Assembly (NCBI GenBank): GCA_024408655.1
Contig: JAKSUV010000001.1
Coordinates: 69,544-133,543, forward strand
DNA length: 64,000 nucleotides
Reading direction: 5' to 3'
Source: Bacilli bacterium
GTDB lineage: Bacteria; Bacillota_I; Bacilli_A; RFN20; CAG-826
In this document: in pieces, positions 1 through 64,000 of the stretch
Numbering within the stretch: the stretch's first letter is position 1
Layout of the letters: every line of letters starts with the position of its first letter
Program-made: the position numbers and the translations under genes
Notes under the pieces: model-generated
Told to the model about the DNA's origin: nothing
The model's database searches: none
What the model saw: the letters and a program-made list of their open reading frames with translations, nothing else

Positions 1-25
1 ATGAAAGATCGGAAATAAGTTATTC

Positions 26-285
26 ATGAAGAAGCCGATTATTCCCATTACTATTCTAGCTTGCTTTTCGATTTCTTCACTTTTAGGGTGCAAAGCACCA
101 GCCAATGGTCCCGACCGTGATTATGATGGTATTATCAACGGACTAGATCCGGCACCAGATGACAATACATACTTCTTGTCATATTAGCTTATGGCTTTGA
201 TGCCGATGGTATTGTCGATGCTCATATCCAAGCTACTTCTTGCTTTATGGTTTATATGTATAATCAACAAAACAATCAGCGCTGA
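26..285 (+). pseudogene. Decayed Ca-binding lipoprotein fragment
   Basis: An ATG at 26 opens a 53-codon frame with a signal peptide and lipobox (LLGC), then a calcium-loop-like stretch (DYDGIINGLDPAPDDN) of the type seen in thrombospondin-3/EF-hand-like surface proteins. It stops at TAG 185-187. Reading continues in the -1 frame from 184 to TGA 283-285 with another acidic motif (FDADGIVDAH). This fits a frameshifted remnant of a longer surface lipoprotein, although a genuine 53-residue lipoprotein is possible. Nothing else is seen between 286 and the promoter at 365. Confidence 0.5.
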
Positions 286-364
286 TATTAATATAGCCAA
301 ATTAATTTATTAAATATCTTCTGTAGTTATACATAACTACATAGACAGTTTTATTAAAAAATGA

Positions 365-378
365 TATAGTCATTTCAT
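365..378 (+). promoter_or_regulatory. -10 box placed for a leaderless start
   Basis: TATAGT at 365-370 is followed by exactly 8 nt and then the ATG at 379. A transcript starting at the usual distance from the -10 would begin at the start codon. No Shine-Dalgarno sequence lies in these 8 nt. Confidence 0.5.
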
Positions 379-3300
379 ATGGCACAAAACAAAAAAACTA
401 AAAAAGTCAAAGTAGAAAAGACTAAAACAATTTCAAAGCCTAAAGTTAAACCGGAAGAAGCTCCAAAAATCGAGAAACCGGTGCAAAATGAATCACTAGC
501 GATAGGGAAAATTTTAAATCACTCGAAAAAAGCGGAAGCGACTGAAACGCCACAAGATAAACCTGAACCCAAGGAAGAAGCAGCGGCGAAAGATAGCGAT
601 AAAGCCTCGCGCCGTAAACTTATTAATCGGAAGCCTTTCTTTAATTCGGCTGCTCATCGTTTAGCGCGGCAAATTCTTTTGTGCTTTATTTTTATCTTTA
701 ATATTATTTTCTTATTTGTGCCGTTAAAGATGGCAGATTTTGGCGGTAACGGCATATTAGTCGCTTTATTCTTATATCAATTTAACTCTGCTTTATTTGC
801 TACCACCATTTTAATCGGTGGCACGATTGTAGCGTGTCTTTTGGCTTTGTACCAAACAATTAGGCAGCAAAGAACTAGATCCACCGCACCTTTTATTACA
901 CTAGTGGCTAATGCCTTAGTGTTCTGTTTTAACTCCACAAACGACGCCTTATCAACCGGCATGGTGGTTGTCAATGTATTATCTATGCTTTGTGCTTTAT
1001 CTTTGATTGCTTTAAACATGATTACTTATATTGGCAACCGGGTCGATAAACCAGAAAAGAAGCATACATATTATTTTATTATAAACTGTCTCTCCTTCTT
1101 CATTACCTTGTTATTAATGTTTATTCCGTTTAATTTAGCTAATTCGTCAGGTCTTTTTGTTCCTTCTAACTGGATGCTTGGTTCCTTAATTTACGCTGAC
1201 GGGACCTTTACCTTCTCCTTTGTTGGGGCCTTAGCCTTTACCTTTGCGTTAGTGATTAATCTCGTTTTTCTTGACGGCTGTTTCCGTTATTATTTAGAAA
1301 ATCGCAATGGGTTTGTCAGGCGTTCACAAAACATGATTTCCTATAACCTCTTCTTAACTTTAGGCTTCCTAGTCTTTGCGGTTTTAAAAGTGATTGTGGA
1401 AAACATGACTGGACAAAATCATGATCCGTTTGTGACTGTCTTCTTTCTTCCTTTCTTATTGAACTCGATTTTAATGGTGGTGCAGAATTTTATTATTGGG
1501 CGGAAAGAAAAACCAATTATCCCCTCCTCAGCACGGCCAATTGAAAAGGCGGTCATTAACGCCGAAATTGAACATAACCGAAAGATTAATAACTACCGGG
1601 CCACCTTCTTAGTGACCCAATTCCTCCTCCTTGGTGCGTTAGTGGCGTGCTTTTTTGTGAAGTTCTTAATTGTTTCAGGTAGTAGTGCAGTAGGCGAAAC
1701 TGCTTCTTATAGTTATACGGCTTATGAGTTAATGATGCAATTCGCTACGGGCGATGAAAGCTTCCGCATTGTGGGCTTTATTTTCCTTGTTGTGGCCATT
1801 ACTAATGTTGTGCTTTATATTTTATCGGTTTGCGCGATGCTATCAAACAGTCGCTCTGCTGATAGTTTATGTTATGCCTCTGTCATTGCGTTATGTGGAT
1901 CGGTTAGTTTAATTGGTATTTCCTCTTTATATTATTTAGCTTCTATCCGTTCTTCGCCCCAAATCATTGCCGCCTATTTCCCGCCAGAATTTGCGGAGAA
2001 AATTATTGAATGGCTCAAACAATTTACGGATGCAGTGAAGGTCAGTAACCAAACCCTTGGTCCATGTATAGCCGCAATTGTGGTTGCTTTACTTTTACTT
2101 ATCGCAAAACCACTAACCGCAATTCAAAAGGAAAATGCTCGTTTTGCTTTAGCCCGGAGTGCAACCGCTTTAAGTGCGGGAGCGAATGGCTCAGCCGCGC
2201 CGAGCCAAGATCAAAAAGATGAGGATGCTTCGGAAAAAGTTTCACTGGTGGAAGATAACGCGGTTACTTTCGATGCATGCCCTTCCTTTACGGAACTTGA
2301 TAACAAAAAAGCCGATTTTGATAAAGATGTCGCGTTACGTCGGCAAGGTCTATTCTTAAATCCATCTTTACAAAAACTTGTCACTTTCGTTGTGGATTAC
2401 GCGCGTAATTCTCGTCTCCATTTGTCTTACCAAAAAGAAGATATTGCGACCTTTGTGGCTGGTTTAGGCGCAACCAAATTATCAATCCTCCAAGGTATGT
2501 CTGGAACCGGGAAAACCTCTTTGCCAAAGATTTTCCTCGAAGCCATTTGGGGGAATTGCGAGATTATCGAAATTGAATCTTCTTGGCGGGATAAAAATGA
2601 ACTTTTAGGTTATTATAACGAGTTCTCGCATCTTTATTCGCCGAAGAAATTTACCCGGGCGTTATATAAATCCGCACTCAACCCTGACATTGTGACCTTC
2701 ATCGTTCTAGATGAAATGAACTTAAGCCGCATTGAATACTATTTCTCGGATTTCCTTTCTTTAATGGAAAACGAAGAAGATAAACGCGAGATTCGTTTAC
2801 TCAATAACCAAATCTTTAATACGTATGATAAGGCTTCCCATTCTTATCGCGCCTTAAAAGATAATCACACGATTGTGATTCCCCCGAACGTCTGGTTTGT
2901 GGGTACCGCTAACCGCGACGAATCAACATTTGAAATTTCGGATAAAGTGTATGACCGGGCTTATACGATGAACTTTGATCGTCGGGCACCCGCTATCACG
3001 AGTTATAAAGATCCAATGGATCGTCGTTTCTTAGACTACAAAACCTTTAGAAAACTTTTGTATCATGTTCCAGCGGTTAATTTCTCCATTGAAGAATCGC
3101 CGATTATTAAGGAAGTCGAAAAAGCGCTCGCGCCTTATAACATTTCCTTTGGTAACCGTATCTTACGGCAAATGGAAACCTTCATTAATATTTATTGCAA
3201 CTGCTTCCCTAATCCTAACAGCAAGATTGATGAGGCGTTAGAAACTATCCTCTTAAGCAAAGTAGTACATAAACTTGAATACAAGAACGTGCGGAATAAA

Positions 3301-3381
3301 GAAGAATTACTCCATCTCTTTAAGAAATTAAAACTCAATAAGTGCGTTGAATTTGTTGGTCGTTTAACTGAGGAATTCTAA
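379..3381 (+). CDS. Polytopic membrane protein fused to McrB-like AAA+ ATPase
   Basis: This 1000-residue protein has three parts. Residues 1-90 are a Lys/Glu-rich cytoplasmic tail. Residues about 95-580 hold roughly 11-12 hydrophobic segments. Residues about 660-1000 are an AAA+ module of the McrB/MoxR type, with Walker A GMSGTGKT at 706-713, Walker B LDEMN around 777-781, a sensor-1-like TANRDE around 843-848 and arginines (VYDRAY, FDRR) downstream that could serve as fingers. McrB relatives are normally soluble GTPases, so the large membrane domain is unusual. The stop overlaps the next start (TAATG at 3379-3383), so the two products are probably translated together. The ATPase assignment is firm. 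A role in defence or in membrane remodelling is inference. Confidence 0.85.
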   Translation: MAQNKKTKKVKVEKTKTISKPKVKPEEAPKIEKPVQNESLAIGKILNHSKKAEATETPQDKPEPKEEAAAKDSDKASRRKLINRKPFFNSAAHRLARQILLCFIFIFNIIFLFVPLKMADFGGNGILVALFLYQFNSALFATTILIGGTIVACLLALYQTIRQQRTRSTAPFITLVANALVFCFNSTNDALSTGMVVVNVLSMLCALSLIALNMITYIGNRVDKPEKKHTYYFIINCLSFFITLLLMFIPFNLANSSGLFVPSNWMLGSLIYADGTFTFSFVGALAFTFALVINLVFLDGCFRYYLENRNGFVRRSQNMISYNLFLTLGFLVFAVLKVIVENMTGQNHDPFVTVFFLPFLLNSILMVVQNFIIGRKEKPIIPSSARPIEKAVINAEIEHNRKINNYRATFLVTQFLLLGALVACFFVKFLIVSGSSAVGETASYSYTAYELMMQFATGDESFRIVGFIFLVVAITNVVLYILSVCAMLSNSRSADSLCYASVIALCGSVSLIGISSLYYLASIRSSPQIIAAYFPPEFAEKIIEWLKQFTDAVKVSNQTLGPCIAAIVVALLLLIAKPLTAIQKENARFALARSATALSAGANGSAAPSQDQKDEDASEKVSLVEDNAVTFDACPSFTELDNKKADFDKDVALRRQGLFLNPSLQKLVTFVVDYARNSRLHLSYQKEDIATFVAGLGATKLSILQGMSGTGKTSLPKIFLEAIWGNCEIIEIESSWRDKNELLGYYNEFSHLYSPKKFTRALYKSALNPDIVTFIVLDEMNLSRIEYYFSDFLSLMENEEDKREIRLLNNQIFNTYDKASHSYRALKDNHTIVIPPNVWFVGTANRDESTFEISDKVYDRAYTMNFDRRAPAITSYKDPMDRRFLDYKTFRKLLYHVPAVNFSIEESPIIKEVEKALAPYNISFGNRILRQMETFINIYCNCFPNPNSKIDEALETILLSKVVHKLEYKNVRNKEELLHLFKKLKLNKCVEFVGRLTEEF

Positions 3382-4904
3382 TGCTTGATTACGCGAGCCA
3401 AGAAGAACTCCAAGACATTATTTCTGACTACGATTCTGTGACCGAGTTTGTGAGTCACAACAAGAACATTGCCTTCTATAAGTTCGACCATTATATCGCT
3501 CATAAATTGTCACTTTTTTTGGTGCACGAAACCATCGATTTAAAAGCGATTAAGGCAACCGTTGATTATATTAATCACACTATGCCTTACCTGGTATCAA
3601 TTTTTACTAAGCCCATTATTCATTTAAAAGAAGTCGACGAAATTGTGCCAATTGAAATGGTCCACAAAATTGGTAATGACACGATGACCTACGCGGGGGT
3701 CCATACTGAACTCTGGGACAATTTTACGGCACTAGGTGTCCAACCACGCAAATTACTGACGCAACTCTGCGATAACAATTATCGGATTTACGAAAACCAA
3801 ATTTTTGCCCAAACAGTTGACGATGTCTTGCATTATCTTCGTTGCCGGTTACGCGAAATCCGTAACTTATTATTTGTGTCGGGTAATTTCAATATCAATA
3901 TTTTAGAGAAATTAGATCATCCCAATTATTACACGGCAGTAGGTAAACTCCATTCCGGTTATATCCGGAATTTTAATGATTTTTATACGGCTTTGCCGTT
4001 AAACATTGATATCGCACAAATTTTAGCGGAGATACAAGGCTATCTAAAATTTAATGTTTATAAATATAACGCCCGGCGGAAAAAGCGATTGCAGTTAAAA
4101 CTCACTAATATATTAAAGATGCAAAAGAACTATCACGCGATTTATTTATTAGCCAAAAAGCTTAATTTGATGCGACCGAAGAAGAAACAATTCGCCCCCC
4201 AAACTTTGCAAAAATTTGAACGGGCTTATTTTCATTATTGCATCATCCTCTTGTTATTTACTTTATCCCATTTCGACTTTAACACTACGGATGCGACGAA
4301 AGTTAATTTCCGGGGTGTCAACGCTGAATTTACCAACCAAGGTTGGCATGTTCAAGTCAAACAAGTGACTTCCAATCAACAAAGTGCGATTTTATTAAGT
4401 GTCAAAAAAGATCGGCAATATAAGATATTATTAGTGCCGCAAAATATTACTAGCGACACATCCTTTGTTTATGACAAACGGTTACGGTGTCAAGAGATTG
4501 TTTATTTATCCCCGTTTTCCTCTAACAAAACTAGTTTATATGTTTCCATTACCGACTTTGATTCATTCTTGCGACTTCAACAATTGATTTTTAAGGCCAT
4601 GGTCTATGCCGACAGTAAACATAAGAAATGTCCTTTCTGTGGTCGTGAATTAGTGGCCGATAAAACTACTAAAAACGTTTGGACGTGTCCAGTTTGCCGC
4701 ACCCGAATTCAAAAATGTAAATGTCCCGAGACAAACAAATACTATTACACCACCGCGATTGATGGACTTCATCTTGAACCCTCCCTCCGTAGTGAATATC
4801 TTGATCGTTACGGGCGTTCGAAGAACATGCATTATCGTAACATTACTGATATCACCGCCTATGGCGAAGCTATTTGTCCAGCGTGCGATAAAATCCATGG
4901 ATGA
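3381..4904 (+). CDS. DUF2357-like partner of the AAA+ protein, zinc-ribbon tail
   Basis: This 507-residue soluble protein starts inside the stop codon of the AAA+ gene. Residues about 110-165 (WDNF...GVQPRKLLTQL, then YENQIFAQ...LRCRLREI) resemble the P-R-(x)-L / YEN-(R) helical signature of DUF2357 proteins, which often partner McrB-type ATPases. The C-terminus has four cysteine pairs (CPFC, CPVC, CKC, CPAC), suggesting one or two zinc ribbons that could bind nucleic acid or protein. I see no convincing PD-(D/E)xK nuclease motif, although DUF2357/McrC partners often carry one. The family assignment is by eye. The tight coupling to the ATPase is seen directly. Confidence 0.7.
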   Translation: MLDYASQEELQDIISDYDSVTEFVSHNKNIAFYKFDHYIAHKLSLFLVHETIDLKAIKATVDYINHTMPYLVSIFTKPIIHLKEVDEIVPIEMVHKIGNDTMTYAGVHTELWDNFTALGVQPRKLLTQLCDNNYRIYENQIFAQTVDDVLHYLRCRLREIRNLLFVSGNFNINILEKLDHPNYYTAVGKLHSGYIRNFNDFYTALPLNIDIAQILAEIQGYLKFNVYKYNARRKKRLQLKLTNILKMQKNYHAIYLLAKKLNLMRPKKKQFAPQTLQKFERAYFHYCIILLLFTLSHFDFNTTDATKVNFRGVNAEFTNQGWHVQVKQVTSNQQSAILLSVKKDRQYKILLVPQNITSDTSFVYDKRLRCQEIVYLSPFSSNKTSLYVSITDFDSFLRLQQLIFKAMVYADSKHKKCPFCGRELVADKTTKNVWTCPVCRTRIQKCKCPETNKYYYTTAIDGLHLEPSLRSEYLDRYGRSKNMHYRNITDITAYGEAICPACDKIHG

Positions 4905-4949
4905 TAGTCAAGAGTTTAATTAGTGTATAATTAAATTACGAAAATACCT

Positions 4950-6686
4950 ATGAAAAAGCTAACGTATCTTCTCTTACCCCTCATGACTGCATCATTTTTA
5001 ATTGGCTGTGATGGTAGTAGAAGTGATCCACCGCAATTTGATACTTATCCAGTGATGTTTAACGGCAATGGTGGTACTTTAGTTACGGGTGAAGAGTTCC
5101 AATTAGTTCATAATCCGGAAGAAATTGTTCCACCCACTTATACAAACGAACCTTATCATTTTATGGGTTGGGATGTTGATCCTATGTATGCGATTACCAT
5201 TATGATGATTACGGCCCAATGGAATACGGGCGAAGAATATATTGTGTATTTTAACGGCAATGGCGGGACTTTAGTTGAAGGCGAAGAAAAACAAACAGTG
5301 ACTAAACCTGAGGACTTAAAACCACCGAAATACGAAAAACCCGGCTATGTATTTATCGGATGGGACCGCGATCTTACGAATATTTATAGTCCGACCACCA
5401 TTAAGGCTTTATGGGTCGAAGATAACAAGTATATTGTGTATTTTGATTGCAATGCACCCGATGCTAAATTAGAAGGTGAAGCGCTCCAAATCGTTGATGA
5501 TCTTAGCGAAATAGAATATCCAGAAAGCGTAGTAAGAGAAGGGTACAAATTTGCTGGTTGGAAGGAAGAAGTCATTACCGAACGGCAAATAATTTATAGA
5601 GCACAATGGGTTAAAGACGACACCGAATATAATATTACGTGGAAATGGGAAACCGCTGATGGTCCGCAAGAGGAAATCATTGGTGTAAAATACGGCGATA
5701 CTCCTACGCCTCCTGAAGGTTCAGAAGCTAGTTTTGATATTCCTCCAACTCGCTATACTTTCGCGGGCTGGGATAGCGAAATAGTGGAGGTTACAGGTGA
5801 AAAAACTTATACGGCTAAATATAATGAATCAACCATTAAATATAAGATTAAGTGGAACTGGGAAAACGATAAAGGTCCTCAAACACAAGAAAGCGAAGTG
5901 ATTCATGGTAATATGCCAGAACCACCAGCTGAGTCAACAAAGGATCTTGTCAAACTACAAAATACATATAAATTTATTGGTTGGGATAGTGAGATAGTCG
6001 AAGCTACTGGCGATAAAACATATACGGCTGAGTATGATAGGAACAACCCGACTAAAACTACTTATACTGTATCTTGGTATAACGATGACAAGAAACTTTT
6101 AGATACTAATACAGCCGCTTATGGTGAGACGCCTATTTACACCGGGACAACTACTCCGACAAAAGCGCAAGACGAAACCCACACATATGTATTTAATGGT
6201 CAATGGCATGATGACAAAAAGCAACCACTTGGGCCAATTGAGCCCACATCCATCAATCAAACATATGCTTACTATCCAGAGTTTGAAGAATACGATATCT
6301 CGCATTGTACATTTGAATTAAACCAAGCGCAAAGTGGTTATGTTCTTACGAGTTTTAACGGGGATGAAACCACCTTTAAAATTTCACCTATTTATAACAA
6401 TATGCCCGTCGTTGAAATTGGCACAGCCGCTTTTGCATTGGCACCTAATCTAGAAGCCGTAATTATACCTAGTAGCGTTACCACTATTAATAATTACGCT
6501 TTTATTGGGCAGACCGCTTTATCTTCGATTACAGTATTAGCCAATAATCCTCCTATACTAAAGACGCGTGTTTTCCTTGATTGTGAGAATCTTTCTAGCA
6601 TTTATGTTCCTAGTGAAGCTGTGGAAGTTTATCAAGAAGCAGATGGTTGGAAAGAACACGCCGATATAATCAAAAGTATAATATAG
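4950..6686 (+). CDS. Surface lipoprotein with InlB-type repeats and BspA-type LRR
   Basis: The 578-residue protein begins with a lipoprotein signal (lipobox LIGC, Cys 20). About six tandem modules follow, each about 50-70 residues, with a GNGG or WKWE-type opening, a conserved F.GWD core and a closing aromatic/tyrosine strand (TAQW, KALW, RAQW, TAKY, TAEY). This is the Listeria-Bacteroides / InlB B-repeat fold. The last 130 residues are a BspA-type leucine-rich repeat region (IGTAAFALAPNLEAVIIPSS). Such proteins are lipid-anchored on the outer face and usually take part in adhesion; the ligand is unknown. A TATAAT at 4926-4931 lies 18 nt before the ATG and there is no clear ribosome-binding site. 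Confidence 0.85.
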   Translation: MKKLTYLLLPLMTASFLIGCDGSRSDPPQFDTYPVMFNGNGGTLVTGEEFQLVHNPEEIVPPTYTNEPYHFMGWDVDPMYAITIMMITAQWNTGEEYIVYFNGNGGTLVEGEEKQTVTKPEDLKPPKYEKPGYVFIGWDRDLTNIYSPTTIKALWVEDNKYIVYFDCNAPDAKLEGEALQIVDDLSEIEYPESVVREGYKFAGWKEEVITERQIIYRAQWVKDDTEYNITWKWETADGPQEEIIGVKYGDTPTPPEGSEASFDIPPTRYTFAGWDSEIVEVTGEKTYTAKYNESTIKYKIKWNWENDKGPQTQESEVIHGNMPEPPAESTKDLVKLQNTYKFIGWDSEIVEATGDKTYTAEYDRNNPTKTTYTVSWYNDDKKLLDTNTAAYGETPIYTGTTTPTKAQDETHTYVFNGQWHDDKKQPLGPIEPTSINQTYAYYPEFEEYDISHCTFELNQAQSGYVLTSFNGDETTFKISPIYNNMPVVEIGTAAFALAPNLEAVIIPSSVTTINNYAFIGQTALSSITVLANNPPILKTRVFLDCENLSSIYVPSEAVEVYQEADGWKEHADIIKSII

Positions 6687-6705
6687 TTTGTGATTTTAAG
6701 ATTAA

Positions 6706-6732
6706 ATATCACTCCGTAAGGGGTGTTGTTTT
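6706..6732 (+). repeat. Left copy of 27-bp hairpin repeat
   Basis: This matches 24 of 27 positions of 8264-8290, in the same orientation. It encodes a small hairpin: CACTCC and GGGGTG arms closed by a GTAA (GNRA) tetraloop, followed by a T-rich tail (TTGTTTTG). It could terminate the upstream lipoprotein gene. One of the three differences from the other copy lies in the loop (GTAA versus GCAA) and keeps the GNRA form. Weaker resemblance continues for about 35 bp. Confidence 0.7.
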
Positions 6733-6819
6733 GTATACCTCCCCCAAATTTGAGTTCACGAATTGTAAACATTAATTATATTATTTTCAGGGAATGCTTA
6801 ACTAAGATTTTGAATTATA

Positions 6820-6869
6820 TGCCACAATTCTTGATTTTTTTTAAATTTGTGGCACTATATTGGTATAGA
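6820..6869 (+). promoter_or_regulatory. Inverted repeat and promoter region of the DUF4143 ATPase gene
   Basis: Perfect 8-bp arms TGCCACAA (6820-6827) and TTGTGGCA (6847-6854) flank a T-rich centre. They lie directly upstream of two possible -10 boxes, TATATT (6856-6861) and TATAGA (6864-6869). The position suits a repressor operator or a leader hairpin; the binding protein is unknown. Confidence 0.4.
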
Positions 6870-6880
6870 TGAATTAGATT

Positions 6881-8107
6881 ATGTATATAAAAAGAGAAAA
6901 ATATTTGAGCAAAATTAGGCCATTCTACAACGTTGATCTAATAAAGGTTCTAACAGGTGTTAGGAGGTCTGGAAAATCTATTCTTTTAGAGCAAATAAAA
7001 GATGAATTTATCCGTAACGGATTTGATAGCAAACATATTATATTTATCAACTTTGAAGATTTAAAATTTGAAAAAATTAGAACAATTAATAAATTAAATG
7101 ATTATGTAATGTCGCTAATAAAGGACAAGAACAAATACGTAATTTTTTTAGATGAAATACAGCACGTTCGTAATTTTGAAAAAGCATTAGCATCATTTCG
7201 TGTTGCGATTAACTGTTCTATTTTTGTAACTGGTAGTAATTCAAAGCTTTTATCTGGTAAACTAGCTACTTTACTTGTCGGGAGATGCATTGAATTTAAA
7301 ATAATGCCTTTTTCGTTCTTAGAAAGTTATCAATTTCAACGAGTTCTTGGCAATAATGTTAATCCTGATGAATTTATGAATGATTACTTGAAATGGGGTG
7401 GTTTTCCATTGCGTTTCTCTTTTTCTAAGGAAAGCGAAATCAAGCGTTATCTTAAACAAACATATAATGGGATACTAGATAAAGACATCATAACTTCTAA
7501 TTCCAAAATCAATCGTCAAAATTTTGAAGTTGTTGCATCTTACATAATGGCTAATTCTGGTAATGAATTTTCAAGTACCAATATTGAAAATTATTTTAAA
7601 AGTAAAAATAAAATTGCTTTAGATAGGAAGACTGTTTATCGATACCTAGATAAAATGGAAAAAGCTTGTTTAATTAATAGAGTTAAACGCTTTAACATAG
7701 TTGGTAAACAAGCAATGTCATATATTGAAAAACAATATGCAGTTGATATAGGCTTCAGAATGATAAATACCAACTTGATTAATTATAGTGATTCGTTCTT
7801 CTTGGAAAACATTATTTATAATGAATTAATACAAAGAGATTACGAAGTGTTTGTCGGTAAAACATATAAAGGCGAGATTGATTTTGTTGTCATAAAAGAA
7901 AATAAAAAGTGTTTTATTCAAGTTGCGTATTATCTTTCAAATGACGATACAATTGACAGAGAATTTGATGCCTTTAAACCAATAAAAGATGCTTCGCCGA
8001 AATATGTTATGTCACTAGATCGCCCAGCGAGGTATTCAAAAGACGGAATAACTCATATTAATATCGTTGATTTTCTATTGAATAAAGTAGATATTAATTT
8101 ATCATAG
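6881..8107 (+). CDS. AAA_14/DUF4143-type ATPase
   Basis: This 408-residue protein belongs to the archaeal-type AAA_14 + DUF4143 group. Walker A GVRRSGKS is at residues 26-33, Walker B FLDEIQ ends at D91-E92, and a sensor-like TGSNSKLLS follows. The C-terminus has the family's nuclease-like core (ENIIYNELIQRDYEV, then GEIDFVV). These proteins occur as strain-specific single genes whose cellular role is poorly known. The gene is more A/T-rich than its neighbours by eye, using AAT, ATA and AGA codons freely. It sits alone between two direct repeats, 6706-6732 and 8264-8290, which suggests recent arrival. Family confidence is high; function is unknown. Confidence 0.88.
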   Translation: MYIKREKYLSKIRPFYNVDLIKVLTGVRRSGKSILLEQIKDEFIRNGFDSKHIIFINFEDLKFEKIRTINKLNDYVMSLIKDKNKYVIFLDEIQHVRNFEKALASFRVAINCSIFVTGSNSKLLSGKLATLLVGRCIEFKIMPFSFLESYQFQRVLGNNVNPDEFMNDYLKWGGFPLRFSFSKESEIKRYLKQTYNGILDKDIITSNSKINRQNFEVVASYIMANSGNEFSSTNIENYFKSKNKIALDRKTVYRYLDKMEKACLINRVKRFNIVGKQAMSYIEKQYAVDIGFRMINTNLINYSDSFFLENIIYNELIQRDYEVFVGKTYKGEIDFVVIKENKKCFIQVAYYLSNDDTIDREFDAFKPIKDASPKYVMSLDRPARYSKDGITHINIVDFLLNKVDINLS

Positions 8108-8163
8108 TCTAAGCGATTCGTAATATTTGACTTTTATTGTCGATTTGTTAAATTATAAATATA

Positions 8164-8226
8164 AGGATTGGCCTTCTGGCAGATGGATGCTGGATGTGCG
8201 GTAAACGTGGGACCAATCTTTTTATT
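8164..8226 (+). terminator. Long-loop terminator or small structured RNA
   Basis: An 8-bp stem pairs 8164-8171 (ATTGG side) with 8213-8220 (CCAAT side). A T-rich run follows, so it can terminate the DUF4143 gene. The 41-nt loop is G-rich and contains a tandem TGGATGC/TGGATGT repeat, which is unusual for a simple terminator. It could be the 3' part of a small RNA. It lacks the GGAAG/AGCA signature of SRP RNA. Confidence 0.5.
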
Positions 8227-8234
8227 TTATAAAT

Positions 8235-8261
8235 TTGCTTTTATTTAACATAGTGTATAAT
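8235..8261 (+). promoter_or_regulatory. Likely promoter of tmRNA
   Basis: A consensus -10 TATAAT lies at 8256-8261, with TTGCTT at 8235-8240 as a plausible but short-spaced (15 bp) -35. Transcription would start near 8268 and run through the hairpin repeat into tmRNA, so the repeat would form part of the precursor's 5' leader. Confidence 0.5.
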
Positions 8262-8263
8262 GT

Positions 8264-8290
8264 ATATCACTCCGCAAGGGGTATTGTTCT
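8264..8290 (+). repeat. Right copy of 27-bp hairpin repeat
   Basis: This is a direct repeat of 6706-6732 (24/27 identical), with stem ACTCC/GGGGT and loop GCAA. It lies about 40 bp before the mature 5' end of tmRNA and just after the tmRNA promoter. The pair brackets the DUF4143 ATPase gene. Confidence 0.7.
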
Positions 8291-8328
8291 TTAGATTACC
8301 GCCAAACTTTTGGGGGTAAGTCCATTGT

Positions 8329-8729
8329 GGGGTCGTCCTGGTTTCGACAGGATGAGTCCGGATAAGAAATACAGTAGCCTGGTAAACTTAAATACCAAAC
8401 AGAAAATAACTGGCAAAAATTATTCATTTGTGAATGCTCGTACGAGCAATGCACAACTTGCTCTTGCTTAATTTAGCCCTTAATTATTAGGCCGAACCCA
8501 GTTCGGAGAGCACGCTCCCTAAGGTTTGTAGAACCTCACGCTTAGGATCAGTGTCATAACAAGGTTTTGTAGGGTGGGTGATGATTATAAATCTATCCCG
8601 AAGCTAAATAATCTAGCCTAGATTGATTCCGCTAGTAGATAGGTCTAGGTAAAGTAAGTGCTAGATAAACTGGACATGTTCTTATGTGGTCCTTCTTGGA
8701 CAGGGGTTCAACTCCCCTCGACTCCACCA
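8329..8729 (+). ncRNA. ssrA: Transfer-messenger RNA
   Basis: This is a one-piece tmRNA of 401 nt. The 5' end GGGGTCG pairs over 7 bp (one G-U) with CGACTCC near the 3' end, and the molecule ends in an encoded CCA (8727-8729). The tRNA-like part has the 5' GG-TTCGACA block and a T-arm AGGGG-TTCAA-CCCCT. The tag reading frame starts at GGC 8412 and ends at TAA 8469-8471. It encodes GKNYSFVNARTSNAQLALA after the charged alanine, 19 codons with the usual hydrophobic degradation end, here ALA. tmRNA with SmpB rescues stalled ribosomes and tags the product for proteolysis. Confidence 0.97.
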
Positions 8730-8777
8730 ATTTACTAATGATGGCTAATGTGCTATTATAGACATAGGAGGAGCGCT

Positions 8778-8834
8778 ATGACTGAATACAAAAAAGATGG
8801 CGGAGTCATTCTCATTACTAAGAGTAATTTATAG
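8778..8834 (+). CDS. Possible 18-residue small protein
   Basis: A strong Shine-Dalgarno sequence (AGGAGG, 8767-8772) sits at good spacing before ATG 8778. The ORF is MTEYKKDGGVILITKSNL, ending TAG. A TATTAT-like -10 lies about 15 nt before the SD, and an intrinsic terminator follows at 8893-8921, so the stretch looks like its own transcription unit just downstream of tmRNA. It has no recognisable domain. It may be a leader peptide or small protein, or a chance ORF. Confidence 0.4.
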   Translation: MTEYKKDGGVILITKSNL

Positions 8835-8892
8835 GATTTCGCTTCTAGTCTACTAACTACTTAGTGTAGTTTGTCAGCGAATTATCTAATTG

Positions 8893-8921
8893 AAGAGCCG
8901 TTTTATAGCGGCTCTTTTTTA
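8893..8921 (+). terminator. Intrinsic terminator
   Basis: An 8-bp stem AAGAGCCG (8893-8900) / CGGCTCTT (8909-8916) is followed by a T run. It closes the small transcript after tmRNA and lies before the lipoprotein promoter at 8955. Confidence 0.85.
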
Positions 8922-8966
8922 TTTATATTTATGCTGTTTGTTCTAAAAACAAAGTATAATGAAGCT

Positions 8967-9545
8967 ATGAAGAAGATAATTCATTATTGTCCATCACTAC
9001 TCATCGTATTAACTTTATCTAGTTGCGCTCCTCGTGCAACCACTTATCAAGAAGCTCTTCAATATGTAAAAGATCACCATGTAAGTGACGAGGTACTAGC
9101 ATTTAAATCCACATGGCATTTTGATGGTAGTAAATGCCAATTTATTAATGATGAACAAAAGGAACGTTATCGGCAGCAAGTTTTAACTAACACCGAAACT
9201 ATGGGAATTACCGTTGATCCCTTCGCGGATGCTGATTACGACATTGCTAATGAAAACTTACCAATGTTCTTCCAGAATAAAGGGCAACCGATTGCGTCTA
9301 TTGAGGACGCTCCACATACTAGTTATCATATTGATTCTGATGGCTTAACAGTGACTCAAGATTTATCTTATTCACAACCTGATGGATCGACTTGGCTTTA
9401 TATTAACCATTATAGCACAATGGATTACGCTACCTATCGGACCTGGGAGATTAGTTACACTAAAGAAACTGCCAAAAAGCACCCCGACAAGGTTCTCTTT
9501 TACGGAGTCTTAGTAGAATCCGCTCTTTATAATTACGATATTTAA
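8967..9545 (+). CDS. Small lipoprotein, unknown function
   Basis: I take the start at 8967 rather than the longer frame from 8871, because the signal peptide (MKKIIHYCPSLLIVLTLSSC) begins there. TATAAT at 8955-8960 lies 6 nt before the ATG, which fits a leaderless mRNA. The result is a 192-residue protein with lipobox LSSC and an acidic, tyrosine-rich body with no recognised domain. It is predicted to be lipid-anchored outside the membrane. Its stop overlaps that of the convergent gene. Confidence 0.8.
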   Translation: MKKIIHYCPSLLIVLTLSSCAPRATTYQEALQYVKDHHVSDEVLAFKSTWHFDGSKCQFINDEQKERYRQQVLTNTETMGITVDPFADADYDIANENLPMFFQNKGQPIASIEDAPHTSYHIDSDGLTVTQDLSYSQPDGSTWLYINHYSTMDYATYRTWEISYTKETAKKHPDKVLFYGVLVESALYNYDI

Positions 9546-10423
9546 TTGGCGATTTCTTCACCAAAAGGTTTTTCTAATAATTGTGGGTTTTCTAAATATT
9601 TTTTCATTACATCAACGGAATGAATGAAATAAAAACCATCCGCGATTCTTTCGTCGAAGGTGGATGTGATATCTACTACATAACGCTTTTGATTATCGAT
9701 TATGGTTTCTTTGATGGTGCCGATGGTAAGCATCATAGAACAAGAACCATAGTTATTTAAATGGTGATAGACTGAATTGGCTTTAATGCTCCCGAGATTA
9801 GCAACCATTGCGGTGCTAAAGGAAGGATCTTCTTTTAAAACATCGGCTGGTAATTTGCCACCATGTCGATCCAAGAAACGTAAAGTGCGAGCAACAAAAC
9901 GGAAAAGCCAGTGGGGTAGCTTCTCTAATGATTCCATAGAATGGTTATCCGCTTTTTCGGCGGCAATTTTTTCGGGATCACGGCAATCTTTCACTTGACC
10001 CAAAATAAATGAAGCGACATCATAAACATTATCAGTGGCCTTTGGAATATAAGAGATAATGGCTTCTTCGGCGTGATCAGAAAAGCCCCGTTTTGCGGTA
10101 AAAGAAATTTTGATTTCGTCTCGTTCATATAATTTGCCATTTTGGACAAAACGTAATAATAAACGCCGCTCGTTTAATACTCGAGTAAGAGCCGCAAGAA
10201 AACAATGGAAGAACTTAATGGGGCGATTAGGATCGCTTTGATTATGTTCTTTGACAAAATTCATGAGATTAGTGATATCAACATTAATTGTCGAACTCAC
10301 TTCGTTGTCACAACGGTTAGGATAAAGCGTTGCCATCAGGCGGTTCATCACCGGAGCATCTTTCATTAAGTGGCCATCTTTGCGGTCACCGAATTTTCTT
10401 TTTCTTTTAGTTACAAAATTCAT
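9542..10423 (-). CDS. CAT/E2-fold acyltransferase-like protein, altered active site
   Basis: This 293-residue stand-alone protein resembles the catalytic domain of 2-oxoacid dehydrogenase E2 / chloramphenicol acetyltransferase. It has no lipoyl domain and no neighbouring E1 or E3 genes. The C-terminal motif that reads D-H-R-x-x-D-G in active E2 enzymes reads DERIADG here (residues 257-263), so the catalytic His is replaced by Glu258. The protein may have another activity or a binding role. The conserved NLGSI-type and FHCFLAALTRV helices support the fold. The gene is convergent with the lipoprotein, with overlapping stop codons. Fold is fairly sure; function is not. Confidence 0.7.
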   Translation of the reverse strand: MNFVTKRKRKFGDRKDGHLMKDAPVMNRLMATLYPNRCDNEVSSTINVDITNLMNFVKEHNQSDPNRPIKFFHCFLAALTRVLNERRLLLRFVQNGKLYERDEIKISFTAKRGFSDHAEEAIISYIPKATDNVYDVASFILGQVKDCRDPEKIAAEKADNHSMESLEKLPHWLFRFVARTLRFLDRHGGKLPADVLKEDPSFSTAMVANLGSIKANSVYHHLNNYGSCSMMLTIGTIKETIIDNQKRYVVDITSTFDERIADGFYFIHSVDVMKKYLENPQLLEKPFGEEIAN

Positions 10424-10531
10424 AGTTAAACACTGTTAAATATGGTAGCAAAAACTATGTTGTTTTTCAAAAATAATTATTACAAGATTGCCTCATAATT
10501 TGTTATAATCAAAAAAATAAAGGTTTTATGT

Positions 10532-12886
10532 ATGAAAAGGTTACAATATTGTTTAGTGCCGTTAATGGCAATGTCTTTTTTAGTTAATTGTGGTGGCGGA
10601 GATAAACCCACTCAGACTTATACAATTAGGATTAACGAAACAACAAATCATTTTACCCCTGAACAATCTACATTTACATTTAAGGAAAACGTGTTTGATC
10701 CTATCGAAGTATCTTATACCACTGATGAAGGTTATATAGTGACTAAAACTAAAGCAACTATTGAAAAAAGTTACTGCGATTTTAACACCGATGAGAAGAA
10801 ATTAATTATTTATCCTAAAGTCAACCAAAATTTTGAAATTAATGTATCTGTTACGCATCTTGACCAAGTGCACTACATTAAGATTGTTGATCCGCTATCT
10901 TCACATTTGACGATTAAAAAAAGAACAATACCTTTTCGAAAAGATGATTTTGATGAAGTTTATTTTCCTTTTGAAATTGATGGTTATTGTTCAGTTAAAG
11001 CAACCCCCAAAAGCGAAACAGGCCAATGTGAAGTAAAAGTGGAAGATAAAAAAATAGTTGTTACTCCCAAAGAGAATGCCAATATTGACATAGAAACAAG
11101 TGTGACCGAGGAATATAAAACAATTACCTTTAATGTTGTTGAAGATGGCGCAAAATTAGGTGATGAAGCAAAAACCACGATTATAATGCCTTACGGTAAG
11201 ACTTGGGGTGAATGTGTAGATAAAACCAAACAAGTAGCGATTTTTGGCGAACGTGATTTTAAAGGTTGGTCATTTAATAACGTTGTCCCCAACACCGGAA
11301 TTATTAGAAATGATTATAAGATAGATGAGTCTACGAATGAAAATGTTTATGCAGTTTTCTATCATAAAATTGAATTAACTAGTAAATCAACCGAGATTGA
11401 TCAACAAATCTATAGTCTTGACGATCATAAAATGTTTCTATACCTCGGGCTCAAGAATACTGGAAAATACGTTGTGCCTCAACAGCAAGATTTTACTATT
11501 CATGATTCATCGGGAATACCTATTACGTTTAGTTATTTCTATAGTGGCGGTACAATAACTATTACTTTTGAAAATTATGAAAATATTGAGCAAGACATAA
11601 TTTATATATTTGTAAGGGATAAGCAGCCAGAGTTTACTTTTACTTCTAATCTCGACGAACATCTAACATGCGATTGCGACGGAGACGTTCCAATTAAAAA
11701 AGGTGAAAATGTTATTTTCACTCTTACAGCAATTAATCAAACAAACGATGTTGTCTATATTGCCCCTTATGAGGTTGACATCACAATCGGCGGTTCGCCA
11801 GTCAGTTCGAAATCTTACAGAATAAAAGATATCAGTAAGAATCAAGATCGGACTAAAGTTGAAGTTATGATATTTGGTAGTTATGTTCAGGGCGATGTTG
11901 TTGTTACTGCCAAGGCGGATACTACGGGTGGTTATCGTTATAAAGTTTTGGGATATAATGTTACAATTCAAGGAGAAACAAGCGGCACTACAACTTATAC
12001 GAGTTCTTTGAATATTAAATTTGATGGTAGTGAAATACGTACTGAAAGGATTTTCATAAAGATAGACAACGCGAATTGGTATGCTTGTGATGCTTTACCT
12101 TCACCATATAATCAATTCATATCTTATGATCCAAATGCTAAAACAATAACGATTGCGGCAAGCGATCAAAACCAAATTGGTTCTATTGAATTTCACATTT
12201 TCGATGGTACATACATAGTTTTTGCTCACGAGAATTGGGATTTAATTGAAGAATTATCTTCTTTGCCTGCTGACTATGTTAATAGATTGTTTCAAGTAGG
12301 CGATTATAGACCGCAAGGTGTGAAGGACTTTCCATATGCATTGCGAATCGTTGATATGTATCACGACAATTTGGCAAATTCTAATCAAAAAGCTACACTT
12401 TCAATAGAATTTGAGAGCCTAATTACTGAAGAAAACGAAGCTTTAGTGAAACATTATTCTGATCGATCAGACTACGCTTGTTATAAAAACGGACCGCTAG
12501 ACTGTTATCTTAAAACTGAATTTAAAGAAACATTCCCGCTTTCACTACAACTTGCAATCAAACCCGTTATAAAAACGGTTTGCTGCATGGACGAGGACCT
12601 GCCGTTTGATATCAATTATCCTATAGATGTTTTCGCCCCATCGATTAATGAACTTTATGAGGATGGCGATTTTTCTGATGGGAGTGTTTATCGATATCAT
12701 AAAGAACATATTGGGTCAGTAAAAAAGCATCCTCTTGGATCTACGGATAATATTGACTATTGGTCGCGTTCGTGTTCTCACTCTCCTATCACTGCTACTG
12801 AAGGAATATGTGTTGACGATAATGGTGAAAGTCAGTATACACCAGCTCATTTCGATAAAGGTATTTTAGCAGCGTTCTGTATTTAA
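10532..12886 (+). CDS. Large surface lipoprotein, unknown ligand
   Basis: This 784-residue protein has a signal peptide and lipobox (LVNC, Cys 20). Residues about 30-110 and 112-195 look like two related beta-rich modules, each ending in a KK-I-x-x-x-P-K-x-N...V strand pattern. The rest is beta-strand-like with no motif I can name. TATAAT at 10504-10509 and a purine stretch AAAGG at 10518-10522 precede the ATG at 10532; another ATG at 10528 is out of frame. Likely an exported surface protein of the same broad class as 4950-6686. Confidence 0.75.
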   Translation: MKRLQYCLVPLMAMSFLVNCGGGDKPTQTYTIRINETTNHFTPEQSTFTFKENVFDPIEVSYTTDEGYIVTKTKATIEKSYCDFNTDEKKLIIYPKVNQNFEINVSVTHLDQVHYIKIVDPLSSHLTIKKRTIPFRKDDFDEVYFPFEIDGYCSVKATPKSETGQCEVKVEDKKIVVTPKENANIDIETSVTEEYKTITFNVVEDGAKLGDEAKTTIIMPYGKTWGECVDKTKQVAIFGERDFKGWSFNNVVPNTGIIRNDYKIDESTNENVYAVFYHKIELTSKSTEIDQQIYSLDDHKMFLYLGLKNTGKYVVPQQQDFTIHDSSGIPITFSYFYSGGTITITFENYENIEQDIIYIFVRDKQPEFTFTSNLDEHLTCDCDGDVPIKKGENVIFTLTAINQTNDVVYIAPYEVDITIGGSPVSSKSYRIKDISKNQDRTKVEVMIFGSYVQGDVVVTAKADTTGGYRYKVLGYNVTIQGETSGTTTYTSSLNIKFDGSEIRTERIFIKIDNANWYACDALPSPYNQFISYDPNAKTITIAASDQNQIGSIEFHIFDGTYIVFAHENWDLIEELSSLPADYVNRLFQVGDYRPQGVKDFPYALRIVDMYHDNLANSNQKATLSIEFESLITEENEALVKHYSDRSDYACYKNGPLDCYLKTEFKETFPLSLQLAIKPVIKTVCCMDEDLPFDINYPIDVFAPSINELYEDGDFSDGSVYRYHKEHIGSVKKHPLGSTDNIDYWSRSCSHSPITATEGICVDDNGESQYTPAHFDKGILAAFCI

Positions 12887-13153
12887 TTGAGACGAGCAAT
12901 ATTTTGCTATAACTTGACGTTTTATTAAACTCGCTTTAGGCATTGATATAATTAATGGTGCTATTAGTTAGCATATGATAAAAACCTCTATTTAAATTAA
13001 CTAAAATAATCATTTTTTTAATAAAAATATAAAAATTTTTATTCTCCTAAAACATCGATGATTACTGCTAAATTAGGATAATTTAGAATTATTTTAAAAA
13101 ATTATTTAAAAAATAATTTGCATTATTTATATATAGTAGTAACATTATACATG
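12887..13153 (+). other. AT-rich spacer upstream of the structured RNA
   Basis: No ORF is seen here. It is very A/T-rich, with A/T palindromes at about 13020-13043 and at 13100-13118 (AATTATTT-AAA-AAATAATT). A -35-like TTGCAT at 13118-13123 and -10-like sequence at 13143-13151 (CATTATACA) could form the promoter of the RNA that follows, but the spacing is not ideal. The palindrome may act as an UP element or operator. Confidence 0.4.
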
Positions 13154-13705
13154 CTCAGCAAAAAGGAGCTGCCTAAGACAAGATCTGGTGCTGAGGGTAG
13201 AAAGAGTTCCACGTTGACCCGTTGATAGATGAGTCAAAGCCATCTACTTATTATATAAATAGGTGAGAGCTAACAGTGGTTAGCGAAAACGCGAGAGAAG
13301 AGGGTTAAAAGCCTCACGAAACCTAGTGTGTCAGCTAGGTGGTAGCTAGTTTAAGAAGAAAACACCCGCGAAAAGCTACAAATATGTAGTGGAGTGGAGC
13401 AAGGAACCACAATAAAAAAGAGCTTGAGGTAGCAGTGTACTACCTAGTAAGCGGAGGATGTTGTAAGACCGCTAAGAACAATAACATCCATACATAATCA
13501 ACTCGCCAATGAGCTAGCGAGTAACAAAAAGGCGCATGATCCTACCTGGCAGCATGGATAAGTTGCCACCGCCACCTAGAAGCGGGTAATAAGAAAACTA
13601 GGCGAAAGAGACCGCAACAAAATAAACCTATGTCAGCGTTGATTGCTGATATAGAGTGCGGGGAAGAAGATAGATAAGTAGCGAGAGTAATCTCGCTTTT
13701 TATTT
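13154..13705 (+). ncRNA. Large structured non-coding RNA, ROOL-like candidate
   Basis: About 550 nt without a long ORF fold into a chain of clean helices. These are 13154-13160/13189-13195, 13214-13218/13233-13237, 13269-13274/13279-13284, 13321-13326/13335-13340, 13342-13347/13374-13379, 13427-13432/13440-13445, 13501-13506/13517-13522 and 13628-13637/13645-13654. It ends in an intrinsic terminator. Two helix pairs interlock as possible pseudoknots (13451-13489 and 13575-13615). Length, an independent transcription unit and absence of coding fit the ornate large RNAs ROOL, GOLLD and OLE. ROOL (about 580 nt, known in gut and rumen Firmicutes) is the closest by size and host; that name is inference. 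It lacks the RNase P core motif and group I or II intron cores. Confidence 0.75.
13680..13705 (+). terminator. Intrinsic terminator of the large RNA
   Basis: Perfect 7-bp arms AGCGAGA (13680-13686) and TCTCGCT (13691-13697) with a GTAA tetraloop are followed by TTTTTATTTTT. This fixes the 3' end of the structured RNA. Confidence 0.9.
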
Positions 13706-13764
13706 TTCTCTTACATAAAATTTTATCGATAGTAGAATATAGATAGAATCAATAAGGAGATCTT

Positions 13765-14406
13765 ATGAGAAAAGTAATTGGAAAAATTTTAATAATTGTT
13801 TCACTTGGTTGCGTGGCACTAGCGTTTGCCTCGCTCTTTTTGCCATTAAAAGTTAATTTCACTGTATTCGATGATCTAACCGACAAAGATATAATACTTG
13901 GTACGGGTACCGTCACATCTTTATTCACATGTCTATTATGTTTGCCTTGCAAGATTATTTGTAATTTAGATGCAAAATATGGCGGTGGACAAATAACTGA
14001 TTCTTATCGTATGAATATACTAGGTAATAGAGCCTCGCTTCCGGGATTAATACAGTTTTTTGTTATTGCTGCATTGATTATCTGTGCAGTTATTGTACTT
14101 ATTCTCCTTTTAGCAAATAAATTTAATGGCAAGAAGAAAGTGTTTTTATCAATTCTCTTTTTATTCTTCTTAGTGGTCACTACTGCTAGCATGTTGTTTG
14201 AAACAGCGATAGTTGATCTAAACGCTAAAGGGAATTTTGAACAAGAGGGTATACAATACATTAGAATGAAGGGCATCGCGACGGCACCAATTTGTTACAT
14301 GCTATGCGGCGCTGCTGCACTTGTTATTAATGTCGTCGGTTTAATTCTTATTCGTGGTGATAAGAAAACGAAAGTCAAAGCTAATCCAGCAAATAAAAAT
14401 AAGTAA
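13765..14406 (+). CDS. Membrane protein, unknown function
   Basis: A 213-residue protein with about four to five hydrophobic segments (near residues 5-28, 45-65, 92-116, 124-145 and 178-200), a basic C-terminal tail and a long loop after the first helix. AAGGAG at 13757-13762 sets the start. It lies 60 bp after the large RNA's terminator and has its own ribosome site. I looked for the OapA pattern (paired RxxxD motifs) that would link it to OLE RNA and do not see it. Confidence 0.7.
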   Translation: MRKVIGKILIIVSLGCVALAFASLFLPLKVNFTVFDDLTDKDIILGTGTVTSLFTCLLCLPCKIICNLDAKYGGGQITDSYRMNILGNRASLPGLIQFFVIAALIICAVIVLILLLANKFNGKKKVFLSILFLFFLVVTTASMLFETAIVDLNAKGNFEQEGIQYIRMKGIATAPICYMLCGAAALVINVVGLILIRGDKKTKVKANPANKNK

Positions 14407-14407
14407 T

Positions 14408-15580
14408 TTATTTTAAACGAGCAACACCGGTATCAATCGCGGCTTTTGCCACCGCTTTTGCTACTGCCTCACCAACGCCTTGATCAAAGGCTTTTGGAAG
14501 AATATTATCTGCGCTTAATTGATTAGCGGGAACTAAATCGGCTAAGGCATGAGCAGCCGCCATTTTCATTTCTTCGTTAATCTCTTTAGCGCGCACTCTT
14601 AACGCGCCTTTAAAGATGCCCGGAAAGGCAAGAACATTATTTACTTGGTTAGGATAATCACTCCGTCCAGTACCAACAACTGCGGCGCCAGCGGCTTTCG
14701 CAACATCCGGCATAATCTCTGGAACGGGGTTCGCCATGGCAAAGACAATCGCGCCTGGATTCATTGATTTAATCATTTCCGGAGTCACAATGTTTGGTGC
14801 ACTCACACCCACAAAGATATCAGCGCTTTTCATCGCGTCTGCTAGTTTACCTTGGAGATGATTCTTATTGGTTAATTTAGCAATCTCTTCGTTACCAACT
14901 GGGACATTACCACCTTCACAGATAATCCCGTGTACGTCTGACATAATGACGTTCTTTGGATTAAACTTCATTAAGAGTTTAGCAATCGCGGTACCAGCAG
15001 CACCCGCACCAGAAAAGACAATGGTGCAATCCTCCATCTTTTTCTTCACGACTTTTAAAGCGTTCATTACGCCCGCGGCAACAATAATCGCCGTGCCGTG
15101 TTGATCATCATGAAAGATTGGAATATCACAAACTTCTTTTAAACGCCGTTCCACTTCAAAGCAACGAGGAGCGCCAATATCTTCAAGGTTTACGCCACCA
15201 AAGCTACCCGAAATTAATTGGACAGTTTTCACAATATCATCAACGTTTTTACTCTTAATACAAATTGGGAAAGCATCTACATCACCAAACGCTTTAAATA
15301 AAGCGCATTTACCTTCCATGACGGGCATGCCTGCTTCTGGACCAATATCACCTAAACCTAACACAGCGGTACCATCAGTAACAACCGCTACTAGATTCCA
15401 ACGACGAGTTAATTCATAAGATTTATTAATGTCTTTATTAATTTCTAAACACGCTTCGGCCACGCCAGGGGTATAGGCTAAAGATAATTCATCTTTATTA
15501 GTAACTGGCACTCTTGAAACGACTTCAATCTTGCCTTTCCATTCGTAATGTTTCTTTAATGATTCTTTCTTGTAATCCAT
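14408..15580 (-). CDS. Malic enzyme, short NAD(P) type
   Basis: This 390-residue enzyme carries out oxidative decarboxylation of malate to pyruvate. Tyr36 lies in LAYTPGVAE and Lys90 in MEGKCALF (catalytic pair). LEDI (131-134) and HDDQHGTA (156-163) are metal- and substrate-binding, and GAGAAG at 190-195 is the dinucleotide loop. The length fits the compact bacterial YtsJ/MaeB N-domain type without a phosphotransacetylase tail. A purine-rich ribosome site (AAGAGGA) precedes the ATG. It works with the oxaloacetate/PEP genes at 46328-51204 in C4-acid metabolism. Cofactor preference (NAD or NADP) cannot be told by eye. Confidence 0.95.
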   Translation of the reverse strand: MDYKKESLKKHYEWKGKIEVVSRVPVTNKDELSLAYTPGVAEACLEINKDINKSYELTRRWNLVAVVTDGTAVLGLGDIGPEAGMPVMEGKCALFKAFGDVDAFPICIKSKNVDDIVKTVQLISGSFGGVNLEDIGAPRCFEVERRLKEVCDIPIFHDDQHGTAIIVAAGVMNALKVVKKKMEDCTIVFSGAGAAGTAIAKLLMKFNPKNVIMSDVHGIICEGGNVPVGNEEIAKLTNKNHLQGKLADAMKSADIFVGVSAPNIVTPEMIKSMNPGAIVFAMANPVPEIMPDVAKAAGAAVVGTGRSDYPNQVNNVLAFPGIFKGALRVRAKEINEEMKMAAAHALADLVPANQLSADNILPKAFDQGVGEAVAKAVAKAAIDTGVARLK

Positions 15581-15637
15581 AATGAATTCCTCTTATCCTT
15601 TTAATTATAACTAATATATCTTTCTTATAAAGAAAAT

Positions 15638-15671
15638 AATAAAAAATATCGCCCAGTTACGAGCGATATTT
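15638..15671 (-). terminator. Intrinsic terminator, minus strand
   Basis: The stem AAATATCGC (15644-15652) / GCGATATTT (15663-15671) reads into a T run on the minus strand (A run at 15641-15646). It ends transcription of the lipoprotein gene at 15708-16085 before malic enzyme. Confidence 0.85.
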
Positions 15672-15707
15672 GAAATACTAATTAACGCTTAGATTTTATT
15701 TGAACTT

Positions 15708-16085
15708 TTAGGAACACTTGCTTACGTTCTCTTCTAAATCAAGATAAATGTTGATGATACCTTCAACATATTGTCCAGGGATTTTAAAATTGGCTTTTTT
15801 GCTGCCGTCTTGCAATTTGTAAGTATATTCACCATCTTTAAGTTCTTTGTTGCCAGCTTCAACTTTAGTCAAAGCTTCAGGAAGTGTAGCCTCCACCCCT
15901 TCTGTAATTACTATTTCAGCAGAAAAGTCTTTTCCTTTAGCGGCTTCGTCTTTGGTGATGGTGACTCTATCAGTAATCATACCCCCACCTTCCATAACGA
16001 ATACGCCAAACTTTATTGTTATTGCACAACTAGCGAGTAATGCTACTGACGCTAAAGGCGCCATTAATAAACTTAATTTCTTCAT
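15708..16085 (-). CDS. Small lipoprotein, unknown function
   Basis: A 125-residue protein with a clear lipoprotein signal (lipobox LASC, Cys 20) and a beta-strand-rich body of about 100 residues ending in ENVSKCS. AAGGAGG lies 6-7 nt before the ATG. It has no known domain. It forms its own short unit, closed by the terminator at 15638-15671. Confidence 0.75.
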   Translation of the reverse strand: MKKLSLLMAPLASVALLASCAITIKFGVFVMEGGGMITDRVTITKDEAAKGKDFSAEIVITEGVEATLPEALTKVEAGNKELKDGEYTYKLQDGSKKANFKIPGQYVEGIINIYLDLEENVSKCS

Positions 16086-16188
16086 AAGTTCCTCCTTATT
16101 TGATGCCTATAGCATATAGACTTTTTTTTTCAAAAGCAAAGAAAAACTTTTATAGTCTGCAGCATTAAATAAGTATTTAATAAGGTAA

Positions 16189-17298
16189 TTATTTTTCCCA
16201 AGGGAACTTATAGTTAAGCTTAAGTTGGTCGCGGACGGTATTCATTTCCGCTTGGACACCTTCGTTAATTGGAACACCTTTATCTTTCCGGTCTAACCAC
16301 ACGAGATGTTCTTTTTCGCCAGCGGTATAAATTCGTTCAGCACCAGGTGCTTTTTTACTCGCCCGAATCTTACGCATAATATCGCCCGCTTTCTTCCGGC
16401 AAAGTTCTTCGCCTAAGAAATGGTTCGTGTCAATGGCGATAAAGAAGTGACCGATTTTTGGATGAGTTGCTTTCCCATCTTTATCTTTGCCGTTTAAATC
16501 TTTTAAGTTCACATTATCTTGAAGAGCGCTACAAAGGAGTTCAACGACCATCGCAAAGCCAAAACCCTTATAACCCGCTAAAGATTCACCAATACCACCT
16601 AAGGTACATAATGCAGCGGTTCCACCGCGAATTGCTTTAAGCGCCGCTGCCGCATCACCTTCTACCGCTTTACCATTTATATCGATAATGGTACCACTAG
16701 GAACTGGATGACCAATCCGAGCGTAGTATTCAACTTTACCATTTTGGATGGTAGAAGTCGCACCATCAAAGTTAAAATCAAAATCTTCATCGGTCGGAAC
16801 ACCAATCGTGAAGGGGTTAGTACCAAACATCCCTTCGACACCCCAAGTAGGCGCGACACTTGGACGAGCGTTTGTCCCAGTCATACCAATACAACCAGCT
16901 TTCGTTGCCATCGTGGTGTAATAACCCGCAATACCATAATGGGTAGAATTTCTCACGACAACCATACCCATACCGTGTTCTTTTGCTTTCTTAATCGCGA
17001 GGCTCATGGCTTTGTAGCCAATGACTTGCCCCATACCATGGTGACCATCAACGACCGCAGTCGTTTCGGTTTCTTTAATAATTTCAAAATTCGTTTTTGG
17101 ATATTGGACACCCGCATTAATCCGGTCAATATACATTGGTTTAAAACGATTGCAACCGTGGGATTCAATTCCCCGGCGATCGCTTTCTAATAAAACATCG
17201 ACGACAATCTTTGCGTCATCTTCGGGCACGCCGACTCCTTTAAATGCATCACGCATAAAATTAGTCGCAGTGTTCCAATCTAATATTACCTTTGGCAT
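16189..17298 (-). CDS. Ldh_2-family malate/L-lactate-type dehydrogenase
   Basis: This 369-residue enzyme is of the malate/lactate/ureidoglycolate/sulfolactate dehydrogenase family (MDH type 2), which is unrelated in fold to classical MDH. Family marks are ESHG at 45-48, NSTHYG with likely catalytic His120, GTNP in FGTNPFTIGVP, and GYKGFGFAM near 250. These enzymes oxidise 2-hydroxy acids with NAD(P); the exact substrate cannot be deduced. AAGGAG and a TATAAT-type promoter precede the ATG. A decayed copy of its first 100 codons lies at 20047-20329. Next to malic enzyme it could interconvert malate and oxaloacetate. Confidence 0.9.
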   Translation of the reverse strand: MPKVILDWNTATNFMRDAFKGVGVPEDDAKIVVDVLLESDRRGIESHGCNRFKPMYIDRINAGVQYPKTNFEIIKETETTAVVDGHHGMGQVIGYKAMSLAIKKAKEHGMGMVVVRNSTHYGIAGYYTTMATKAGCIGMTGTNARPSVAPTWGVEGMFGTNPFTIGVPTDEDFDFNFDGATSTIQNGKVEYYARIGHPVPSGTIIDINGKAVEGDAAAALKAIRGGTAALCTLGGIGESLAGYKGFGFAMVVELLCSALQDNVNLKDLNGKDKDGKATHPKIGHFFIAIDTNHFLGEELCRKKAGDIMRKIRASKKAPGAERIYTAGEKEHLVWLDRKDKGVPINEGVQAEMNTVRDQLKLNYKFPWEK

Positions 17299-17379
17299 AT
17301 AATAATCTCCTTATATATCCCTATTATGATATATTATAATTCATTTTTAGATATGATAAAATGTGAAAGAGGTCTAATT

Positions 17380-18678
17380 ATGAAACATTTTAGAAAAATA
17401 TTTATGGCCGCTACTATGGTCTTAACTTTAGGCGCAACTATAAGTTGTAACAAGAGTGAGCCTTTTAAAGCGGGAACGCCATACACAATCGTAGCGTTTG
17501 ATAACGTACAAGGTGATGTGAAGTTTGATTGCGAAGGTGAACCGACTGTTTATTGGAATAATTTAGAGGAAGCTAGTTCTGAAAAGTCTCATTATTTTAA
17601 TGAAATAACTGATGCTTATGTTGTCATCGGAGGAAAAATCAGTAAATTATGGTTTTGTAATCAAGATGGCGAACCGTTGGCGCTAGCTAACGAAAAAATG
17701 ATAGCGATAACGTTGTCAAATACCATCACTAGCATTCCGAAAAAAGCCTTTAGTAATATTGATTTACATACGGCGTATATTCCGTCTAGTGTAAAACAAG
17801 TTGGCGAAAATGCATTTTTCCCACTCACTCCATCTGCATTTTATTGTGAGGCGGCATCTCGCCCTAATGGTTGGGCAGATAATTGGTGCACAGTTAAAGA
17901 CTTTAGTAATCTAGTTAATTGGGGCTTTAGTTATTATGTTACAGAGGATGGAATGCTTTTTACCTTATCTAATGATAAGAATGCCTATTATGAAGGAAAT
18001 CTTTATTTTGAAACGCCCAGCGTACCTACTATCGAAATACCTGAAACCATTAATGTCAATAACACTATATTTCGAGTCGTTGGTATTCAAAGCGCTGGCT
18101 ATATTGTAAATGACGTTATTGAAAAAATAACCCTCCCTAAGACTATTACCTATATTTCGTCATCAGCCTTTGATGGTTGTAGAGAATTAAAGGAGATTAA
18201 GTTTGCCGATAAGTATAATAATTTACACATAGGTAGTGAGGTCTTTGATGGTTGTGAGAATCTTGAAAGTGTGACTTTACCGGAAGGGCTAACAAAAATT
18301 TCGTCGAATTTATTTTATAATTGCGCGAGAATAAAATTCGTTAAAATTCCTAGCAGTGTTAAAACAGTTGGTGAGGATATCTTTAAATTTTCTTGTGCCT
18401 ATGTAGAACAGGGGCTAACAGTTGATCTTACTGCTTACACAGACGCTAACAGTATTGCTAATTGTGACCAAAATGTTCTTAGCGCGTGTCTTGCTAGCAA
18501 CGACAGTGGTGGAGTAATTTTTAAAATTGATTCTAACTTGGAAGAAAAAAATTTCACTGATAAAGGATGGCCAGAAACTTTTGACCCAGGGGTAGAACCT
18601 TCTCCAATAAAGGTTACTTGGGTAGAAGTGCCAAAGCCAGAAGATATCAAAGATAGTTTTGACAAAAACGCAAAATAA
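17380..18678 (+). CDS. Lipoprotein with BspA-type leucine-rich repeats
   Basis: I start at 17380 (after AGAGG at 17369-17373) because the signal peptide begins there; the frame open from 17326 adds a non-signal extension. The 432-residue protein has lipobox TISC (Cys 22). A first LRR block (ITSIPKKAFSNIDLHTAYIPSS) is at about 115-145 and a second (YISSSAFDGCRELKEIKF, EVFDGCENLESVTLPEG, SNLFYNCARIKFVKIPSS) at about 255-335. This LRR_5 pattern is common in gut-bacterial surface proteins. Its ligand is unknown. Confidence 0.85.
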   Translation: MKHFRKIFMAATMVLTLGATISCNKSEPFKAGTPYTIVAFDNVQGDVKFDCEGEPTVYWNNLEEASSEKSHYFNEITDAYVVIGGKISKLWFCNQDGEPLALANEKMIAITLSNTITSIPKKAFSNIDLHTAYIPSSVKQVGENAFFPLTPSAFYCEAASRPNGWADNWCTVKDFSNLVNWGFSYYVTEDGMLFTLSNDKNAYYEGNLYFETPSVPTIEIPETINVNNTIFRVVGIQSAGYIVNDVIEKITLPKTITYISSSAFDGCRELKEIKFADKYNNLHIGSEVFDGCENLESVTLPEGLTKISSNLFYNCARIKFVKIPSSVKTVGEDIFKFSCAYVEQGLTVDLTAYTDANSIANCDQNVLSACLASNDSGGVIFKIDSNLEEKNFTDKGWPETFDPGVEPSPIKVTWVEVPKPEDIKDSFDKNAK

Positions 18679-18717
18679 TGTAATATAAAGTTAACTACAA
18701 GTAACGGAGGTTATTGT

Positions 18718-19995
18718 ATGAAAAAGAAAAATTTGAAAAAAATTAGCCTTGCGTGTGCCGTTTTGGTTGCTCCTGGTATTTTAGCGGGTTGTAAGTCTAG
18801 CGTGAGCGCCAAAGCGCCTGTTGTTAACATAGTTGACAATGGCAACGAAGACTATGAATTAGCAAAAGAATTTTATAATAGTCAAATTGCTCTTTTAACT
18901 GATGATTGCGCTTTAAGTACCATTAAAGTGGTTGAGGGAAACCTTGAGGCGTTTAAAGATCGTTGCCCTGGTGCGGCCAAAAAATTAATTGGTCCACTCA
19001 ATTTACAGATGGCGTTAGACCACGCTAATGCCCTTTTCTTAGAAGATGTAGCAAATGCTAGTGAGATTGCTAAAAAATATCGCGTGGATGGATTTGAAAA
19101 ACAAATTACAAATCAGGATGCTTTTAACAATAAATTTAACAATCTTATGGAATTTTATAACGAATATAAAGCAAATGTTCGTACTAAAAAATTATTATCG
19201 AGAGAAGGCTTTGATAATTATAATGTTCCAGAGGTTGATAATTTCTGGAGTGCAGCCAAAGCGTTAGTATTAAAATACGATACGGAAGCAACAACCAACG
19301 CTAATAATTTTATCAAGTTTGCAAGCCAAATTAATGCTGACAATTTTGACTATAATAATCAAAGGCAGTGTCAAATTTTATCATCGCTTAAGCATTGGCT
19401 AGATTTACACACCTTTGGGCGTTGTTCTCGACACGCACATCCGCTTTATGTTATTGATGTTGAAACAACAAAAAAGATTGATGAAATGTATTCTCTTTAT
19501 GGTGGCAAATTAAAATATAATTTAACCTTAGCGCCATATTTTTCAAATGACGCAACAGATTTAGCTGAACATGATGATAGCAAAGTTTATCTAAACGATG
19601 TAAATGGGTTACCATTTTTAGGCATCAAAGGAAAAACGGTAACAGGACTTCCTACTAATTACTATGTTACGCTTCTTACCATTACTGGCGATGAATTTAA
19701 AAAGATATGGAATCCTGATATATATACATCAATAGACTTTACTGTACACCCACATGAGATTGCTCCGCTCATATATGATGCCTGCAGCATTCTTCTTAAG
19801 AAACGCAACGCTAAGACAGGTGAGTGGGATGATGCATTATTATATGCTGGGATGGCTGAAAAATGGTACTCATTAACTTTAGATGCGAATTTCCTTAGCA
19901 ATTGCGATGGCATTTCAATATGTTCACCATCAAGTTACAGGCCTGAAGTACCACTAAACGTTGAAATTGGTGCCATCTTCTCTAGACGTAAGTAA
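18718..19995 (+). CDS. Lipoprotein, unknown function
   Basis: A 425-residue protein with a basic start, hydrophobic core and lipobox LAGC (Cys 24). Residues 40-250 look largely helical and later parts are mixed. No domain is recognised. AACGGAGG lies 6 nt before the ATG. It follows the LRR lipoprotein by 39 bp and probably shares its transcript, which ends at the terminator at 20014. It does not look like a solute-binding protein with a nearby transporter. Confidence 0.75.
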   Translation: MKKKNLKKISLACAVLVAPGILAGCKSSVSAKAPVVNIVDNGNEDYELAKEFYNSQIALLTDDCALSTIKVVEGNLEAFKDRCPGAAKKLIGPLNLQMALDHANALFLEDVANASEIAKKYRVDGFEKQITNQDAFNNKFNNLMEFYNEYKANVRTKKLLSREGFDNYNVPEVDNFWSAAKALVLKYDTEATTNANNFIKFASQINADNFDYNNQRQCQILSSLKHWLDLHTFGRCSRHAHPLYVIDVETTKKIDEMYSLYGGKLKYNLTLAPYFSNDATDLAEHDDSKVYLNDVNGLPFLGIKGKTVTGLPTNYYVTLLTITGDEFKKIWNPDIYTSIDFTVHPHEIAPLIYDACSILLKKRNAKTGEWDDALLYAGMAEKWYSLTLDANFLSNCDGISICSPSSYRPEVPLNVEIGAIFSRRK

Positions 19996-20013
19996 TAACT
20001 CTAGCAAAATAAT

Positions 20014-20044
20014 AAAACCGGAAGCCCATAACTTCCGGTTTTTT
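20014..20044 (+). terminator. Intrinsic terminator
   Basis: Perfect 9-bp arms AACCGGAAG (20016-20024) and CTTCCGGTT (20032-20040) are followed by TTTT. It ends the lipoprotein pair 17380-19995. Confidence 0.93.
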
Positions 20045-20046
20045 AA

Positions 20047-20329
20047 ATCGCAAGACTCATTGCTTTATAGTCAACCACTTGGCCAACCATTAACCATCGC
20101 AGTTGTTGGAACATCGCTGATGATTTCAATTTAGTTTTAGGATATTGAACATCCGAGTTAAGCCGATCAATATACATCAGTTTAAGTGATTACAACCGTG
20201 GTGGGATTCAATTCCCCGGTGATCACTTTCTAATAAAACATCGGCGACAATCTTCGCGTCGTCTTCAGGAACACCGACTATCGCGCATAAAGTTAGTGTG
20301 GTTTCCCAATCTAATATCATTTTAGGTAT
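20047..20329 (-). pseudogene. Decayed 5' fragment of the Ldh_2-type dehydrogenase gene
   Basis: The sequence aligns by eye with 16996-17298, the first about 100 codons of the dehydrogenase, in the same orientation. Shared blocks include TCAATATACAT, GATTCAATTCCCCGG, CACTTTCTAATAAAACATCG, ACAATCTT.GCGTC and CCAATCTAATAT. The start codon is mutated (ATG to ATA) and several indels break the frame. No remainder of the gene follows: the fragment ends at the terminator of the lipoprotein gene. With the intact gene it brackets the two lipoprotein genes. Confidence 0.85.
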
Positions 20330-20418
20330 AACTCATCCTCCAAGTTATCGTTGATATTGTAAACTAAATATAAGTATGATTTATCTAAAAGATAAAAAAT
20401 ACGATATAATTATTATAT

Positions 20419-21549
20419 ATGAAGATCGCACGACTCTTAGCCTTAGCAAGTGTTGGTCTATTTTCCTTATCGAGTTGCGCCCATCATACCCATTATGAGG
20501 TTAAGGATTATTACATTGATTTAGATTGGGAAAATACAAGTGAGCCGTTTAACATTTTGCAGCTTTCCGACTTGCACATATCAAGTCTTACTGATAACGA
20601 AAAAGAATATAAATTTATTAAAGAAACAGTTGATCAAGCTAGAAAAAAATTTAACAATCAAATCGATTTAATTGTCATTACGGGTGATTTATTTACTTTC
20701 GCTAGTAAGCAAGTGGCGCGCGACACTTTTGCCTTCTTCGATAGTCTTAAGATTCCTTGGGCACCCACTTGGGGAAACCACGATGAACAAAATTATTATT
20801 CCGTCGATTGGCTAACTGGTTATCTTAATGATTTAAATAAGAAACGGAAAACTGATGGTAGTTCTTATTGTGTCTTCCGTGATTTACAAGATGATGATAT
20901 GTACGGAAATGCGAATTATGTCATTAACTTGGAACGTATGGGTTCGGTTGCCGCTCAATTATTTATCTTTGATAGTAATCGTTATAACTACGGTGAATAT
21001 TTTGGCTATGACTATATTCATAGTGACCAAGTCGATTGGTATGAACGCATTGCGATGCAAGAAAACATTAGTCGAGGTTATTACCTCCCTTCGTTAGCTT
21101 TCTTTCACATTCCTTTCCCAGAGTTCGAAGAGGCTTACCAATTCGCTAAAAAAGGCGAACAGCCACAAGATTGTGAATTTATCACTGATGCAAGTGGAGT
21201 AGTGCGTGATAAACACGATTCCCCAACTTCGACCGGCGATCCTAAACTTAACACTCATTTATTTAATAAGATGCGCCATTATAACACACAAGGTGTTTTT
21301 GTTGGGCATAATCACACAAGTAATTATTGTGTAGAGATCTCTACTGAGGCAGATTTTGCTGATTCCCAAGATGCTGATAACTCTATTCAATTGTGTTTTG
21401 GTTACAAAGGAACTGATAGTGTTTACTATGATCCGGATATGCTCGGTGGGCAAGTAATTAGTATCACATTGGAGGACGGTGATAAGGAAAATCTTAACAT
21501 CGATATTACTTCTATCTTGCATCAATTCCCTAGTAAGGAGAGCGTATGA
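20419..21549 (+). CDS. Calcineurin-like metallophosphoesterase lipoprotein
   Basis: This 376-residue protein has a lipobox (LSSC, Cys 20), so the enzyme is probably anchored outside the cell. All family metal motifs are present: SDLH (Asp51, His53), TGDLF (Asp90), GNHDE (Asn120-His121), FFHIPF and GHNH near 290. The substrate (nucleotide, phosphodiester or phospholipid-type) cannot be named. TATAAT at 20405-20410 lies 8 nt before the ATG, so the mRNA is probably leaderless. It overlaps the next membrane gene by ATGA, so the two likely work together. Confidence 0.9.
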   Translation: MKIARLLALASVGLFSLSSCAHHTHYEVKDYYIDLDWENTSEPFNILQLSDLHISSLTDNEKEYKFIKETVDQARKKFNNQIDLIVITGDLFTFASKQVARDTFAFFDSLKIPWAPTWGNHDEQNYYSVDWLTGYLNDLNKKRKTDGSSYCVFRDLQDDDMYGNANYVINLERMGSVAAQLFIFDSNRYNYGEYFGYDYIHSDQVDWYERIAMQENISRGYYLPSLAFFHIPFPEFEEAYQFAKKGEQPQDCEFITDASGVVRDKHDSPTSTGDPKLNTHLFNKMRHYNTQGVFVGHNHTSNYCVEISTEADFADSQDADNSIQLCFGYKGTDSVYYDPDMLGGQVISITLEDGDKENLNIDITSILHQFPSKESV

Positions 21550-22466
21550 AAAGTCGTTTAAAAACTCTCCTTATTCTTGTAGGTATAGCGCTAGTGGGTT
21601 CATTTATTAACTTCTACGGGGTTAATTTAGTGATGAACGCGATTGCCAACAAAGAGACGGAACATTTCTTCCTTGGTTTCTTTACGGCTTTCCCAATGTT
21701 TTTTGCTGCTTTAAGTTTTGTTCTAGCCACAATTTATGTCTTAAGACTATATCTACACCCAACACATAAAAAGAAACAAACCATGGTGTATGGCATTATC
21801 CTAGCGAGTTTCTCTTTCTTAGGCATTCTCTTTGTGATTTTATCAGGCACAGTGGTCTACCACAGTATGGTTAAACCTTATCCTTTTGCTGGCTACCACA
21901 TTCTTTGTTTAATTTGGCATATCCTAACTTTAGCGTTAGGTCTATTAATGATTTTCTATATTCCTAAGAAGATTAAAGACCCCGATATTATTCTTAGTCA
22001 TTTAGATATTAAACGGACATTAATCTCAATTTTATTAGCCTTTACTATTTTCTACGCTTATAACCGTTTTGGCGCTTTCTTATGGTCGCCAACCTATATC
22101 TCTTGGCTAACTTTAAGCGATACTTATCCGTTCTATCTATCCTTACTCTTATTAATTGGATTATTGTTACACATGCTCTTCTATACCCTTAATTATTATA
22201 AGGAACACTCAATTGGCGGAATTGCTATTTCAAGTGCTTTAATTGTTTTATCTTTATTCTTCTTTGTCCAAATCATCGTGCGGGGGCAAGAAGATCCCGC
22301 TTTTGTGGCAGCGATTTCGCCCGCCGTCCCAATCGAAAGACTTTTAGCGTTCCCTTACGATACGATTCTTAACGCGGTGATGGTCATTGCCTTAGGTGCG
22401 TTTACTTTAAATCACTCCATCCTCTTCAAACGGTTAAAAGACGAAGAAGTGAGAAAATATTCTTAA
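21546..22466 (+). CDS. Polytopic membrane protein coupled to the phosphoesterase
   Basis: A 306-residue protein with about eight hydrophobic segments spread over its length and short loops. Its start codon overlaps the stop of the phosphoesterase gene (ATGA), a hallmark of translational coupling. I recognise no family. It may transport or present the substrate or product of the phosphoesterase. Confidence 0.75.
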   Translation: MKSRLKTLLILVGIALVGSFINFYGVNLVMNAIANKETEHFFLGFFTAFPMFFAALSFVLATIYVLRLYLHPTHKKKQTMVYGIILASFSFLGILFVILSGTVVYHSMVKPYPFAGYHILCLIWHILTLALGLLMIFYIPKKIKDPDIILSHLDIKRTLISILLAFTIFYAYNRFGAFLWSPTYISWLTLSDTYPFYLSLLLLIGLLLHMLFYTLNYYKEHSIGGIAISSALIVLSLFFFVQIIVRGQEDPAFVAAISPAVPIERLLAFPYDTILNAVMVIALGAFTLNHSILFKRLKDEEVRKYS

Positions 22467-22506
22467 TCCATAAAAGCAAAAACTTGGACACTGTCTAAAG
22501 AAAAAA

Positions 22507-22521
22507 TGCGATAACATCGCA
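22507..22521 (+). promoter_or_regulatory. Short palindrome upstream of nrdD
   Basis: TGCGAT-AAC-ATCGCA is a perfect 6-bp inverted repeat about 100 bp upstream of nrdD. It could be a regulator site or a weak terminator-like hairpin for the upstream gene. It does not match the NrdR box layout. A -10-like TAAAAT at 22583-22588 and AAGGAGGA at 22603-22610 follow. Confidence 0.35.
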
Positions 22522-22617
22522 AATGTAAAAAATTTTCAGAAAATCGTGAGCATTTTTGACACGCGTAAAGATAAACATAAGGTAAAATGTAAAAACCCAA
22601 ATAAGGAGGAATTATTC

Positions 22618-25008
22618 ATGGACAAAATCTTAAAATGTAAACGCCGGGATGGCGAAATTGTTGCCTTCAAGATTAAAAAGATTGGAGATGCGATTACCAA
22701 AGCCTTTGATGCAACTAACACGACTTATAACGATGACATTATCAATATGCTTGCCCTTCGGGCAACCAGTAACTTCAACAAGAAGGTGAAGAATGGTGTC
22801 ATCGCGGTTGAAGATATTCAAGACGCGGTTGAAGTTGCCTTAATTCAATCGGGTTATGTTGATGTCGCAAGAGCCTATATTAAATACCGGGGTCGCCACG
22901 AGACGATGCGGCAAATTGATGCGACCACTTTAGACTACGCTTCAACGGTTGATCAATATTTAAAAATTAATGACTGGCGCGTGAAAGAAAATAGCACTGT
23001 AACTTATAGTGTTGGTGGTTTAATTCTTTCTAATTCAGGCGCGGTGACCGCGAACTACTGGTTAACCCAAGTTTATGATAAGGAAATTGGTGATGCGCAT
23101 AAGAACGCCGATATCCATATCCACGACTTAAGTATGTTAACTGGCTATTGTGCAGGTTGGTCACTTAAACAATTAATCCAAGAAGGTTTAGGTGGTATCG
23201 GTGGTAAGATTACCTCTTCCCCAGCGAATCACTTATCGACCTTATGTAACCAAATGGTGAACTTCTTAGGTATCATGCAAAACGAATGGGCGGGCGCTCA
23301 AGCGTTTAGTAGTTTTGATACTTATCTCGCTCCGTTTGTGAAAGTTGATAACTTAAACTATAAACAGGTAAAACAATGTATTCAAAGCTTTATCTATGGC
23401 GTCAATACGCCGAGTAGATGGGGGACCCAAGCACCTTTCACTAACGTTACCCTTGACTGGGTTGTGCCAAACGATATGGCAGAATTAAATGCCTTAGTGG
23501 GTGGTAAAGAGATGCCCTTTAAATATAAGGATTGTAAGAAAGAGATGGCGATGGTCAACAAAGCCTTCATGGAAATTATGATTGAAGGTGATGCGAATGG
23601 CCGTGGTTTCCAATACCCAATTCCAACCTATTCGATTACGAAGAACTTTGATTGGTCGGAAACCGAGAATAATAAACTCTTATTTGAAATGACCGCTAAA
23701 TACGGGATTCCTTATTTCTCTAACTATATTAATAGTGATATGGAACCAACCGATGTAAGAAGTATGTGCTGTCGCTTACGGCTTGACTTAAGAGAGTTAA
23801 GAAAGAAGAGTGGTGGCTACTTTGGTAGCGGTGAATCCACCGGTTCAATCGGTGTTGTGACTATCAATATGCCACGGATTGCTTTCTTAGCGACCGATGA
23901 AAAAGACTTCTATCAACGCTTAACCCACATTATGGATTTAAGTGCGAGAAGCTTAAAAGTGAAACGGGAATTTATTACTCGTTGCTTAAATGGTGGTCTA
24001 TATCCATACACCAAACGTTACTTAGGTACCTTCAGTAATCACTTCTCCACTATTGGTTTAGTGGGTATGAACGAAGCGTGCTTAAACGCCCGTTGGATTA
24101 AAGCGGATTTAACCCACAAAGAAGCTCAAGACTTTACCATTAACGTCTTAAACTTCATGCGGGAAAAATTAAGTGACTATCAAGAAAAGTATGGTGACTT
24201 ATATAACCTTGAAGCCACACCCGCGGAATCCACTTGCTACCGCTTAGCAAAACACGATAAAGAAATTTATCCGGATATTATTACCGCGGCGGATAAGAGC
24301 AATATGCCTTATTACACTAATAGTAGCCATTTACCAGTTGGTTATACCGAAGATATCTTTAAAGCCCTTGATACCGAGGACCGTTTCCAAACCTTATATA
24401 CTTCAGGAACCGTCTTCCATAGTTTCTTAGGTCAAAAGATGCCAAGTTGGAAGAGCTGCATGAATTTAGTCAGAAAGATTGCCGAAAACTATCGCTTACC
24501 TTATTACACAATTAGTCCAACTTATTCTGTGTGCCCAGATCATGGTTACATCGAAGGCGAGAAGTTTAAGTGTCCAAAGTGTGGTAAAGCGACGGAAGTC
24601 TATTCCCGGATTACTGGTTACTATCGCCCCGTCCAAAACTGGAATGCTGGTAAGGTGGCCGAATTCCATTGCCGGAAGACCTACGATATTCCTAACTCCA
24701 AGCTTACTCATACTGGTCCATTAGCGGAATCTGATCGCGCCTTTAAAGGGATTAGCACAGCTAACCAACCATTAAAAGAATTACTCTTATTTACTTCACC
24801 GACTTGTCCAAACTGCAAGATGGCGAAGATGCTCCTTGATAAAGCGGGAGTGAAATATAAGAACATTGACGCGATGAAGAATAAAGATCAAACGACCGCG
24901 ATGGGTGTTTATAAAGCCCCCACCTTATTAGTGCCGAATAAGAAAGGTGCCTACGATCGTTACGATAACGCTTCCTTAATTAAGAAATACATAGAAGATA
25001 ACAAATAA
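22618..25008 (+). CDS. nrdD: Anaerobic ribonucleoside-triphosphate reductase with fused glutaredoxin
   Basis: AAGGAGGA before 22618 sets the start, giving 796 residues; the frame from 22546 is an upstream extension. It reduces NTPs to dNTPs without oxygen using a glycyl radical. An ATP-cone is at about 1-95, then the NrdD barrel. Near the C-terminus lie a zinc site (CPDHG, CPKCG) and the radical glycine loop RITGYYRP. The last 75 residues are a glutaredoxin-like domain with CPNC (SPTCPNCKMA) and the cis-Pro in YKAPTL. The fusion suggests an on-board thiol reductant. trxB follows with a TAATG overlap. Its activase gene nrdG is convergent rather than co-directional. Confidence 0.97.
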   Translation: MDKILKCKRRDGEIVAFKIKKIGDAITKAFDATNTTYNDDIINMLALRATSNFNKKVKNGVIAVEDIQDAVEVALIQSGYVDVARAYIKYRGRHETMRQIDATTLDYASTVDQYLKINDWRVKENSTVTYSVGGLILSNSGAVTANYWLTQVYDKEIGDAHKNADIHIHDLSMLTGYCAGWSLKQLIQEGLGGIGGKITSSPANHLSTLCNQMVNFLGIMQNEWAGAQAFSSFDTYLAPFVKVDNLNYKQVKQCIQSFIYGVNTPSRWGTQAPFTNVTLDWVVPNDMAELNALVGGKEMPFKYKDCKKEMAMVNKAFMEIMIEGDANGRGFQYPIPTYSITKNFDWSETENNKLLFEMTAKYGIPYFSNYINSDMEPTDVRSMCCRLRLDLRELRKKSGGYFGSGESTGSIGVVTINMPRIAFLATDEKDFYQRLTHIMDLSARSLKVKREFITRCLNGGLYPYTKRYLGTFSNHFSTIGLVGMNEACLNARWIKADLTHKEAQDFTINVLNFMREKLSDYQEKYGDLYNLEATPAESTCYRLAKHDKEIYPDIITAADKSNMPYYTNSSHLPVGYTEDIFKALDTEDRFQTLYTSGTVFHSFLGQKMPSWKSCMNLVRKIAENYRLPYYTISPTYSVCPDHGYIEGEKFKCPKCGKATEVYSRITGYYRPVQNWNAGKVAEFHCRKTYDIPNSKLTHTGPLAESDRAFKGISTANQPLKELLLFTSPTCPNCKMAKMLLDKAGVKYKNIDAMKNKDQTTAMGVYKAPTLLVPNKKGAYDRYDNASLIKKYIEDNK

Positions 25009-25907
25009 TGTTTGACACAATAATTATTGGTGGCGGACCAGGCGGTCTATCGGCAGCCCTAAACTTAAGACGGGCAGGAAGAAGTGTTTTAATCATCGAA
25101 AAAGAAGTTTTCGGTGGGCAAATCGCCAATTCCCCTCGGGTGGAGAATCTCCCCAGCATTAAAGAGATTAGTGGGGCGGATTTTGCTTCTCAGTTCTTTG
25201 ATCAAGTCACCGCTTTAGGCGCGGAGTTTGAACTCGAAGAAGTGCTTAAGGTGGAAAAAGATGGTAAGAACTTTAAAGTCAAAACGAATTATAACGAGTA
25301 TGAGGCTCGTAGTATTGTAATTGCTACAGGTGTCAAACACCGGAAGTTTAATATTCCTAACGAAGATGAATTAACCGGAAAAGGTATTAGCTTCTGTGCG
25401 GTGTGCGATGGCGCGTTTTATAAGGGCGAAGATGTGTGTTTAATTGGGGATGCGAATACCGCGCTTCAATACGCATTATTACTCGCTAATGATTGTAAGA
25501 CTGTTTATCTATACACGCTCTTTGATAAATTCTTTGCCGATAAAATTTTGGTAGATCGAATTTTAGAGAGAAAGAATATTGTGATTAAACATTGCTTATC
25601 ACTCAAAGAGATTGTGGGGAAGGATAAACTTGAGAAGTTAATCTTTACTAACACCAAAACTAAACAAGACGAAGAATTAGTGGTCAAAGGTTGCTTCATC
25701 GCGATTGGCCAAGTACCTTGTAGCGATGCCTTTAAAGACTTAGTCAAAATGAATAAAGGCTTTGTGACAGTTAACGAAATGATGGAGACTTCCACTCCTG
25801 GCGTTTACGCAGTCGGCGATTGTACCGATAAAAAAATGCGACAAGTTGTTACCGCGGTAAACGATGGTAGCATTGCCGCATATTGTATTAATAACTATCT
25901 TGGCTAG
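25008..25907 (+). CDS. trxB: Thioredoxin reductase-type flavoprotein
   Basis: A 299-residue FAD/NAD(P)H-dependent disulfide reductase with an FAD loop GGGPGG at about 7-12, redox CAVC (CAVCDGAFYKG), a second nucleotide loop (IGDANTALQYA) that departs from the standard GGGxxA, and a C-terminal YAVGDCT FAD motif. The altered second loop may change NAD(P)H preference. It starts within the nrdD stop (TAATG), so it is translated with the reductase and plausibly reduces NrdD's glutaredoxin domain or active-site cysteines. Confidence 0.93.
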   Translation: MFDTIIIGGGPGGLSAALNLRRAGRSVLIIEKEVFGGQIANSPRVENLPSIKEISGADFASQFFDQVTALGAEFELEEVLKVEKDGKNFKVKTNYNEYEARSIVIATGVKHRKFNIPNEDELTGKGISFCAVCDGAFYKGEDVCLIGDANTALQYALLLANDCKTVYLYTLFDKFFADKILVDRILERKNIVIKHCLSLKEIVGKDKLEKLIFTNTKTKQDEELVVKGCFIAIGQVPCSDAFKDLVKMNKGFVTVNEMMETSTPGVYAVGDCTDKKMRQVVTAVNDGSIAAYCINNYLG

Positions 25908-26599
25908 TAGCCACGGATCATGACATTCGTGCCCGGGAGTAATTCCTGGGCTTTTTTAACGAAAGTAGTGATTTCTTCCTCACTAATCTCGTGGAAACCA
26001 TGCTCGATACACCCTTCACGGTCTTTATAATGTTGAAAAACGTATTTTGGGCAGCCTTTAATGTGTTTAGCGATGTCGATAATATCGTTTAAGGTGTGAA
26101 ATTCCTTAATTATCGTGGTTCTAAACTCATAAGGGAAGGAATGGCTCAGTAGATAACTAATTGAGGTGTTCAGTGCCTCTAACGCGACGTTTTTAACACC
26201 GGCGGTCTCCGCGTACTTATCCCAGGAGTTTTTAATATCAATCGCGACATAATCAATCAATTTATCTTCGATAAGGCTAATTAAGAGTTTAGGATTCGTT
26301 CCGTTGGTGTCTAATTTCACTAAATAGCCCATCGCTTTAATTTCTTTAATCTTTTCGACAATATCTGGGTGGATTAAAGGCTCACCACCAGTAATGACAA
26401 CCGCGTCAATCTTCTTTTGGTGGTCTTTTAAGATTTGTTTAATCTCTTCCCAAGGGATAATGGGGTTTGCTTGATTTAATACGAGTGAAGCGTTGTGACA
26501 AAACGGACAACGAAAATTACAACCTTCGGTAAATAAAACGATGCTTAAGTAATCATCAAAGTCCACAAGGGACATTTTATCAATGCCAACGAAATCCAT
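25904..26599 (-). CDS. nrdG: Anaerobic NrdD activase, radical SAM
   Basis: A 231-residue radical SAM enzyme with the cluster motif CNFRCPFC near residues 27-34, GGEPL for SAM binding, and LDTNG. It makes the glycyl radical on NrdD. It begins 2 nt after the oppA stop on the minus strand, so it is the last gene of the opp operon. It converges on trxB with a 4-nt overlap. This split arrangement of nrdD and nrdG is unusual. It resembles the longer NrdG type with extra C-terminal residues. Confidence 0.93.
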   Translation of the reverse strand: MDFVGIDKMSLVDFDDYLSIVLFTEGCNFRCPFCHNASLVLNQANPIIPWEEIKQILKDHQKKIDAVVITGGEPLIHPDIVEKIKEIKAMGYLVKLDTNGTNPKLLISLIEDKLIDYVAIDIKNSWDKYAETAGVKNVALEALNTSISYLLSHSFPYEFRTTIIKEFHTLNDIIDIAKHIKGCPKYVFQHYKDREGCIEHGFHEISEEEITTFVKKAQELLPGTNVMIRGY

Positions 26600-26601
26600 T
26601 G

Positions 26602-29379
26602 TTACTTCGAAAGGTGTTCGCTATTACGACCAAGTTGAGTGTCGTTGTTGCCATCACTTGATTTAAAGATATCAAGATAAGTTCTTGGGTCGTTATAGTC
26701 CGCTACCCAACCATGACGAGCATAAGCATAGTCGCCAGAGCGTCTAGTCGCAGTGTAAGATTGCCACTCTTGGGTTTGAATCGACATATCAATGCCCCAT
26801 AAGCTGTAATAGGCCTGCATTCTTTCACAGATATCCTCAATACCGGTACCGGTGTTTGTGGATAGAGTAATCGATGGGAAGTTCTCAAATTGGCCAGTCT
26901 GCTTGTTATAACAGAAACCAGATTTCTTCACATTTTCGTTTTTCTCTAACTCTTCAGCAATTTTGATTGCACGTTTAATGTTGGAATTCATAGAATCTTT
27001 TTCTTTTTGTTGATCAGTGGTGGTCACACAACTATAGAAACCAGATTTTTCAGGATCATCACGCTGAGTTTCGTCATCACGTGTAGTAAACCAATGGTCT
27101 TTATAGTCACCATCTTCCCAATGATTAAACATATCACGATTGCGTTCGTGCCAATCTTTGGTCATTAATTCATGGTCTTCACCATTTATGTATTCTTCAT
27201 ACTGAGCCTGGGTTGTTGGTGGATCAAGTGGCACAAGTTTGCCTTCACTATCATCCCATTTGCCACGTTGCGCGATAATGCATGGCGTGCCATCTATGGT
27301 CACTGATATTGGTATAGCTTTTTCAGTAATTTCTGTTGATACTGTGCCATTCGCGGCCTCACAGCCAGTCTTAACAATGTTTTGGACTAAATCATTCCGG
27401 TTAATTAACAAATTAAGAATCTCTCTAAATTGCTCCCGAATGCGTTCGCCTTCTCCTTGTTGAGTTGGATCGTCAGTTACATTGTTATAGAAATCGAATG
27501 TATTATCATTGACGTTAAAAATAAAGAAGAAGAGTCCGATTTGCGGAGCGATATGCCAACGATTTTGTTTACTTGTAGGATCAGCTCTTTCTTTGTCAAT
27601 CAAACTAGAAGGAACGACATCCGTCATCTGAATTGCGCCACTATTAAATTGGTCATATGCTGAACCATCTTTATCAATGAATTTTAATGTTAATTTTTCG
27701 ACATTCTCGGAATCGGCAGTGTTACTCTTTCCATTTTTCACTAATGTAATTTTGCCACCATCGTTATTATCAATTGGGCCATCAATTGCTAATGGACCAT
27801 TAGTATAATGGAGACCATCTTTTCCACCTTTATTCATATACCAAGCTGGTTTTTCAGTTGATATCGCATCGGTTTCATCTACCTTTTTACCGCTTTCATC
27901 TTCGCGAGGTACACGAATTTCGTCCTTTCTAACTGGCATCCACGCTGGGAAGGCCAATAATTCTTCGAAGTATTCACTATCGTTAATTAGTTGGACGGTC
28001 ATTTCATTATTGCCTGTTTTCATAACACCTGCCATGCCACCCATTGCTCCTGATGGTTGAGTCAAAGTAGCAACACCACGATAGTTTTGACTCCATTGCA
28101 AGATATCTTCTTTAGTTAAAGGTGTTAAGTAAGAACGTCCGCTCTCGGCATCTTTTAAGTTTAATGCTGCTTCCCAATCTTTAGCATCGCCGGCTTTTAA
28201 ATCTATGTTAACCACGGCGTAAGGGGCGTCTGTTTCTACACCTTCTGGGGCTCTAATGACGTTATTAAAGGTTTGCTCCTCGTCATATTTTTGCGGTTTA
28301 GTTGCTGCAAAATTTTCGTCTGGATTAAATTGAGCAAATTGTTCTTCTGGTTGCGAAAGTGTTTTATCAATACCTTCTTGTTGTCCTACAGTATTCCAAA
28401 CACTATAGCCGCGCACCATATCAAAAAGTGAGCACCACATACCCATTGGTGAGTTATTGTAAATAGCACTTGAAGTTCTTGACCAAGCATAAATAAAATC
28501 ATCAACGCTAACAGGTTTGCCATCGTTCCAACGATATTGCGACTGTGTAGTAATTACGTAACGAGCGGTGCCAACATATTTATCTATAATCGCTTGTTGT
28601 TCTGCCTGCGGATATAACTCAATTTCTTCCATTAAGTCAGGGCATGTTTCGATACCAACGGTGCCGCTTTCATCATCATATCCGCTGTCACTGTCTATGA
28701 CTAAATATTTTTTAACTGTGCAAATTCCATCTGCAAGCGAAGCGGTATTGGCCTGGTTATTTCTAGCAGGGTCATGCGGATCGGGGGCTGGACCATCGCG
28801 CCCGTCATTTCGCCAATATTTGGCTCCACGATAGATATGTAATATAACGTTAGCGGTTGAAGCGTCGGTATTAACGGCGGGGTCAAAGGTATCTGCCTTG
28901 GTGCCAAAACTCATTGTATAGGTACCACCAGGGATCCCCTTGGCGTCTTTAATTTCGTCTAAGAATTTATAACCTAATGGGCTGGCATAAAGATTAGAAA
29001 GTTCGGGACTAAGTAGATAAGGATCAGCGTAGTTATATAACGGAGTAACTGCATTAGTGTGCATCAACATTTCTTCAGCTTGATGTAATAATTCATAACG
29101 CGCTAATGAAGTGCGTTTTGGTTCATCATCTTTAACCTGCAAATCGTTAGCAAATTGGTTTAATTTATGCATCTCATTTGCATCATCTAGAATTTTGTCG
29201 TAGGTGTCTGCCCAAGCGTGATTTTTTTCGTCGCTACCGATTGTTCCATCGTGATTAAGGTCAGCAGAATAAGCATAGTTTTTATGGCTAGGAGTGTGTT
29301 TAAAGCCGCGGCTACCACAACTAGTGGTGGCAAAGATAGCGACTAATGATAAGCCAAGGATAAATTTATTTCTTTGCAT
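26602..29379 (-). CDS. oppA: Oligopeptide-binding lipoprotein with EF-hand-like loop
   Basis: This 925-residue solute-binding protein (SBP family 5) is larger than the usual 530-600. The lipobox is TTSC (Cys 21). Residues 40-51 (DLNHDGTIGSDE) are a textbook EF-hand calcium loop, just after the lipid anchor. The family core follows: GTKADTFDPAVNTD, YVITTQSQYRWNDGKPVSVDDFIYAW, and late GIDMSIQTQEW with YARHGWVADYNDP. Several acidic insertions explain the length. It overlaps oppF by 14 nt and delivers peptides to OppBCDF. Confidence 0.92.
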   Translation of the reverse strand: MQRNKFILGLSLVAIFATTSCGSRGFKHTPSHKNYAYSADLNHDGTIGSDEKNHAWADTYDKILDDANEMHKLNQFANDLQVKDDEPKRTSLARYELLHQAEEMLMHTNAVTPLYNYADPYLLSPELSNLYASPLGYKFLDEIKDAKGIPGGTYTMSFGTKADTFDPAVNTDASTANVILHIYRGAKYWRNDGRDGPAPDPHDPARNNQANTASLADGICTVKKYLVIDSDSGYDDESGTVGIETCPDLMEEIELYPQAEQQAIIDKYVGTARYVITTQSQYRWNDGKPVSVDDFIYAWSRTSSAIYNNSPMGMWCSLFDMVRGYSVWNTVGQQEGIDKTLSQPEEQFAQFNPDENFAATKPQKYDEEQTFNNVIRAPEGVETDAPYAVVNIDLKAGDAKDWEAALNLKDAESGRSYLTPLTKEDILQWSQNYRGVATLTQPSGAMGGMAGVMKTGNNEMTVQLINDSEYFEELLAFPAWMPVRKDEIRVPREDESGKKVDETDAISTEKPAWYMNKGGKDGLHYTNGPLAIDGPIDNNDGGKITLVKNGKSNTADSENVEKLTLKFIDKDGSAYDQFNSGAIQMTDVVPSSLIDKERADPTSKQNRWHIAPQIGLFFFIFNVNDNTFDFYNNVTDDPTQQGEGERIREQFREILNLLINRNDLVQNIVKTGCEAANGTVSTEITEKAIPISVTIDGTPCIIAQRGKWDDSEGKLVPLDPPTTQAQYEEYINGEDHELMTKDWHERNRDMFNHWEDGDYKDHWFTTRDDETQRDDPEKSGFYSCVTTTDQQKEKDSMNSNIKRAIKIAEELEKNENVKKSGFCYNKQTGQFENFPSITLSTNTGTGIEDICERMQAYYSLWGIDMSIQTQEWQSYTATRRSGDYAYARHGWVADYNDPRTYLDIFKSSDGNNDTQLGRNSEHLSK

Positions 29380-30475
29380 GTTTCTTACCTCCTAAGGCCG
29401 TTAATAAAGCGATGCCACTCTTATTGGTTTCGGGGTGATAGCAGGCCACAAAGTGACCAGGTTTTAATTCCTTAAGTGGTGGTAATGTCTTCGCGCATTC
29501 CGCGGTAGCCTTTGGGCATCTAGTTCTAAATGGACAGCCACTTGGCGCATTTAATGGTGAAGGAATATCACCTTCAGGGATAATCCGTTTATGGGTTTTC
29601 GCGATATCAGGATCAGGAACAGGAATCGCACTTAATAAACTTAAAGTATATGGGTGCATTGTGTGTTCAAACAATTCTTCGGTTTCCGCGAGTTCAACGA
29701 TATGGCCTAAATACATAACGGCGATACGATCAGCGATATGTTTAACCACAAGTAAGTTATGGGTAACAAAGATATAGGTTAAACCTAACTTCTCTTGGAG
29801 TTCCGCAAATTTATTAATGACTTGGGCTTGAATCGAAACGTCAAGCGCGCTCACTGGTTCATCGCAAACGACGAATTCAGGGTTAAGGGCTAAGGCCCGC
29901 GCAATGCCAATCCGCTGTCTTTGACCGCCCGAGAATTCGTGAGCGTAACGAGTCGCTTGTTCAGGACTCATTCCCACCATGCGCATTAATTCCAATACGC
30001 GAGCGTGTCTTTCTTCTTTATTCTTATACGATTTATGGATATCCATTGGTTCGGCAATAATATCTTCAACCGTCATTCTTGGGTCAAGACTTGAATAAGG
30101 GTCTTGGAAAACGATTTGTGATCTTTGCCGGAAATGTCTTAAAGATTCTTTACCTAAGATTTCTTCACCATTAAAGACGATGGTGCCAGAAGTTGGCTTA
30201 TATAAGTGGAGAATAGTACGACCTAATGTGGTTTTACCACAACCTGACTCACCGACTAAACCTAAAGTCTCACCCCGGTGGATATCAAAGGTTACATCAT
30301 CAACCGCTTTTAAAGGTTTACTTCTAAACCAACCGGTGTTGATTTTAAAGTACATCTTTAAATGTTCAACGTGTAAGATAACGTCAGTTGGACGTTCCTC
30401 AATGTGAGGATTATCATACATTACTTGCGATACTAACTTAGCTTTGGAAGTAATTGAATTAAGTTTTTGTTTCAT
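29366..30475 (-). CDS. oppF: Oligopeptide ABC transporter ATPase
   Basis: A 369-residue ATPase with Walker A GESGCGKT, Q-loop FQDPYSSLDPR, signature EFSGGQRQR, Walker B VVCDEPVSALD and switch His in VTHN. The C-terminal oligopeptide-family tail has a cysteine set (CPFRTRCPKATAEC). It pairs with OppD to power peptide import and lies 1 nt after the oppD stop. Length and motifs are normal. Confidence 0.95.
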   Translation of the reverse strand: MKQKLNSITSKAKLVSQVMYDNPHIEERPTDVILHVEHLKMYFKINTGWFRSKPLKAVDDVTFDIHRGETLGLVGESGCGKTTLGRTILHLYKPTSGTIVFNGEEILGKESLRHFRQRSQIVFQDPYSSLDPRMTVEDIIAEPMDIHKSYKNKEERHARVLELMRMVGMSPEQATRYAHEFSGGQRQRIGIARALALNPEFVVCDEPVSALDVSIQAQVINKFAELQEKLGLTYIFVTHNLLVVKHIADRIAVMYLGHIVELAETEELFEHTMHPYTLSLLSAIPVPDPDIAKTHKRIIPEGDIPSPLNAPSGCPFRTRCPKATAECAKTLPPLKELKPGHFVACYHPETNKSGIALLTALGGKKHAKK

Positions 30476-30476
30476 C

Positions 30477-32660
30477 TTACTTACCTCCCTTAATCTTCGC
30501 TAAGTCGCGTTCGTAACGGTTCCGCGCATTTAAATGCTTAATCGCATAGATAAAGGCGGGACGACGATATTTATAGAAACGGTTAATTGAAATATCACTG
30601 TGGTTAAAGAGGAAGCGACATTGTAGTTCGTTGATTTGTTTTAAGTTCTCGCGGATTTCTTTTGGATCATTGCGGTAGTGGAGACGACGAATCTTCGCTA
30701 CTTCACGGTAGAAACGACGGCGGAGTTTCCGGTCATCTTCTTTACTCGCCCGGGTATTTAAGTCCCAGTTCGCGACATAGAAATTGTCTAAATAGTTTTT
30801 CATTTCTTCGTCGGATAACACTAATTTATGTTTCTTAAATTCCATGTAGCCGTTTCTAAAGTTTTCGCGAATGACGCGTTTTACGCGACGGGTATTAATA
30901 TCCACTAATTGTTTCTTCGTTTTTAATAGATAATAGCTGACGCGACGAGCCCGTCTTAATTTATCTTGGGCGTCTTCGTAGTTACGTTTCGCGTTATCGT
31001 ATTGGCATAAGAGTTGGACTTGGGCCAAACGATCCTTATCTTTCTTATCACGATATTTGAGTTTATCTTTGACTTCTAAGTACTTGATGTGGGCCTGACG
31101 GACGTTTTCATCGTTATAGTATAAGTCCACCGGGAAAGAAGTAATGCTTAAGTTCGAGATGTAATCATATAGTGACTGTTTAGTGACTTTTTCATCTTTA
31201 CAATAACGGATAATCTTTTTGGCGTCTTTGATCTTTTTGGCCATATCACCCCGTTCAGTGGATGGACGTTCTTTCCGGGCAAACGCACGGTTACGTTCAG
31301 CGATTCTAAAGTCTGATTTTGTCCGTTGGTAGTTGGTTTTGCTTTCACTTGCTTTAAACGCTAATTGTTCAAGATCTTCGGGTGCAGTTTTGCCTTTCTT
31401 CTTCGCTGTTTCATAACGTCTTTGGGCGATTTGGTAATCGTTTAAAGAATCAAGAATATCTAAACGTGAAATGGGCTTAAAGCTTGCGGTACCAGCGTTA
31501 GAATAATAAAGAATTTGTTTTAATTGTTGATAGTTTAATTCGTGTTTCTTATACGCTTCAATAACGTATTTAAAGCAACTCGTCGCGTGGTGTTCAGTAA
31601 TAGCGACCCGGGTTGGATATTTCTTTAAACAAATCTTCATGCAGCTCGCGCAACGGGGAGCGAAGGAACAACCCTTTGGTAAACAGAAAACGTCAACGGG
31701 GTTACCTTCAATCGGGATTAATTTATCTTTCGTCACTACTTGCGGAATCGATTTAATTAAACCTTTGGTGTATTCATGTTGTGGATCATAGAAGATTTCT
31801 TCCGCGGTTCCTCTTTCAACAATTCTCCCAGCGTACATGACGTCAATTTCATCACAAATTTGTGCCACAACACCTAAGTCGTGAGTAATGATAATGATGG
31901 ACATACCCATCTTCTTTTGGATGCTCTTTAAGAGTTCAAGGATTTGGGCTTGGATAGTCACATCTAGCGCGGTGGTTGGTTCATCAGCGATTAATAAGTC
32001 AGGTTCACAGACTAGACTCATCGCAATCATAATTCTTTGTAACATACCGCCCGAGAATTCAAATGGGTATTGTTTTAAACGTTTTTCGGGTTCATTAATG
32101 CCAACGAGTTTCATCATCTCTAAGGCGCGTTGATGTGGGTAATCCGCTTTAGCGAACTTCGCGTGTTTTAAAGCGTCTTTGGCGGCTTTAATCGCGTCCG
32201 GTTTATTACTTTGTTTGGCTTTTTCTAAGGTTTTCTTGGCTTCATCAATCTTAACATCGAATTCCGCCATCATTTTCTTATTGGGGTGGATGCGAATGGC
32301 TTCCATGATTTGGTTACCAATCGTATACACGGGGTTAAGTGAACTCATGGGGTCTTGGAAAATAATTGAAATCTTTTCGCCCCGAATCTTTTCTAATTGC
32401 GAATCAGGTAAGCCAACTAATTCTTTTCCTTTAAAACGAATAGAACCCGAAACAATCCGACCAGGATGTTGTAAGATTTGCATGATGCTATAAGCGGTCA
32501 CGCTCTTACCAGAACCAGATTCACCAACAATACCAAGGATGCGCCCTTGTTTTAAAGCAAAAGAAACACCGTTTACCGAACGGACTTCGCCCGCGGGAAT
32601 ATTAAAAGAAGTATAGAGGTCGTTTACTTCAAGGATGTTGTTATATTTAACCGCTTCCAC
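30477..32660 (-). CDS. oppD: Oligopeptide ABC transporter ATPase with long basic extension
   Basis: The first about 365 of 727 residues are an OppD ATPase: Walker A GESGSGKS at 46-53, Q-loop FQDP (Gln102), signature FSGGM 202-206, Walker B ADEPTT from 225, His260, and a Cys-rich tail (CSFAPRCASCMKIC). Two features are odd. A 45-residue Lys/Ala-rich helical insert (about 126-172) splits the Q-loop from the signature subdomain. Residues about 370-727 are a highly basic coiled-coil-like extension unlike any OppD domain I know. Normal OppD is about 330-360 residues. The reading frame is open throughout, so this is not an assembly fusion of a known gene. Confidence 0.93.
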   Translation of the reverse strand: MEAVKYNNILEVNDLYTSFNIPAGEVRSVNGVSFALKQGRILGIVGESGSGKSVTAYSIMQILQHPGRIVSGSIRFKGKELVGLPDSQLEKIRGEKISIIFQDPMSSLNPVYTIGNQIMEAIRIHPNKKMMAEFDVKIDEAKKTLEKAKQSNKPDAIKAAKDALKHAKFAKADYPHQRALEMMKLVGINEPEKRLKQYPFEFSGGMLQRIMIAMSLVCEPDLLIADEPTTALDVTIQAQILELLKSIQKKMGMSIIIITHDLGVVAQICDEIDVMYAGRIVERGTAEEIFYDPQHEYTKGLIKSIPQVVTKDKLIPIEGNPVDVFCLPKGCSFAPRCASCMKICLKKYPTRVAITEHHATSCFKYVIEAYKKHELNYQQLKQILYYSNAGTASFKPISRLDILDSLNDYQIAQRRYETAKKKGKTAPEDLEQLAFKASESKTNYQRTKSDFRIAERNRAFARKERPSTERGDMAKKIKDAKKIIRYCKDEKVTKQSLYDYISNLSITSFPVDLYYNDENVRQAHIKYLEVKDKLKYRDKKDKDRLAQVQLLCQYDNAKRNYEDAQDKLRRARRVSYYLLKTKKQLVDINTRRVKRVIRENFRNGYMEFKKHKLVLSDEEMKNYLDNFYVANWDLNTRASKEDDRKLRRRFYREVAKIRRLHYRNDPKEIRENLKQINELQCRFLFNHSDISINRFYKYRRPAFIYAIKHLNARNRYERDLAKIKGGK

Positions 32661-32671
32661 AACCTACTCCT

Positions 32672-33739
32672 TTACTTCTGTTTTGGGTCAAACGCATCGC
32701 GGAGACCATCACCAATTAAGTTCAAACAAAGAACAATCACAAAGATGAAGATCGATGGGATAAGCATTAACCATGGATATAAGGTCAACGCGTCACGGCC
32801 CGCACTTGCTAAGCTACCTAAGGATGGCATTGGTTTAGCAACCCCTAAGCCTAAGAATGATAGATAAGATTCAGTAAAGATCGCACTGGGGATTTGTAAG
32901 GCGGCACTGACGATAATAACGCTCATGCAGTTTGGAATTAAGTGCTTCCGGATGATGTGCGCGTTACTCGCACCCATACTTCTTGCCGCTAAGATAAATT
33001 CTTGTTTCTTAATGGATAAGATTTGACCACGAACAAGTCGCGCCATACCAACCCAATATAGAATGGCAAACACGATAAAGATAGAAATAACGTTTGCGCC
33101 TAAGGTCTTCACTAACGGATTATCTTGGACAAAGCCAAAAGCTTCGTTAAGAATAACACTTAATAAAATAATGATAACCATGTCAGGTAACGAGTAGATA
33201 ACGTCAACAATTCTCATCATGATTAAGTCGGTCTTACCACCTCTTAAACCTGAGATTGAACCATAAATGGTTCCAATCACTAAGACGACAAGAGCGGCAA
33301 AGACACCAACTAATAATGAGATACGTGTACCCACAATGACCCGGATGAAGTAGTCTCGACCATGAGGATCAGTGCCAAAGATGTGGGGGAAGATAAATTC
33401 GCCCGCTTTCATTCGCGCGATTTCGGTTGTGCCATATTGGAAGGGCGCTAAGTTAGAATAGCTCGCGTCAGTATAATCTTTATGAACACCGAGCATTTCA
33501 TCATAAGAATAAGGCCAGAAGAACGGTAAAATAATAATCATTAAGATTAAGACCGCGATGATAATGGAGCAAACAACCGCAACCCGGTTCTTTCTAAATC
33601 TCCGTAAACCATCCCGTAAGAATGAAGAGGCTGGACGAGAGATTTGTCCCGCATTCTTTTCGCCACGATTCGCTAACGAAAAAAGTCTTTGATCGTAATC
33701 AACTTGGAAGCTTAATGGATTCTTTTGTCCGAGTTTCAT
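32672..33739 (-). CDS. oppC: Oligopeptide transporter permease
   Basis: A 355-residue inner-membrane permease with a cytoplasmic N-terminal region of about 50 residues, then six transmembrane segments. The EAA coupling loop is AARSMGASNAHIIRKHLIPN, and FGTDPHGRD is the typical OppC/DppC motif after the first helix. It forms the channel with OppB. It starts 12 nt after the oppB stop. Confidence 0.95.
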   Translation of the reverse strand: MKLGQKNPLSFQVDYDQRLFSLANRGEKNAGQISRPASSFLRDGLRRFRKNRVAVVCSIIIAVLILMIIILPFFWPYSYDEMLGVHKDYTDASYSNLAPFQYGTTEIARMKAGEFIFPHIFGTDPHGRDYFIRVIVGTRISLLVGVFAALVVLVIGTIYGSISGLRGGKTDLIMMRIVDVIYSLPDMVIIILLSVILNEAFGFVQDNPLVKTLGANVISIFIVFAILYWVGMARLVRGQILSIKKQEFILAARSMGASNAHIIRKHLIPNCMSVIIVSAALQIPSAIFTESYLSFLGLGVAKPMPSLGSLASAGRDALTLYPWLMLIPSIFIFVIVLCLNLIGDGLRDAFDPKQK

Positions 33740-33751
33740 AGTCTTTTATCC

Positions 33752-34678
33752 TTAATCGAAGTCAACCCGTGGGTTCACAATCTTATATAAAATATCGCTG
33801 ATTAACACCATAAATACCATTAAGAAGGTTAAGAACACAGTGGTACCCATAACTTGTGGGTAGTCACGTGCGCTGATGCCGTTAACAAATGAACGGCCTA
33901 AGCCTTTAATCGAGAAGAGTTGTTCAACGACGATACTACCAGTAATGATGTAGGCAATCATTGGGCCAGCATAAGTAATGACTGGTGTCACACTGTTACG
34001 TAACGCGTGTTTAAAAAGGATTTTTCTCTTGCTCACGCCTTTTGCTTTCGCAGTCCGGATATAATCAGAACCTAAAACATCAAGGGTTGAAGATCTAGTT
34101 AAACGAGTGATGTAGCACATTGGCGATAAGGAAATCGTTAAGACTGGGAGAATATAAGAAGCGACGGTTTCGCCTCCAACTTCCGCCCAACCCAAAGTGT
34201 TAACGAATAACCAAATGAGTAAGCTAGCAATAACAAAGCTTGGCATCGCAACACTGGCGGTAGATAGCACCATGATGACTCTATCAGCAGTTTTGTTGTG
34301 TTTTAAGGCAGCGGTACTACCTAAGACCACACCAAGGATAATAGCAATTGCGGCAGCGCATAAGCCAGTCGCTAAGGAATAGGGGAGGTTTTCGCCGATG
34401 ATTTCCATAACCGCAGTGTTTTTCACTTTTAAAGAAACACCAAAGTTCCAAACAATCGCATTGCCTAGATAACGAACATATTGAATAAACAAGGGTTGAT
34501 CTAAGCCATAAAGGGCATTTAATTTAATAATGATAGAGGGATCAACCGCTTTTTCAGTGTTAAATGGTCCGCCAGGAATGGCTTGCATGGCCCAGAAGGT
34601 CACGGTTACAACTACCACAACAGTTAACAACGCTAAAAGAAGTCTTTTAACGATGTAGAACATGGTTTTAGAGTTCAT
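33752..34678 (-). CDS. oppB: Oligopeptide transporter permease
   Basis: A 308-residue permease with six transmembrane segments. The N-terminal YIVKRLLLALLTVVVVVTVTFW is the standard OppB/DppB start, and the EAA loop is YIRTAKAKGVSKRKILFKHALRN. It is the first gene of the oppB-C-D-F-A-nrdG operon, preceded by a near-consensus promoter. No good Shine-Dalgarno sequence is seen just before the ATG. Confidence 0.95.
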   Translation of the reverse strand: MNSKTMFYIVKRLLLALLTVVVVVTVTFWAMQAIPGGPFNTEKAVDPSIIIKLNALYGLDQPLFIQYVRYLGNAIVWNFGVSLKVKNTAVMEIIGENLPYSLATGLCAAAIAIILGVVLGSTAALKHNKTADRVIMVLSTASVAMPSFVIASLLIWLFVNTLGWAEVGGETVASYILPVLTISLSPMCYITRLTRSSTLDVLGSDYIRTAKAKGVSKRKILFKHALRNSVTPVITYAGPMIAYIITGSIVVEQLFSIKGLGRSFVNGISARDYPQVMGTTVFLTFLMVFMVLISDILYKIVNPRVDFD

Positions 34679-34739
34679 AAGTATTATTAATTGCTACGTG
34701 AGGGGTAAAAAAGTTATCCATCGCTAACAATTTCATATC

Positions 34740-34768
34740 AATATACCTTCTCTCTTCTTATTTGTCAA
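34740..34768 (-). promoter_or_regulatory. Promoter of the opp operon
   Basis: Read on the minus strand: TTGACA (34763-34768), a 17-bp spacer and TATATT (34740-34745). Transcription would begin near 34733 and leave about a 55-nt leader before oppB. It drives oppBCDFA and, by read-through, nrdG. Confidence 0.8.
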
Positions 34769-34839
34769 ATAAATGTTTCTTGTTATTTCCATAGGAAAAG
34801 GCCAATTTTTGTGGTATATTTTTACTGGTTATTTTTGTT

Positions 34840-36567
34840 ATGTACGATTATCACCTTGAATATCTTCGTTGGAAAAAAGCGGATCTAGAAGATCCGGATT
34901 TAACTAAGGAACTTAAATCGTTAAAGACAAAAGAGGATATTTTACATAATTTTCGGGAAGAATTAGCCTTTGGTACGGCAGGGATTAGAAGTAAGCTTGG
35001 AGTTGGCACCAAGCGTTTAAACATCCATGTGATCCGTCGGGCCACTTATGGCTTAGCGAAATATATTTTGTCGGCGTTTCCAAACGAACCACACAAAAGT
35101 GTTTCCATTTCTTATGACTCCCGGATTAAATCACGTTTATTTGCGGAAGAAGCAGCGCGGGTATTAGTTAAGTACGGGATTCACGTCTATATATATAAAG
35201 AGGTAATGCCTACACCCCTATGCTCGTGGGCGGTGCGTTATCATAAATCCCAAGCGGGCATTATGATTACGGCGAGTCATAACCCAAAAGAATATAACGG
35301 TTATAAAGTTTACGATAAACACGGTTGCCAAATGACCGATGCACCGGCGGCGATTGTTTATCGCTATATGAAGAAAGTCGGTTATTTTGATAAAGCTGTT
35401 CGTCCGAACTTAACTTTTAACGAAGGCATTAAGAAGAAATTTATTACTTATATTGCGAAAGCGTGCCTTGATCAATACTACGAATACATTGATTCCTTGA
35501 TTATTAATAAGAGTAAGCTTCGGTTTGCAAAAATTGTTTACACGCCATTAAATGGCACCGGTTTAGTGCCGGTGATGCACGTTTTAAAAGATGCCGGCTT
35601 CCGTAATATTTATGTCGTGAAGGAACAAGAAAAACCCGATGGTACTTTCCCAACTTGTCCACAACCAAATCCGGAAAATCCGAGCGCCTTAACTTTAATG
35701 AATAAATATTTAGCGGATTTAAAATACGATATGGCATTAGCGACGGACCCTGATTGTGACCGGGTGGCCTTATCAGTTAGAACGAAACGTGGGCAAATTC
35801 GTACCTTTACTGGTAACGAAGTGGGTATTTTACTTTTCGACTACATTGTACGGGCAAGAATGGCAAATCAAACTTTACCGCGTGACCCCGTCGCGGTGAA
35901 AACGATTGTTTCAACGAACATGATTTTTGAAATTGCCCGGCGGTTTGGTATTCAAATCAAAGAAGTCTTAACTGGTTTTAAGTATATTGGCGATGTCATT
36001 CATAACTTAGAAAAAGAAAAACAAGCCAAACGTTTTATCTTTGGTTTTGAAGAAAGCATTGGTTATTTAACTGGCACCAAAGTGCGGGATAAAGACGCCG
36101 TGAACGCCGCTATCTTATTAGCGAGCATGTGTGATGAATATTTAAAGATGGGTTTCACGCTTGATGAACGGATGGAAGGTTTATACAACCTCTATGGTTA
36201 TAGTAAAACCATTACTGATTCTTATGAGTTCAAGGCTATGGACGGGATGGTCCGGATGAAAAAGATTATGGAGATGTTCCGAAAACAATATGACTTTAAG
36301 ACCTTAGAAGATCTTCATGCGAAACTTGATTGCCTAACGGGCATTAAAATGCACGCGGACGGTTATCCCGAAAAATATGATTTACCTAAATCGGATGTGT
36401 TAGCTTTCTATTTCCCGAATGGAAACAAAGTGAGTATTCGACCAAGTGGAACGGAACCAAAATTAAAAGTTTATTATTATCTAGTAGCAAAGAAGAAAAA
36501 AGATTTACCAATCCTTGAAAAGAAGTATCGCGGATTCTTTGATAGTAAAGTAAAAGCGTTTTTGTAA
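34840..36567 (+). CDS. pgcA: Phosphoglucomutase-type alpha-D-phosphohexomutase
   Basis: A 575-residue phosphosugar mutase that interconverts glucose-1- and glucose-6-phosphate (or related sugars). The active serine is in TASHNPKEYNGYK, the metal loop is TDPDCDR, the sugar loop is GFEESIGY, and the phosphate loop is RPSGTEPKLK. GTAGIR near residue 45 is also conserved. Length and motifs fit the PgcA type rather than the shorter GlmM. It heads a run of tightly spaced genes through tgt. Confidence 0.93.
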   Translation: MYDYHLEYLRWKKADLEDPDLTKELKSLKTKEDILHNFREELAFGTAGIRSKLGVGTKRLNIHVIRRATYGLAKYILSAFPNEPHKSVSISYDSRIKSRLFAEEAARVLVKYGIHVYIYKEVMPTPLCSWAVRYHKSQAGIMITASHNPKEYNGYKVYDKHGCQMTDAPAAIVYRYMKKVGYFDKAVRPNLTFNEGIKKKFITYIAKACLDQYYEYIDSLIINKSKLRFAKIVYTPLNGTGLVPVMHVLKDAGFRNIYVVKEQEKPDGTFPTCPQPNPENPSALTLMNKYLADLKYDMALATDPDCDRVALSVRTKRGQIRTFTGNEVGILLFDYIVRARMANQTLPRDPVAVKTIVSTNMIFEIARRFGIQIKEVLTGFKYIGDVIHNLEKEKQAKRFIFGFEESIGYLTGTKVRDKDAVNAAILLASMCDEYLKMGFTLDERMEGLYNLYGYSKTITDSYEFKAMDGMVRMKKIMEMFRKQYDFKTLEDLHAKLDCLTGIKMHADGYPEKYDLPKSDVLAFYFPNGNKVSIRPSGTEPKLKVYYYLVAKKKKDLPILEKKYRGFFDSKVKAFL

Positions 36568-36580
36568 TTGAGGTACACCG

Positions 36581-37162
36581 ATGGCCATCATCCAACTAAA
36601 ACGCAAAACCTACGAAGTGATTGAAACCTATCATAACCACAAAATGCATGTGAAACGGAAGGGCAAAGATTTTATTATCATTCCGTTTGCGTCCATGGAA
36701 GATTTTAAAACCTACCTCGCCAAGAAAAAGATTCTTCGCCGGAACAAAGTGAAGATGCCAAAACTTTGCCAAAAAGATAAGAAAGGGCTTTATATTCTTG
36801 AACAATATATTCCTGGTGAATCAGCGGTAAAGATTATCGCCGAGAATCGTTTAGATGCGACTTACTATAAAGAATTATTTCGGGTATACCGCCAAAACCG
36901 TTTCGCGGGGATTTCGATTTCTTATCGTCCTGAATATTTTATTTATCTTAAGAAGTGGTTCTATTACTTAGGTGACTATGTTGGTGATTATAAAAAAGAC
37001 ATAACATTTGAAAGTAGCGAAGATATTCTTTTGTGGATGAATACCGAGAACGCGGAACGTTATTGTAAGGCCCACGGTTATACTTATGTAACTCGTGAGA
37101 CACTAAAACCTGGTGCCAATTTAAATAAACAATTAGCGTTACTTTGTGTACAGTATTGGTAA
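36581..37162 (+). CDS. Uncharacterised basic protein, weak kinase-lobe resemblance
   Basis: A 193-residue soluble, basic protein. GAGG 8-11 nt before the ATG supports the start. Residues about 70-150 (LEQYIPGES, then ISYRPEYFIY and YYLGDYVGDY) loosely recall the hinge and C-lobe of small aminoglycoside-kinase-like proteins (ExYIxGE, D-Y-x-P-x-N-F, YYxDY). The expected catalytic Asp and Asn are absent. This comparison is by eye and weak. It sits between pgcA and queT, with only 1 nt before the queT start. Confidence 0.6.
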   Translation: MAIIQLKRKTYEVIETYHNHKMHVKRKGKDFIIIPFASMEDFKTYLAKKKILRRNKVKMPKLCQKDKKGLYILEQYIPGESAVKIIAENRLDATYYKELFRVYRQNRFAGISISYRPEYFIYLKKWFYYLGDYVGDYKKDITFESSEDILLWMNTENAERYCKAHGYTYVTRETLKPGANLNKQLALLCVQYW

Positions 37163-37163
37163 G

Positions 37164-38808
<1,645 letters not shown>

Positions 38809-38824
38809 TGTATAATATTTTGCA

Positions 38825-39970
38825 ATGTCTATCGTATTTCCTAGCCGTCATGGTTTTAGACCATATCACAAGTATTCATTAGACTTTTTTAATGTACTCC
38901 GTATTTTTGGCATCATTATGATTTCTTGTCTTTATCACGTTCGTAAAGACATTGATCTATTTGCCGGCAATTCTTTCGCTTTATTTTTTAAAGCTAATTC
39001 GACTATTTTTGTGTCGATGTTTTTCTTAATGTCGGGGATACTTTTTTATTATGTGTATTACCGGCGAATGCTATTAAATAAGGTGACATATAAGCAATTT
39101 CTTAAGCAACGGTTGGATAGATTTTTCCCAATTTGTTTACTTACTACCACTTTTGTATTTTTAGTGTGTTTTATTTGTTATAAGTGCGATAACCCAATTA
39201 CGGATGATATTAGTTTTGTGCGTTATGTCTTTTCGATCCTTTTGCTTAATCCTTATTCCATTTCGACTGGTTTACCAACCGGATTTAATTTGCCGCTTTG
39301 GTATCTTTTAGTGCTCTTTATTCTCCATGTAGTCGCTTGCATTATAACTTACATTGTTTCAACAAAAGAGCATACGCAGCAATGGTTATGGTTATTTTTC
39401 ATGCCGATTGTTGTTGGCGTTATCGGCTATGCGATTTTCCGGGGCGGGTTTACTTTCTGCTTTTGGAATGAAGACATTTCCATTGGCCTTATGACATTTT
39501 TCGTTGGATTCTATTTGGGTGTTTATTTTAATTACTTTATGTCATTTACCGCTAAGGAAAAGAACATTGTGCGGATAATTGCGCTTGTTCTTTTAGTCAT
39601 CGCTTTATATTTCGCCATTGATACACTAGTAATTGAATATGCTCCCGAAGGTTATCCAATTCCTAACATCGATTTGGCGGTGATATTTGGTGTGTTTATT
39701 TTCCCACTCCTTTTTATCACCTTATTTGATGTTAAGTGGTTCAATAAGATATGTGGTATTAAGCCGATTCATTACTTTGCGGAAATTTCGATGTGGGCCT
39801 TTATCTTCAATTACCCGATTATTTATCTTTTTAAGGCGACCGGTGCATTTAATTATTTATCCACTATTAACGATTGGTGGGCGTTCTTATTACTAATCGC
39901 GGTGAGCTATGGAGTAGCGGCGATTTGTGAATTTGTTCGCCAATATCTTCGTAAAAAATTCCACGCCTAA
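38825..39970 (+). CDS. Acyltransferase-3-like membrane protein
   Basis: A 381-residue protein with about ten transmembrane segments. The start LDFFNVLRIFGIIMISCLYHVR and SMFFLMSGILFYY match the acyltransferase 3 family, which O-acetylates surface glycans or lipids. The active His of this family is plausibly the one in LYHVR. TATAAT at 38811-38816 lies 8 nt before the ATG, suggesting a leaderless mRNA. Its stop overlaps the queA start (TAATG), so it is co-translated with queA, though no biochemical link is obvious. Confidence 0.85.
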   Translation: MSIVFPSRHGFRPYHKYSLDFFNVLRIFGIIMISCLYHVRKDIDLFAGNSFALFFKANSTIFVSMFFLMSGILFYYVYYRRMLLNKVTYKQFLKQRLDRFFPICLLTTTFVFLVCFICYKCDNPITDDISFVRYVFSILLLNPYSISTGLPTGFNLPLWYLLVLFILHVVACIITYIVSTKEHTQQWLWLFFMPIVVGVIGYAIFRGGFTFCFWNEDISIGLMTFFVGFYLGVYFNYFMSFTAKEKNIVRIIALVLLVIALYFAIDTLVIEYAPEGYPIPNIDLAVIFGVFIFPLLFITLFDVKWFNKICGIKPIHYFAEISMWAFIFNYPIIYLFKATGAFNYLSTINDWWAFLLLIAVSYGVAAICEFVRQYLRKKFHA

Positions 39971-40992
39971 TGGATATCGAATTATTTAATTATCGTCTAC
40001 CCGAAGAGTTAATCGCTCAATCCCCTGCGAATAAGCGTGATAATTCCCGTTTACTCGTGATTAATAAAAGTAAACAAACTTATGAAGATAAGCACTTTTA
40101 TGACATTATTGATTACCTTCAACCGGGTGATGTGTTAGTAAGAAACAACACCAAGGTTTTGCCCGTTCGTTTATTCGCGAGTAAAGAAGACACGAACGCG
40201 CATGTTGAAGTTTTACTTTTAAAAGAAATTAAACCAGACACTTATGAATGCTTGTGTGGAAACGCGAAAGTGATTAAAGTTGGCACAATCCTTAATTTCT
40301 CCGCAAAGCTTAAAGGTGAATGTTTAGAAGTAAAAGATGAAGGGATTAGAATCATTCATTTTCTTTACCAGGGTATCTTTGTTGAAATTTTAGAAGCGAT
40401 TGGTCATATGCCCTTACCACCTTATATTAAAAAACAATTAGTGGGTAATGATCGTTATCAAACTGTCTACGCGAAGAAAGCTGGAAGCGCAGCCGCACCA
40501 ACCGCGGGTTTTCACTTTACCGAAGAACTCTTTCAAAAATTAAAAAAGAAAGGCGTCGAAATTCTTGATGTGACTTTACATATTGGTTTAGATACTTTTC
40601 GTCCGGTGAAAGTAAAAGACACGAAAGATCACCATATGCATAGTGAATACTATGAGATTAGCGAAGAAACCGCTAATGCTTTAAATAAAGCGAAGCAAGC
40701 ATCCCGACGGATTATTGCTGTCGGAACGACTGCCACTCGTACCTTAGAAGCCAATATGAGTAAGTATGGTCGCTTTAAAGCCACTAAGGAAAACACTGAT
40801 ATCTTTATTTATCCTGGCTATACCTTTAAGGCAATTAACGCCTTGATTACTAACTTCCATTTGCCTAAATCAACCCTTGTAATGTTAGTCAGTGCGTTTA
40901 TGGGTCGGGAATTCACTTTAGCCTGCTATGAGCATGCGGTCAAAGAGAAATATCGCTTTTTCTCTTTTGGCGACGCATGTTATATTTATTAG
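39970..40992 (+). CDS. queA: tRNA ribosyltransferase-isomerase (epoxyqueuosine synthesis)
   Basis: A 340-residue enzyme that transfers the ribosyl part of S-adenosylmethionine to preQ1-tRNA to make epoxyqueuosine. Family blocks are FNYRLPEELIAQSPA, LVRNNTKVLPVRLF, APTAGFHFTEELF, HIGLDTFRPV, HSEYYEI and TNFHLPKSTLVMLVSA. It acts after Tgt. A gene for the last step (queG or queH) is not in the window. Confidence 0.97.
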   Translation: MDIELFNYRLPEELIAQSPANKRDNSRLLVINKSKQTYEDKHFYDIIDYLQPGDVLVRNNTKVLPVRLFASKEDTNAHVEVLLLKEIKPDTYECLCGNAKVIKVGTILNFSAKLKGECLEVKDEGIRIIHFLYQGIFVEILEAIGHMPLPPYIKKQLVGNDRYQTVYAKKAGSAAAPTAGFHFTEELFQKLKKKGVEILDVTLHIGLDTFRPVKVKDTKDHHMHSEYYEISEETANALNKAKQASRRIIAVGTTATRTLEANMSKYGRFKATKENTDIFIYPGYTFKAINALITNFHLPKSTLVMLVSAFMGREFTLACYEHAVKEKYRFFSFGDACYIY

Positions 40993-40994
40993 GT

Positions 40995-41369
40995 ATGAAA
41001 GAAGTAAAAAAAGTTGAAACACCAACGATACGTTATAAAACTGGCATCATTGTTTTTGATGTTCTTATTGGTATTGCTTTCGTCGTTTTAATGATTTGTT
41101 TTATCTCGTTTATTGCTTTATTAGGTCGTAAAGACCCAAGCGCTCTCGCCTCAATCCTGATTCTTCCGGCTATGGCTATTTCCGGTGGTCTTACCGGTGC
41201 CTTTGGTGTAGTTCAAACCATTATCTCAGCTATGTCGCTGAAGAAAGGAACGAGTCATAAAGCTCTACCCATTATCTCGATGGTGATTGCCATTATTTTC
41301 GTTACTTTAGTGATGGCGGTTTTAATCGTTGCCTTCATTCGTAACGCTAATAAAGACGCGCTTTTATAG
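40995..41369 (+). CDS. Small membrane protein, unknown
   Basis: A 124-residue protein with three hydrophobic helices (about 20-46, 54-78 and 92-118). I start at ATG 40995, directly after the queA stop and an AGGT; the frame from 40977 lies inside queA. It probably rides on the queA transcript. No family is recognised. Confidence 0.65.
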   Translation: MKEVKKVETPTIRYKTGIIVFDVLIGIAFVVLMICFISFIALLGRKDPSALASILILPAMAISGGLTGAFGVVQTIISAMSLKKGTSHKALPIISMVIAIIFVTLVMAVLIVAFIRNANKDALL

Positions 41370-41420
41370 GCAAATTTATTTTTATCAGTATAAAATAATA
41401 ACGAGTATAGGAGTTTTTCT

Positions 41421-42128
41421 ATGGGAAGAGCACACGAAGTGAGAGCCAAATCGATGGCTGCGACTGCCGCTAAGCGGAGCGCTTTATTTATGCGTGCTAG
41501 TAAAGAAATTTACATGGCCGCCAAAAGCGGTGTTCCTGACCCCAATAGCAACCTTGCTTTAAGAAGCGCGATTGAAAAATGGAAATCCCAACAAGTGACT
41601 AAAGATGTTATCGAAAGAGCGATTCAAAAAGCCAAAGGCGGCAGTGGCGAACACTACGAAGCTGGTCGTTATGAATTCTTTGGTCCTGGTGGCAGTTTAG
41701 TTATTGTTGATACTTTAACGGATAATGTAAACCGGGCGTTAACGGATGTAAGAACCGCAGCGACTAAACACGGTGGTCGGATGGGCCAAGTCTCTTATAA
41801 CTTTACCCAAGCGGGTGTTTTAGTTTTTAAAGGTAATGAACGCGATAAGATTGAAGAAGCATTAATCTTAGGCGATGTTGATGTTCGTGAAGTAAACGCT
41901 GATAACGGGATGATTGAAGTGATTGTAAATCCAACCTTCTTAGCGAAAGCCAAAGAAGTTTTAAAAGGTCTTAATGTAACGGAATTTGATACCTGCGAAA
42001 TTACCATGATCGCTAACGAGACGATTAAGTTAATTAATCCCGAAGACCAACAAAAGTTCCAAGCGATGCTTGATGCGTTTGATGAAGTAACTGACGTTCA
42101 AGAAGTTTATCATAACGTTGATTTATAA
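41421..42128 (+). CDS. YebC/PmpR-family protein
   Basis: A 235-residue protein with the family start MGRAHEVRAKSM and blocks VIERAIQKAKGG, YEFFGPGG, FTQAGVLVFKG and ITMIANETI. Originally called a transcription regulator; several family members act on ribosomes to relieve stalling, including at proline runs. The start sequence is of the YeeI-like second group. A promoter-like TATAAA, AGGAG and 7-nt spacing precede the ATG. The next gene's -10 box overlaps its stop codon. Confidence 0.92.
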   Translation: MGRAHEVRAKSMAATAAKRSALFMRASKEIYMAAKSGVPDPNSNLALRSAIEKWKSQQVTKDVIERAIQKAKGGSGEHYEAGRYEFFGPGGSLVIVDTLTDNVNRALTDVRTAATKHGGRMGQVSYNFTQAGVLVFKGNERDKIEEALILGDVDVREVNADNGMIEVIVNPTFLAKAKEVLKGLNVTEFDTCEITMIANETIKLINPEDQQKFQAMLDAFDEVTDVQEVYHNVDL

Positions 42129-42135
42129 TTAAAAC

Positions 42136-42882
42136 ATGAAGAGATTGTTAGCTTACGCATTAACATTAGTTTCTTTAGCTTCTTTAAGTGCGTGCGCTAA
42201 ACCAATCCCCGCTGAGCTAATCATTCTTAACGATGGAAGCAAAGGTGTTGTTACGATTGAGGGGAAATTAGAAGTTAATAGCACTGTTACGATTAGAGTT
42301 AAGCCGTCGCAGAATGATTATGTTTTTGATGAATGGTATGAAGTTGATGGTGATGAACGCTATCCATATGATTTCCATAACCCATTAGAATTTACTATCA
42401 AAACGTCAAAAGTCACCTTAGAAACAAGCTGGGTAAGTAAATATAGTGAGGGTCTCCATTTTGAGCCACAACAAGATCCGTTATCGATACACTATACATG
42501 GAAAGTATCTCAGTATGACCTTCCTGGCGAGACAAGTGTTATTATTCCACCTATTTATCACGCTCGTGCGGTCACCCACATTGCTAATGACCTCTTTAAA
42601 GGCAAGGCATCCGTTCAAGAAGTATTATTACCCGAAGGGATTACTGATATTGGTACGGAAGCTTTTGATGATACTAGTATTACAGAGATTACTATGCCAT
42701 CGACCTTAGTTAATGCTGCTAACGCTTTCCAACATTGGACAAGTAATCAAATTATTTACATACATTCAGATAGTCTGACGGAAGATAAAACAGAAACCAC
42801 TTGGGGATGGTCACTAACTGAGCAAAGTGGCTACTACACTAGTTCTGATACTGGCGAAGCACATATTGAAGTGGAAGATTAA
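42136..42882 (+). CDS. Lipoprotein with InlB-like strand and LRR module
   Basis: A 248-residue protein with a lipobox (LSAC, Cys 21). Residues 25-95 resemble a divergent InlB-type B-repeat (FDEWYEVDGD), followed by a BspA-like LRR unit (VTHIANDLFKGKASVQEVLLPEG, IGTEAFDDTSITEITMPST). TATAAT at 42124-42129, overlapping the yebC stop, is 6 nt before the ATG: probably leaderless. A smaller relative of 4950-6686. It converges with trkH with a 4-bp overlap. Confidence 0.8.
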   Translation: MKRLLAYALTLVSLASLSACAKPIPAELIILNDGSKGVVTIEGKLEVNSTVTIRVKPSQNDYVFDEWYEVDGDERYPYDFHNPLEFTIKTSKVTLETSWVSKYSEGLHFEPQQDPLSIHYTWKVSQYDLPGETSVIIPPIYHARAVTHIANDLFKGKASVQEVLLPEGITDIGTEAFDDTSITEITMPSTLVNAANAFQHWTSNQIIYIHSDSLTEDKTETTWGWSLTEQSGYYTSSDTGEAHIEVED

Positions 42883-44441
42883 TTATTCTTTTGTAATTGG
42901 TTAGCGGTAATCTTATCGTTGATTTTTGTGTGTAATGTCTTACTACCTTTCGCAATTAAGTTAATGAAGATGATGGGTTCAAGACGACCAACAATCATTA
43001 AAATAATCGCAATCCACATTACACCAGGCGGAGAAGTTAAGGAAAGAATACCAGAGGTATAACCAGTGGTACTAATTAAACCCGTGGCCTCAAATAGCGC
43101 GTTATCAAATTCTTCACCAAAACAAGTGAAGGCGAATGAACCAAGTAAAATGGACGCTAAATAGATTAATAAGAAAGCGGTCGCGTTCTTTGTTTCAACT
43201 GGATCAATATTTTCTTTTTTGCCATACCGCACAATCGTGTGGGTAGGAATGACATGTTTATTATCAACTGTCGCGCGAATATCCCAATAAACTTGTTTAA
43301 TAATCATCACGACCCGCATTTGTTTAACACCACCAGATGTCGATCCTGCTTGTCCACCCATCACCATACAAAAAACGGCAACAATGAATAGATAAGATGG
43401 TAGTGCCGTATAAACCGAAGGAGTGGACAGGACATCTTTTAAAACAAAGCCGCTTGAGGTGATAGTGGAAATAAAATAAAAGACCCCGTGTCCAATGCCA
43501 ACACTAATATCACCATTATTTAAAGTCGTGAATGCCGAAGCATAAAGTGGTACACAAATGACGGCAACAATTAAGAAACAATATAATTCGGAATGGTAGA
43601 AGAAAGTTTTAAATTTACCCCGTAAAATCCGGAAATGAATCATGAAGTTAGTCGAACCTAAGAGCATTAAAATCGCGGTCACCGCTTGAACGGCAATTGG
43701 ATTAGCGTAAGTATCTAACGCCATTTCTTTTGAGACTAGATAGCCACCGGTTGATATCGCGCTAATAGAAGTACAGAAGGCATCAAATAACGGCATGCCA
43801 CAAAGTAAATAACCGCCCATCCCGAGGACAATAAAAATTGAGTAGATGATAAAAACAATTCGCGAAGATTTCACTAAGTTTGGTAAGAGGCGGTCGTTAT
43901 GTCCTTCGAGACTATATAAGCTTAATCCGTTCGCATCACTAATTGCGCTGGTTAAAATTAAGGTTAAACCGATACCACCAACAAAAAGCATCCAACATCG
44001 ATAAAATAGGAAAACATGGGTTTGTCCTGGTAAATGGTTAGACATAACAATTGAGGTAGTGGTAAAGCCACTCGTGGCTTCAAAAATCGCTTCGGTAAAA
44101 CTATATTCGCCGGTTGATAAAAATGGGAAAGAGGCAATCAGGATTGTTAGCATCCAGATGGTAATTAATAAGATATACGATTGCCATTTCTGTAAGCGTG
44201 CTTTTCGGCGACGAAAAATACTCGCGTATAAAAGTATCCCTAAAGCGATACTAGAACAAGCCGGAGCGACAAAATAAGACCAGACATAAGTTTCGTCGTG
44301 ATAAAAACATAACATTAATAATGGCGCTAATAAAATTAAGCCAATAAAGATTAAAAAGATACCGATGTAGCCAATAAAAAGGCGCACGCCTTTGGCTTCC
44401 CGACGATATTGACGACGCCGATACAACAGTTCAACCGGCAT
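42879..44441 (-). CDS. trkH: TrkH/KtrB-type potassium uptake subunit
   Basis: A 520-residue membrane protein with four P-loop-type repeats. Each contains a filter-like segment (EATSGFTTTS, SAISTGGYL, TITSSGFVL, GLISTTGYTSG) between two helices. It imports K+ with H+ or Na+. It lies 2 nt after the gene for a TrkA-type regulatory subunit, forming trkA1-trkA2-trkH. Two extra N-terminal helices give the TrkH/TrkG length. Confidence 0.94.
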   Translation of the reverse strand: MPVELLYRRRQYRREAKGVRLFIGYIGIFLIFIGLILLAPLLMLCFYHDETYVWSYFVAPACSSIALGILLYASIFRRRKARLQKWQSYILLITIWMLTILIASFPFLSTGEYSFTEAIFEATSGFTTTSIVMSNHLPGQTHVFLFYRCWMLFVGGIGLTLILTSAISDANGLSLYSLEGHNDRLLPNLVKSSRIVFIIYSIFIVLGMGGYLLCGMPLFDAFCTSISAISTGGYLVSKEMALDTYANPIAVQAVTAILMLLGSTNFMIHFRILRGKFKTFFYHSELYCFLIVAVICVPLYASAFTTLNNGDISVGIGHGVFYFISTITSSGFVLKDVLSTPSVYTALPSYLFIVAVFCMVMGGQAGSTSGGVKQMRVVMIIKQVYWDIRATVDNKHVIPTHTIVRYGKKENIDPVETKNATAFLLIYLASILLGSFAFTCFGEEFDNALFEATGLISTTGYTSGILSLTSPPGVMWIAIILMIVGRLEPIIFINLIAKGSKTLHTKINDKITANQLQKNN

Positions 44442-44443
44442 AA

Positions 44444-45106
44444 TTATTCCGCCTTAATAAAATCGATAATCGCTTTTTGGCTTTTCGCCGTGGAACAAAT
44501 AATAAGGTTATCGCCAACCATGAGAACTGTATCACCACGGGGGATAATGACATTAGGTGAACGATAAATACAAGAAATGTTCGCGGGTTCGGGGAAGGCA
44601 ATGTCTTTAATTTGTTTTCCCGCCACTAGATACTCTTTTTGAATAGTAACTTCGGTAATGACAATATTATCGTTTTCTAGTGATAAGGTTTTCATTACGG
44701 AAGCAATATCCGAATCATTCATAATGCGTTGGGCTAATAGATAGGAGCTCGAAATTGGTGTATCAACACCAAGATCGCGGAAAATTGCAACGTTATCTGG
44801 ATCATTCACCGTGCAAATTGCTTTCTTCACTTTACAATGCTTTTTTAATAAACTCACGATGATGTAATTTTTAATATCGTCTTGCTCTAACGCGACCACT
44901 AAATCGTAATTTTTGACATCGAGTTCTTGATAAGTGTGGAGTTTATTGGTCGCACTACAAAAGACATCAATATGGTTTTCTTGACTTAAGTATTTCGCCA
45001 CTTCTGGATCTTCATTAACCACGACAAAAGGAATATGGTTTTTCGCAAAGGCTTTGACAATGAAGTTAGCGTTCCGGTCACCACCGACAATAATCGCGTG
45101 AATCAT
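44444..45106 (-). CDS. TrkA-type regulator with RCK N and C domains
   Basis: A 220-residue cytosolic gating subunit with a Rossmann (TrkA_N) domain at 1-125 and a TrkA_C domain at 140-220. The usual glycine-rich loop GxGxxG is degenerate here (VGGDRNANF), so nucleotide binding may be weak or lost. It overlaps the next gene upstream by ATGA and precedes trkH by 2 nt. It may pair with the 156-residue partner as a heteromeric ring. Confidence 0.88.
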   Translation of the reverse strand: MIHAIIVGGDRNANFIVKAFAKNHIPFVVVNEDPEVAKYLSQENHIDVFCSATNKLHTYQELDVKNYDLVVALEQDDIKNYIIVSLLKKHCKVKKAICTVNDPDNVAIFRDLGVDTPISSSYLLAQRIMNDSDIASVMKTLSLENDNIVITEVTIQKEYLVAGKQIKDIAFPEPANISCIYRSPNVIIPRGDTVLMVGDNLIICSTAKSQKAIIDFIKAE

Positions 45107-45573
45107 TTTTTATCTCCCTTATCCTCTTTTTCTTCGGTTCGGGCATGGTCAATAATGATGTAGTCATTTAGTGAAGAAATAAACGGATTAATGATTTGCA
45201 TTTCGTAATGGAGCAATAAGTCGTGCTTACTCTCATCATCAATCCGCACGACAATATTAGTCTTATCAAATTTAACGTAAATTAAGTTCGCTAAGAAAAT
45301 GTTTACGTCATCGTCATCAGTGACAATAACCACTTCTTGCGCGGACTTTACATTCGCTTCTAATAGGGTGGAAATTTTCGTCGCGTCACCACAAACAAAC
45401 GAACCTAAAAAATCTTCGCCGAGTTTATTCGCCGCTTTTTTATCTTTATCAATTACGGTGACATACTTCCCTTCTTTCGCGTGTTTAATCGCAATCCGCG
45501 AGCCAAGACGCGAAGCACCGATAATGAGGTGAAGATGTCCTCGATTCATTTTCTTCTTTGCGGGTTTAGCCAT
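45103..45573 (-). CDS. TrkA_N-only regulator subunit
   Basis: A 156-residue protein with one Rossmann RCK domain and no TrkA_C; the tail is charged (EEKEDKGDKK). The NAD loop GASRLGSRIA is closer to consensus than in its partner. TATAAT (rc of 45582-45587) lies 8 nt before the ATG, so it likely heads a leaderless trk operon. It is shorter than KtrA (about 220) and TrkA (about 450). Confidence 0.88.
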   Translation of the reverse strand: MAKPAKKKMNRGHLHLIIGASRLGSRIAIKHAKEGKYVTVIDKDKKAANKLGEDFLGSFVCGDATKISTLLEANVKSAQEVVIVTDDDDVNIFLANLIYVKFDKTNIVVRIDDESKHDLLLHYEMQIINPFISSLNDYIIIDHARTEEKEDKGDKK

Positions 45574-45617
45574 GATAATTCATTATATAACTTTTTCTAA
45601 AAAAGTTAAAAAGAGCG

Positions 45618-46328
45618 CTATTTTAAGATAACTTCGTTGCTCGTTAATTTAAGGCGTTGATGGTCTACTTCGATATTTAACGAGTTATCCGGGTTAACAT
45701 CGTATAGTGTTGCTAAAGACTTACGACCCTTGAGCATCACATACCCTTTTTTCCCGTAAAGATAATTATGTCCGTTCACGATTTTTAAATATTGTGAACG
45801 ATGGTGGTGAAGTTTCGTGATTTCCATTTTTAGCTCACGTAAAAACATGTTCAAAACCTTTTCGACTTTAATGGTTTTATGTTTTTCGCGGTAATAAGAA
45901 GTGGCGTTTATTTCTTTTGAAAATGTTTGTTGGTTAAGATTAAGGCCGACGCCGATAATGACGGCTTGTAGTTTATCACCACTCGATTTACTCTCTAATA
46001 AAATGCCACAGATTTTGGCGTCATTAACATAAACATCATTCGGCCATTTAATCATGACATTTTTTAAGCCTAACTTAGTTAAAACGCGATAAATCACTAC
46101 CCCAACTAAAAGCGAGAGTGAATCAATTACTTTAAACGTCTTCGAGTTTTTAATGAGGACGGAGCATAATAAATTTTCCCCCGGATGACTTTCCCAAGTA
46201 CGCGCAAAACGACCGTGACCATGCTGTTGAAAGTCAGCAGTAACCACGGTCCAGTCGTTTAAAAAGGGATACTTAACTTTTAAATATGCGTTCGTGGAAT
46301 CTAGACGAGTAAAATGTAGACGCGTCAT
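45618..46328 (-). CDS. birA: Biotin-protein ligase, single-domain
   Basis: A 236-residue ligase without the N-terminal DNA-binding domain of repressor-type BirA. It has DSTN at the start, the biotinyl-AMP loop GHGRFARTW, KWPNDVY with the biotin-site Lys, and GVGLNLN. It attaches biotin to the carrier encoded two genes upstream. Its start overlaps the oadB stop (TAATG), a clear link between enzyme and modifier. Confidence 0.95.
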   Translation of the reverse strand: MTRLHFTRLDSTNAYLKVKYPFLNDWTVVTADFQQHGHGRFARTWESHPGENLLCSVLIKNSKTFKVIDSLSLLVGVVIYRVLTKLGLKNVMIKWPNDVYVNDAKICGILLESKSSGDKLQAVIIGVGLNLNQQTFSKEINATSYYREKHKTIKVEKVLNMFLRELKMEITKLHHHRSQYLKIVNGHNYLYGKKGYVMLKGRKSLATLYDVNPDNSLNIEVDHQRLKLTSNEVILK

Positions 46329-47536
46329 TAGATAAGCGCTGCCGCTGAAGATGGACTATTACTAAATAAGAGGATTAACACACCGGCGGCGACGGCAGAG
46401 CCAATAACACCAGCAACGTTAGGTCCCATCGCGTGCATTAATAAGAAGTTTTCGGGATCTTCTTTTTGACCCATCTTGTGGACGACCCGCGCGGCCATTG
46501 GAACAGCACTTACGCCCGCTGCACCAATCATTGGGTTAACTTTGCCATGGGTTAAAGTGCACATGAGTTTTCCACCTAAGACACCACCCGCAGTCGCGGT
46601 CGCGAAAGCGAAGATACCTAACACAAAGATTTCAATCGTTTGTAAAGTTAAGAAAGTCGCGGCGGTTGCGGTCGCACCAACGCAAAGACCTAAGATAATG
46701 GTTACGGTGTAGAGTAAGCCATTACTTAAGGTATGAGTGATGTTTGGTACAACGCCTGACTCTTTAACGAGGTTACCAAGCATTAAGCAACCAATAAGTG
46801 GCGCGCAGCTTGGTACTAATAATACCGTCACCAGTGTAACAATAATCGGGAAAAGAATCTTTTCGCGTTTACTCACTGGTGCGACATCGCTATCCATTCT
46901 AATTAACCGTTCTTTCTTAGTGGTTAATAGTTTAATAATGGGTGGTTGAATCACTGGCACTAAGGCCATGTAGCTATAAGCCGCTACTGCGATAGAGGAG
47001 AGTAGATGTGGCGCTAAACGTTGGGTGACTAAGATTGCCGTTGGGCCATCCGCGCCACCGATAATACCAATCGCGCTCGCCTCTTGGGGGGTAAATTTTA
47101 ATAAAATCGCTCCGATGAAGGTAATAAAGATACCGAGTTGTGCCGCGGCACCTAATAACATTGTTTTCTTATTGCCGATGAGTGGTCCAAAGTCCGTCGT
47201 GGCCCCAATACAAAGGAAAATTATACACGGGTAAATTTCGAATTTAACCCCGTAATATAGAAAACCTAATAGGCCAGAATAGGCGACTTCGCCAGTGCTA
47301 GGATCAATAACCTCTTTAAAGATTTGATCTTTCACAAACGGAAGGTTCACTAGTAACATTCCGAAGGAAATGGGGAGCAATAGATAGGGCTCGAAATCTT
47401 TTTTAATCGCTAAGTATAAGAGTACTAAAGCGATGATAATCATGATTAAATTTTTCCAGCCTTCTTGCTCGGTAAAGAAACCAGCAATTCCTGACTCTTT
47501 GAAGAACTCGACAATGGTGTCCCAGAATTGTTGCAT
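46328..47536 (-). CDS. oadB: Na+-translocating decarboxylase, beta subunit
   Basis: A 402-residue membrane protein with about ten or more helices. The conserved IIGGADGPTAI loop carries the Asp needed for Na+ transport and decarboxylation, and GLCVGATATAATFL and GAAGVSAVPMAARV are family blocks. It decarboxylates carboxybiotin on the carrier and exports Na+. The carrier gene ends 2 nt before it. Confidence 0.96.
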   Translation of the reverse strand: MQQFWDTIVEFFKESGIAGFFTEQEGWKNLIMIIIALVLLYLAIKKDFEPYLLLPISFGMLLVNLPFVKDQIFKEVIDPSTGEVAYSGLLGFLYYGVKFEIYPCIIFLCIGATTDFGPLIGNKKTMLLGAAAQLGIFITFIGAILLKFTPQEASAIGIIGGADGPTAILVTQRLAPHLLSSIAVAAYSYMALVPVIQPPIIKLLTTKKERLIRMDSDVAPVSKREKILFPIIVTLVTVLLVPSCAPLIGCLMLGNLVKESGVVPNITHTLSNGLLYTVTIILGLCVGATATAATFLTLQTIEIFVLGIFAFATATAGGVLGGKLMCTLTHGKVNPMIGAAGVSAVPMAARVVHKMGQKEDPENFLLMHAMGPNVAGVIGSAVAAGVLILLFSNSPSSAAALI

Positions 47537-47538
47537 AG

Positions 47539-47904
47539 TTATTTAATCTTTAATAATAATTGTTTACTAGTGACCATGCTCCCAGCGGTCGCAACGAGTT
47601 CACTAATCACTCCATCACAAGGTGCACAAACCTCGTTTTCTAATTTCATGGCTTCAATGAGTAAAAGGACATCGCCCTTCTTCACTTTGTCGCCGACTTT
47701 CACTTTGAATTTTAAAAGTTGGCCTTGGATTGGGGCTAAGACCGGTGTGCCATCACCAGTAGAAACTGGGGCAGCCGCCTTGGGGGCCTCTTTCTTTTTG
47801 CTAGCAACGGCAGTGGGAGCAGCACCAGCTGTCTTCACCTCTTCCATTGCTTGGAGTTCGACTTTGTAAGTCTTTCCGTTCACTTTGATTTTGTAGATTT
47901 TCAT
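47539..47904 (-). CDS. Biotin carboxyl carrier subunit
   Basis: A 121-residue protein with a short N-terminal strand region, an Ala/Pro-rich linker (about 25-50) and a biotinyl domain with the biotin-accepting Lys in EAMKLE. It moves the carboxyl group from OadA to OadB. In many bacteria this domain is fused to the end of OadA; here it is separate. Confidence 0.94.
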   Translation of the reverse strand: MKIYKIKVNGKTYKVELQAMEEVKTAGAAPTAVASKKKEAPKAAAPVSTGDGTPVLAPIQGQLLKFKVKVGDKVKKGDVLLLIEAMKLENEVCAPCDGVISELVATAGSMVTSKQLLLKIK

Positions 47905-47915
47905 ACTTTCTCCTT

Positions 47916-48212
47916 TTATTCATCTATCCTTTCAATACTGACTAATTCAGCATTCTTACCGGTTTCCTTGTGGAAATCGATGGTGGCGGTTAACGCCGCG
48001 ACGACCGCGTCTTGGTCTTCGTCTAATAATTTATTCTCGGCTTTTGGGTTAATGTGAGCTAAGGAATCGGCTTTATCCGTTCCTAACTTCACCCCGTGGG
48101 TGACCAAAATAATAATGATTAAAACTAAGAAGACGAGAAGAATCGCAATTAAACTGACAAGTAATGAGTCTAAGAAGGTAAACTCACCTGCAGGCCAAAT
48201 TCCTTGATACAT
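47916..48212 (-). CDS. oadG: Decarboxylase gamma-type subunit
   Basis: A 98-residue protein with one transmembrane helix (about 14-40) and a cytoplasmic tail, matching OadG in size, topology and position between the alpha and carrier genes. OadG holds the complex together. Sequence similarity is weak in this family, so the call rests on context. Confidence 0.8.
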   Translation of the reverse strand: MYQGIWPAGEFTFLDSLLVSLIAILLVFLVLIIIILVTHGVKLGTDKADSLAHINPKAENKLLDEDQDAVVAALTATIDFHKETGKNAELVSIERIDE

Positions 48213-48216
48213 ACCT

Positions 48217-49587
48217 TTACGCCTTTAATTTAATCCTTGTCGGTTTTTTATCCGCTTTCCGTTGCTCAAAAAACTTCATCGCGACTTCGGGGAAGAGGGC
48301 TAAACTTAACACGTCTTCATCGGTCTTAGCGATGTGCTTATATTGCTTCTTGAGCTTTTCAAATTCGGGTTTTAAATCATCCGCTGGACGATAGGTAATG
48401 ACCTTATCGTTACCGATGATCTTCTTTCTTATTTCTTCGTTTACGGGAGCAGGAGCTTGACCATATTGACCATGTAAATAAGCGTTGATCTCTTTCGGGA
48501 CCATTTTATAACGTTCACCCGTAATGACATTCATCACCGCTTGCGTACCAACCATTTGTGAAAGTGGGGTAACAAGTGGTGGATAACCTAAATCTTTCCG
48601 GACATGAGGCACTTCTTTTAAGACCTCGTCTAATTTATCTTCTTTCCCTTGTTGCTTTAATTGGCTAATTAAATTAGAAAGCATACCACCGGGTACTTGA
48701 TAAATTAAAATGTTGGGGTTAAAGCCTAACACTTTGGGATTTAGTAAACCGTTCGCGATATATTTTTGGCGCACGACTTGCATCTTCTTAGCAGCAGCGT
48801 TAAGCATCTCTACATTTAGTTTTGGATCATACTTCGTGCCTTGATAAGCGAAGTTAAACGCTTCGGTACAAGGTTGAGAAGTACCACTCGCTAATGGGGA
48901 AAGCGCGCAGTCAATAATATCAACGCCCGCTTCAATCGCTTTTTGGTAAGTCATCTCCATTAAGCCGCCAGTACAGTGACTATGTAATTCAATGGGCAAC
49001 TTGACCGCTTTCTTTAATTCACTAATTAATTCATACGCGGTGGTGGGTAATAAAACGCCCGCCATATCCTTAATACATAAAGAATCCGCACCAAGTTTTT
49101 CAACTTTTTTCGCTAAGTCAACATAGTACTTAACGGTATGAACTGGGCTAGTGGTGTAGCTTAAAGCAATTTGGCATTCACCACCATATTTCTTGGTGGC
49201 TTTGACCGCTCTTTCTAAGTTACGGATATCATTTAAGGCATCAAACACCCGAATGATATCAATACCATTTTTAATCGATTTCTCGACAAACTTATCCACC
49301 ACATCATCCGCGTAGTGACGGTACCCTAAGATGTTTTGGCCCCGGAATAACATTTGTAATTTTGTGTGTTTACAAATCTTCCGCGCCTTTCTTAATCTCT
49401 CCCACGGATCCTCGTTTAAGAAACGTAAGCAAGCATCAAAGGTTGCTCCGCCCCAAATTTCAATCGCGTGGTAACCGACTTTGTCAAGCTCGGGTAATGC
49501 GCTTAACACTTCATCGGTGTTCATTCGCGTGGCAAACAAAGATTGATGACCATCGCGTAGGCAAGTTTCGACAATTTTTACTCCCAT
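48217..49587 (-). CDS. oadA: Oxaloacetate decarboxylase, carboxyltransferase subunit
   Basis: A 456-residue TIM-barrel carboxyltransferase that moves CO2 from oxaloacetate to biotin, giving pyruvate. It has the start ETCLRDGHQSL, KDMAGVLLP with the catalytic Lys region, HSHCTGG (metal His pair) and the C-terminal PASS-like region. No biotin domain is fused. AAGGAGG precedes the ATG. pckA lies directly upstream. Confidence 0.96.
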   Translation of the reverse strand: MGVKIVETCLRDGHQSLFATRMNTDEVLSALPELDKVGYHAIEIWGGATFDACLRFLNEDPWERLRKARKICKHTKLQMLFRGQNILGYRHYADDVVDKFVEKSIKNGIDIIRVFDALNDIRNLERAVKATKKYGGECQIALSYTTSPVHTVKYYVDLAKKVEKLGADSLCIKDMAGVLLPTTAYELISELKKAVKLPIELHSHCTGGLMEMTYQKAIEAGVDIIDCALSPLASGTSQPCTEAFNFAYQGTKYDPKLNVEMLNAAAKKMQVVRQKYIANGLLNPKVLGFNPNILIYQVPGGMLSNLISQLKQQGKEDKLDEVLKEVPHVRKDLGYPPLVTPLSQMVGTQAVMNVITGERYKMVPKEINAYLHGQYGQAPAPVNEEIRKKIIGNDKVITYRPADDLKPEFEKLKKQYKHIAKTDEDVLSLALFPEVAMKFFEQRKADKKPTRIKLKA

Positions 49588-49599
49588 AAATCCTCCTTA

Positions 49600-51204
49600 T
49601 TAAATTTTTGGTCCAGCTTTCACTAATGCCTTGCCGGCATCATTAGTGGTGTATTTGTTAAAGTTTTTGACAAAGCGATTTGCTAAATCAATCGCCTTTT
49701 TATCCCAATCCGCTTTGTTCGCATAGGTGTCACGTGGATCAAGAATGTTAGTGTCAACACCTGGTAAAGCAGTTGGTACGGCTAAATTAAAGTAAGGAAT
49801 CGTCTTCGTGGGTGCTTGGTTAATTGAACCATTTAAGATGGCATCAATAATGCCACGGGTATCCTTAATCGAAATCCGTTTACCAGTACCATTCCAGCCA
49901 GTATTAACTAGATAAGCTTTAGCGCCACTCTTTTGCATTCTCTTCACTAATTCTTCAGCGTATTTAGTGGGTGGTAATTCAAGGAAGGCTTGACCAAAAC
50001 AGGCCGAGAAAGTCGGCGTTGGTTCAACAATTCCTCTTTCGGTACCAGCCAGTTTCGCCGTAAAGCCACTTAAGAAATAATATTGGGTTTGTTCAGGTGT
50101 TAAGATGCTCACGGGTGGTAAAACACCAAAAGCGTCGGCGCTTAAGAAGATGACATTCTTCGCGGCGGGAGCGCTACTAATTGGTTTCACAATCTTATCA
50201 ATATGATTAATTGGATAGGACACGCGGGTATTTTCGGTAACGGACTTATCCGCGAAATTGATCTTTCCGTTTTGATCAACCGTGACGTTTTCTAATAACG
50301 CATTACGTTTAATGGCCCGGTAGATATCGGGTTCGCTATCTTTATCAAGATTAATGACTTTAGCGTAGCAACCACCTTCAAAGTTAAAGACGCCATTATC
50401 GTCCCAACCATGTTCATCATCACCAATGAGTAAACGTTTTGGATCAGTTGATAAGGTAGTTTTACCAGTACCAGATAGACCAAAGAAGATGGCAGTATCT
50501 TTACCATTAAGGTCAGTGTTCGCTGAGCAGTGCATACTCGCGATCCCTTTTAAAGGAAGATAATAGTTCATCATCGAGAACATGCCTTTCTTCATCTCGC
50601 CACCATACCAAGTATTAATAATGACTTGCTCGCGCGAAGAGATATTAAAGACCACCGCGGTTTCGCTATTTAGACCTAATTCTTTAAAGTTAGTAACCTT
50701 GGCTTTCGAAGCGTTATAGACCACAAAGTCAGGTTTAAAGTTAGCTAATTCTTCCTCGCTTGGTTGAATAAACATATTCTTAATAAAGTGAGCTTGCCAA
50801 GCCACTTCCATAATGAAGCGGACAGCCATTCTCGTATCTTTGTTAGCTCCACAATAGGCATCAACTACATATAATTTCTTGTTAGATAATTCTTCGACCG
50901 CGATCTTTTTCACGGCTTCCCACGCGGCTTGACTTGCGGGGTGGTTATCATTCTTATATTCAGGGGTGGTCCACCAAACGGTATCTTTGGAGCGATCATC
51001 CATCACGATAAATTTATCTTTGGGTGAACGGCCAGTATAAATACCAGTCATCACGTTGATAGCGTCTAATTCGGTTAACACGCCTTTTTCGTAACCGGTG
51101 AGTTCGGGTTTAGTTTCTTCGCTAAATAAAAACTCGTAAGAAGGGTTGCGAATAATTTCTGTGGCATTTTTAATGCCGTATTGAGACAAGTCAATTTTTT
51201 CCAT
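49600..51204 (-). CDS. pckA: Phosphoenolpyruvate carboxykinase (ATP)
   Basis: A 534-residue enzyme of the ATP-dependent family that interconverts oxaloacetate + ATP and PEP + CO2 + ADP. The P-loop [11 protein letters not shown] is followed by the kinase-2 and metal region [24 protein letters not shown] near 60 binds oxaloacetate. It leads the operon pckA-oadA-oadG-BCCP-oadB-birA; TATAAT (minus strand, near 51257-51262) lies about 50 nt upstream of the ATG. It can work in the CO2-fixing, ATP-forming direction in gut anaerobes. Confidence 0.97.
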
Positions 51205-51360
51205 AAATTGTTCCTTCTTTAAAAATTGATTTTCTTTAAATGAAAAATCTAAAGAAATTATAACACTAAATTTTATTTATATAAATAAAAATTAACCATT
51301 AATTTAGACAAATTGTTTAAGAAGACTTTTTATGTGGTGCTTGAGGGCAATTTAAATAAT

Positions 51361-51394
51361 TAACCTATAACATAGTTGCAAAAATAGGTTAACT
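51361..51394 (+). repeat. Left 34-bp palindromic direct repeat of the HipA cassette
   Basis: It matches 31 of 34 positions of 52704-52737. Arms TAACCTAT (51361-51368) and ATAGGTTA (51384-51391) form a perfect 8-bp inverted repeat. It covers the -35 hexamer and part of the spacer of the HipA-gene promoter, so it can be an operator as well as a boundary repeat. Confidence 0.9.
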
Positions 51395-51404
51395 AATTTA
51401 CAAT
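51376..51404 (+). promoter_or_regulatory. Promoter of the HipA-like gene
   Basis: TTGCAA (51376-51381), a 17-bp spacer and TACAAT (51399-51404). The ATG at 51412 lies 7 nt behind the -10, as in other leaderless starts here. The other in-frame ATG (51406) would fall upstream of the transcript's first base. Confidence 0.75.
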
Positions 51405-51411
51405 AATGTTT

Positions 51412-52713
51412 ATGAAGAGCGTGATTGACTTATATCGTGAATTAGAATCCCTGCCTAAAGGATATATTTCCAAGAAAAAAATTAAAGGCAAGACCTATTT
51501 TTATTTACAATTTGTTAAAAATAATAAAATTTACTCACGTTATATTAAAGCTAGTGAACTCAGCCAAATCATCTTTTTGTTAAAACGCCGCAAAAAAATT
51601 GAAAATGAGATTCGTCATTTAAGGAAAAGAAACTCATCTTTAACATTATCTAAAAACGCGGTTGCTTTAAACGGATTTGTCATGATGGGTGATGAGAAAG
51701 TTGCTCAATATCAAAACGGAAATTTGGTTGAAATTAATCGTAAGAAAGCCCCTCTATATTTAGTCAGAACTGGAAATATTGAAGAATATTTGAAAAGTCG
51801 TACCTTAGATTTAACACGCCCTAATGCGCGCATATTGTTGAAGACATTAAATATTCAAGATAAGGAAAAAATAATTGCTTTATACGCTCATGGGGCGACC
51901 ATTAGTGATAATTATTGGTTTAAAGCTTTAGGTAGCAAATTAAAATATCATGATATTTATTTTTCTAATGATCAATATAGTGATTTAGCTTTAAAAGGGA
52001 AAATTATTCCGTTAAGGCAACTAGGTTCGCCATCACCAGAATTAACAGCCATTGGTAGTTTTGAAAAATGTTGGAAAATTATTAATAACGAGTGGTGGCT
52101 TTATAAAGCTGGGCAAGAAGATAATATATTTTCTGAGCTGTTTAGTGCTAAATTTGCTGAACTTTTGGGTATTCCATCGGCTATTTACGAATATGATAGT
52201 GGTTATATCAGAAGCAAAAACTTTGCGGATAAATTAAATTTTGAACCAATGTTTGCAATCTGTGGTGATAACGAAGAATATGATTTTGTTTTTGCAAAAC
52301 TATTGGAGATTAGTCCTACGATTGCGCAAGCGTATATCAATTTATTGATTTTTGATGCAATCACTTACAATGTCGATCGTCATAATCAAAATTACGGATT
52401 GATGCGTAATAAAAAAACTGGTGAAATTATTTCATTGGCGCCTAATTTTGACAATAATATGTCTTTATTTGCGTATAACCATACACTTAATCAAGATGTA
52501 AAAAATGATGGTCTAATTAAATTGTTGGTGGCCTTCTTAACTAAAAATCCAAAAGCGCAGAAATTGTTTAAAAATATTAGATTGCCCGATATAACTAAAA
52601 AAGATTTATTGGCGATATTAAATGCGATCCCTATTAAAAGAGATAATACATTAATTATTTCGTTTATTTTAAATCGCTTATATTATTTTAAAAAAATGCA
52701 AGATAACCTATAA
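51412..52713 (+). CDS. HipA-like kinase, orphan
   Basis: A 433-residue protein, starting at 51412 by promoter spacing. Residues 1-75 form a small domain (GYISKKKIKGKTYFYLQF) ending in a basic helix. The C-terminal half is a HipA-type kinase lobe: Lys232 in WWLYKAG, catalytic Asp322 in VDRHNQNYG and metal Asp347 in NFDNN. HipA kinases phosphorylate host targets such as aminoacyl-tRNA synthetases and are usually held by HipB; no hipB-type gene is next to it. The stop codon TAA lies inside the right 34-bp repeat. The A/T-rich codon use suggests transfer. Confidence 0.85.
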   Translation: MKSVIDLYRELESLPKGYISKKKIKGKTYFYLQFVKNNKIYSRYIKASELSQIIFLLKRRKKIENEIRHLRKRNSSLTLSKNAVALNGFVMMGDEKVAQYQNGNLVEINRKKAPLYLVRTGNIEEYLKSRTLDLTRPNARILLKTLNIQDKEKIIALYAHGATISDNYWFKALGSKLKYHDIYFSNDQYSDLALKGKIIPLRQLGSPSPELTAIGSFEKCWKIINNEWWLYKAGQEDNIFSELFSAKFAELLGIPSAIYEYDSGYIRSKNFADKLNFEPMFAICGDNEEYDFVFAKLLEISPTIAQAYINLLIFDAITYNVDRHNQNYGLMRNKKTGEIISLAPNFDNNMSLFAYNHTLNQDVKNDGLIKLLVAFLTKNPKAQKLFKNIRLPDITKKDLLAILNAIPIKRDNTLIISFILNRLYYFKKMQDNL

Positions 52714-52737
52714 CATAATTAAAAAAATAGGTTAACT
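52704..52737 (+). repeat. Right 34-bp palindromic direct repeat of the HipA cassette
   Basis: A direct repeat of 51361-51394, with the same arms at 52704-52711 and 52727-52734. All three differences lie in the centre, two of them (and one flanking G) at the -35 of the left copy, so this copy carries no TTGCAA. The HipA stop codon (52711-52713) is part of the repeat. Confidence 0.9.
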
Positions 52738-52812
52738 GATACTGCTTTAATAATTTAGCATAAATTATCTATGATATAATATAGGCGTTTACAACGAATA
52801 AAAGACAAACAA

Positions 52813-54540
52813 ATGAAAATTGAATTTGAATTGATACCATTAATCGCGTTAATTATTGGCGGGTTAGCCTTATTTTTATACGGCATTACTTCGCTATCAA
52901 ATAGTTTAAAAGAATTAGCGAACGGTGACCGTTTTCGTCGGATGATCTCGAAGGCCACCAGTAATCCAATTAAAAGTTGTGCGATTGGAACAGGCTTTAC
53001 CACGATTATTCAAAGTAGTGGTGGCACCTACGCTTTATCAATTGGCTTAGTGAAAGCCGGAGCACTTGAATACCGGAGTGCGATTGCTATTGTCATTGGT
53101 GCGAACCTTGGTACTTGTATTACTTCGTTCTTAATTTCGATTCCGGGTATTTCGCAATTCATGCCCTTTGTGGCTTTAATAGCGGCTTTTGTGATGATGG
53201 TAGTGCATAGCCGAAAAGCACAACAATGGAGCCAGATTGCTTTTAGCTTTAGCTTAATCTTCTTTGGCATTTGGCTCATGGAATTTTTCATTAAAAATGG
53301 GATCGCGACTCAAGATTGGTTTACCCACTTTATGGAATTTTTAAATAACTATCCATGGCTCGGCTTATTATTTGGCACAGCGGTCACTTTAATTTTCCAA
53401 TCTTGTTCAGCGGTTATCGGTGTAATTCAAGGTGTCTTCGCCGCGGCCGTTTTAAGTGGAGCACCCATTACCTTATTTGGTATGCTACCAATTGTCATTG
53501 GCTCTAATATTGGGGCTATGATTCCTGCGGTTTTATCAGCGTTTGGCGGTAACGCGATGGGTAAACGTGTCGCGTTCGCTAATGGCTTTATGAAGGTAAC
53601 GGCGGGTTTAGTGTTCATGGGTTTACTTTATGCGGTTCAACCATTCTTAAATTCGTTAGGAGTGACCGAAAACACCGCGCGGTTACAGATTGCTGTTTTC
53701 CATTTAATCTTTAACCTTACCTCAGTATTAGTTTTCTTGCCTTTACTCAATTTCCTCTGTTGGATGAGCGCAAAAGTATTTCCATCAAAGAAAAGTGTTG
53801 GCGAAAAAATTGCGTTCACCGAACTTGATCCGAAGGTGATGAAATCGTTCCCTTCTACTGGCTTATCATTAGCGAACGACTTATCAATCAAAATGTTTAA
53901 TTATGTTGTTAAGATGTTTGAATGTTTAGGTAAATATATGCGCGAAAACGATGAAGAAGTGAAAGATTATATTTTGGAATTAGAGCGAGCGGTGGATAAT
54001 ATTGACCGCCATTTAGCGGACTTCTTGTTACACGCGGTGCCGGGCAGTTTATCTTATACTGACCAAGCTCGCTACGCGTACATCATGCGCGGTATTAAAG
54101 ATATTGAACGGATTGGTGACTATGGAGAAAATTTATTAAATTTCTATTCTTCAATGTATGAGAAGAAAGAAAAATTTGATACTAACCAAAACACTGAATT
54201 AACAGAAGCGCATAAAGAAGCCATCGATATCATTATGCGGACGATGAAGATTTATGAAGCAGCGGATAAACAAGCCGCCCTCACGATCATCCAAGAAAGA
54301 CGCGATTATGTTCAATTACTTGATAAATATCAGAACGCATATTTTACTCGCGAGATGAAGAAGAAAGGGGTCGAGAAGGCGAGTTATTTATCATTAGTTT
54401 ATGTTGATATCTTAAACTGCTACGAAAGAGTGTATGCGCACTGCGCCAACATCGCTAAACTATTTAATAGCGATAAAGATCCAAATCGTTACGCGAAGAA
54501 AGACGAAACGCGGTTTTCGGCCATGGCTTCGCGTTACTAA
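52813..54540 (+). CDS. Na+/phosphate cotransporter with PhoU-like domain
   Basis: A 575-residue protein with about eight to nine helices in residues 1-320 and two inverted repeats with QSS-type motifs ([25 protein letters not shown]). A helical PhoU-like domain follows at about 350-550. It belongs to the NptA/PNaS family that brings in phosphate with Na+. TATAAT lies near 52772-52777 with a leader of about 30 nt. It may use the Na+ gradient built by the Oad complex. Confidence 0.92.
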
Positions 54541-54566
54541 TATATAAATATATAAGGAGAAGAAAT

Positions 54567-55313
54567 ATGTATAAGTTAGTACTCATTCGACACGGTGAAA
54601 GTGAATGGAACAAATTAAATTTATTCACGGGTTGGACCGATGTTGATCTAAGCGCCAAAGGAATTGAAGAAGCCAAAACTGGCGGCCAACTTTTAAAAGA
54701 TGGCGGCTATGATTTTGACCTTTGCTATACCTCTTATTTAAAACGCGCCCAACATACCCTGGCGTTAGTGCTTGAAGCGATGGGCAAAACCAATTTACCA
54801 ATTGTGAAAGCTTGGCAATTAAATGAACGGCACTATGGTGCACTCCAAGGTTTAAACAAGAGTGAAACAGCGGAAAAATATGGTGAAGCGCAAGTAAAAA
54901 TCTGGCGGAGAAGTTACGATGTACCACCACCCGCTTTAGCCCTTGATGATAAACGGGCGCCCGTTAATGATCCGCTTTATCATGATGTTGATAAGAGTCT
55001 TTTACCTTTAACTGAATCATTAAAAATTACTGTGGCGCGGGCCGTGCCTTATTGGGACAAAGTCATTAAACCAGAAGTGATGAAAGGGAAGAAAGTTTTA
55101 ATTGCCGCGCATGGTAATTCGTTAAGAGCGTTAGTGAAATATTTTGACCAAATGAGCGATGAAGCGATTACCGAAGTCAATATCCCAACGGGTGTCCCGC
55201 TTGTCTATGAATTTGATGACAATTTCCGGGTAATAAAAAAATATTATCTCGGTGATCAAGAAGCTTTGAAAGCGAAAATGGCCGCAGTGGCTAACCAAGG
55301 CAAAGCGAAATAA
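54567..55313 (+). CDS. gpmA: 2,3-bisphosphoglycerate-dependent phosphoglycerate mutase
   Basis: A 248-residue glycolytic enzyme interconverting 3- and 2-phosphoglycerate. [10 protein letters not shown] carries the phospho-His (near 10), [10 protein letters not shown] follows, [13 protein letters not shown] holds the substrate loop, and the second His is in [16 protein letters not shown] precedes the ATG. Confidence 0.97.
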
Positions 55314-55353
55314 CTTTTAGCAGCTCGTCGTTTTATATTGTATAATATAAAGG

Positions 55354-56757
55354 ATGAAAAATAAGAAACGTCTAAAGGCTCTTGGAATTACATTAGCTAT
55401 TTTGGCTGTTCTTTTATTAGTTACTTGGGCAATCTTTGCTATTAAACAAGACTCACCCGATTCACCACCTCCACCGGAACAAGTGGTAGCGCTTGATAAA
55501 GTGCTCGCGATGTTTATTGGTCTATTTACCATCGCTTTACTTGGGCAACTACTTGGTTCCATTTCGATTAAAAATGTTTCGCTTGGTTCCGCTGGCGCCT
55601 TCTTAGTGGCTATTTTGTTTGGTTTCCTTTTCACGATGATTCCAGAGGATTTACCAATTCTTCGTTATTTTAGAATTGATCCGACCACGATTTCGACTGA
55701 CCTTGGTAATATCGGTTATTGGTACGCGAACATCTTACAAAACTTTGGTTTAATTCTCTTTATTAGTGCGGTTGGCTTTATGGCTGGTCCGACCTTCTTT
55801 AAAAGCTTCCAACAAAACGCAAAGGCCTATATTGTCCTTGCGGTCGTGGTATCTTTAGCTGGTCAATTAATGGCGGCCGCGATTGCTCCAATCCCGGGTA
55901 TTGGTGTAGGTTACGCGGCGGGTATTTTTGCCGGCGCTTTAACTTCCACTCCGGCTTATGCGGCAGCACTTAACGCCGCGAATTTAATATCACCGACTTT
56001 GGCTACTAATGTCACGGTTGGATATGCGATTACTTATCCATTCGGCGTCATTGGTGTCGTCTTATTTATTCAATTAATGCCGCGCATTCTCCATGCGGAT
56101 ATGGCAAAAGAAAGAGAAGCGATTAAGATCGATGTTTCAACTGACCGCACCGTTGGAACCATTGACATGAAGGCGCTTTATAAATTTGACCCCTATGGCT
56201 TGTTCCCAATGTTTATGGCGATCATCGCTGGTATTTTAGTTGGTTTAATTAGAATTCCGTTAACGATGCAAGGCTTTGCGGGTCCTTGCTTTAGTTTAGG
56301 GACGACCGGCGGCGTGCTCTTCTCTTGCTTATTAATGGGTCACTTCGGACACTTTGGTCGTGTCTCATTAGAAGTAAGTGATCAAACGAATAAGACTTTC
56401 CGTGAGCTGGGTTTATTAATCTTCTTAATCGGCGCTGGCGTTAATGGTGGCGCCCAAATTGTTCAAGGTATTTCCCAAAACGAACAAGGTCCATTAATCA
56501 TTGTTTATATCTTTGTGCTCGGTGCGATTATTACAATTTTACCCGCTTTAATCGGTTTCATCATTGCGCAAAAGATTTTAAAATTGCCTTTATTAAATAA
56601 CTTAGGTGCAATTACTGGTTCAATGACTTCGACACCATCTTTAGCGAGCTTAATTAACGCGGCGAAAACCGAAGATGTTGCTGCGGCGTACGCAATTGCC
56701 TTCCCGCTAGCGACTATCCTTACTACAATTACTAATAACCTATTTGTTAGTATATAA
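55354..56757 (+). CDS. AspT/YidE-type carrier
   Basis: A 467-residue membrane protein with a two-repeat layout. Each half has the family core with TSTP (AGALTSTPAYAAAL near 190 and ITGSMTSTPSLASL near 428), a pattern of aspartate:alanine antiporter AspT and YbjL/YidE proteins. RCK/TrkA_C domains found in the middle of longer relatives are missing. Substrate is unknown; amino acid or dicarboxylate exchange is possible. TATAAT (55341-55346) lies 7 nt before the ATG. Confidence 0.85.
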   Translation: MKNKKRLKALGITLAILAVLLLVTWAIFAIKQDSPDSPPPPEQVVALDKVLAMFIGLFTIALLGQLLGSISIKNVSLGSAGAFLVAILFGFLFTMIPEDLPILRYFRIDPTTISTDLGNIGYWYANILQNFGLILFISAVGFMAGPTFFKSFQQNAKAYIVLAVVVSLAGQLMAAAIAPIPGIGVGYAAGIFAGALTSTPAYAAALNAANLISPTLATNVTVGYAITYPFGVIGVVLFIQLMPRILHADMAKEREAIKIDVSTDRTVGTIDMKALYKFDPYGLFPMFMAIIAGILVGLIRIPLTMQGFAGPCFSLGTTGGVLFSCLLMGHFGHFGRVSLEVSDQTNKTFRELGLLIFLIGAGVNGGAQIVQGISQNEQGPLIIVYIFVLGAIITILPALIGFIIAQKILKLPLLNNLGAITGSMTSTPSLASLINAAKTEDVAAAYAIAFPLATILTTITNNLFVSI

Positions 56758-56759
56758 AT

Positions 56760-57008
56760 TTATTGTGGTTTTTCACTGACCGGTTTAACCGCTTTAACTT
56801 CTTTAACTTCTTCTAAGAGGATAATTTCAATCCCATCTTTAATTGTATTATCAATAAAGGCGCAGCCTTCACAAGCACCAATCATTTTGATATAAACGGT
56901 GCCATCAATAAAAGAATCAAATTCCACGTCGCCGCCATCGCGTTGTAAAAAGGGACGCACTTTTTCTAGGGTGGCTTTAATAGCTTTAATTACTTCTTCA
57001 TTCGCCAT
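56760..57008 (-). CDS. NifU C-terminal-type Fe-S scaffold
   Basis: An 82-residue protein with the NifU/Nfu domain: RPFLQRDGGDVEF at the start and the cluster-binding CEGC. It carries or transfers Fe-S clusters, which NrdG in this window would need. TATAAT (rc of 57017-57022) is 8 nt before the ATG. It is divergent from 57080-58804. Confidence 0.93.
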   Translation of the reverse strand: MANEEVIKAIKATLEKVRPFLQRDGGDVEFDSFIDGTVYIKMIGACEGCAFIDNTIKDGIEIILLEEVKEVKAVKPVSEKPQ

Positions 57009-57079
57009 ACGAAGATATTATACGCGGAATTTAATTATTGTTAATAATTATCCATCGGGATATAGTTATAGTAAAATAT

Positions 57080-58804
57080 ATGAGTATGCAAACAATAAAA
57101 GACATTTCAGAGCCCCGGCGTGCTTATGATCACGCGGCGGAGATTCACCACCAAAACGTGGTTGATTATTTTGATCAATTATTAAAGGACACAAAGACCG
57201 ATGCGGGGGCCAATAAAGCCACTTGTGAAGATTATTATCATAAGTTAACCGAGATCGAAGCTTTAGAAAAGAAAGCCAGAAAGAAACAACGGAAGCGGAG
57301 TTTCTTTAAGTTCTTAATGATCGTCTCCTTTATTTTAATTATTCTTATTCCCGTTGGTGTTTTGCTCTACAAAAAAATTAAACACGGCATTGATGCGGAA
57401 ATTAAAAAAATCCATGATGACATCGCTTTAGAAAATTCACACGCGGAAGAACTTAAGGGTCAAGCGATTGCTCAATTAGCAGCGTTAAATGACGCTTACT
57501 CTTGGAACCTTCCAGCGGAATTAGTTAGTAAGACCATTCCTTTAATGCAAGTTGATAACGTGTTTGATAACAAGCGTTATTATCAACTCCATGATAAATA
57601 TGGTTATGGTGTCCATACGGGTAATGATATTTCTACTTTATATGTCCAATCTGGTTCAATCTTTGGTAATCCGTTCGTGATTGAAATGAATCGGGTGGAA
57701 GAAATGGTGCCACGGACTTATTTTGGCACTCTCACGGTCACTTACACAGTTTATACCACTGTGAATGGCCGGCGCGTTTCTACAACCCGAACCGAAACTT
57801 TACATGCAGAAGTAGTAAAACCAGCGCCTTATTATTACATTGATACTTGGCTAATTTATGGTAATGATGCTGCTCCGAAACTTAATTTCACACGGATGCC
57901 GGGTTCCACGAATGATTTAAGCGCTCGTGAAATTGCGAAGTTAGTGAAAAAGAGCAATAAAGAATTAGCGAAACGGAGTAAGAAAGATCACGAATTTACC
58001 AAAATGGGTAATAGTGAATTTGAAGCGTTATTTAACGCGACCGACCGCGATAACGAAGTCGAGTTCCGGTTACTTTTTACACCTCTTGCCCAACGCAATA
58101 TGCTTCACTTAATTAAAACGCCAACCCCTTATGGTGATGATTTCTGTTTTGTGAAACGGGGACCATTAAACTATATCAAGACACGCCACGCACAAACCCA
58201 CGATTACCGTGGTAATCCACTGGATTTCCTCGATTTTGATTTAGAGAAAGCGCGGGAGAAATTCATTACGCGTTGTGACGAATACTTTAAGAATTTCTAC
58301 TTTGATATGGCACCCTTAATGTGCGTTCCACTTTATCAAAACTACAAGGCTAAAGAATATATTTATAAAGATAATCACGCTGATAGTAACGTCACACCAT
58401 TTGAGGCTGAATCTTTAGCTAACGCCTATGAGGCCAGTCACTTTATGCCTAAAGATAGTGCCACTGAAGCGATTCTTAAGACGGAGCTCGTGAAGAAAGA
58501 AAAAGATCATGACTTAGTGAACGTTGTGGCCCACGCCTTTAAATCGATTCCCCAAGTGGAAATGGTTCCACGTGTTGCTGGTAATGGTCGTACCTACTTG
58601 GTGCCAGTGACTTGGTATCAATATTTACCAATTTCTAAGAAAACCCCATTTATGGTTGGAGCGACGAAGGATGACCGTAAGAAGTTTATCAACGAAACAC
58701 ATGAAAAATTGTTTGCGAATTCATCCGTTAAGGATGTATACTATCAAAAGGGATTAGTGAGCGCTTTATATACCGCCATTAATACCAATAATACCAATAA
58801 ATAA
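57080..58804 (+). CDS. Single-pass membrane protein paired with LemA, unknown
   Basis: I choose ATG 57080 because TATAGT (57067-57072) lies 7 nt before it; the frame from 57038 would need upstream RNA. The 574-residue protein has a charged helical N-terminus, one transmembrane helix at about 77-97, then a large soluble part with two beta-rich modules (near 195-265 and 370-560). It is followed 12 nt later by a LemA-family gene. I do not recognise its family, though it recalls DUF3137-type LemA neighbours. Confidence 0.75.
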   Translation: MSMQTIKDISEPRRAYDHAAEIHHQNVVDYFDQLLKDTKTDAGANKATCEDYYHKLTEIEALEKKARKKQRKRSFFKFLMIVSFILIILIPVGVLLYKKIKHGIDAEIKKIHDDIALENSHAEELKGQAIAQLAALNDAYSWNLPAELVSKTIPLMQVDNVFDNKRYYQLHDKYGYGVHTGNDISTLYVQSGSIFGNPFVIEMNRVEEMVPRTYFGTLTVTYTVYTTVNGRRVSTTRTETLHAEVVKPAPYYYIDTWLIYGNDAAPKLNFTRMPGSTNDLSAREIAKLVKKSNKELAKRSKKDHEFTKMGNSEFEALFNATDRDNEVEFRLLFTPLAQRNMLHLIKTPTPYGDDFCFVKRGPLNYIKTRHAQTHDYRGNPLDFLDFDLEKAREKFITRCDEYFKNFYFDMAPLMCVPLYQNYKAKEYIYKDNHADSNVTPFEAESLANAYEASHFMPKDSATEAILKTELVKKEKDHDLVNVVAHAFKSIPQVEMVPRVAGNGRTYLVPVTWYQYLPISKKTPFMVGATKDDRKKFINETHEKLFANSSVKDVYYQKGLVSALYTAINTNNTNK

Positions 58805-58816
58805 GGAGAATAATTT

Positions 58817-59479
58817 ATGGCAAATGAACTAGATGAGATGACTGCTCCGGTAAACGAAAAAGGCCGGGACGTTCATGTTATTGAAAAACAAATCGCACCC
58901 AAGACAGGAGCGGGCAGCGTGATTTTTGTTGTCGTCCTCTTTGTGTTAGGCATCATTCCGGGTTTAATTTTCTTACTCGTGAGAATGAGCGCCACTAACT
59001 ACTTAAATGCGTTACAACAAAAAGTGAACCACGATGCTTCACAAATCGATAACTATCTTGAACAAAGAGTGCAAATTCTTAAGAACACCGCAAAACTCTT
59101 AGACAAAGCGGTTGACTTTGATAAGAGCACCTTCACGAAGATTGCCGCGTTAAGAAGTGGCAACAATCCTGATGCTGGTCGTAATGAACAAGCTCGGGCA
59201 ATTGAAGAAGTGAACAAGAAAATCAACGTGGCGATTGAAAATTATCCTAACTTAAAAGCCCACCAAGAGCTTGAAGATGCGATGCAACAAAACGCCTACT
59301 TACAAAAGGAAATTACCGCAGCGCGTGAAGTTTATAATGACACCGTCTTAGAATGGAACGCGGCAATCTTTGCCTGGCCCACCAAGAAGATGGTAGCTGC
59401 GAAGAAAGGCTATACCACTCGGATTCCATTCAGCGTGGATGCCGAAACCAAACAACAAGCGCGTGGCACTTTCTTTTAA
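58817..59479 (+). CDS. LemA family protein
   Basis: A 220-residue protein with a cytosolic start, one transmembrane helix (about 34-57) and a helical bundle ending in the LemA block: ENYPNLKAHQELEDAM, AAREVYNDTVLEWNAAIFAWP. It is usually membrane-bound with a helical outside domain; its role is unclear. AAGGAG precedes the ATG. It is operonic with the 574-residue protein and closed by a strong terminator. Confidence 0.92.
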   Translation: MANELDEMTAPVNEKGRDVHVIEKQIAPKTGAGSVIFVVVLFVLGIIPGLIFLLVRMSATNYLNALQQKVNHDASQIDNYLEQRVQILKNTAKLLDKAVDFDKSTFTKIAALRSGNNPDAGRNEQARAIEEVNKKINVAIENYPNLKAHQELEDAMQQNAYLQKEITAAREVYNDTVLEWNAAIFAWPTKKMVAAKKGYTTRIPFSVDAETKQQARGTFF

Positions 59480-59496
59480 TTAGTTTATTTCTAAAG

Positions 59497-59522
59497 AAAA
59501 AGGGGCATTTGCCCCTTTTTTT
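59497..59522 (+). terminator. Intrinsic terminator
   Basis: Arms AAGGGGC / GCCCCTT (59500-59506 and 59511-59517), extended by A/T pairs, with loop ATTT and a run of seven or more T. It ends the LemA operon. Confidence 0.95.
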
Positions 59523-59544
59523 CTTACTAGTAAAACTTCGCCAT

Positions 59545-59568
59545 TTAAGTTAACTGTAGTTAACTTAA
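59545..59568 (+). promoter_or_regulatory. Palindrome 1 upstream of mntP
   Basis: A perfect inverted repeat with 11-bp arms (TTAAGTTAACT at 59545-59555, AGTTAACTTAA at 59558-59568) and a 2-bp centre. It lies 9 bp before the -35 box. A dimeric metal regulator (DtxR/MntR- or Fur-like) is a natural candidate, but the sequence is not a known consensus I can name. Confidence 0.7.
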
Positions 59569-59576
59569 CGAATGAT

Positions 59577-59605
59577 TTGACACCATCTTAGATTTTATCT
59601 AAGAT
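59577..59605 (+). promoter_or_regulatory. mntP promoter with embedded operator palindrome
   Basis: Consensus TTGACA (59577-59582), a 17-bp spacer and TAAGAT (59600-59605). A second perfect inverted repeat, ATCTTAGAT (59585-59593) / ATCTAAGAT (59597-59605), fills the spacer and the -10, an ideal repressor position. The ATG is 6 nt behind the -10, so no riboswitch leader exists. Confidence 0.8.
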
Positions 59606-59611
59606 AGCAGT

Positions 59612-60244
59612 ATGGAAGCATCAATTATTCTTCAAGTCTTCCTCTTTGGCTTAGCACTCAGTATGGATGCTTTTGCCGTCGCTATTACGGATGGTTTAAT
59701 TTACCAAGATATGAATAAACGCCGGGGCTTTTTTATCGCGGGTGTTTTTGGCTTTATGCAAGCCCTGATGCCATTAATTGGCTATTGGATTGTGGCGGCG
59801 GTCGAGTTAGCGGTTAAGCAATACGCCGAGAAGGCAATTGAGATTACTTGTACGGTCGTTTCTTGGATTGCTTTTGCTTTATTATTAATCGTTGGCTTAA
59901 AGATGGGGTTTGACGGGATTCGGGCGGTGACTCACCCAGAGAAAAGAAAGCCTAAACATTTTACGGTGAAGGAAGTGTTCTTCTTTGGTTTATTAACCTC
60001 CATTGACGCTTTAGCGGTTGGCTTTGCCTTACATGGCCATAATATTTCTACTGATCAAACTATTTGGTTCCATGTTGTAATCGTTTTAGTTTGCACTTTT
60101 ATTATTTCCTGTTTAGGTGTCTTTTTAGGTAAATTTTTTAATCGCCTCTTTAAAGGTAAATACGAAATCTCCCAAATCATTGGCGGAGTAATATTAATTG
60201 GTTTAGCGATTTGGGTAGTCGTTTCGCATTATATCGGTTTATAA
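59612..60244 (+). CDS. mntP: MntP-family manganese exporter
   Basis: A 210-residue protein with six transmembrane segments. Acidic membrane motifs MDAFAVAITDG (first helix) and SIDALAVGFALHG (fourth helix) are the Mn2+ path residues of MntP. It removes excess Mn2+. In other bacteria it is controlled by MntR and a yybP-ykoY riboswitch; here the mRNA is probably leaderless with two palindromes at the promoter. Confidence 0.93.
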   Translation: MEASIILQVFLFGLALSMDAFAVAITDGLIYQDMNKRRGFFIAGVFGFMQALMPLIGYWIVAAVELAVKQYAEKAIEITCTVVSWIAFALLLIVGLKMGFDGIRAVTHPEKRKPKHFTVKEVFFFGLLTSIDALAVGFALHGHNISTDQTIWFHVVIVLVCTFIISCLGVFLGKFFNRLFKGKYEISQIIGGVILIGLAIWVVVSHYIGL

Positions 60245-60245
60245 A

Positions 60246-60270
60246 AAAAGATCCTCGCGGATCTCTTTTA
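60246..60270 (+). terminator. Bidirectional intrinsic terminator
   Basis: AGATCC-TCGC-GGATCT (60249-60264) with TTTT on the plus strand and a run of A before it. It can stop mntP and the convergent gene at 60285. Confidence 0.88.
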
Positions 60271-60284
60271 TCATAAGTATTTAA

Positions 60285-60797
60285 TTAATAAACTTCAGGC
60301 GCTTTCGGTTTAACAAAACCGGTGATGCCATTAATAAGTGAGAAGGCACCTAAGATGATGGTTAAGGTGCCGACCGCAATGATAAAGCCTTCGTAAGAGA
60401 CAAACTTGCCTAAGGTACCAATGCCACCTTCAACGTTTTTGTTTACGTAAGTAACCATAGCAACAGCACATAAAACTAATGCGCCACTAGCGATATAGAA
60501 ACCACCAGCTAGCAAATTGAATAACTTATTTTTATTACTGATAAAGTTAAGAATGATGCCAAAGATCATAAAGATAAAGGCAACGATTAAACCGCCACAC
60601 ACTAGTGAATGAGGAACTGGATCAGCACCAGGCATTGCAATTGTAGTGCCAAAAGCGCTTTGGAAGAAGTTTAATAATTGTTTATAAGTGGCACCAGTGT
60701 CACCTGACTGAAACTGAATTGCTGGAGTAAACCAGAGCATTAAAAATACAAAACCAAGGACGGCTAATAGACTTGTGAACGTAACATACTTCTTCAT
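60285..60797 (-). CDS. Four-helix membrane protein, unknown
   Basis: A 170-residue protein. I start at the internal ATG 60797 (GGAG 6-7 nt upstream) rather than 60809. It has four hydrophobic helices with a long loop after the first (about 25-65). It is similar in layout to 13765-14406, but I see no sequence match. No family is recognised. Confidence 0.7.
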   Translation of the reverse strand: MKKYVTFTSLLAVLGFVFLMLWFTPAIQFQSGDTGATYKQLLNFFQSAFGTTIAMPGADPVPHSLVCGGLIVAFIFMIFGIILNFISNKNKLFNLLAGGFYIASGALVLCAVAMVTYVNKNVEGGIGTLGKFVSYEGFIIAVGTLTIILGAFSLINGITGFVKPKAPEVY

Positions 60798-60909
60798 AAT
60801 GAACTCCAATTCGCTACTAAAATAAGATATATTATTTTTGCTTATTAAGCAAATAAATCGTTAACTCAACTGCATATAAAAACGATGCAAAATAGTTTTA
60901 ATCAGATTA

Positions 60910-61971
60910 TTACATATCAAAAAAGTGCATTTGTTCCCACTGCATGCCACGACAGAAATAAACCGATTTCTTTTTTAAGTTATAAATAATCGAATGAGTT
61001 GTGTGGTTTTGTTTTGCGGCCTTTAAAGCCTCCATTGCTTGTTCTTGTGTTAATTTTTCACCGCCATATTGGTTAAAGGTTTGGATGATGGCTTTGTACC
61101 TCTCGCATTCTTTCCACTCTTCGCCAAAATGTTCATTCATTTCGGTGTTGGTCATCGCGAAGATTTTTTCATCTTGACCCTTATTAATAATTTGGATTTC
61201 GTTTTTATAAAATTCAACCACACAAGAAGCGCCGCTTTGATCGGAAATCATAAAATGATAGGCCGTAGGTAAGGTATTACTATCATGAACGTTGTATTTA
61301 TTAATTATTTGGACAGCTTCGTCAACATTTTTAGCTTTATTAAGAATTAGCCTAATTAAAACGGTCGTGGTAATATCGGTTTTTCCTGGAGCGTTTTGCT
61401 GAACGAAAGAATCTTTATCACGAATGACATTGACATTAACAGCTACTCCTGCCGAATTAATACCATCTAGTGGAACAAATTCAAAAATTTTAAAAGCTTG
61501 CGCGTGTTCGCTAGGGATATCTCCGGCGTCTAAACTTAAGAGACCAAAAGTCGAAAACGAAATGCTTTCGTAACCGCTTTTGGGAATGTTATGCATAATT
61601 AGCGATGGAGTATTGGCTAATAAAGCAGCAGGTATTAAATCTAAATTACGACCATGAATATATTCGTTATCGTTATTTAAGCAGACAAAAGAAGAGCAAG
61701 CATCTCCATAGCAAGCACCCCATGGATGATATTTATCTAAAATCGGGTCATCCGAAATATTTTTCTTGGCAAAATCCAAGATGTCTCCATCAATAACTCC
61801 TCCGCCGTCATTGATATATTTTTCCACATAATCATCTCTTAAGGTCATTGAGTAAAGTCCGTCTTCGATTTTAGTAATTTCTTCGTTAATCGGATGGGTT
61901 GGCCCTTTGTTACAACCGGCGAAAAGCGATATCGTTACAAAGGGTACAATTAATAATTTAATTTTTTGCAT
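60910..61971 (-). CDS. Choloylglycine-hydrolase-like Ntn hydrolase lipoprotein
   Basis: A 353-residue protein, starting at 61971 so that the signal peptide (lipobox FAGC, Cys 20) is N-terminal. Residues 91-111 (ACSSFVC...IHGRNLD) match the bile salt hydrolase / penicillin acylase / NAAA group, where an N-terminal Cys after cleavage (here Cys92) attacks an amide and Arg/Asp of GRNLD help. INSAGVAVNVNV and MTNTEMNEHF are further family-like blocks. Bile salts, N-acyl amino acids or beta-lactams are possible substrates. Cleavage before Cys92 would free the catalytic part from its lipid-bound propeptide. Confidence 0.85.
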   Translation of the reverse strand: MQKIKLLIVPFVTISLFAGCNKGPTHPINEEITKIEDGLYSMTLRDDYVEKYINDGGGVIDGDILDFAKKNISDDPILDKYHPWGACYGDACSSFVCLNNDNEYIHGRNLDLIPAALLANTPSLIMHNIPKSGYESISFSTFGLLSLDAGDIPSEHAQAFKIFEFVPLDGINSAGVAVNVNVIRDKDSFVQQNAPGKTDITTTVLIRLILNKAKNVDEAVQIINKYNVHDSNTLPTAYHFMISDQSGASCVVEFYKNEIQIINKGQDEKIFAMTNTEMNEHFGEEWKECERYKAIIQTFNQYGGEKLTQEQAMEALKAAKQNHTTHSIIYNLKKKSVYFCRGMQWEQMHFFDM

Positions 61972-62083
61972 AAAACCTATTTCCTTACCCTCAATATACA
62001 TTAAATAAATATAATCGACAATTATTTCAATGAATTATTCTAGTTAAAGTGCAGCGAATCATTAGCTAGCATATAATAAAAGC

Positions 62084-62746
62084 ATGCTCAAAGATTGGAA
62101 TTTATTGTTTAACAAAATTAAAGCAGAACCATACGCTCATAAGTTACGGGCGTTTCTTGATGAGGAGTATGCCCGTTACACTATTTATCCGCCACGCGCT
62201 TTAATGCATAACGCGTTTAACCAAACTAATCCTGCTACATTAAAAGTAGTCATTCTTGGGCAAGATCCTTATCACGAACCGCAACAAGCCATGGGGTTAT
62301 CATTTTCAGTTCCTAGTGGGGTAGCCTTGCCACCCAGTTTACAAAACATCTACAAAGAAATTGAAAATGAATATGGCGAAAAGATGAAAGAAGATGGTGA
62401 TCTTACCTATTTAGCGAAACAAGGCTGTTTATTACTTAACACCATCTTATCCGTCCGGGCACATCAACCTTTAAGTCATGATATTAAAGAATACGCATCT
62501 TTTATTGCGGATGTTTTAAAATACATCGACACTTTAAATCAACCGATTGTTTTTATGCTTTGGGGTGGCCATGCGAAAAAATATAAACAGTACATTCATA
62601 ATCCCCATCGTCTTATTTTAGAAAGCGTGCATCCATCACCTTTAAGCGCGAATCGGGGTGGCTGGTTTCATCATCAACATTTTAAACGTGCGAACGAATA
62701 TTTAGCGAAGAATGGTGTTGACACCATTGACTGGATAAATCACTAA
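62084..62746 (+). CDS. ung: Uracil-DNA glycosylase
   Basis: A 220-residue family 1 UDG that cuts uracil from DNA. Water-activating loop GQDPYH, Pro-rich loop (LPPSLQNIYKEI), LLLNT, and Leu-intercalation loop HPSPLSANRG are all intact. TATAAT (62072-62077) lies 6 nt before the ATG. It is upstream of thiT but has its own promoter. Confidence 0.97.
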   Translation: MLKDWNLLFNKIKAEPYAHKLRAFLDEEYARYTIYPPRALMHNAFNQTNPATLKVVILGQDPYHEPQQAMGLSFSVPSGVALPPSLQNIYKEIENEYGEKMKEDGDLTYLAKQGCLLLNTILSVRAHQPLSHDIKEYASFIADVLKYIDTLNQPIVFMLWGGHAKKYKQYIHNPHRLILESVHPSPLSANRGGWFHHQHFKRANEYLAKNGVDTIDWINH

Positions 62747-62757
62747 TTTTATAATAC

Positions 62758-62832
62758 TTTTGGGAGCTAGGAAACTGGCTGAGAGGGCGCGAAGCCGACC
62801 ATACCTGATCTAGGTAATGCTAGCGGAGGGAA
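62758..62832 (+). promoter_or_regulatory. TPP riboswitch
   Basis: Conserved THI-box blocks are seen in order: GGGAGCTA, CTGAGAGGG (62778-62786), GACC-ATACCTGATCT and GGTAATGCTAGCGGAGGGA. The end of the aptamer, GGAGGG (62825-62830), is also the thiT ribosome site, so TPP binding would hide the SD and block translation; no separate terminator is visible. Confidence 0.95.
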
Positions 62833-62834
62833 AA

Positions 62835-63383
62835 ATGAATAAATACACAATTCGAGATATTACCGAAATCGCTATCTTCAGTGCTATCGCGATTGTTTTA
62901 AATTTACCTGTCTTTAAAATTCATATTGCTTCGGACGCTGGTTCAATTTCTTTTACGATGGTTCCTTTATTTATCATCGCGATTCGTCATAGTTGGTGGA
63001 AAAGCTTAATCGCTAGTAGCGTGGTCTATGGTCTTATCGCTTGTTTGATCGGCGGACACGGCATCATTACTTATCCACTTGATTACGCGTTAGCTTATAG
63101 TGGTGTCGTTTTTATTTCACTTATGAATAAAAAGATCTTAGCGGAGAACAAAATGAGTTATGTTTATCTATTCCTCGCTTCTTTATTAGCGGTTTTACTC
63201 CGCTACATCGCTTCGACCTTATCAAGTATCTTTCTTTATGATTTAGCGTTTGTACCTGCGCTAGTATATAACGCCCCGTATATTTTTATATCAGGAGCAA
63301 TTGCGATTACTATATCTTTATTGCTTTTAAAACCACTAAAAATTATTAACCAAAAGTATCCAAAGATAAAAGAAATACAATAA
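62835..63383 (+). CDS. thiT: ThiT thiamine transporter S-component
   Basis: A 182-residue membrane protein with six helices of the ThiT (YuaJ) family, which binds thiamine for ECF uptake. The start is 62835, since the earlier ATG at 62817 lies in the riboswitch core. The TPP riboswitch fixes its substrate. The energising EcfAAT module is not in this window. Confidence 0.93.
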   Translation: MNKYTIRDITEIAIFSAIAIVLNLPVFKIHIASDAGSISFTMVPLFIIAIRHSWWKSLIASSVVYGLIACLIGGHGIITYPLDYALAYSGVVFISLMNKKILAENKMSYVYLFLASLLAVLLRYIASTLSSIFLYDLAFVPALVYNAPYIFISGAIAITISLLLLKPLKIINQKYPKIKEIQ

Positions 63384-63429
63384 ATATTGTAATTAGGGTA
63401 AAATAGAAAACGCATAGCGAGGTAGTCTC

Positions 63430-64000
63430 ATGTTTAAACAAGCAAACGAAAACAAAGATAAAAACGCGGGTTTTGTGGATGATAAAGGTCAACCTTTAAC
63501 CGCGAAAAAAGTGGAAGAAGAAAAGAATCCAAACGACGTTGATTTAAAAGCGCCCATCGAATATAACGATGAGCATGTGAAGAAAATTGAAGACGGACGG
63601 AAAGCGTTTTTAAAGATCGTCCGGAAACAAAACATTGTGAAATGGATTGTGGCCGCTTTAGCGATTGGTTTACTCATTTTCTCTTGGATTTATTTTATCC
63701 AACGCGATTTCTTAAAATGGCTTGGCTTTGTCTTAACCGGCGTTTGTGTGGCTATCATTATTGCCTATTACTTTATTGGTAAAAAGTTCAACGATAAGAA
63801 GATGGGCATTTATCTAAAAATCTTCTATGGTGAAACTAACGCTTCGGTTTTTGCAAACCCCAAGTTCTCTGAAGTTCATGGTGATGTCGCGGGTAAGATT
63901 GATAATGACGACTTCAATAATGCGAAACTTTATAAAGATGTCTCGACGATTGGTAGCCGGAACGTAGTGAAATTTAAAGTGAAAGACGCGAACGCGAAAA
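63430..64000 (+). CDS. Membrane protein with charged N-terminus, cut by window edge
   Basis: Open from ATG 63430 to the end (190 codons, no stop). SD-like GCGAGG is 6-11 nt upstream of the ATG. The charged first 70 residues are followed by two transmembrane helices (about 76-96 and 101-121), then a soluble part. The layout recalls a LemA-linked or DUF3137-type membrane protein, but only part is visible and I cannot assign it. Confidence 0.8.
   Translation, partial: MFKQANENKDKNAGFVDDKGQPLTAKKVEEEKNPNDVDLKAPIEYNDEHVKKIEDGRKAFLKIVRKQNIVKWIVAALAIGLLIFSWIYFIQRDFLKWLGFVLTGVCVAIIIAYYFIGKKFNDKKMGIYLKIFYGETNASVFANPKFSEVHGDVAGKIDNDDFNNAKLYKDVSTIGSRNVVKFKVKDANAK

Follow-up and report, generated by a model that had tools for sequence, protein, structure and literature searches.

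A two-gene McrBC relative of Bacilli and Clostridia with a predicted polytopic membrane domain on its AAA+ NTPase

In a 64,000-nucleotide stretch of contig JAKSUV010000001.1 from a Bacilli bacterium (hereafter, the window), two overlapping genes encode a McrB-type AAA+ NTPase fused to a predicted polytopic membrane domain (ORF1) and a McrC-like protein that appears to have lost its nuclease (ORF2). Our leading interpretation, held with a little less than even confidence, is that the pair is a nuclease-free, two-gene McrBC derivative of the CoCoNuT lineage placed in the cytoplasmic membrane, most likely as an accessory anti-phage (conflict) module. McrBC-type systems are nucleic-acid cutters. 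If this interpretation is true, an AAA+/McrC engine is able to drive a membrane effector and not just to cut nucleic acid, and a widespread McrBC relative no longer has an active nuclease but has acquired a large membrane domain that evolves fast. The two-gene minimum makes the pair easy to test, and no description of a polytopic McrB was found in the open-licence full texts of PMC.

Results

The initial annotation had called two open reading frames overlapping by TAATG, and both were recovered at these positions (Table 1). ORF1 and ORF2 have a single base in common, in TTCTAATGC, and are probably translationally coupled through this overlap. The ATPase and partner genes were adjacent in all 33 distinct loci, that of the window included, with gaps from -35 to +5. 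Such recurrence rules out a chance origin of the pair. These loci belong to Bacilli and Clostridia, and the pair is the sole conserved unit there (L118 shares contig and gene lengths with L076, and L073 with L054; each of these was counted once). The initial annotation had set conservation as core genes in all relatives against its own proposal of a membrane defence system or housekeeping machine; the pair is instead accessory and patchy, being present in 4 of the 57 family genomes and 13 of the 247 class genomes and varying between presence and absence within genera. One same-genus genome gave no match to the pair, and the lysS locus of another lacks it. Carriage of the multi-helix form by phage or plasmid was not seen, AAA-domain relatives only being found, and the IMG/VR scans for relatives returned nothing beyond one distant match each. 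A promoter scan did not rise above chance, with 19 found against 22.5 expected. The window copy sits inside a variable lipoprotein array.

Table 1. Positions of the genes, domains and motifs in the window
Feature	Position	Strand	Remark
ORF1, 1000 aa	379..3381	+	Predicted polytopic membrane domain fused to NxD-branch McrB-like AAA+ NTPase
Lys/Glu/Pro-rich tail, residues 1-89	379..645	+	Predicted disordered; AlphaFold2 pLDDT < 50 for 1-85
Membrane unit 1, residues 90-222	646..1044	+	About 4 predicted helices
Membrane unit 2, residues 223-380	1045..1518	+	4 predicted helices; long outside loop behind the first helix
Membrane unit 3, residues 385-602	1531..2184	+	4 predicted helices
McrB-like AAA+ core, residues 630-870	2266..2988	+	
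Walker A, residues 706-713	2494-2517	+	GMSGTGKT
Walker B, residues 774-779	2698-2715	+	FIVLDE
NxDE motif	2911-2922	+	NRDE
Arg860	2956-2958	+	Invariant
C-terminal helical lid of AAA+, residues 871-1000	2989..3378	+	
ORF2, 507 aa	3381..4904	+	McrC/CnuC-like partner
DUF2357 (McrC N-terminal) region, residues 51-265	3531..4175	+	
IYEN motif	3786-3797	+	In DUF2357 region
Nuclease-like alpha/beta region, residues 266-410	4176..4610	+	Apparently decayed
C-terminal double zinc site, residues 411-507	4611..4901	+	Predicted
Zinc site 1, C417/C420/C436/C439	4629-4697	+	Predicted; kept 19/19
Zinc site 2, C448/C499/C502 and H506	4722-4898	+	Predicted; Cys 18/19, His 17/19

From sequence and model comparisons, ORF1 is well supported as a McrB-type AAA+ protein of the NxD branch. 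First, none of the Walker A, Walker B and NxD residues varies across 20 aligned rows (locus L089 was left out of this alignment), and the NxDE motif is present in all 23 multi-helix rows; according to PMC11090510, NxD with a D or E behind it marks the McrB branch that contains the CoCoNuTs. Second, the AAA+ fold matched McrB structures with VIA Z scores of 15.2 (6ut6_D) and 14.5 (6hz4_D, 18% identity), scores that are tied with those of other MoxR/dynein-type AAA+ chains, and the membrane part of ORF1 was barely covered by the structure aligner. Third, the ATPase alignment matched E. coli McrB in hhalign (E 3.6e-8). The McrB-clade fold expected from the first reading is thus upheld by the structure match and by hhalign. 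When solved structures were searched by sequence with P0001, the ATPase alignment or the partner alignment, no McrB or McrC was returned. The Walker A motif stood exactly where it had been placed. A Walker B motif is present as well, at a different position from the 777-781 first given; since FIVLDE occupies 774-779, that assignment corresponds to LDEMN, the end of the motif.

The membrane domain comprises 11 segments by hydropathy and 12 by AlphaFold2, in agreement with the 11-12 helices first estimated, and the loop-charge pattern of ORF1 fits an N-in/C-in arrangement. The number of helices ranges from 7 to 12 across the multi-helix clade; unit 1 is missing from the 7-8-helix forms, and an N-terminal tail as long as that of the window copy occurs in only two rows, both from the genus of the window, of the 20 aligned. 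When the units were compared with each other, units 2 and 3 were found to be related (hhalign score 51.5, E 8.8e-8; reversed control 24.2, E 0.0037). Local shuffles reached at most 28.4 and rotated controls 33.7 to 48.5, the latter being high because local alignment still picks up the common part. The score of unit 1 against the other units was not clearly over the controls, and a three-fold repeat of the four-helix unit was rejected, support being confined to units 2 and 3. No relation was detected between the multi-helix units and the membrane domain of the four-helix McrB class. Mean pairwise identity is 79% in the AAA core against 16-23% in the membrane units, as in a constant motor coupled to a fast-changing membrane part. 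In a search of 149 genomes for a stand-alone membrane domain, nine of the ten matching genomes carry it inside long ATPase frames, and the tenth match was weak. The N-terminal part consists of predicted membrane helices, with no long coiled coil, in the multi-helix rows examined by hydropathy, alignment and AlphaFold2, and no modified-base reader domain was found in ORF1 by Pfam and NCBIfam scans. Pfam matches to MFS_1 and Sld5 were below the cut-off and were not believed.

ORF2 is assigned, at family level and from sequence, as a McrC-type DUF2357 protein, the class that had been suspected. Pfam DUF2357 was matched by 10 of the 19 aligned partners (E <= 0.1; best 7e-7), the ORF2 of the window being without a match (L088 and L091 were left out of this alignment). 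In a profile-profile comparison, the partner profile matched three McrC homologues of CoCoNuT-like plasmid loci with an E value of 4e-28 over 275 columns, and two of these three are DUF2357 in their records; the profile did not match E. coli McrC alone. Among 999 chains compared by the structure aligner, the five listed McrC entries took rows 2-6 under an unrelated chain, with an rmsd of about 17 in four of the five rows, and the Foldseek match to McrC was weak (E 0.038). No aligned (D/E)xK was found over residues 266-410, where at most 4 of the 19 rows carry it at any column. This indicates that an active PD-(D/E)xK nuclease is absent from the partner and that the nuclease region is decayed and probably inactive, in line with the initial failure to find a nuclease motif. 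The four Cys pairs reported earlier are right for the window copy; across the family, the Cys/His patterns resolve into two conserved predicted zinc sites.

In the ATPase tree, the multi-helix proteins form one clade, sister to the coiled-coil CoCoNuT-type McrB in MT835511 (99/97), and the one- and four-helix McrBs from the same family group apart from it (100/96). The MT835511 operon also contains a UPF1-like helicase and a DUF2357 McrC. Between this McrC and the partner profile there are two matching stretches, which together span the profile, zinc part included; the match begins at residue 83 of the McrC and skips about 150 middle residues. When 149 class genomes were searched in reverse with the MT835511 McrB, the best eight places were all taken by multi-helix proteins. 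The multi-helix partners form a group in the DUF2357 tree (94/99), which does not recover the sister relation of the ATPase tree. The one- and four-helix relatives lie in operons with a SipW-like signal peptidase and secreted proteins, and with EAL proteins in one class. The membrane-bound McrBCs of these Bacilli thus make up two or more groups that differ in their surroundings, among them the stand-alone multi-helix pair and the envelope-operon forms, which the initial annotation did not separate.

We scanned 127 neighbour proteins from 23 loci, up to three per side. No third gene of any kind recurs beside the pair in the 33 loci, nor does a nuclease (by Pfam, the best 25 of 145 families) or a signal peptidase cluster; among the matches listed, no Pfam family occurs in more than three of the 127 proteins. 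Enrichment for a defence island was not detected, the 127 neighbours matching 23 PADLOC families, among which no system recurs, and the 48 other window proteins matching 10. A defence call from the only strong PADLOC match, PDC-M26A, was rejected because the match is not specific: it covers the AAA core of all five McrB-type ATPases tried, which come from different clades and include McrBs of the CoCoNuT-III-like, Lactococcus, one-helix and four-helix kinds. Its best stretch on ORF1 is likewise the AAA core (660-809 against 295-442 of 724), and ORF2 had no PADLOC match. From the proposal of a defence or housekeeping system at the membrane, membrane carriage and accessory spread were retained, while a defence role was not established; the neighbourhood survey suggested with it recovered the conserved pair and no island.

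Discussion

The closest known systems are the CoCoNuTs of Bell et al. (2024; PMC11090510), in which an NxD McrB NTPase is likewise followed by a DUF2357 McrC with a zinc ribbon and an inactive nuclease region; by the ATPase tree, the nearest is the type-II-like operon in MT835511. The pair differs from these in having 7-12 membrane helices in place of the McrB coiled coil, a shorter partner, and two genes only, with neither the CnuH helicase nor a CnuE gene and with no constant third gene in the place of CnuA, as which the CoCoNuT coiled coil can be encoded. CoCoNuTs have either an active McrC nuclease or a HEPN or other nuclease in the operon; here the McrC-like nuclease residues are absent, and no nuclease gene recurs beside the pair in the 33 loci. 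The same account names, in brief, signal-peptidase-linked systems CoCoPALM, with an FtsB-like helix with a coiled coil plus signal peptidases (PMC11090510). By this description, CoCoPALM shares with the pair an NxD McrB with an N-terminal membrane segment and a McrC homologue, whereas the pair has 7-12 helices, no recurrent signal peptidase and a separate ATPase clade. We infer from the same description that the one-helix McrB group is CoCoPALM. Canonical McrBC, the type IV restriction system, has in common with the pair the AAA+ fold, the McrC-type DUF2357 partner and the B-then-C operon order; the pair has NxD instead of NxxD, carries a membrane domain, and is without a detected modified-base reader domain or PD-(D/E)xK residues.

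Because the membrane domain stands in for the coiled coil and the pair is left without a nuclease, its output is probably at the membrane. The oligomer, ligand, membrane output and defence role that follow are what we infer. ORF1 would form an AAA+ ring at the cytoplasmic side of the membrane, with every subunit anchored through 8-12 helices with long outside loops. McrC sets off NTP hydrolysis in McrB, and ORF2 may dock by its DUF2357 domain and trigger hydrolysis in the same way, with its zinc ribbons sensing an infection signal such as a nucleic acid or a phage product. The motion of the ring would then be passed to the membrane domain, which would open or distort the membrane and so take over the role that nuclease or HEPN effectors have in CoCoNuTs. 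The patchy distribution fits an antiviral device at the cell membrane, without proving one. A more specific version, possible although we hold it with clear reservation, is a minimal abortive-infection pair spreading in Bacilli and Clostridia, in which a McrBC-type motor has been rewired to the membrane and a polytopic effector, built partly via duplication of a four-helix unit, is gated by the AAA+ ring and by McrC as a zinc-ribbon sensor.

An envelope or secretion machine, which we consider unlikely but worth serious attention, would have the AAA+ ring act through the membrane domain on membrane or surface proteins, remodelling, inserting or exporting them, with ORF2 as an adaptor. MoxR-type ATPases, which remodel their targets, offer a model for this. 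Since one- and four-helix NxD McrB/McrC pairs from the same family are found in SipW-like/secreted-protein operons, an envelope function is possible for membrane-bound McrBCs; the lipoprotein surroundings of the window copy and the signal-peptidase linkage of CoCoPALM (PMC11090510) point the same way. The multi-helix clade, however, lies outside the one-/four-helix group in the ATPase tree, no neighbour recurs in the 33 loci, and presence in so few class genomes is a poor fit with a core envelope role.

The pair might also survey nucleic acids from the membrane and recruit a nuclease encoded elsewhere, the membrane domain serving only to keep the ring at the entry site of foreign DNA or RNA. 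That a nuclease acts in trans is conceivable because, according to PMC11090510, CoCoNuTs whose McrC nuclease is not active are always accompanied by a different nuclease close by. The conservation of zinc site 1 in 19 of the 19 partners and of site 2 in 18 agrees with such a device, as does the low identity of the membrane units, which would be expected of a passive anchor. On the other hand, no nuclease or other gene recurs next to the pair, and 8-12 helices, internally duplicated, are more than a passive anchor should require, another class managing with one helix; we regard this explanation as improbable. Co-option for cell division or another housekeeping task is very improbable: PcdA of Staphylococcus, a Bacillota protein of the McrB family with a membrane-associated function, illustrates that such NTPases can become division proteins at the membrane, but in PMC10602043 it is described as fused to EVE domains, with degraded Walker motifs and without McrC, whereas the pair varies in presence within genera, shows no change in its Walker A, Walker B and NxD residues over the 20 aligned rows and always has its partner.

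The ATPase and its membrane part

The gene pair consists of ORF1, a membrane-borne McrB-like AAA+ protein, and ORF2, its McrC-like DUF2357 partner; the genes overlap by one base, and their GC content is 0.391, compared with 0.384 in the remainder of the window.

Coordinates of the gene pair and of other features discussed
Feature	Sequence	Position	Strand	Description
ORF1	window	379-3381	+	1000 aa
ORF2	window	3381-4904	+	507 aa
Lipoprotein gene remnant	window	27-290		just before the pair
ATPase gene	window	6881-8107	+	AAA_14/DUF4143, two genes downstream of the pair
Split pairs	L089	333-2653		one gene in two frames
	L091	5533-7097		one gene in two frames
	L116	11223-13885		one gene in two frames
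MT835511 operon (L137)	MT835511.1	33935-45916		UPF1-like helicase (AAA_11/AAA_12), 544-aa protein, coiled-coil-like McrB, DUF2357 McrC
Tandem loci	L059	5440-9902		McrB-McrC-McrB
	L061	8379-12744		McrB-McrC-McrB
	L062	8786-13518		McrB-McrC-McrB

ORF1 starts with a tail rich in Lys and Glu, for which disorder is predicted; the membrane part follows, and a short linker joins it to the AAA+ module with Walker A at residues 706-713 and Walker B at residues 774-779. Hydropathy gave 11 membrane peaks, and the AlphaFold2 model (mean pLDDT 76) contains 12 helices. The four longer loops (23-34 residues) are outside and carry 0-3 Lys/Arg, while most other Lys/Arg are found on short inside loops; a predicted N-in/C-in topology would be consistent with these charges.

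When the AAA+ part was aligned by structure, it matched McrB chains 6ut6_D (Z 15.2, rmsd 3.3, 183 residues) and 6hz4_D (Z 14.5), with McrB tied with other AAA+ proteins such as RavA and dynein. The profile of the multi-helix ATPases (ORF1 and relatives with 7-12 predicted membrane helices) matched E. coli McrB at E 3.6e-8, and Pfam returned for ORF1 an AAA_5 match alone, below threshold. All 23 multi-helix rows contain N[R/K]DE where E. coli McrB has NTAD; in the available sections of Bell et al. (PMC11090510), a shortened NxD, in most cases with E or D after it, marks the branch bearing the CoCoNuTs and CoCoPALM. No family covering the multi-helix protein over its length was found in Pfam, NCBIfam or PHROGs, nor was a polytopic multi-helix McrB found described among open-licence PMC full texts; the pair may be among the unnamed NxD groups of Bell et al.

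Mean identity among members is 79% in the AAA core and 16-23% in the membrane units, the successive groups of helices numbered 1 to 3 in ORF1. Unit 1 is missing from members with 7-8 predicted helices, and no clear signal of its relation to the other units was found. Units 2 and 3 are related to each other (E 8.8e-8, against 0.0037 for the reversed control), suggestive of an internal duplication. No convincing copy of the membrane domain turned up outside the multi-helix ATPases.

The McrC-like partner

Pfam DUF2357 was matched by 10 of the 19 aligned partners (best 7e-7), the copy in the window being without a match. The profile of these partners aligned with three McrC homologues from CoCoNuT-III-like plasmid loci over 275 columns (E 4.3e-28). 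For the AlphaFold2 model of ORF2 (pLDDT 81), Foldseek ranked E. coli McrC first, at a weak E of 0.038. A second structure comparison listed five McrC entries in rows 2-6 (Z 8.1 to 5.8), behind an unrelated kinetochore chain (Z 8.9); four of them aligned over 206-244 residues with rmsd near 17, and the fifth over 137 with rmsd 7.0. The modelled fold match to McrC is thus suggestive, and the sequence profile argues more strongly that ORF2 is of the McrC type.

An aligned (D/E)xK was not found in the McrC-nuclease region of the partners, where at most 4 of 19 rows carry it at any column. Two zinc-site patterns were observed in the C-terminal part of ORF2. The first (C417/C420/C436/C439) is kept in all 19 partners, and the second comprises C448/C499/C502 (18 of 19) and H506 (17 of 19). 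All four second-site ligands are lost together in the partner at locus L085, as would be expected if they bound one metal.

Phylogenetic position

In the main ATPase tree, built without E. coli McrB, the 23 multi-helix rows form one clade (100/100), and the one-helix, four-helix and tandem McrBs of the same bacterial family form a separate group (100/96). The sister of the multi-helix clade (99/97) is the McrB of MT835511, a faecal contig with an unverified phage label, whose coiled coil was read off the sequence and not program-predicted. In an earlier tree that lacked MT835511, the multi-helix rows fell close to CoCoNuT-III-like McrBs, but on long branches. The DUF2357 tree supports neither the presence nor the absence of the sister relation. 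When the MT835511 McrB was searched back against 149 class genomes, the eight top-scoring places were all multi-helix proteins. The McrC of this operon aligned with the partner profile over 10-318 and again over 373-512, zinc part included.

The gene arrangement of the MT835511 operon, 544-aa protein included, is the one described for type II and III CoCoNuTs in the available sections of Bell et al. (PMC11090510). The 544-aa protein has no Pfam match; from an RxxxxH near its end, we would guess a HEPN effector. A LexA-like gene follows the McrC in this record.

Loci and distribution

The genome-collection scan gave 20 loci with a multi-helix ATPase, in MAGs labelled as Bacilli, Erysipelotrichaceae, Anaeroplasmataceae, Mollicutes, Clostridia, Oscillospiraceae and Christensenella, among others, and whole-genome searches added to these. 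The pair is adjacent in 33 distinct loci (gap -35 to +5 bases), in three of which one gene is split by decay or assembly error. Neighbours change from locus to locus, and no constant gene was found beside the pair: of 31 neighbours on each side, only 4 upstream and 7 downstream share the strand and lie no more than 60 bases away, and no Pfam family was seen in over 3 of the 127 neighbour proteins.

The partner is carried by 4 of 57 family genomes (E <= 1e-80), 13 of 247 class genomes (E <= 1e-140) and 11 of 295 phylum genomes (E <= 1e-50), the three samples overlapping. Within one genus, it is present in G000 and G039 and absent from G008, a 90% complete genome, single absences being no proof. 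In a second, G170, G182 and G195 carry it and G208 has a distant relative only; in a third, it is present in G403 and absent from G026, G227 and G049.

The DNA of G008 is ~94-96% identical to the window over lysS and the upstream region. At this locus, G008 and G039 have other genes, mainly lipoproteins, at window about 260 (or 23) to 6710 (or 8144), and the pair of G039 is on another contig. The slot after lysS (window about 260-8143; L113, L114) is variable: each of three genomes of the genus has its own gene set there. Most of these genes encode lipoproteins, and Listeria-Bacteroides or leucine-rich repeats occur in some. The lipoprotein remnant keeps its start and end and has lost its middle; in G008 (L113), the gene has an open frame of 511 aa. 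At the place of the AAA_14/DUF4143 gene, G039 has a similar-looking but different ATPase.

Other membrane McrBs and possible function

Envelope-type operons surround the one- and four-helix McrB/McrC pairs of the same bacterial family (L063, L057, L058, L060, L064-L068, L072, L069-L071), and secreted proteins occur in both classes. Next to one-helix McrBs stand a SipW-like signal peptidase, for which the NCBIfam matches were below threshold, together with EAL proteins, a phosphorylase and a number of secreted proteins; four-helix McrBs neighbour a SipW-like peptidase and a gene labelled ABC transporter-like from reading its translation, not by family search. NCBIfam gave SipW-like peptidases in both loci scanned (L063, L069), and in L063 two EAL proteins and one phosphorylase were identified by Pfam; other one-helix loci have clustered homologues. 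Signal peptidases are mentioned for CoCoPALM in the available part of Bell et al. (PMC11090510), and we infer that the one-helix class is CoCoPALM. Read by eye, the two McrBs of the tandem locus L059 have AAA parts that look identical but N-termini that differ, and the McrC ends in a long helical tail resembling a coiled coil.

As the envelope operons of the one- and four-helix classes demonstrate, an McrBC bound to the membrane is not necessarily a defence system, and mainly for this reason we hold a defence role of the multi-helix pair to be somewhat less likely than not, though still the likeliest single reading. Its patchy presence, varying within genera, its two-gene unit in changing genomic places, its CoCoNuT kinship on the ATPase tree, and the contrast between its conserved motor and a membrane part that changes fast argue for defence, and are weighed against these operons, a defence-island enrichment that was not found around the pair, and a PADLOC match of ORF1 that was rejected as non-specific. 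According to the available sections of Bell et al. (PMC11090510), whenever a CoCoNuT lacks an active McrC nuclease, there is another nuclease in the vicinity. Since in the pair a nuclease is neither kept nor was found recurrently nearby, the membrane domain would be the natural candidate for its output. PcdA illustrates that McrB proteins can be co-opted for division, but according to the available part of that study (PMC10602043) its Walker motifs are degraded and it lacks an McrC; the multi-helix pair has kept its Walker motifs and its McrC.

What the first reader, a model, noticed from the sequence alone, without database searches (positions are those of the whole stretch)
13154..13705. A 0.55-kb structured RNA gene, ROOL-like candidate
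No ORF, eight or more exact helices, and a strong terminator define an independent large RNA. Size and likely host fit ROOL, one of the few giant bacterial RNAs, whose function is unknown. ROOL is often found near tRNAs or phage genes; here neither is near, so a chromosomal copy between a lipoprotein and a membrane protein gene would be informative.
Basis: partly seen in the sequence, partly recalled or inferred. Interest (0 to 1): 0.78.

Follow-up and report, generated by a model that had tools for sequence, protein, structure and literature searches.

The report
New large structured RNA, not ROOL
Between two ordinary genes of an uncultured horse-gut bacterium lies a gene for a roughly 550-letter RNA that folds into an elaborate, evolutionarily preserved shape, makes no protein, matches no known RNA family and sits in different chromosomal places in related species, so it appears to be a new kind of large bacterial RNA whose job is unknown.

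Summary
In detail: window ~13152-13706 (+) is an independent structured RNA gene. It has no ORF over 35 aa, folds at z -5.4 and ends in a terminator. Three of four other genomes of the genus carry it (99%, 73%, and one contig-cut copy). The G000/G001 alignment folds far better than column shuffles (z -9.6; coding controls -0.1 to -2.4). I list 18 helices plus one invariant tertiary pairing, with three pseudoknot-type contacts; 27 compensatory pairs are kept outside register-ambiguous P1. Downstream genes differ between species, so it acts in trans. The ROOL label fails: no Rfam family matches, whereas the ROOL model scores 130 bits on the real L. salivarius ROOL. RNase P and tmRNA are present separately. 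Covariance models found no credible match outside the genus. The gene lies beside malic enzyme in two species and beside tuf in two others, once next to a CptIN toxin-antitoxin pair, so it is an accessory gene that changes place. Best reading: a new, genus-restricted class of large ornate RNA acting as a folded RNA or RNP scaffold. The function is inferred, not shown.

The parts
13118..13145 (+). candidate promoter: -35 TTGCAT (13118-13123), 16-nt spacer, -10 TAACAT (13140-13145; TAATAT in G003 and G001)
   Evidence: conserved in G003 and G001 (17-nt spacer in G001) while the flanking sequence diverges; the consensus scan did not flag it; inference
13152..13706 (+). structured RNA gene (approximate transcript, about 555 nt)
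   Evidence: folding z -5.35; G000/G001 consensus z -9.55 against -0.1 to -2.4 for coding controls; homologues
13154..13195 (+). P1: CUCAGC 13154-13159 / GCUGAG 13190-13195
   Evidence: in G001 the helix forms in a slipped register
13205..13515 (+). P2: long-range helix 13205-13209 / 13511-13515 (3' strand lies in the loop of P13)
   Evidence: A-U to G-C compensatory change in G001
13214..13237 (+). P3: 13214-13218 / 13233-13237
   Evidence: 4 compensatory changes
13241..13265 (+). P4: 13241-13244 / 13262-13265
   Evidence: 2 one-sided changes kept
13269..13284 (+). P5: GCUAAC / GUUAGC
   Evidence: 1 compensatory change
13300..13315 (+). P6: GAGG / CCUC around loop GUUAAAAG
   Evidence: UGCC / GGCA in G001
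13321..13340 (+). P7: 13321-13327 / 13334-13340
   Evidence: 3 compensatory changes
13375..13390 (+). P8: GCUACA / UGUAGU
   Evidence: 3 compensatory changes
13400..13426 (+). P9: CAAG / CUUG closing a conserved A-rich loop (GAACCAcAAUAAAAAAGAG)
   Evidence: CGGC / GCCG in G001, 3 compensatory changes
13427..13445 (+). P10: AGGUAG / CUACCU
   Evidence: mostly unchanged in G001: one one-sided change kept, one end pair broken
13450..13489 (+). P11/P12 H-type pseudoknot: 13450-13454 / 13469-13473 and 13456-13462 / 13483-13489
   Evidence: compensatory changes in both stems
13496..13644 (+). P19 tertiary pairing: AAUCAA 13496-13501 with UUGAUU 13639-13644 in the loop of P18 (within or between molecules)
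   Evidence: invariant in G000, G003 and G001; no covariation available
13503..13520 (+). P13: UCGC / GCGA hairpin
   Evidence: invariant
13547..13568 (+). P14: UGGCAGC / GUUGCCA
   Evidence: C-G to U-A in G001 and G004
13569..13601 (+). P15 (13569-13572 / 13582-13585) and pseudoknot P16 from its loop (13576-13579 / 13598-13601)
   Evidence: compensatory changes in both
13612..13661 (+). P17/P18: closing stem CCGCA / UGCGG and 10-bp hairpin with loop GUUGAUU; most conserved module, followed by GGGGAAGAAG
   Evidence: alignment A3; U-A to U-G in G004
13680..13705 (+). intrinsic terminator AGCGAGAGUAAUCUCGCU + UUUUUAUUUUU (the repeat is symmetrical)

Best explanation
This is a stand-alone, trans-acting structured RNA gene: own promoter, about 555-nt RNA, own terminator. 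It is the first seen example of a family confined, as far as could be searched, to one genus of uncultured gut Bacilli. The RNA folds into a compact multi-helix structure with at least three pseudoknot-type contacts, joined by conserved A-rich single strands. It is an accessory gene found at different chromosomal loci in different species. The function is inferred: most likely it is a folded RNA that works as a scaffold or particle (RNA-only oligomer or RNP), in the manner of ROOL, GOLLD and OLE but unrelated in sequence. Probability of each step: real structured RNA gene 0.97; trans-acting rather than cis-regulatory 0.92; no known family 0.9; scaffold or ornate type of function 0.45.
For: Folding z -5.35 and -3.96 in two homologues. 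Consensus z -9.55, or -8.29 without the terminator, against -0.13 to -2.43 for coding DNA from the same genome pair. 32 double changes keep pairing and 1 breaks it (27 kept without P1) across 19 listed pairings. In 14 of these helices 71 of 74 pairs form in G001 in register against 16-32 when one strand is slid. 99.3% identity to G003, where the adjacent coding genes are 92-98%; of the four substitutions three are in unpaired positions and one turns the outermost A-U of P7 into G-U. No Rfam match. RNase P is elsewhere in the genome and tmRNA at 8329-8729. The downstream gene differs: membrane protein in G000/G003, CptIN in G001, convergent glf in G004. Sites differ: G000's tuf locus and G001's malic-enzyme locus lack it.
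Against: Only two well-diverged full-length sequences exist, so covariation is pairwise and part of the helix list was curated by hand. Expression has not been observed. No partner gene, conserved neighbour or target points to a function. The sigma-70-like promoter is weak by consensus.
Confidence: 0.5

Rival explanations
1. It is a divergent ROOL (or GOLLD/OLE) RNA that the Rfam models are too narrow to catch.
For: Similar length (ROOL model 574 positions), many pseudoknots, gut Bacilli host, accessory placement.
Against: No RF03087 match at E<=10, while the model rings at 130 bits on L. salivarius. The ROOL consensus segments printed (ACAAUAGACG, GUAUAACAC) are absent. No tRNA island or phage genes near.
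Confidence: 0.06
2. It is a cis-acting leader or riboswitch of the downstream gene.
For: The 213-aa membrane protein starts about 60 nt after the terminator on the same strand in G000 and G003.
Against: In G001 the next gene is a CptIN toxin with its own repeat antitoxin, and in G004 a convergent glf; the terminator closes the unit in all; 555 nt is far beyond usual aptamers; no riboswitch family match.
Confidence: 0.04
3. It is an accessory defence or stability RNA (an RNA antitoxin, decoy or antisense element) carried in variable loci like other defence genes.
For: It changes place between species and in G001 sits directly before a CptIN type III toxin-antitoxin pair.
Against: It has no tandem repeats; the CptIN pair has its own 2.9-copy repeat; no toxin is seen beside it in G000, G003 or G004.
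Confidence: 0.15
4. It is a ribozyme or an RNA component of a ribonucleoprotein enzyme (a protein-binding RNA like RNase P).
For: Highly conserved unpaired stretches (GGCGAAAGAGACCG, AAAACGCGAGAGA, CCCGCGAAAAG) beside covarying helices.
Against: No Rfam match to ribozymes or introns; the gene is not inside another gene; RNase P exists separately.
Confidence: 0.2
5. The pattern is chance: a GC-rich intergenic stretch without function.
For: Genus-restricted; no expression data.
Against: Consensus z -9.55 and 27-32 compensatory pairs; stronger conservation than neighbouring coding genes.
Confidence: 0.02

Closest known systems
ROOL RNA (RF03087)
   Same: Size about 550-660 nt, stand-alone gene, multiple pseudoknots, gut-associated Bacilli, no obvious protein partner, accessory placement (ROOL features from PMC12286853)
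   Different: No detectable sequence or covariance-model similarity (against positive control); no phage genes or tRNA island seen
GOLLD and OLE RNAs
   Same: Large, ornate, elaborate conserved secondary structure
   Different: No Rfam match at E<=10; GOLLD is phage-linked and larger; OLE sits with conserved protein partners (own knowledge; not tested)
Bacterial RNase P and tmRNA
   Same: Large A-rich structured housekeeping RNAs with pseudoknots
   Different: Both are present separately in this genome; this RNA is genus-restricted and changes location
Type III toxin-antitoxin RNA (CptIN)
   Same: RNA with pseudoknots in an accessory locus; a CptIN pair is adjacent in G001
   Different: Not repetitive, no linked toxin in three of four genomes; the CptIN pair has its own repeat RNA

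Membership tests
ROOL (RF03087) | match to the Rfam covariance model | tested here: not met
   no match at E<=10 or in homologues at E<=3; same model 130.4 bits on L. salivarius pMP118
ROOL (RF03087) | often in phages/prophages near tRNA islands | tested here: not met
   no tRNA in the window; neighbours are metabolic, membrane or lipoprotein genes
ROOL (RF03087) | elaborate secondary structure with multiple pseudoknots | tested here: met
   18 helices plus one tertiary pairing; pseudoknots P11/P12, P15/P16 and P2 into the P13 loop with compensatory changes
ROOL (RF03087) | octameric RNA-only nanocage | not testable with these tools
   needs mass photometry or cryo-EM
GOLLD / OLE | match to the Rfam covariance models | tested here: not met
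   whole-library scan at E<=10; no separate positive control was run for these two models
RNase P RNA | covariance-model match / sole rnpB of the genome | tested here: not met
   no match here; RF00010 matches G000:C1:171797-172130, E 3.7e-19
Group I/II intron or other curated ribozyme | covariance-model match | tested here: not met
Riboswitch / cis-leader | conserved downstream gene | tested here: not met
   downstream gene differs between species
Type III antitoxin RNA | tandem 35-50-nt repeats next to a ToxN/CptN/TenpN toxin | tested here: not met
   in G001 no tandem array lies within the RNA; the repeat belongs to the separate CptIN unit at L034 5613-5738; no toxin beside the RNA in G000, G003 or G004

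The most novel reading that the evidence does not exclude
This is a new class of ornate RNA that assembles, without protein, into a defined multimeric particle (cage or ring) in uncultured gut Bacilli. It would have arisen or spread independently of ROOL and GOLLD, and the conserved AAUCAA/UUGAUU pairing could be one of its between-molecule contacts.
Probability: 0.15. Interest if true: 0.88.

Novelty: new variant of a known kind. Interest (0 to 1): 0.62.

Why it matters
Few bacterial RNAs above 500 nt with elaborate conserved structure are known, and three of them (ROOL, GOLLD, OLE) turned out to form unexpected RNA-only assemblies of poorly understood function. A further, unrelated class of the same size, restricted to one genus and changing place in the chromosome, would show that such RNAs arise and spread more easily than thought. 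It also gives a small, directly testable molecule for asking whether ornate RNAs generally oligomerise.

Tried and rejected
Viral contigs: eight exact-pattern scans of conserved motifs gave 3, 7, 0, 4, 1, 0, 8 and 0 hits. None showed wider similarity: L036-L038 do not align with the RNA, L039/L040/L042 are phage coding DNA by reading, and L077-L081 and L093-L100 give only short local scores. Weak model hits in relatives: R1 hits L070-L073, L075 and L076 overlap open frames and L074 looks like 16S rRNA by its letters; R2 hit L085 looks like a T-box leader by its letters and L086-L089 overlap open frames. The one phylum-level R1 hit, E 0.002, is inside 23S rRNA. Weak Rfam scores (PrrB_RsmZ 18-27 bits against a gathering score of 44; others) are below the gathering scores, and PrrB_RsmZ covers the terminator half only. 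Phage and plasmid collections gave only short matches. Alignment A1 was made with wrong strands for two rows and was redone. Searches for ROOL across relatives failed technically. Rejected as identities: RNase P, tmRNA, riboswitch, intron, type III antitoxin, ROOL membership.

Full report
WHAT IS THERE. The window is G000:C1:69544-133543 of a 0.91-Mb, 10-contig, 67%-complete genome. Between a lipoprotein gene (10532-12886) and a membrane-protein gene (13765-14406) lies a stretch that is 40-49% GC, where the DNA just upstream is 15-16%. It has no ORF above 35 aa, folds at z -5.35, and ends in an intrinsic terminator at 13680-13705.

HOMOLOGUES. blastn against 144 relatives found G003 (99%), G001 (73% over the whole length) and G004 (82% over the last 180 nt, cut by the contig end). 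Nothing was found in G002 (81% complete) or beyond the genus; the other matches are short, and those inspected were terminator-like or chance. The match between G000 and G001 covers the RNA and a short -35/-10 region upstream, and stops after the terminator. This marks the unit: promoter at about 13118-13145, transcript about 13152-13706.

STRUCTURE. The G000/G001 consensus energy is -267.6 against -185.2 (sd 8.6) for column shuffles, z -9.55. Without the terminator z is -8.29. Coding segments from the same genome pair at 69-88% identity give -0.13 to -2.43. An automatic search for stems that pair in both sequences gives P3, P8 and P7 as the top three (4, 3 and 3 compensatory pairs); the same search with strands run in parallel gives 1 stem with 3 or more. 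With the alignment adjusted by hand I list 18 helices plus one tertiary pairing: 32 double changes keep pairing and 1 breaks it. P1 slips register, so 27 is the safer count. Sliding one strand of 14 helices drops pairing from 71/74 to 16-32/74 in G001. The hand list is biased towards pairing; the shuffle test is not. Three contacts are of pseudoknot type and carry compensatory changes: P11/P12, P16 from the loop of P15, and P2 into the loop of P13. AAUCAA 13496-13501 and the loop UUGAUU 13639-13644 are complementary and invariant, within or between molecules.

SELECTION. Between G000 and G003 the RNA is 99.3% identical (4 substitutions and a 2-nt insertion). The neighbouring coding genes are 92.4-97.6%.

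LOCATION. In G000 and G003 the RNA lies between a 2-oxoacid acyltransferase-like gene and malic enzyme; G000 has an additional 784-aa lipoprotein gene upstream that G003 lacks there. In G001 it lies between an N-acyltransferase gene and tuf, directly before a CptIN type III toxin-antitoxin pair (toxin NF047359, 1.8e-50; 2.9-copy repeat at L034 5613-5738). In G004 it is next to a convergent glf-like gene (named by reading, not by a family search) and then tuf. G000's tuf locus has the same N-acyltransferase and kinase genes but no RNA, and G001's malic-enzyme locus has membrane-protein genes but no RNA. So the gene changes place and its downstream gene is not conserved. A cis-regulatory role is therefore unlikely. 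No mobile-element ends were noticed at its borders, though this was not searched exhaustively.

WHAT IT IS NOT. Rfam 15 gives nothing in the region at gathering scores, at E<=10 nothing near a family's gathering score, and in the homologues only a sub-threshold PrrB_RsmZ score over the terminator half. The positive control works: ROOL is found at 130.4 bits in L. salivarius pMP118 at the published lncRNA locus (locus from PMC5643018). RNase P is elsewhere (62.6 bits, E 3.7e-19, below the family's gathering score). tmRNA is at 8329-8729.

RANGE. Model R1 (3' module) found only the four known copies as credible matches in 224 family and 279 order genomes, and only the window's own copy in 395 class and 392 phylum genomes drawn evenly. 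Model R2 (5' module) found only three copies in the family. The larger collections were searched only with exact patterns (genome contigs once; viral contigs eight times), so distant relatives could be missed. Metagenomes were not available.

HOW IT MOST LIKELY WORKS. Shown: a conserved, structured, non-coding gene unit with variable neighbours. Inferred: it acts in trans. Inferred with less certainty: it is a folded scaffold or particle-forming RNA, since covarying helices are joined by conserved A-rich single strands (for example AAUAAAAAAGA, CGCGAAAAG, GGCGAAAGAGACCG), as expected for A-minor packing. ROOL, GOLLD and OLE are the natural comparison (PMC12286853); ROOL there is described as phage-linked, near tRNA islands and with multiple pseudoknots. 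I give about 0.45 to a scaffold or ornate role, 0.2 to an RNP-enzyme or ribozyme role and 0.15 to an accessory defence or stability role.

VERDICT. The most economical description is a new genus-restricted class of large structured RNA.

Noticed in passing
L034:5613-6234: A complete CptIN type III toxin-antitoxin locus (2.9 tandem repeats of about 45 nt, toxin NF047359 at 1.8e-50) directly downstream of the RNA in G001.
   Followed up: partly
window 8329-8729: tmRNA gene with tag peptide GKNYSFVNARTSNAQLALA.
   Followed up: no
window 62750-62849: TPP riboswitch, 56.8 bits (Rfam RF00059).
   Followed up: no
G000:C1:171797-172130 (L032): RNase P RNA matches RF00010 at only 62.6 bits, below the gathering score of 100: a diverged rnpB.
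   Followed up: no
window 10532-12886: 784-aa lipoprotein-like gene (DUF6273 at its end) present in G000 but absent from the same place in G003, where the acyltransferase gene adjoins the RNA.
   Followed up: partly
window 379-4904: A conserved two-gene unit (1000-aa membrane protein whose C-terminal part looks AAA/McrB-like by eye, and a 507-aa partner without Pfam match) that also occurs in G004 (L035 5995-10592).
   Followed up: partly
G004:C6 end and G002:C22 end: Assemblies break inside the RNA in G004 and just upstream of tuf in G002, so presence in G002 cannot be excluded.
   Followed up: no
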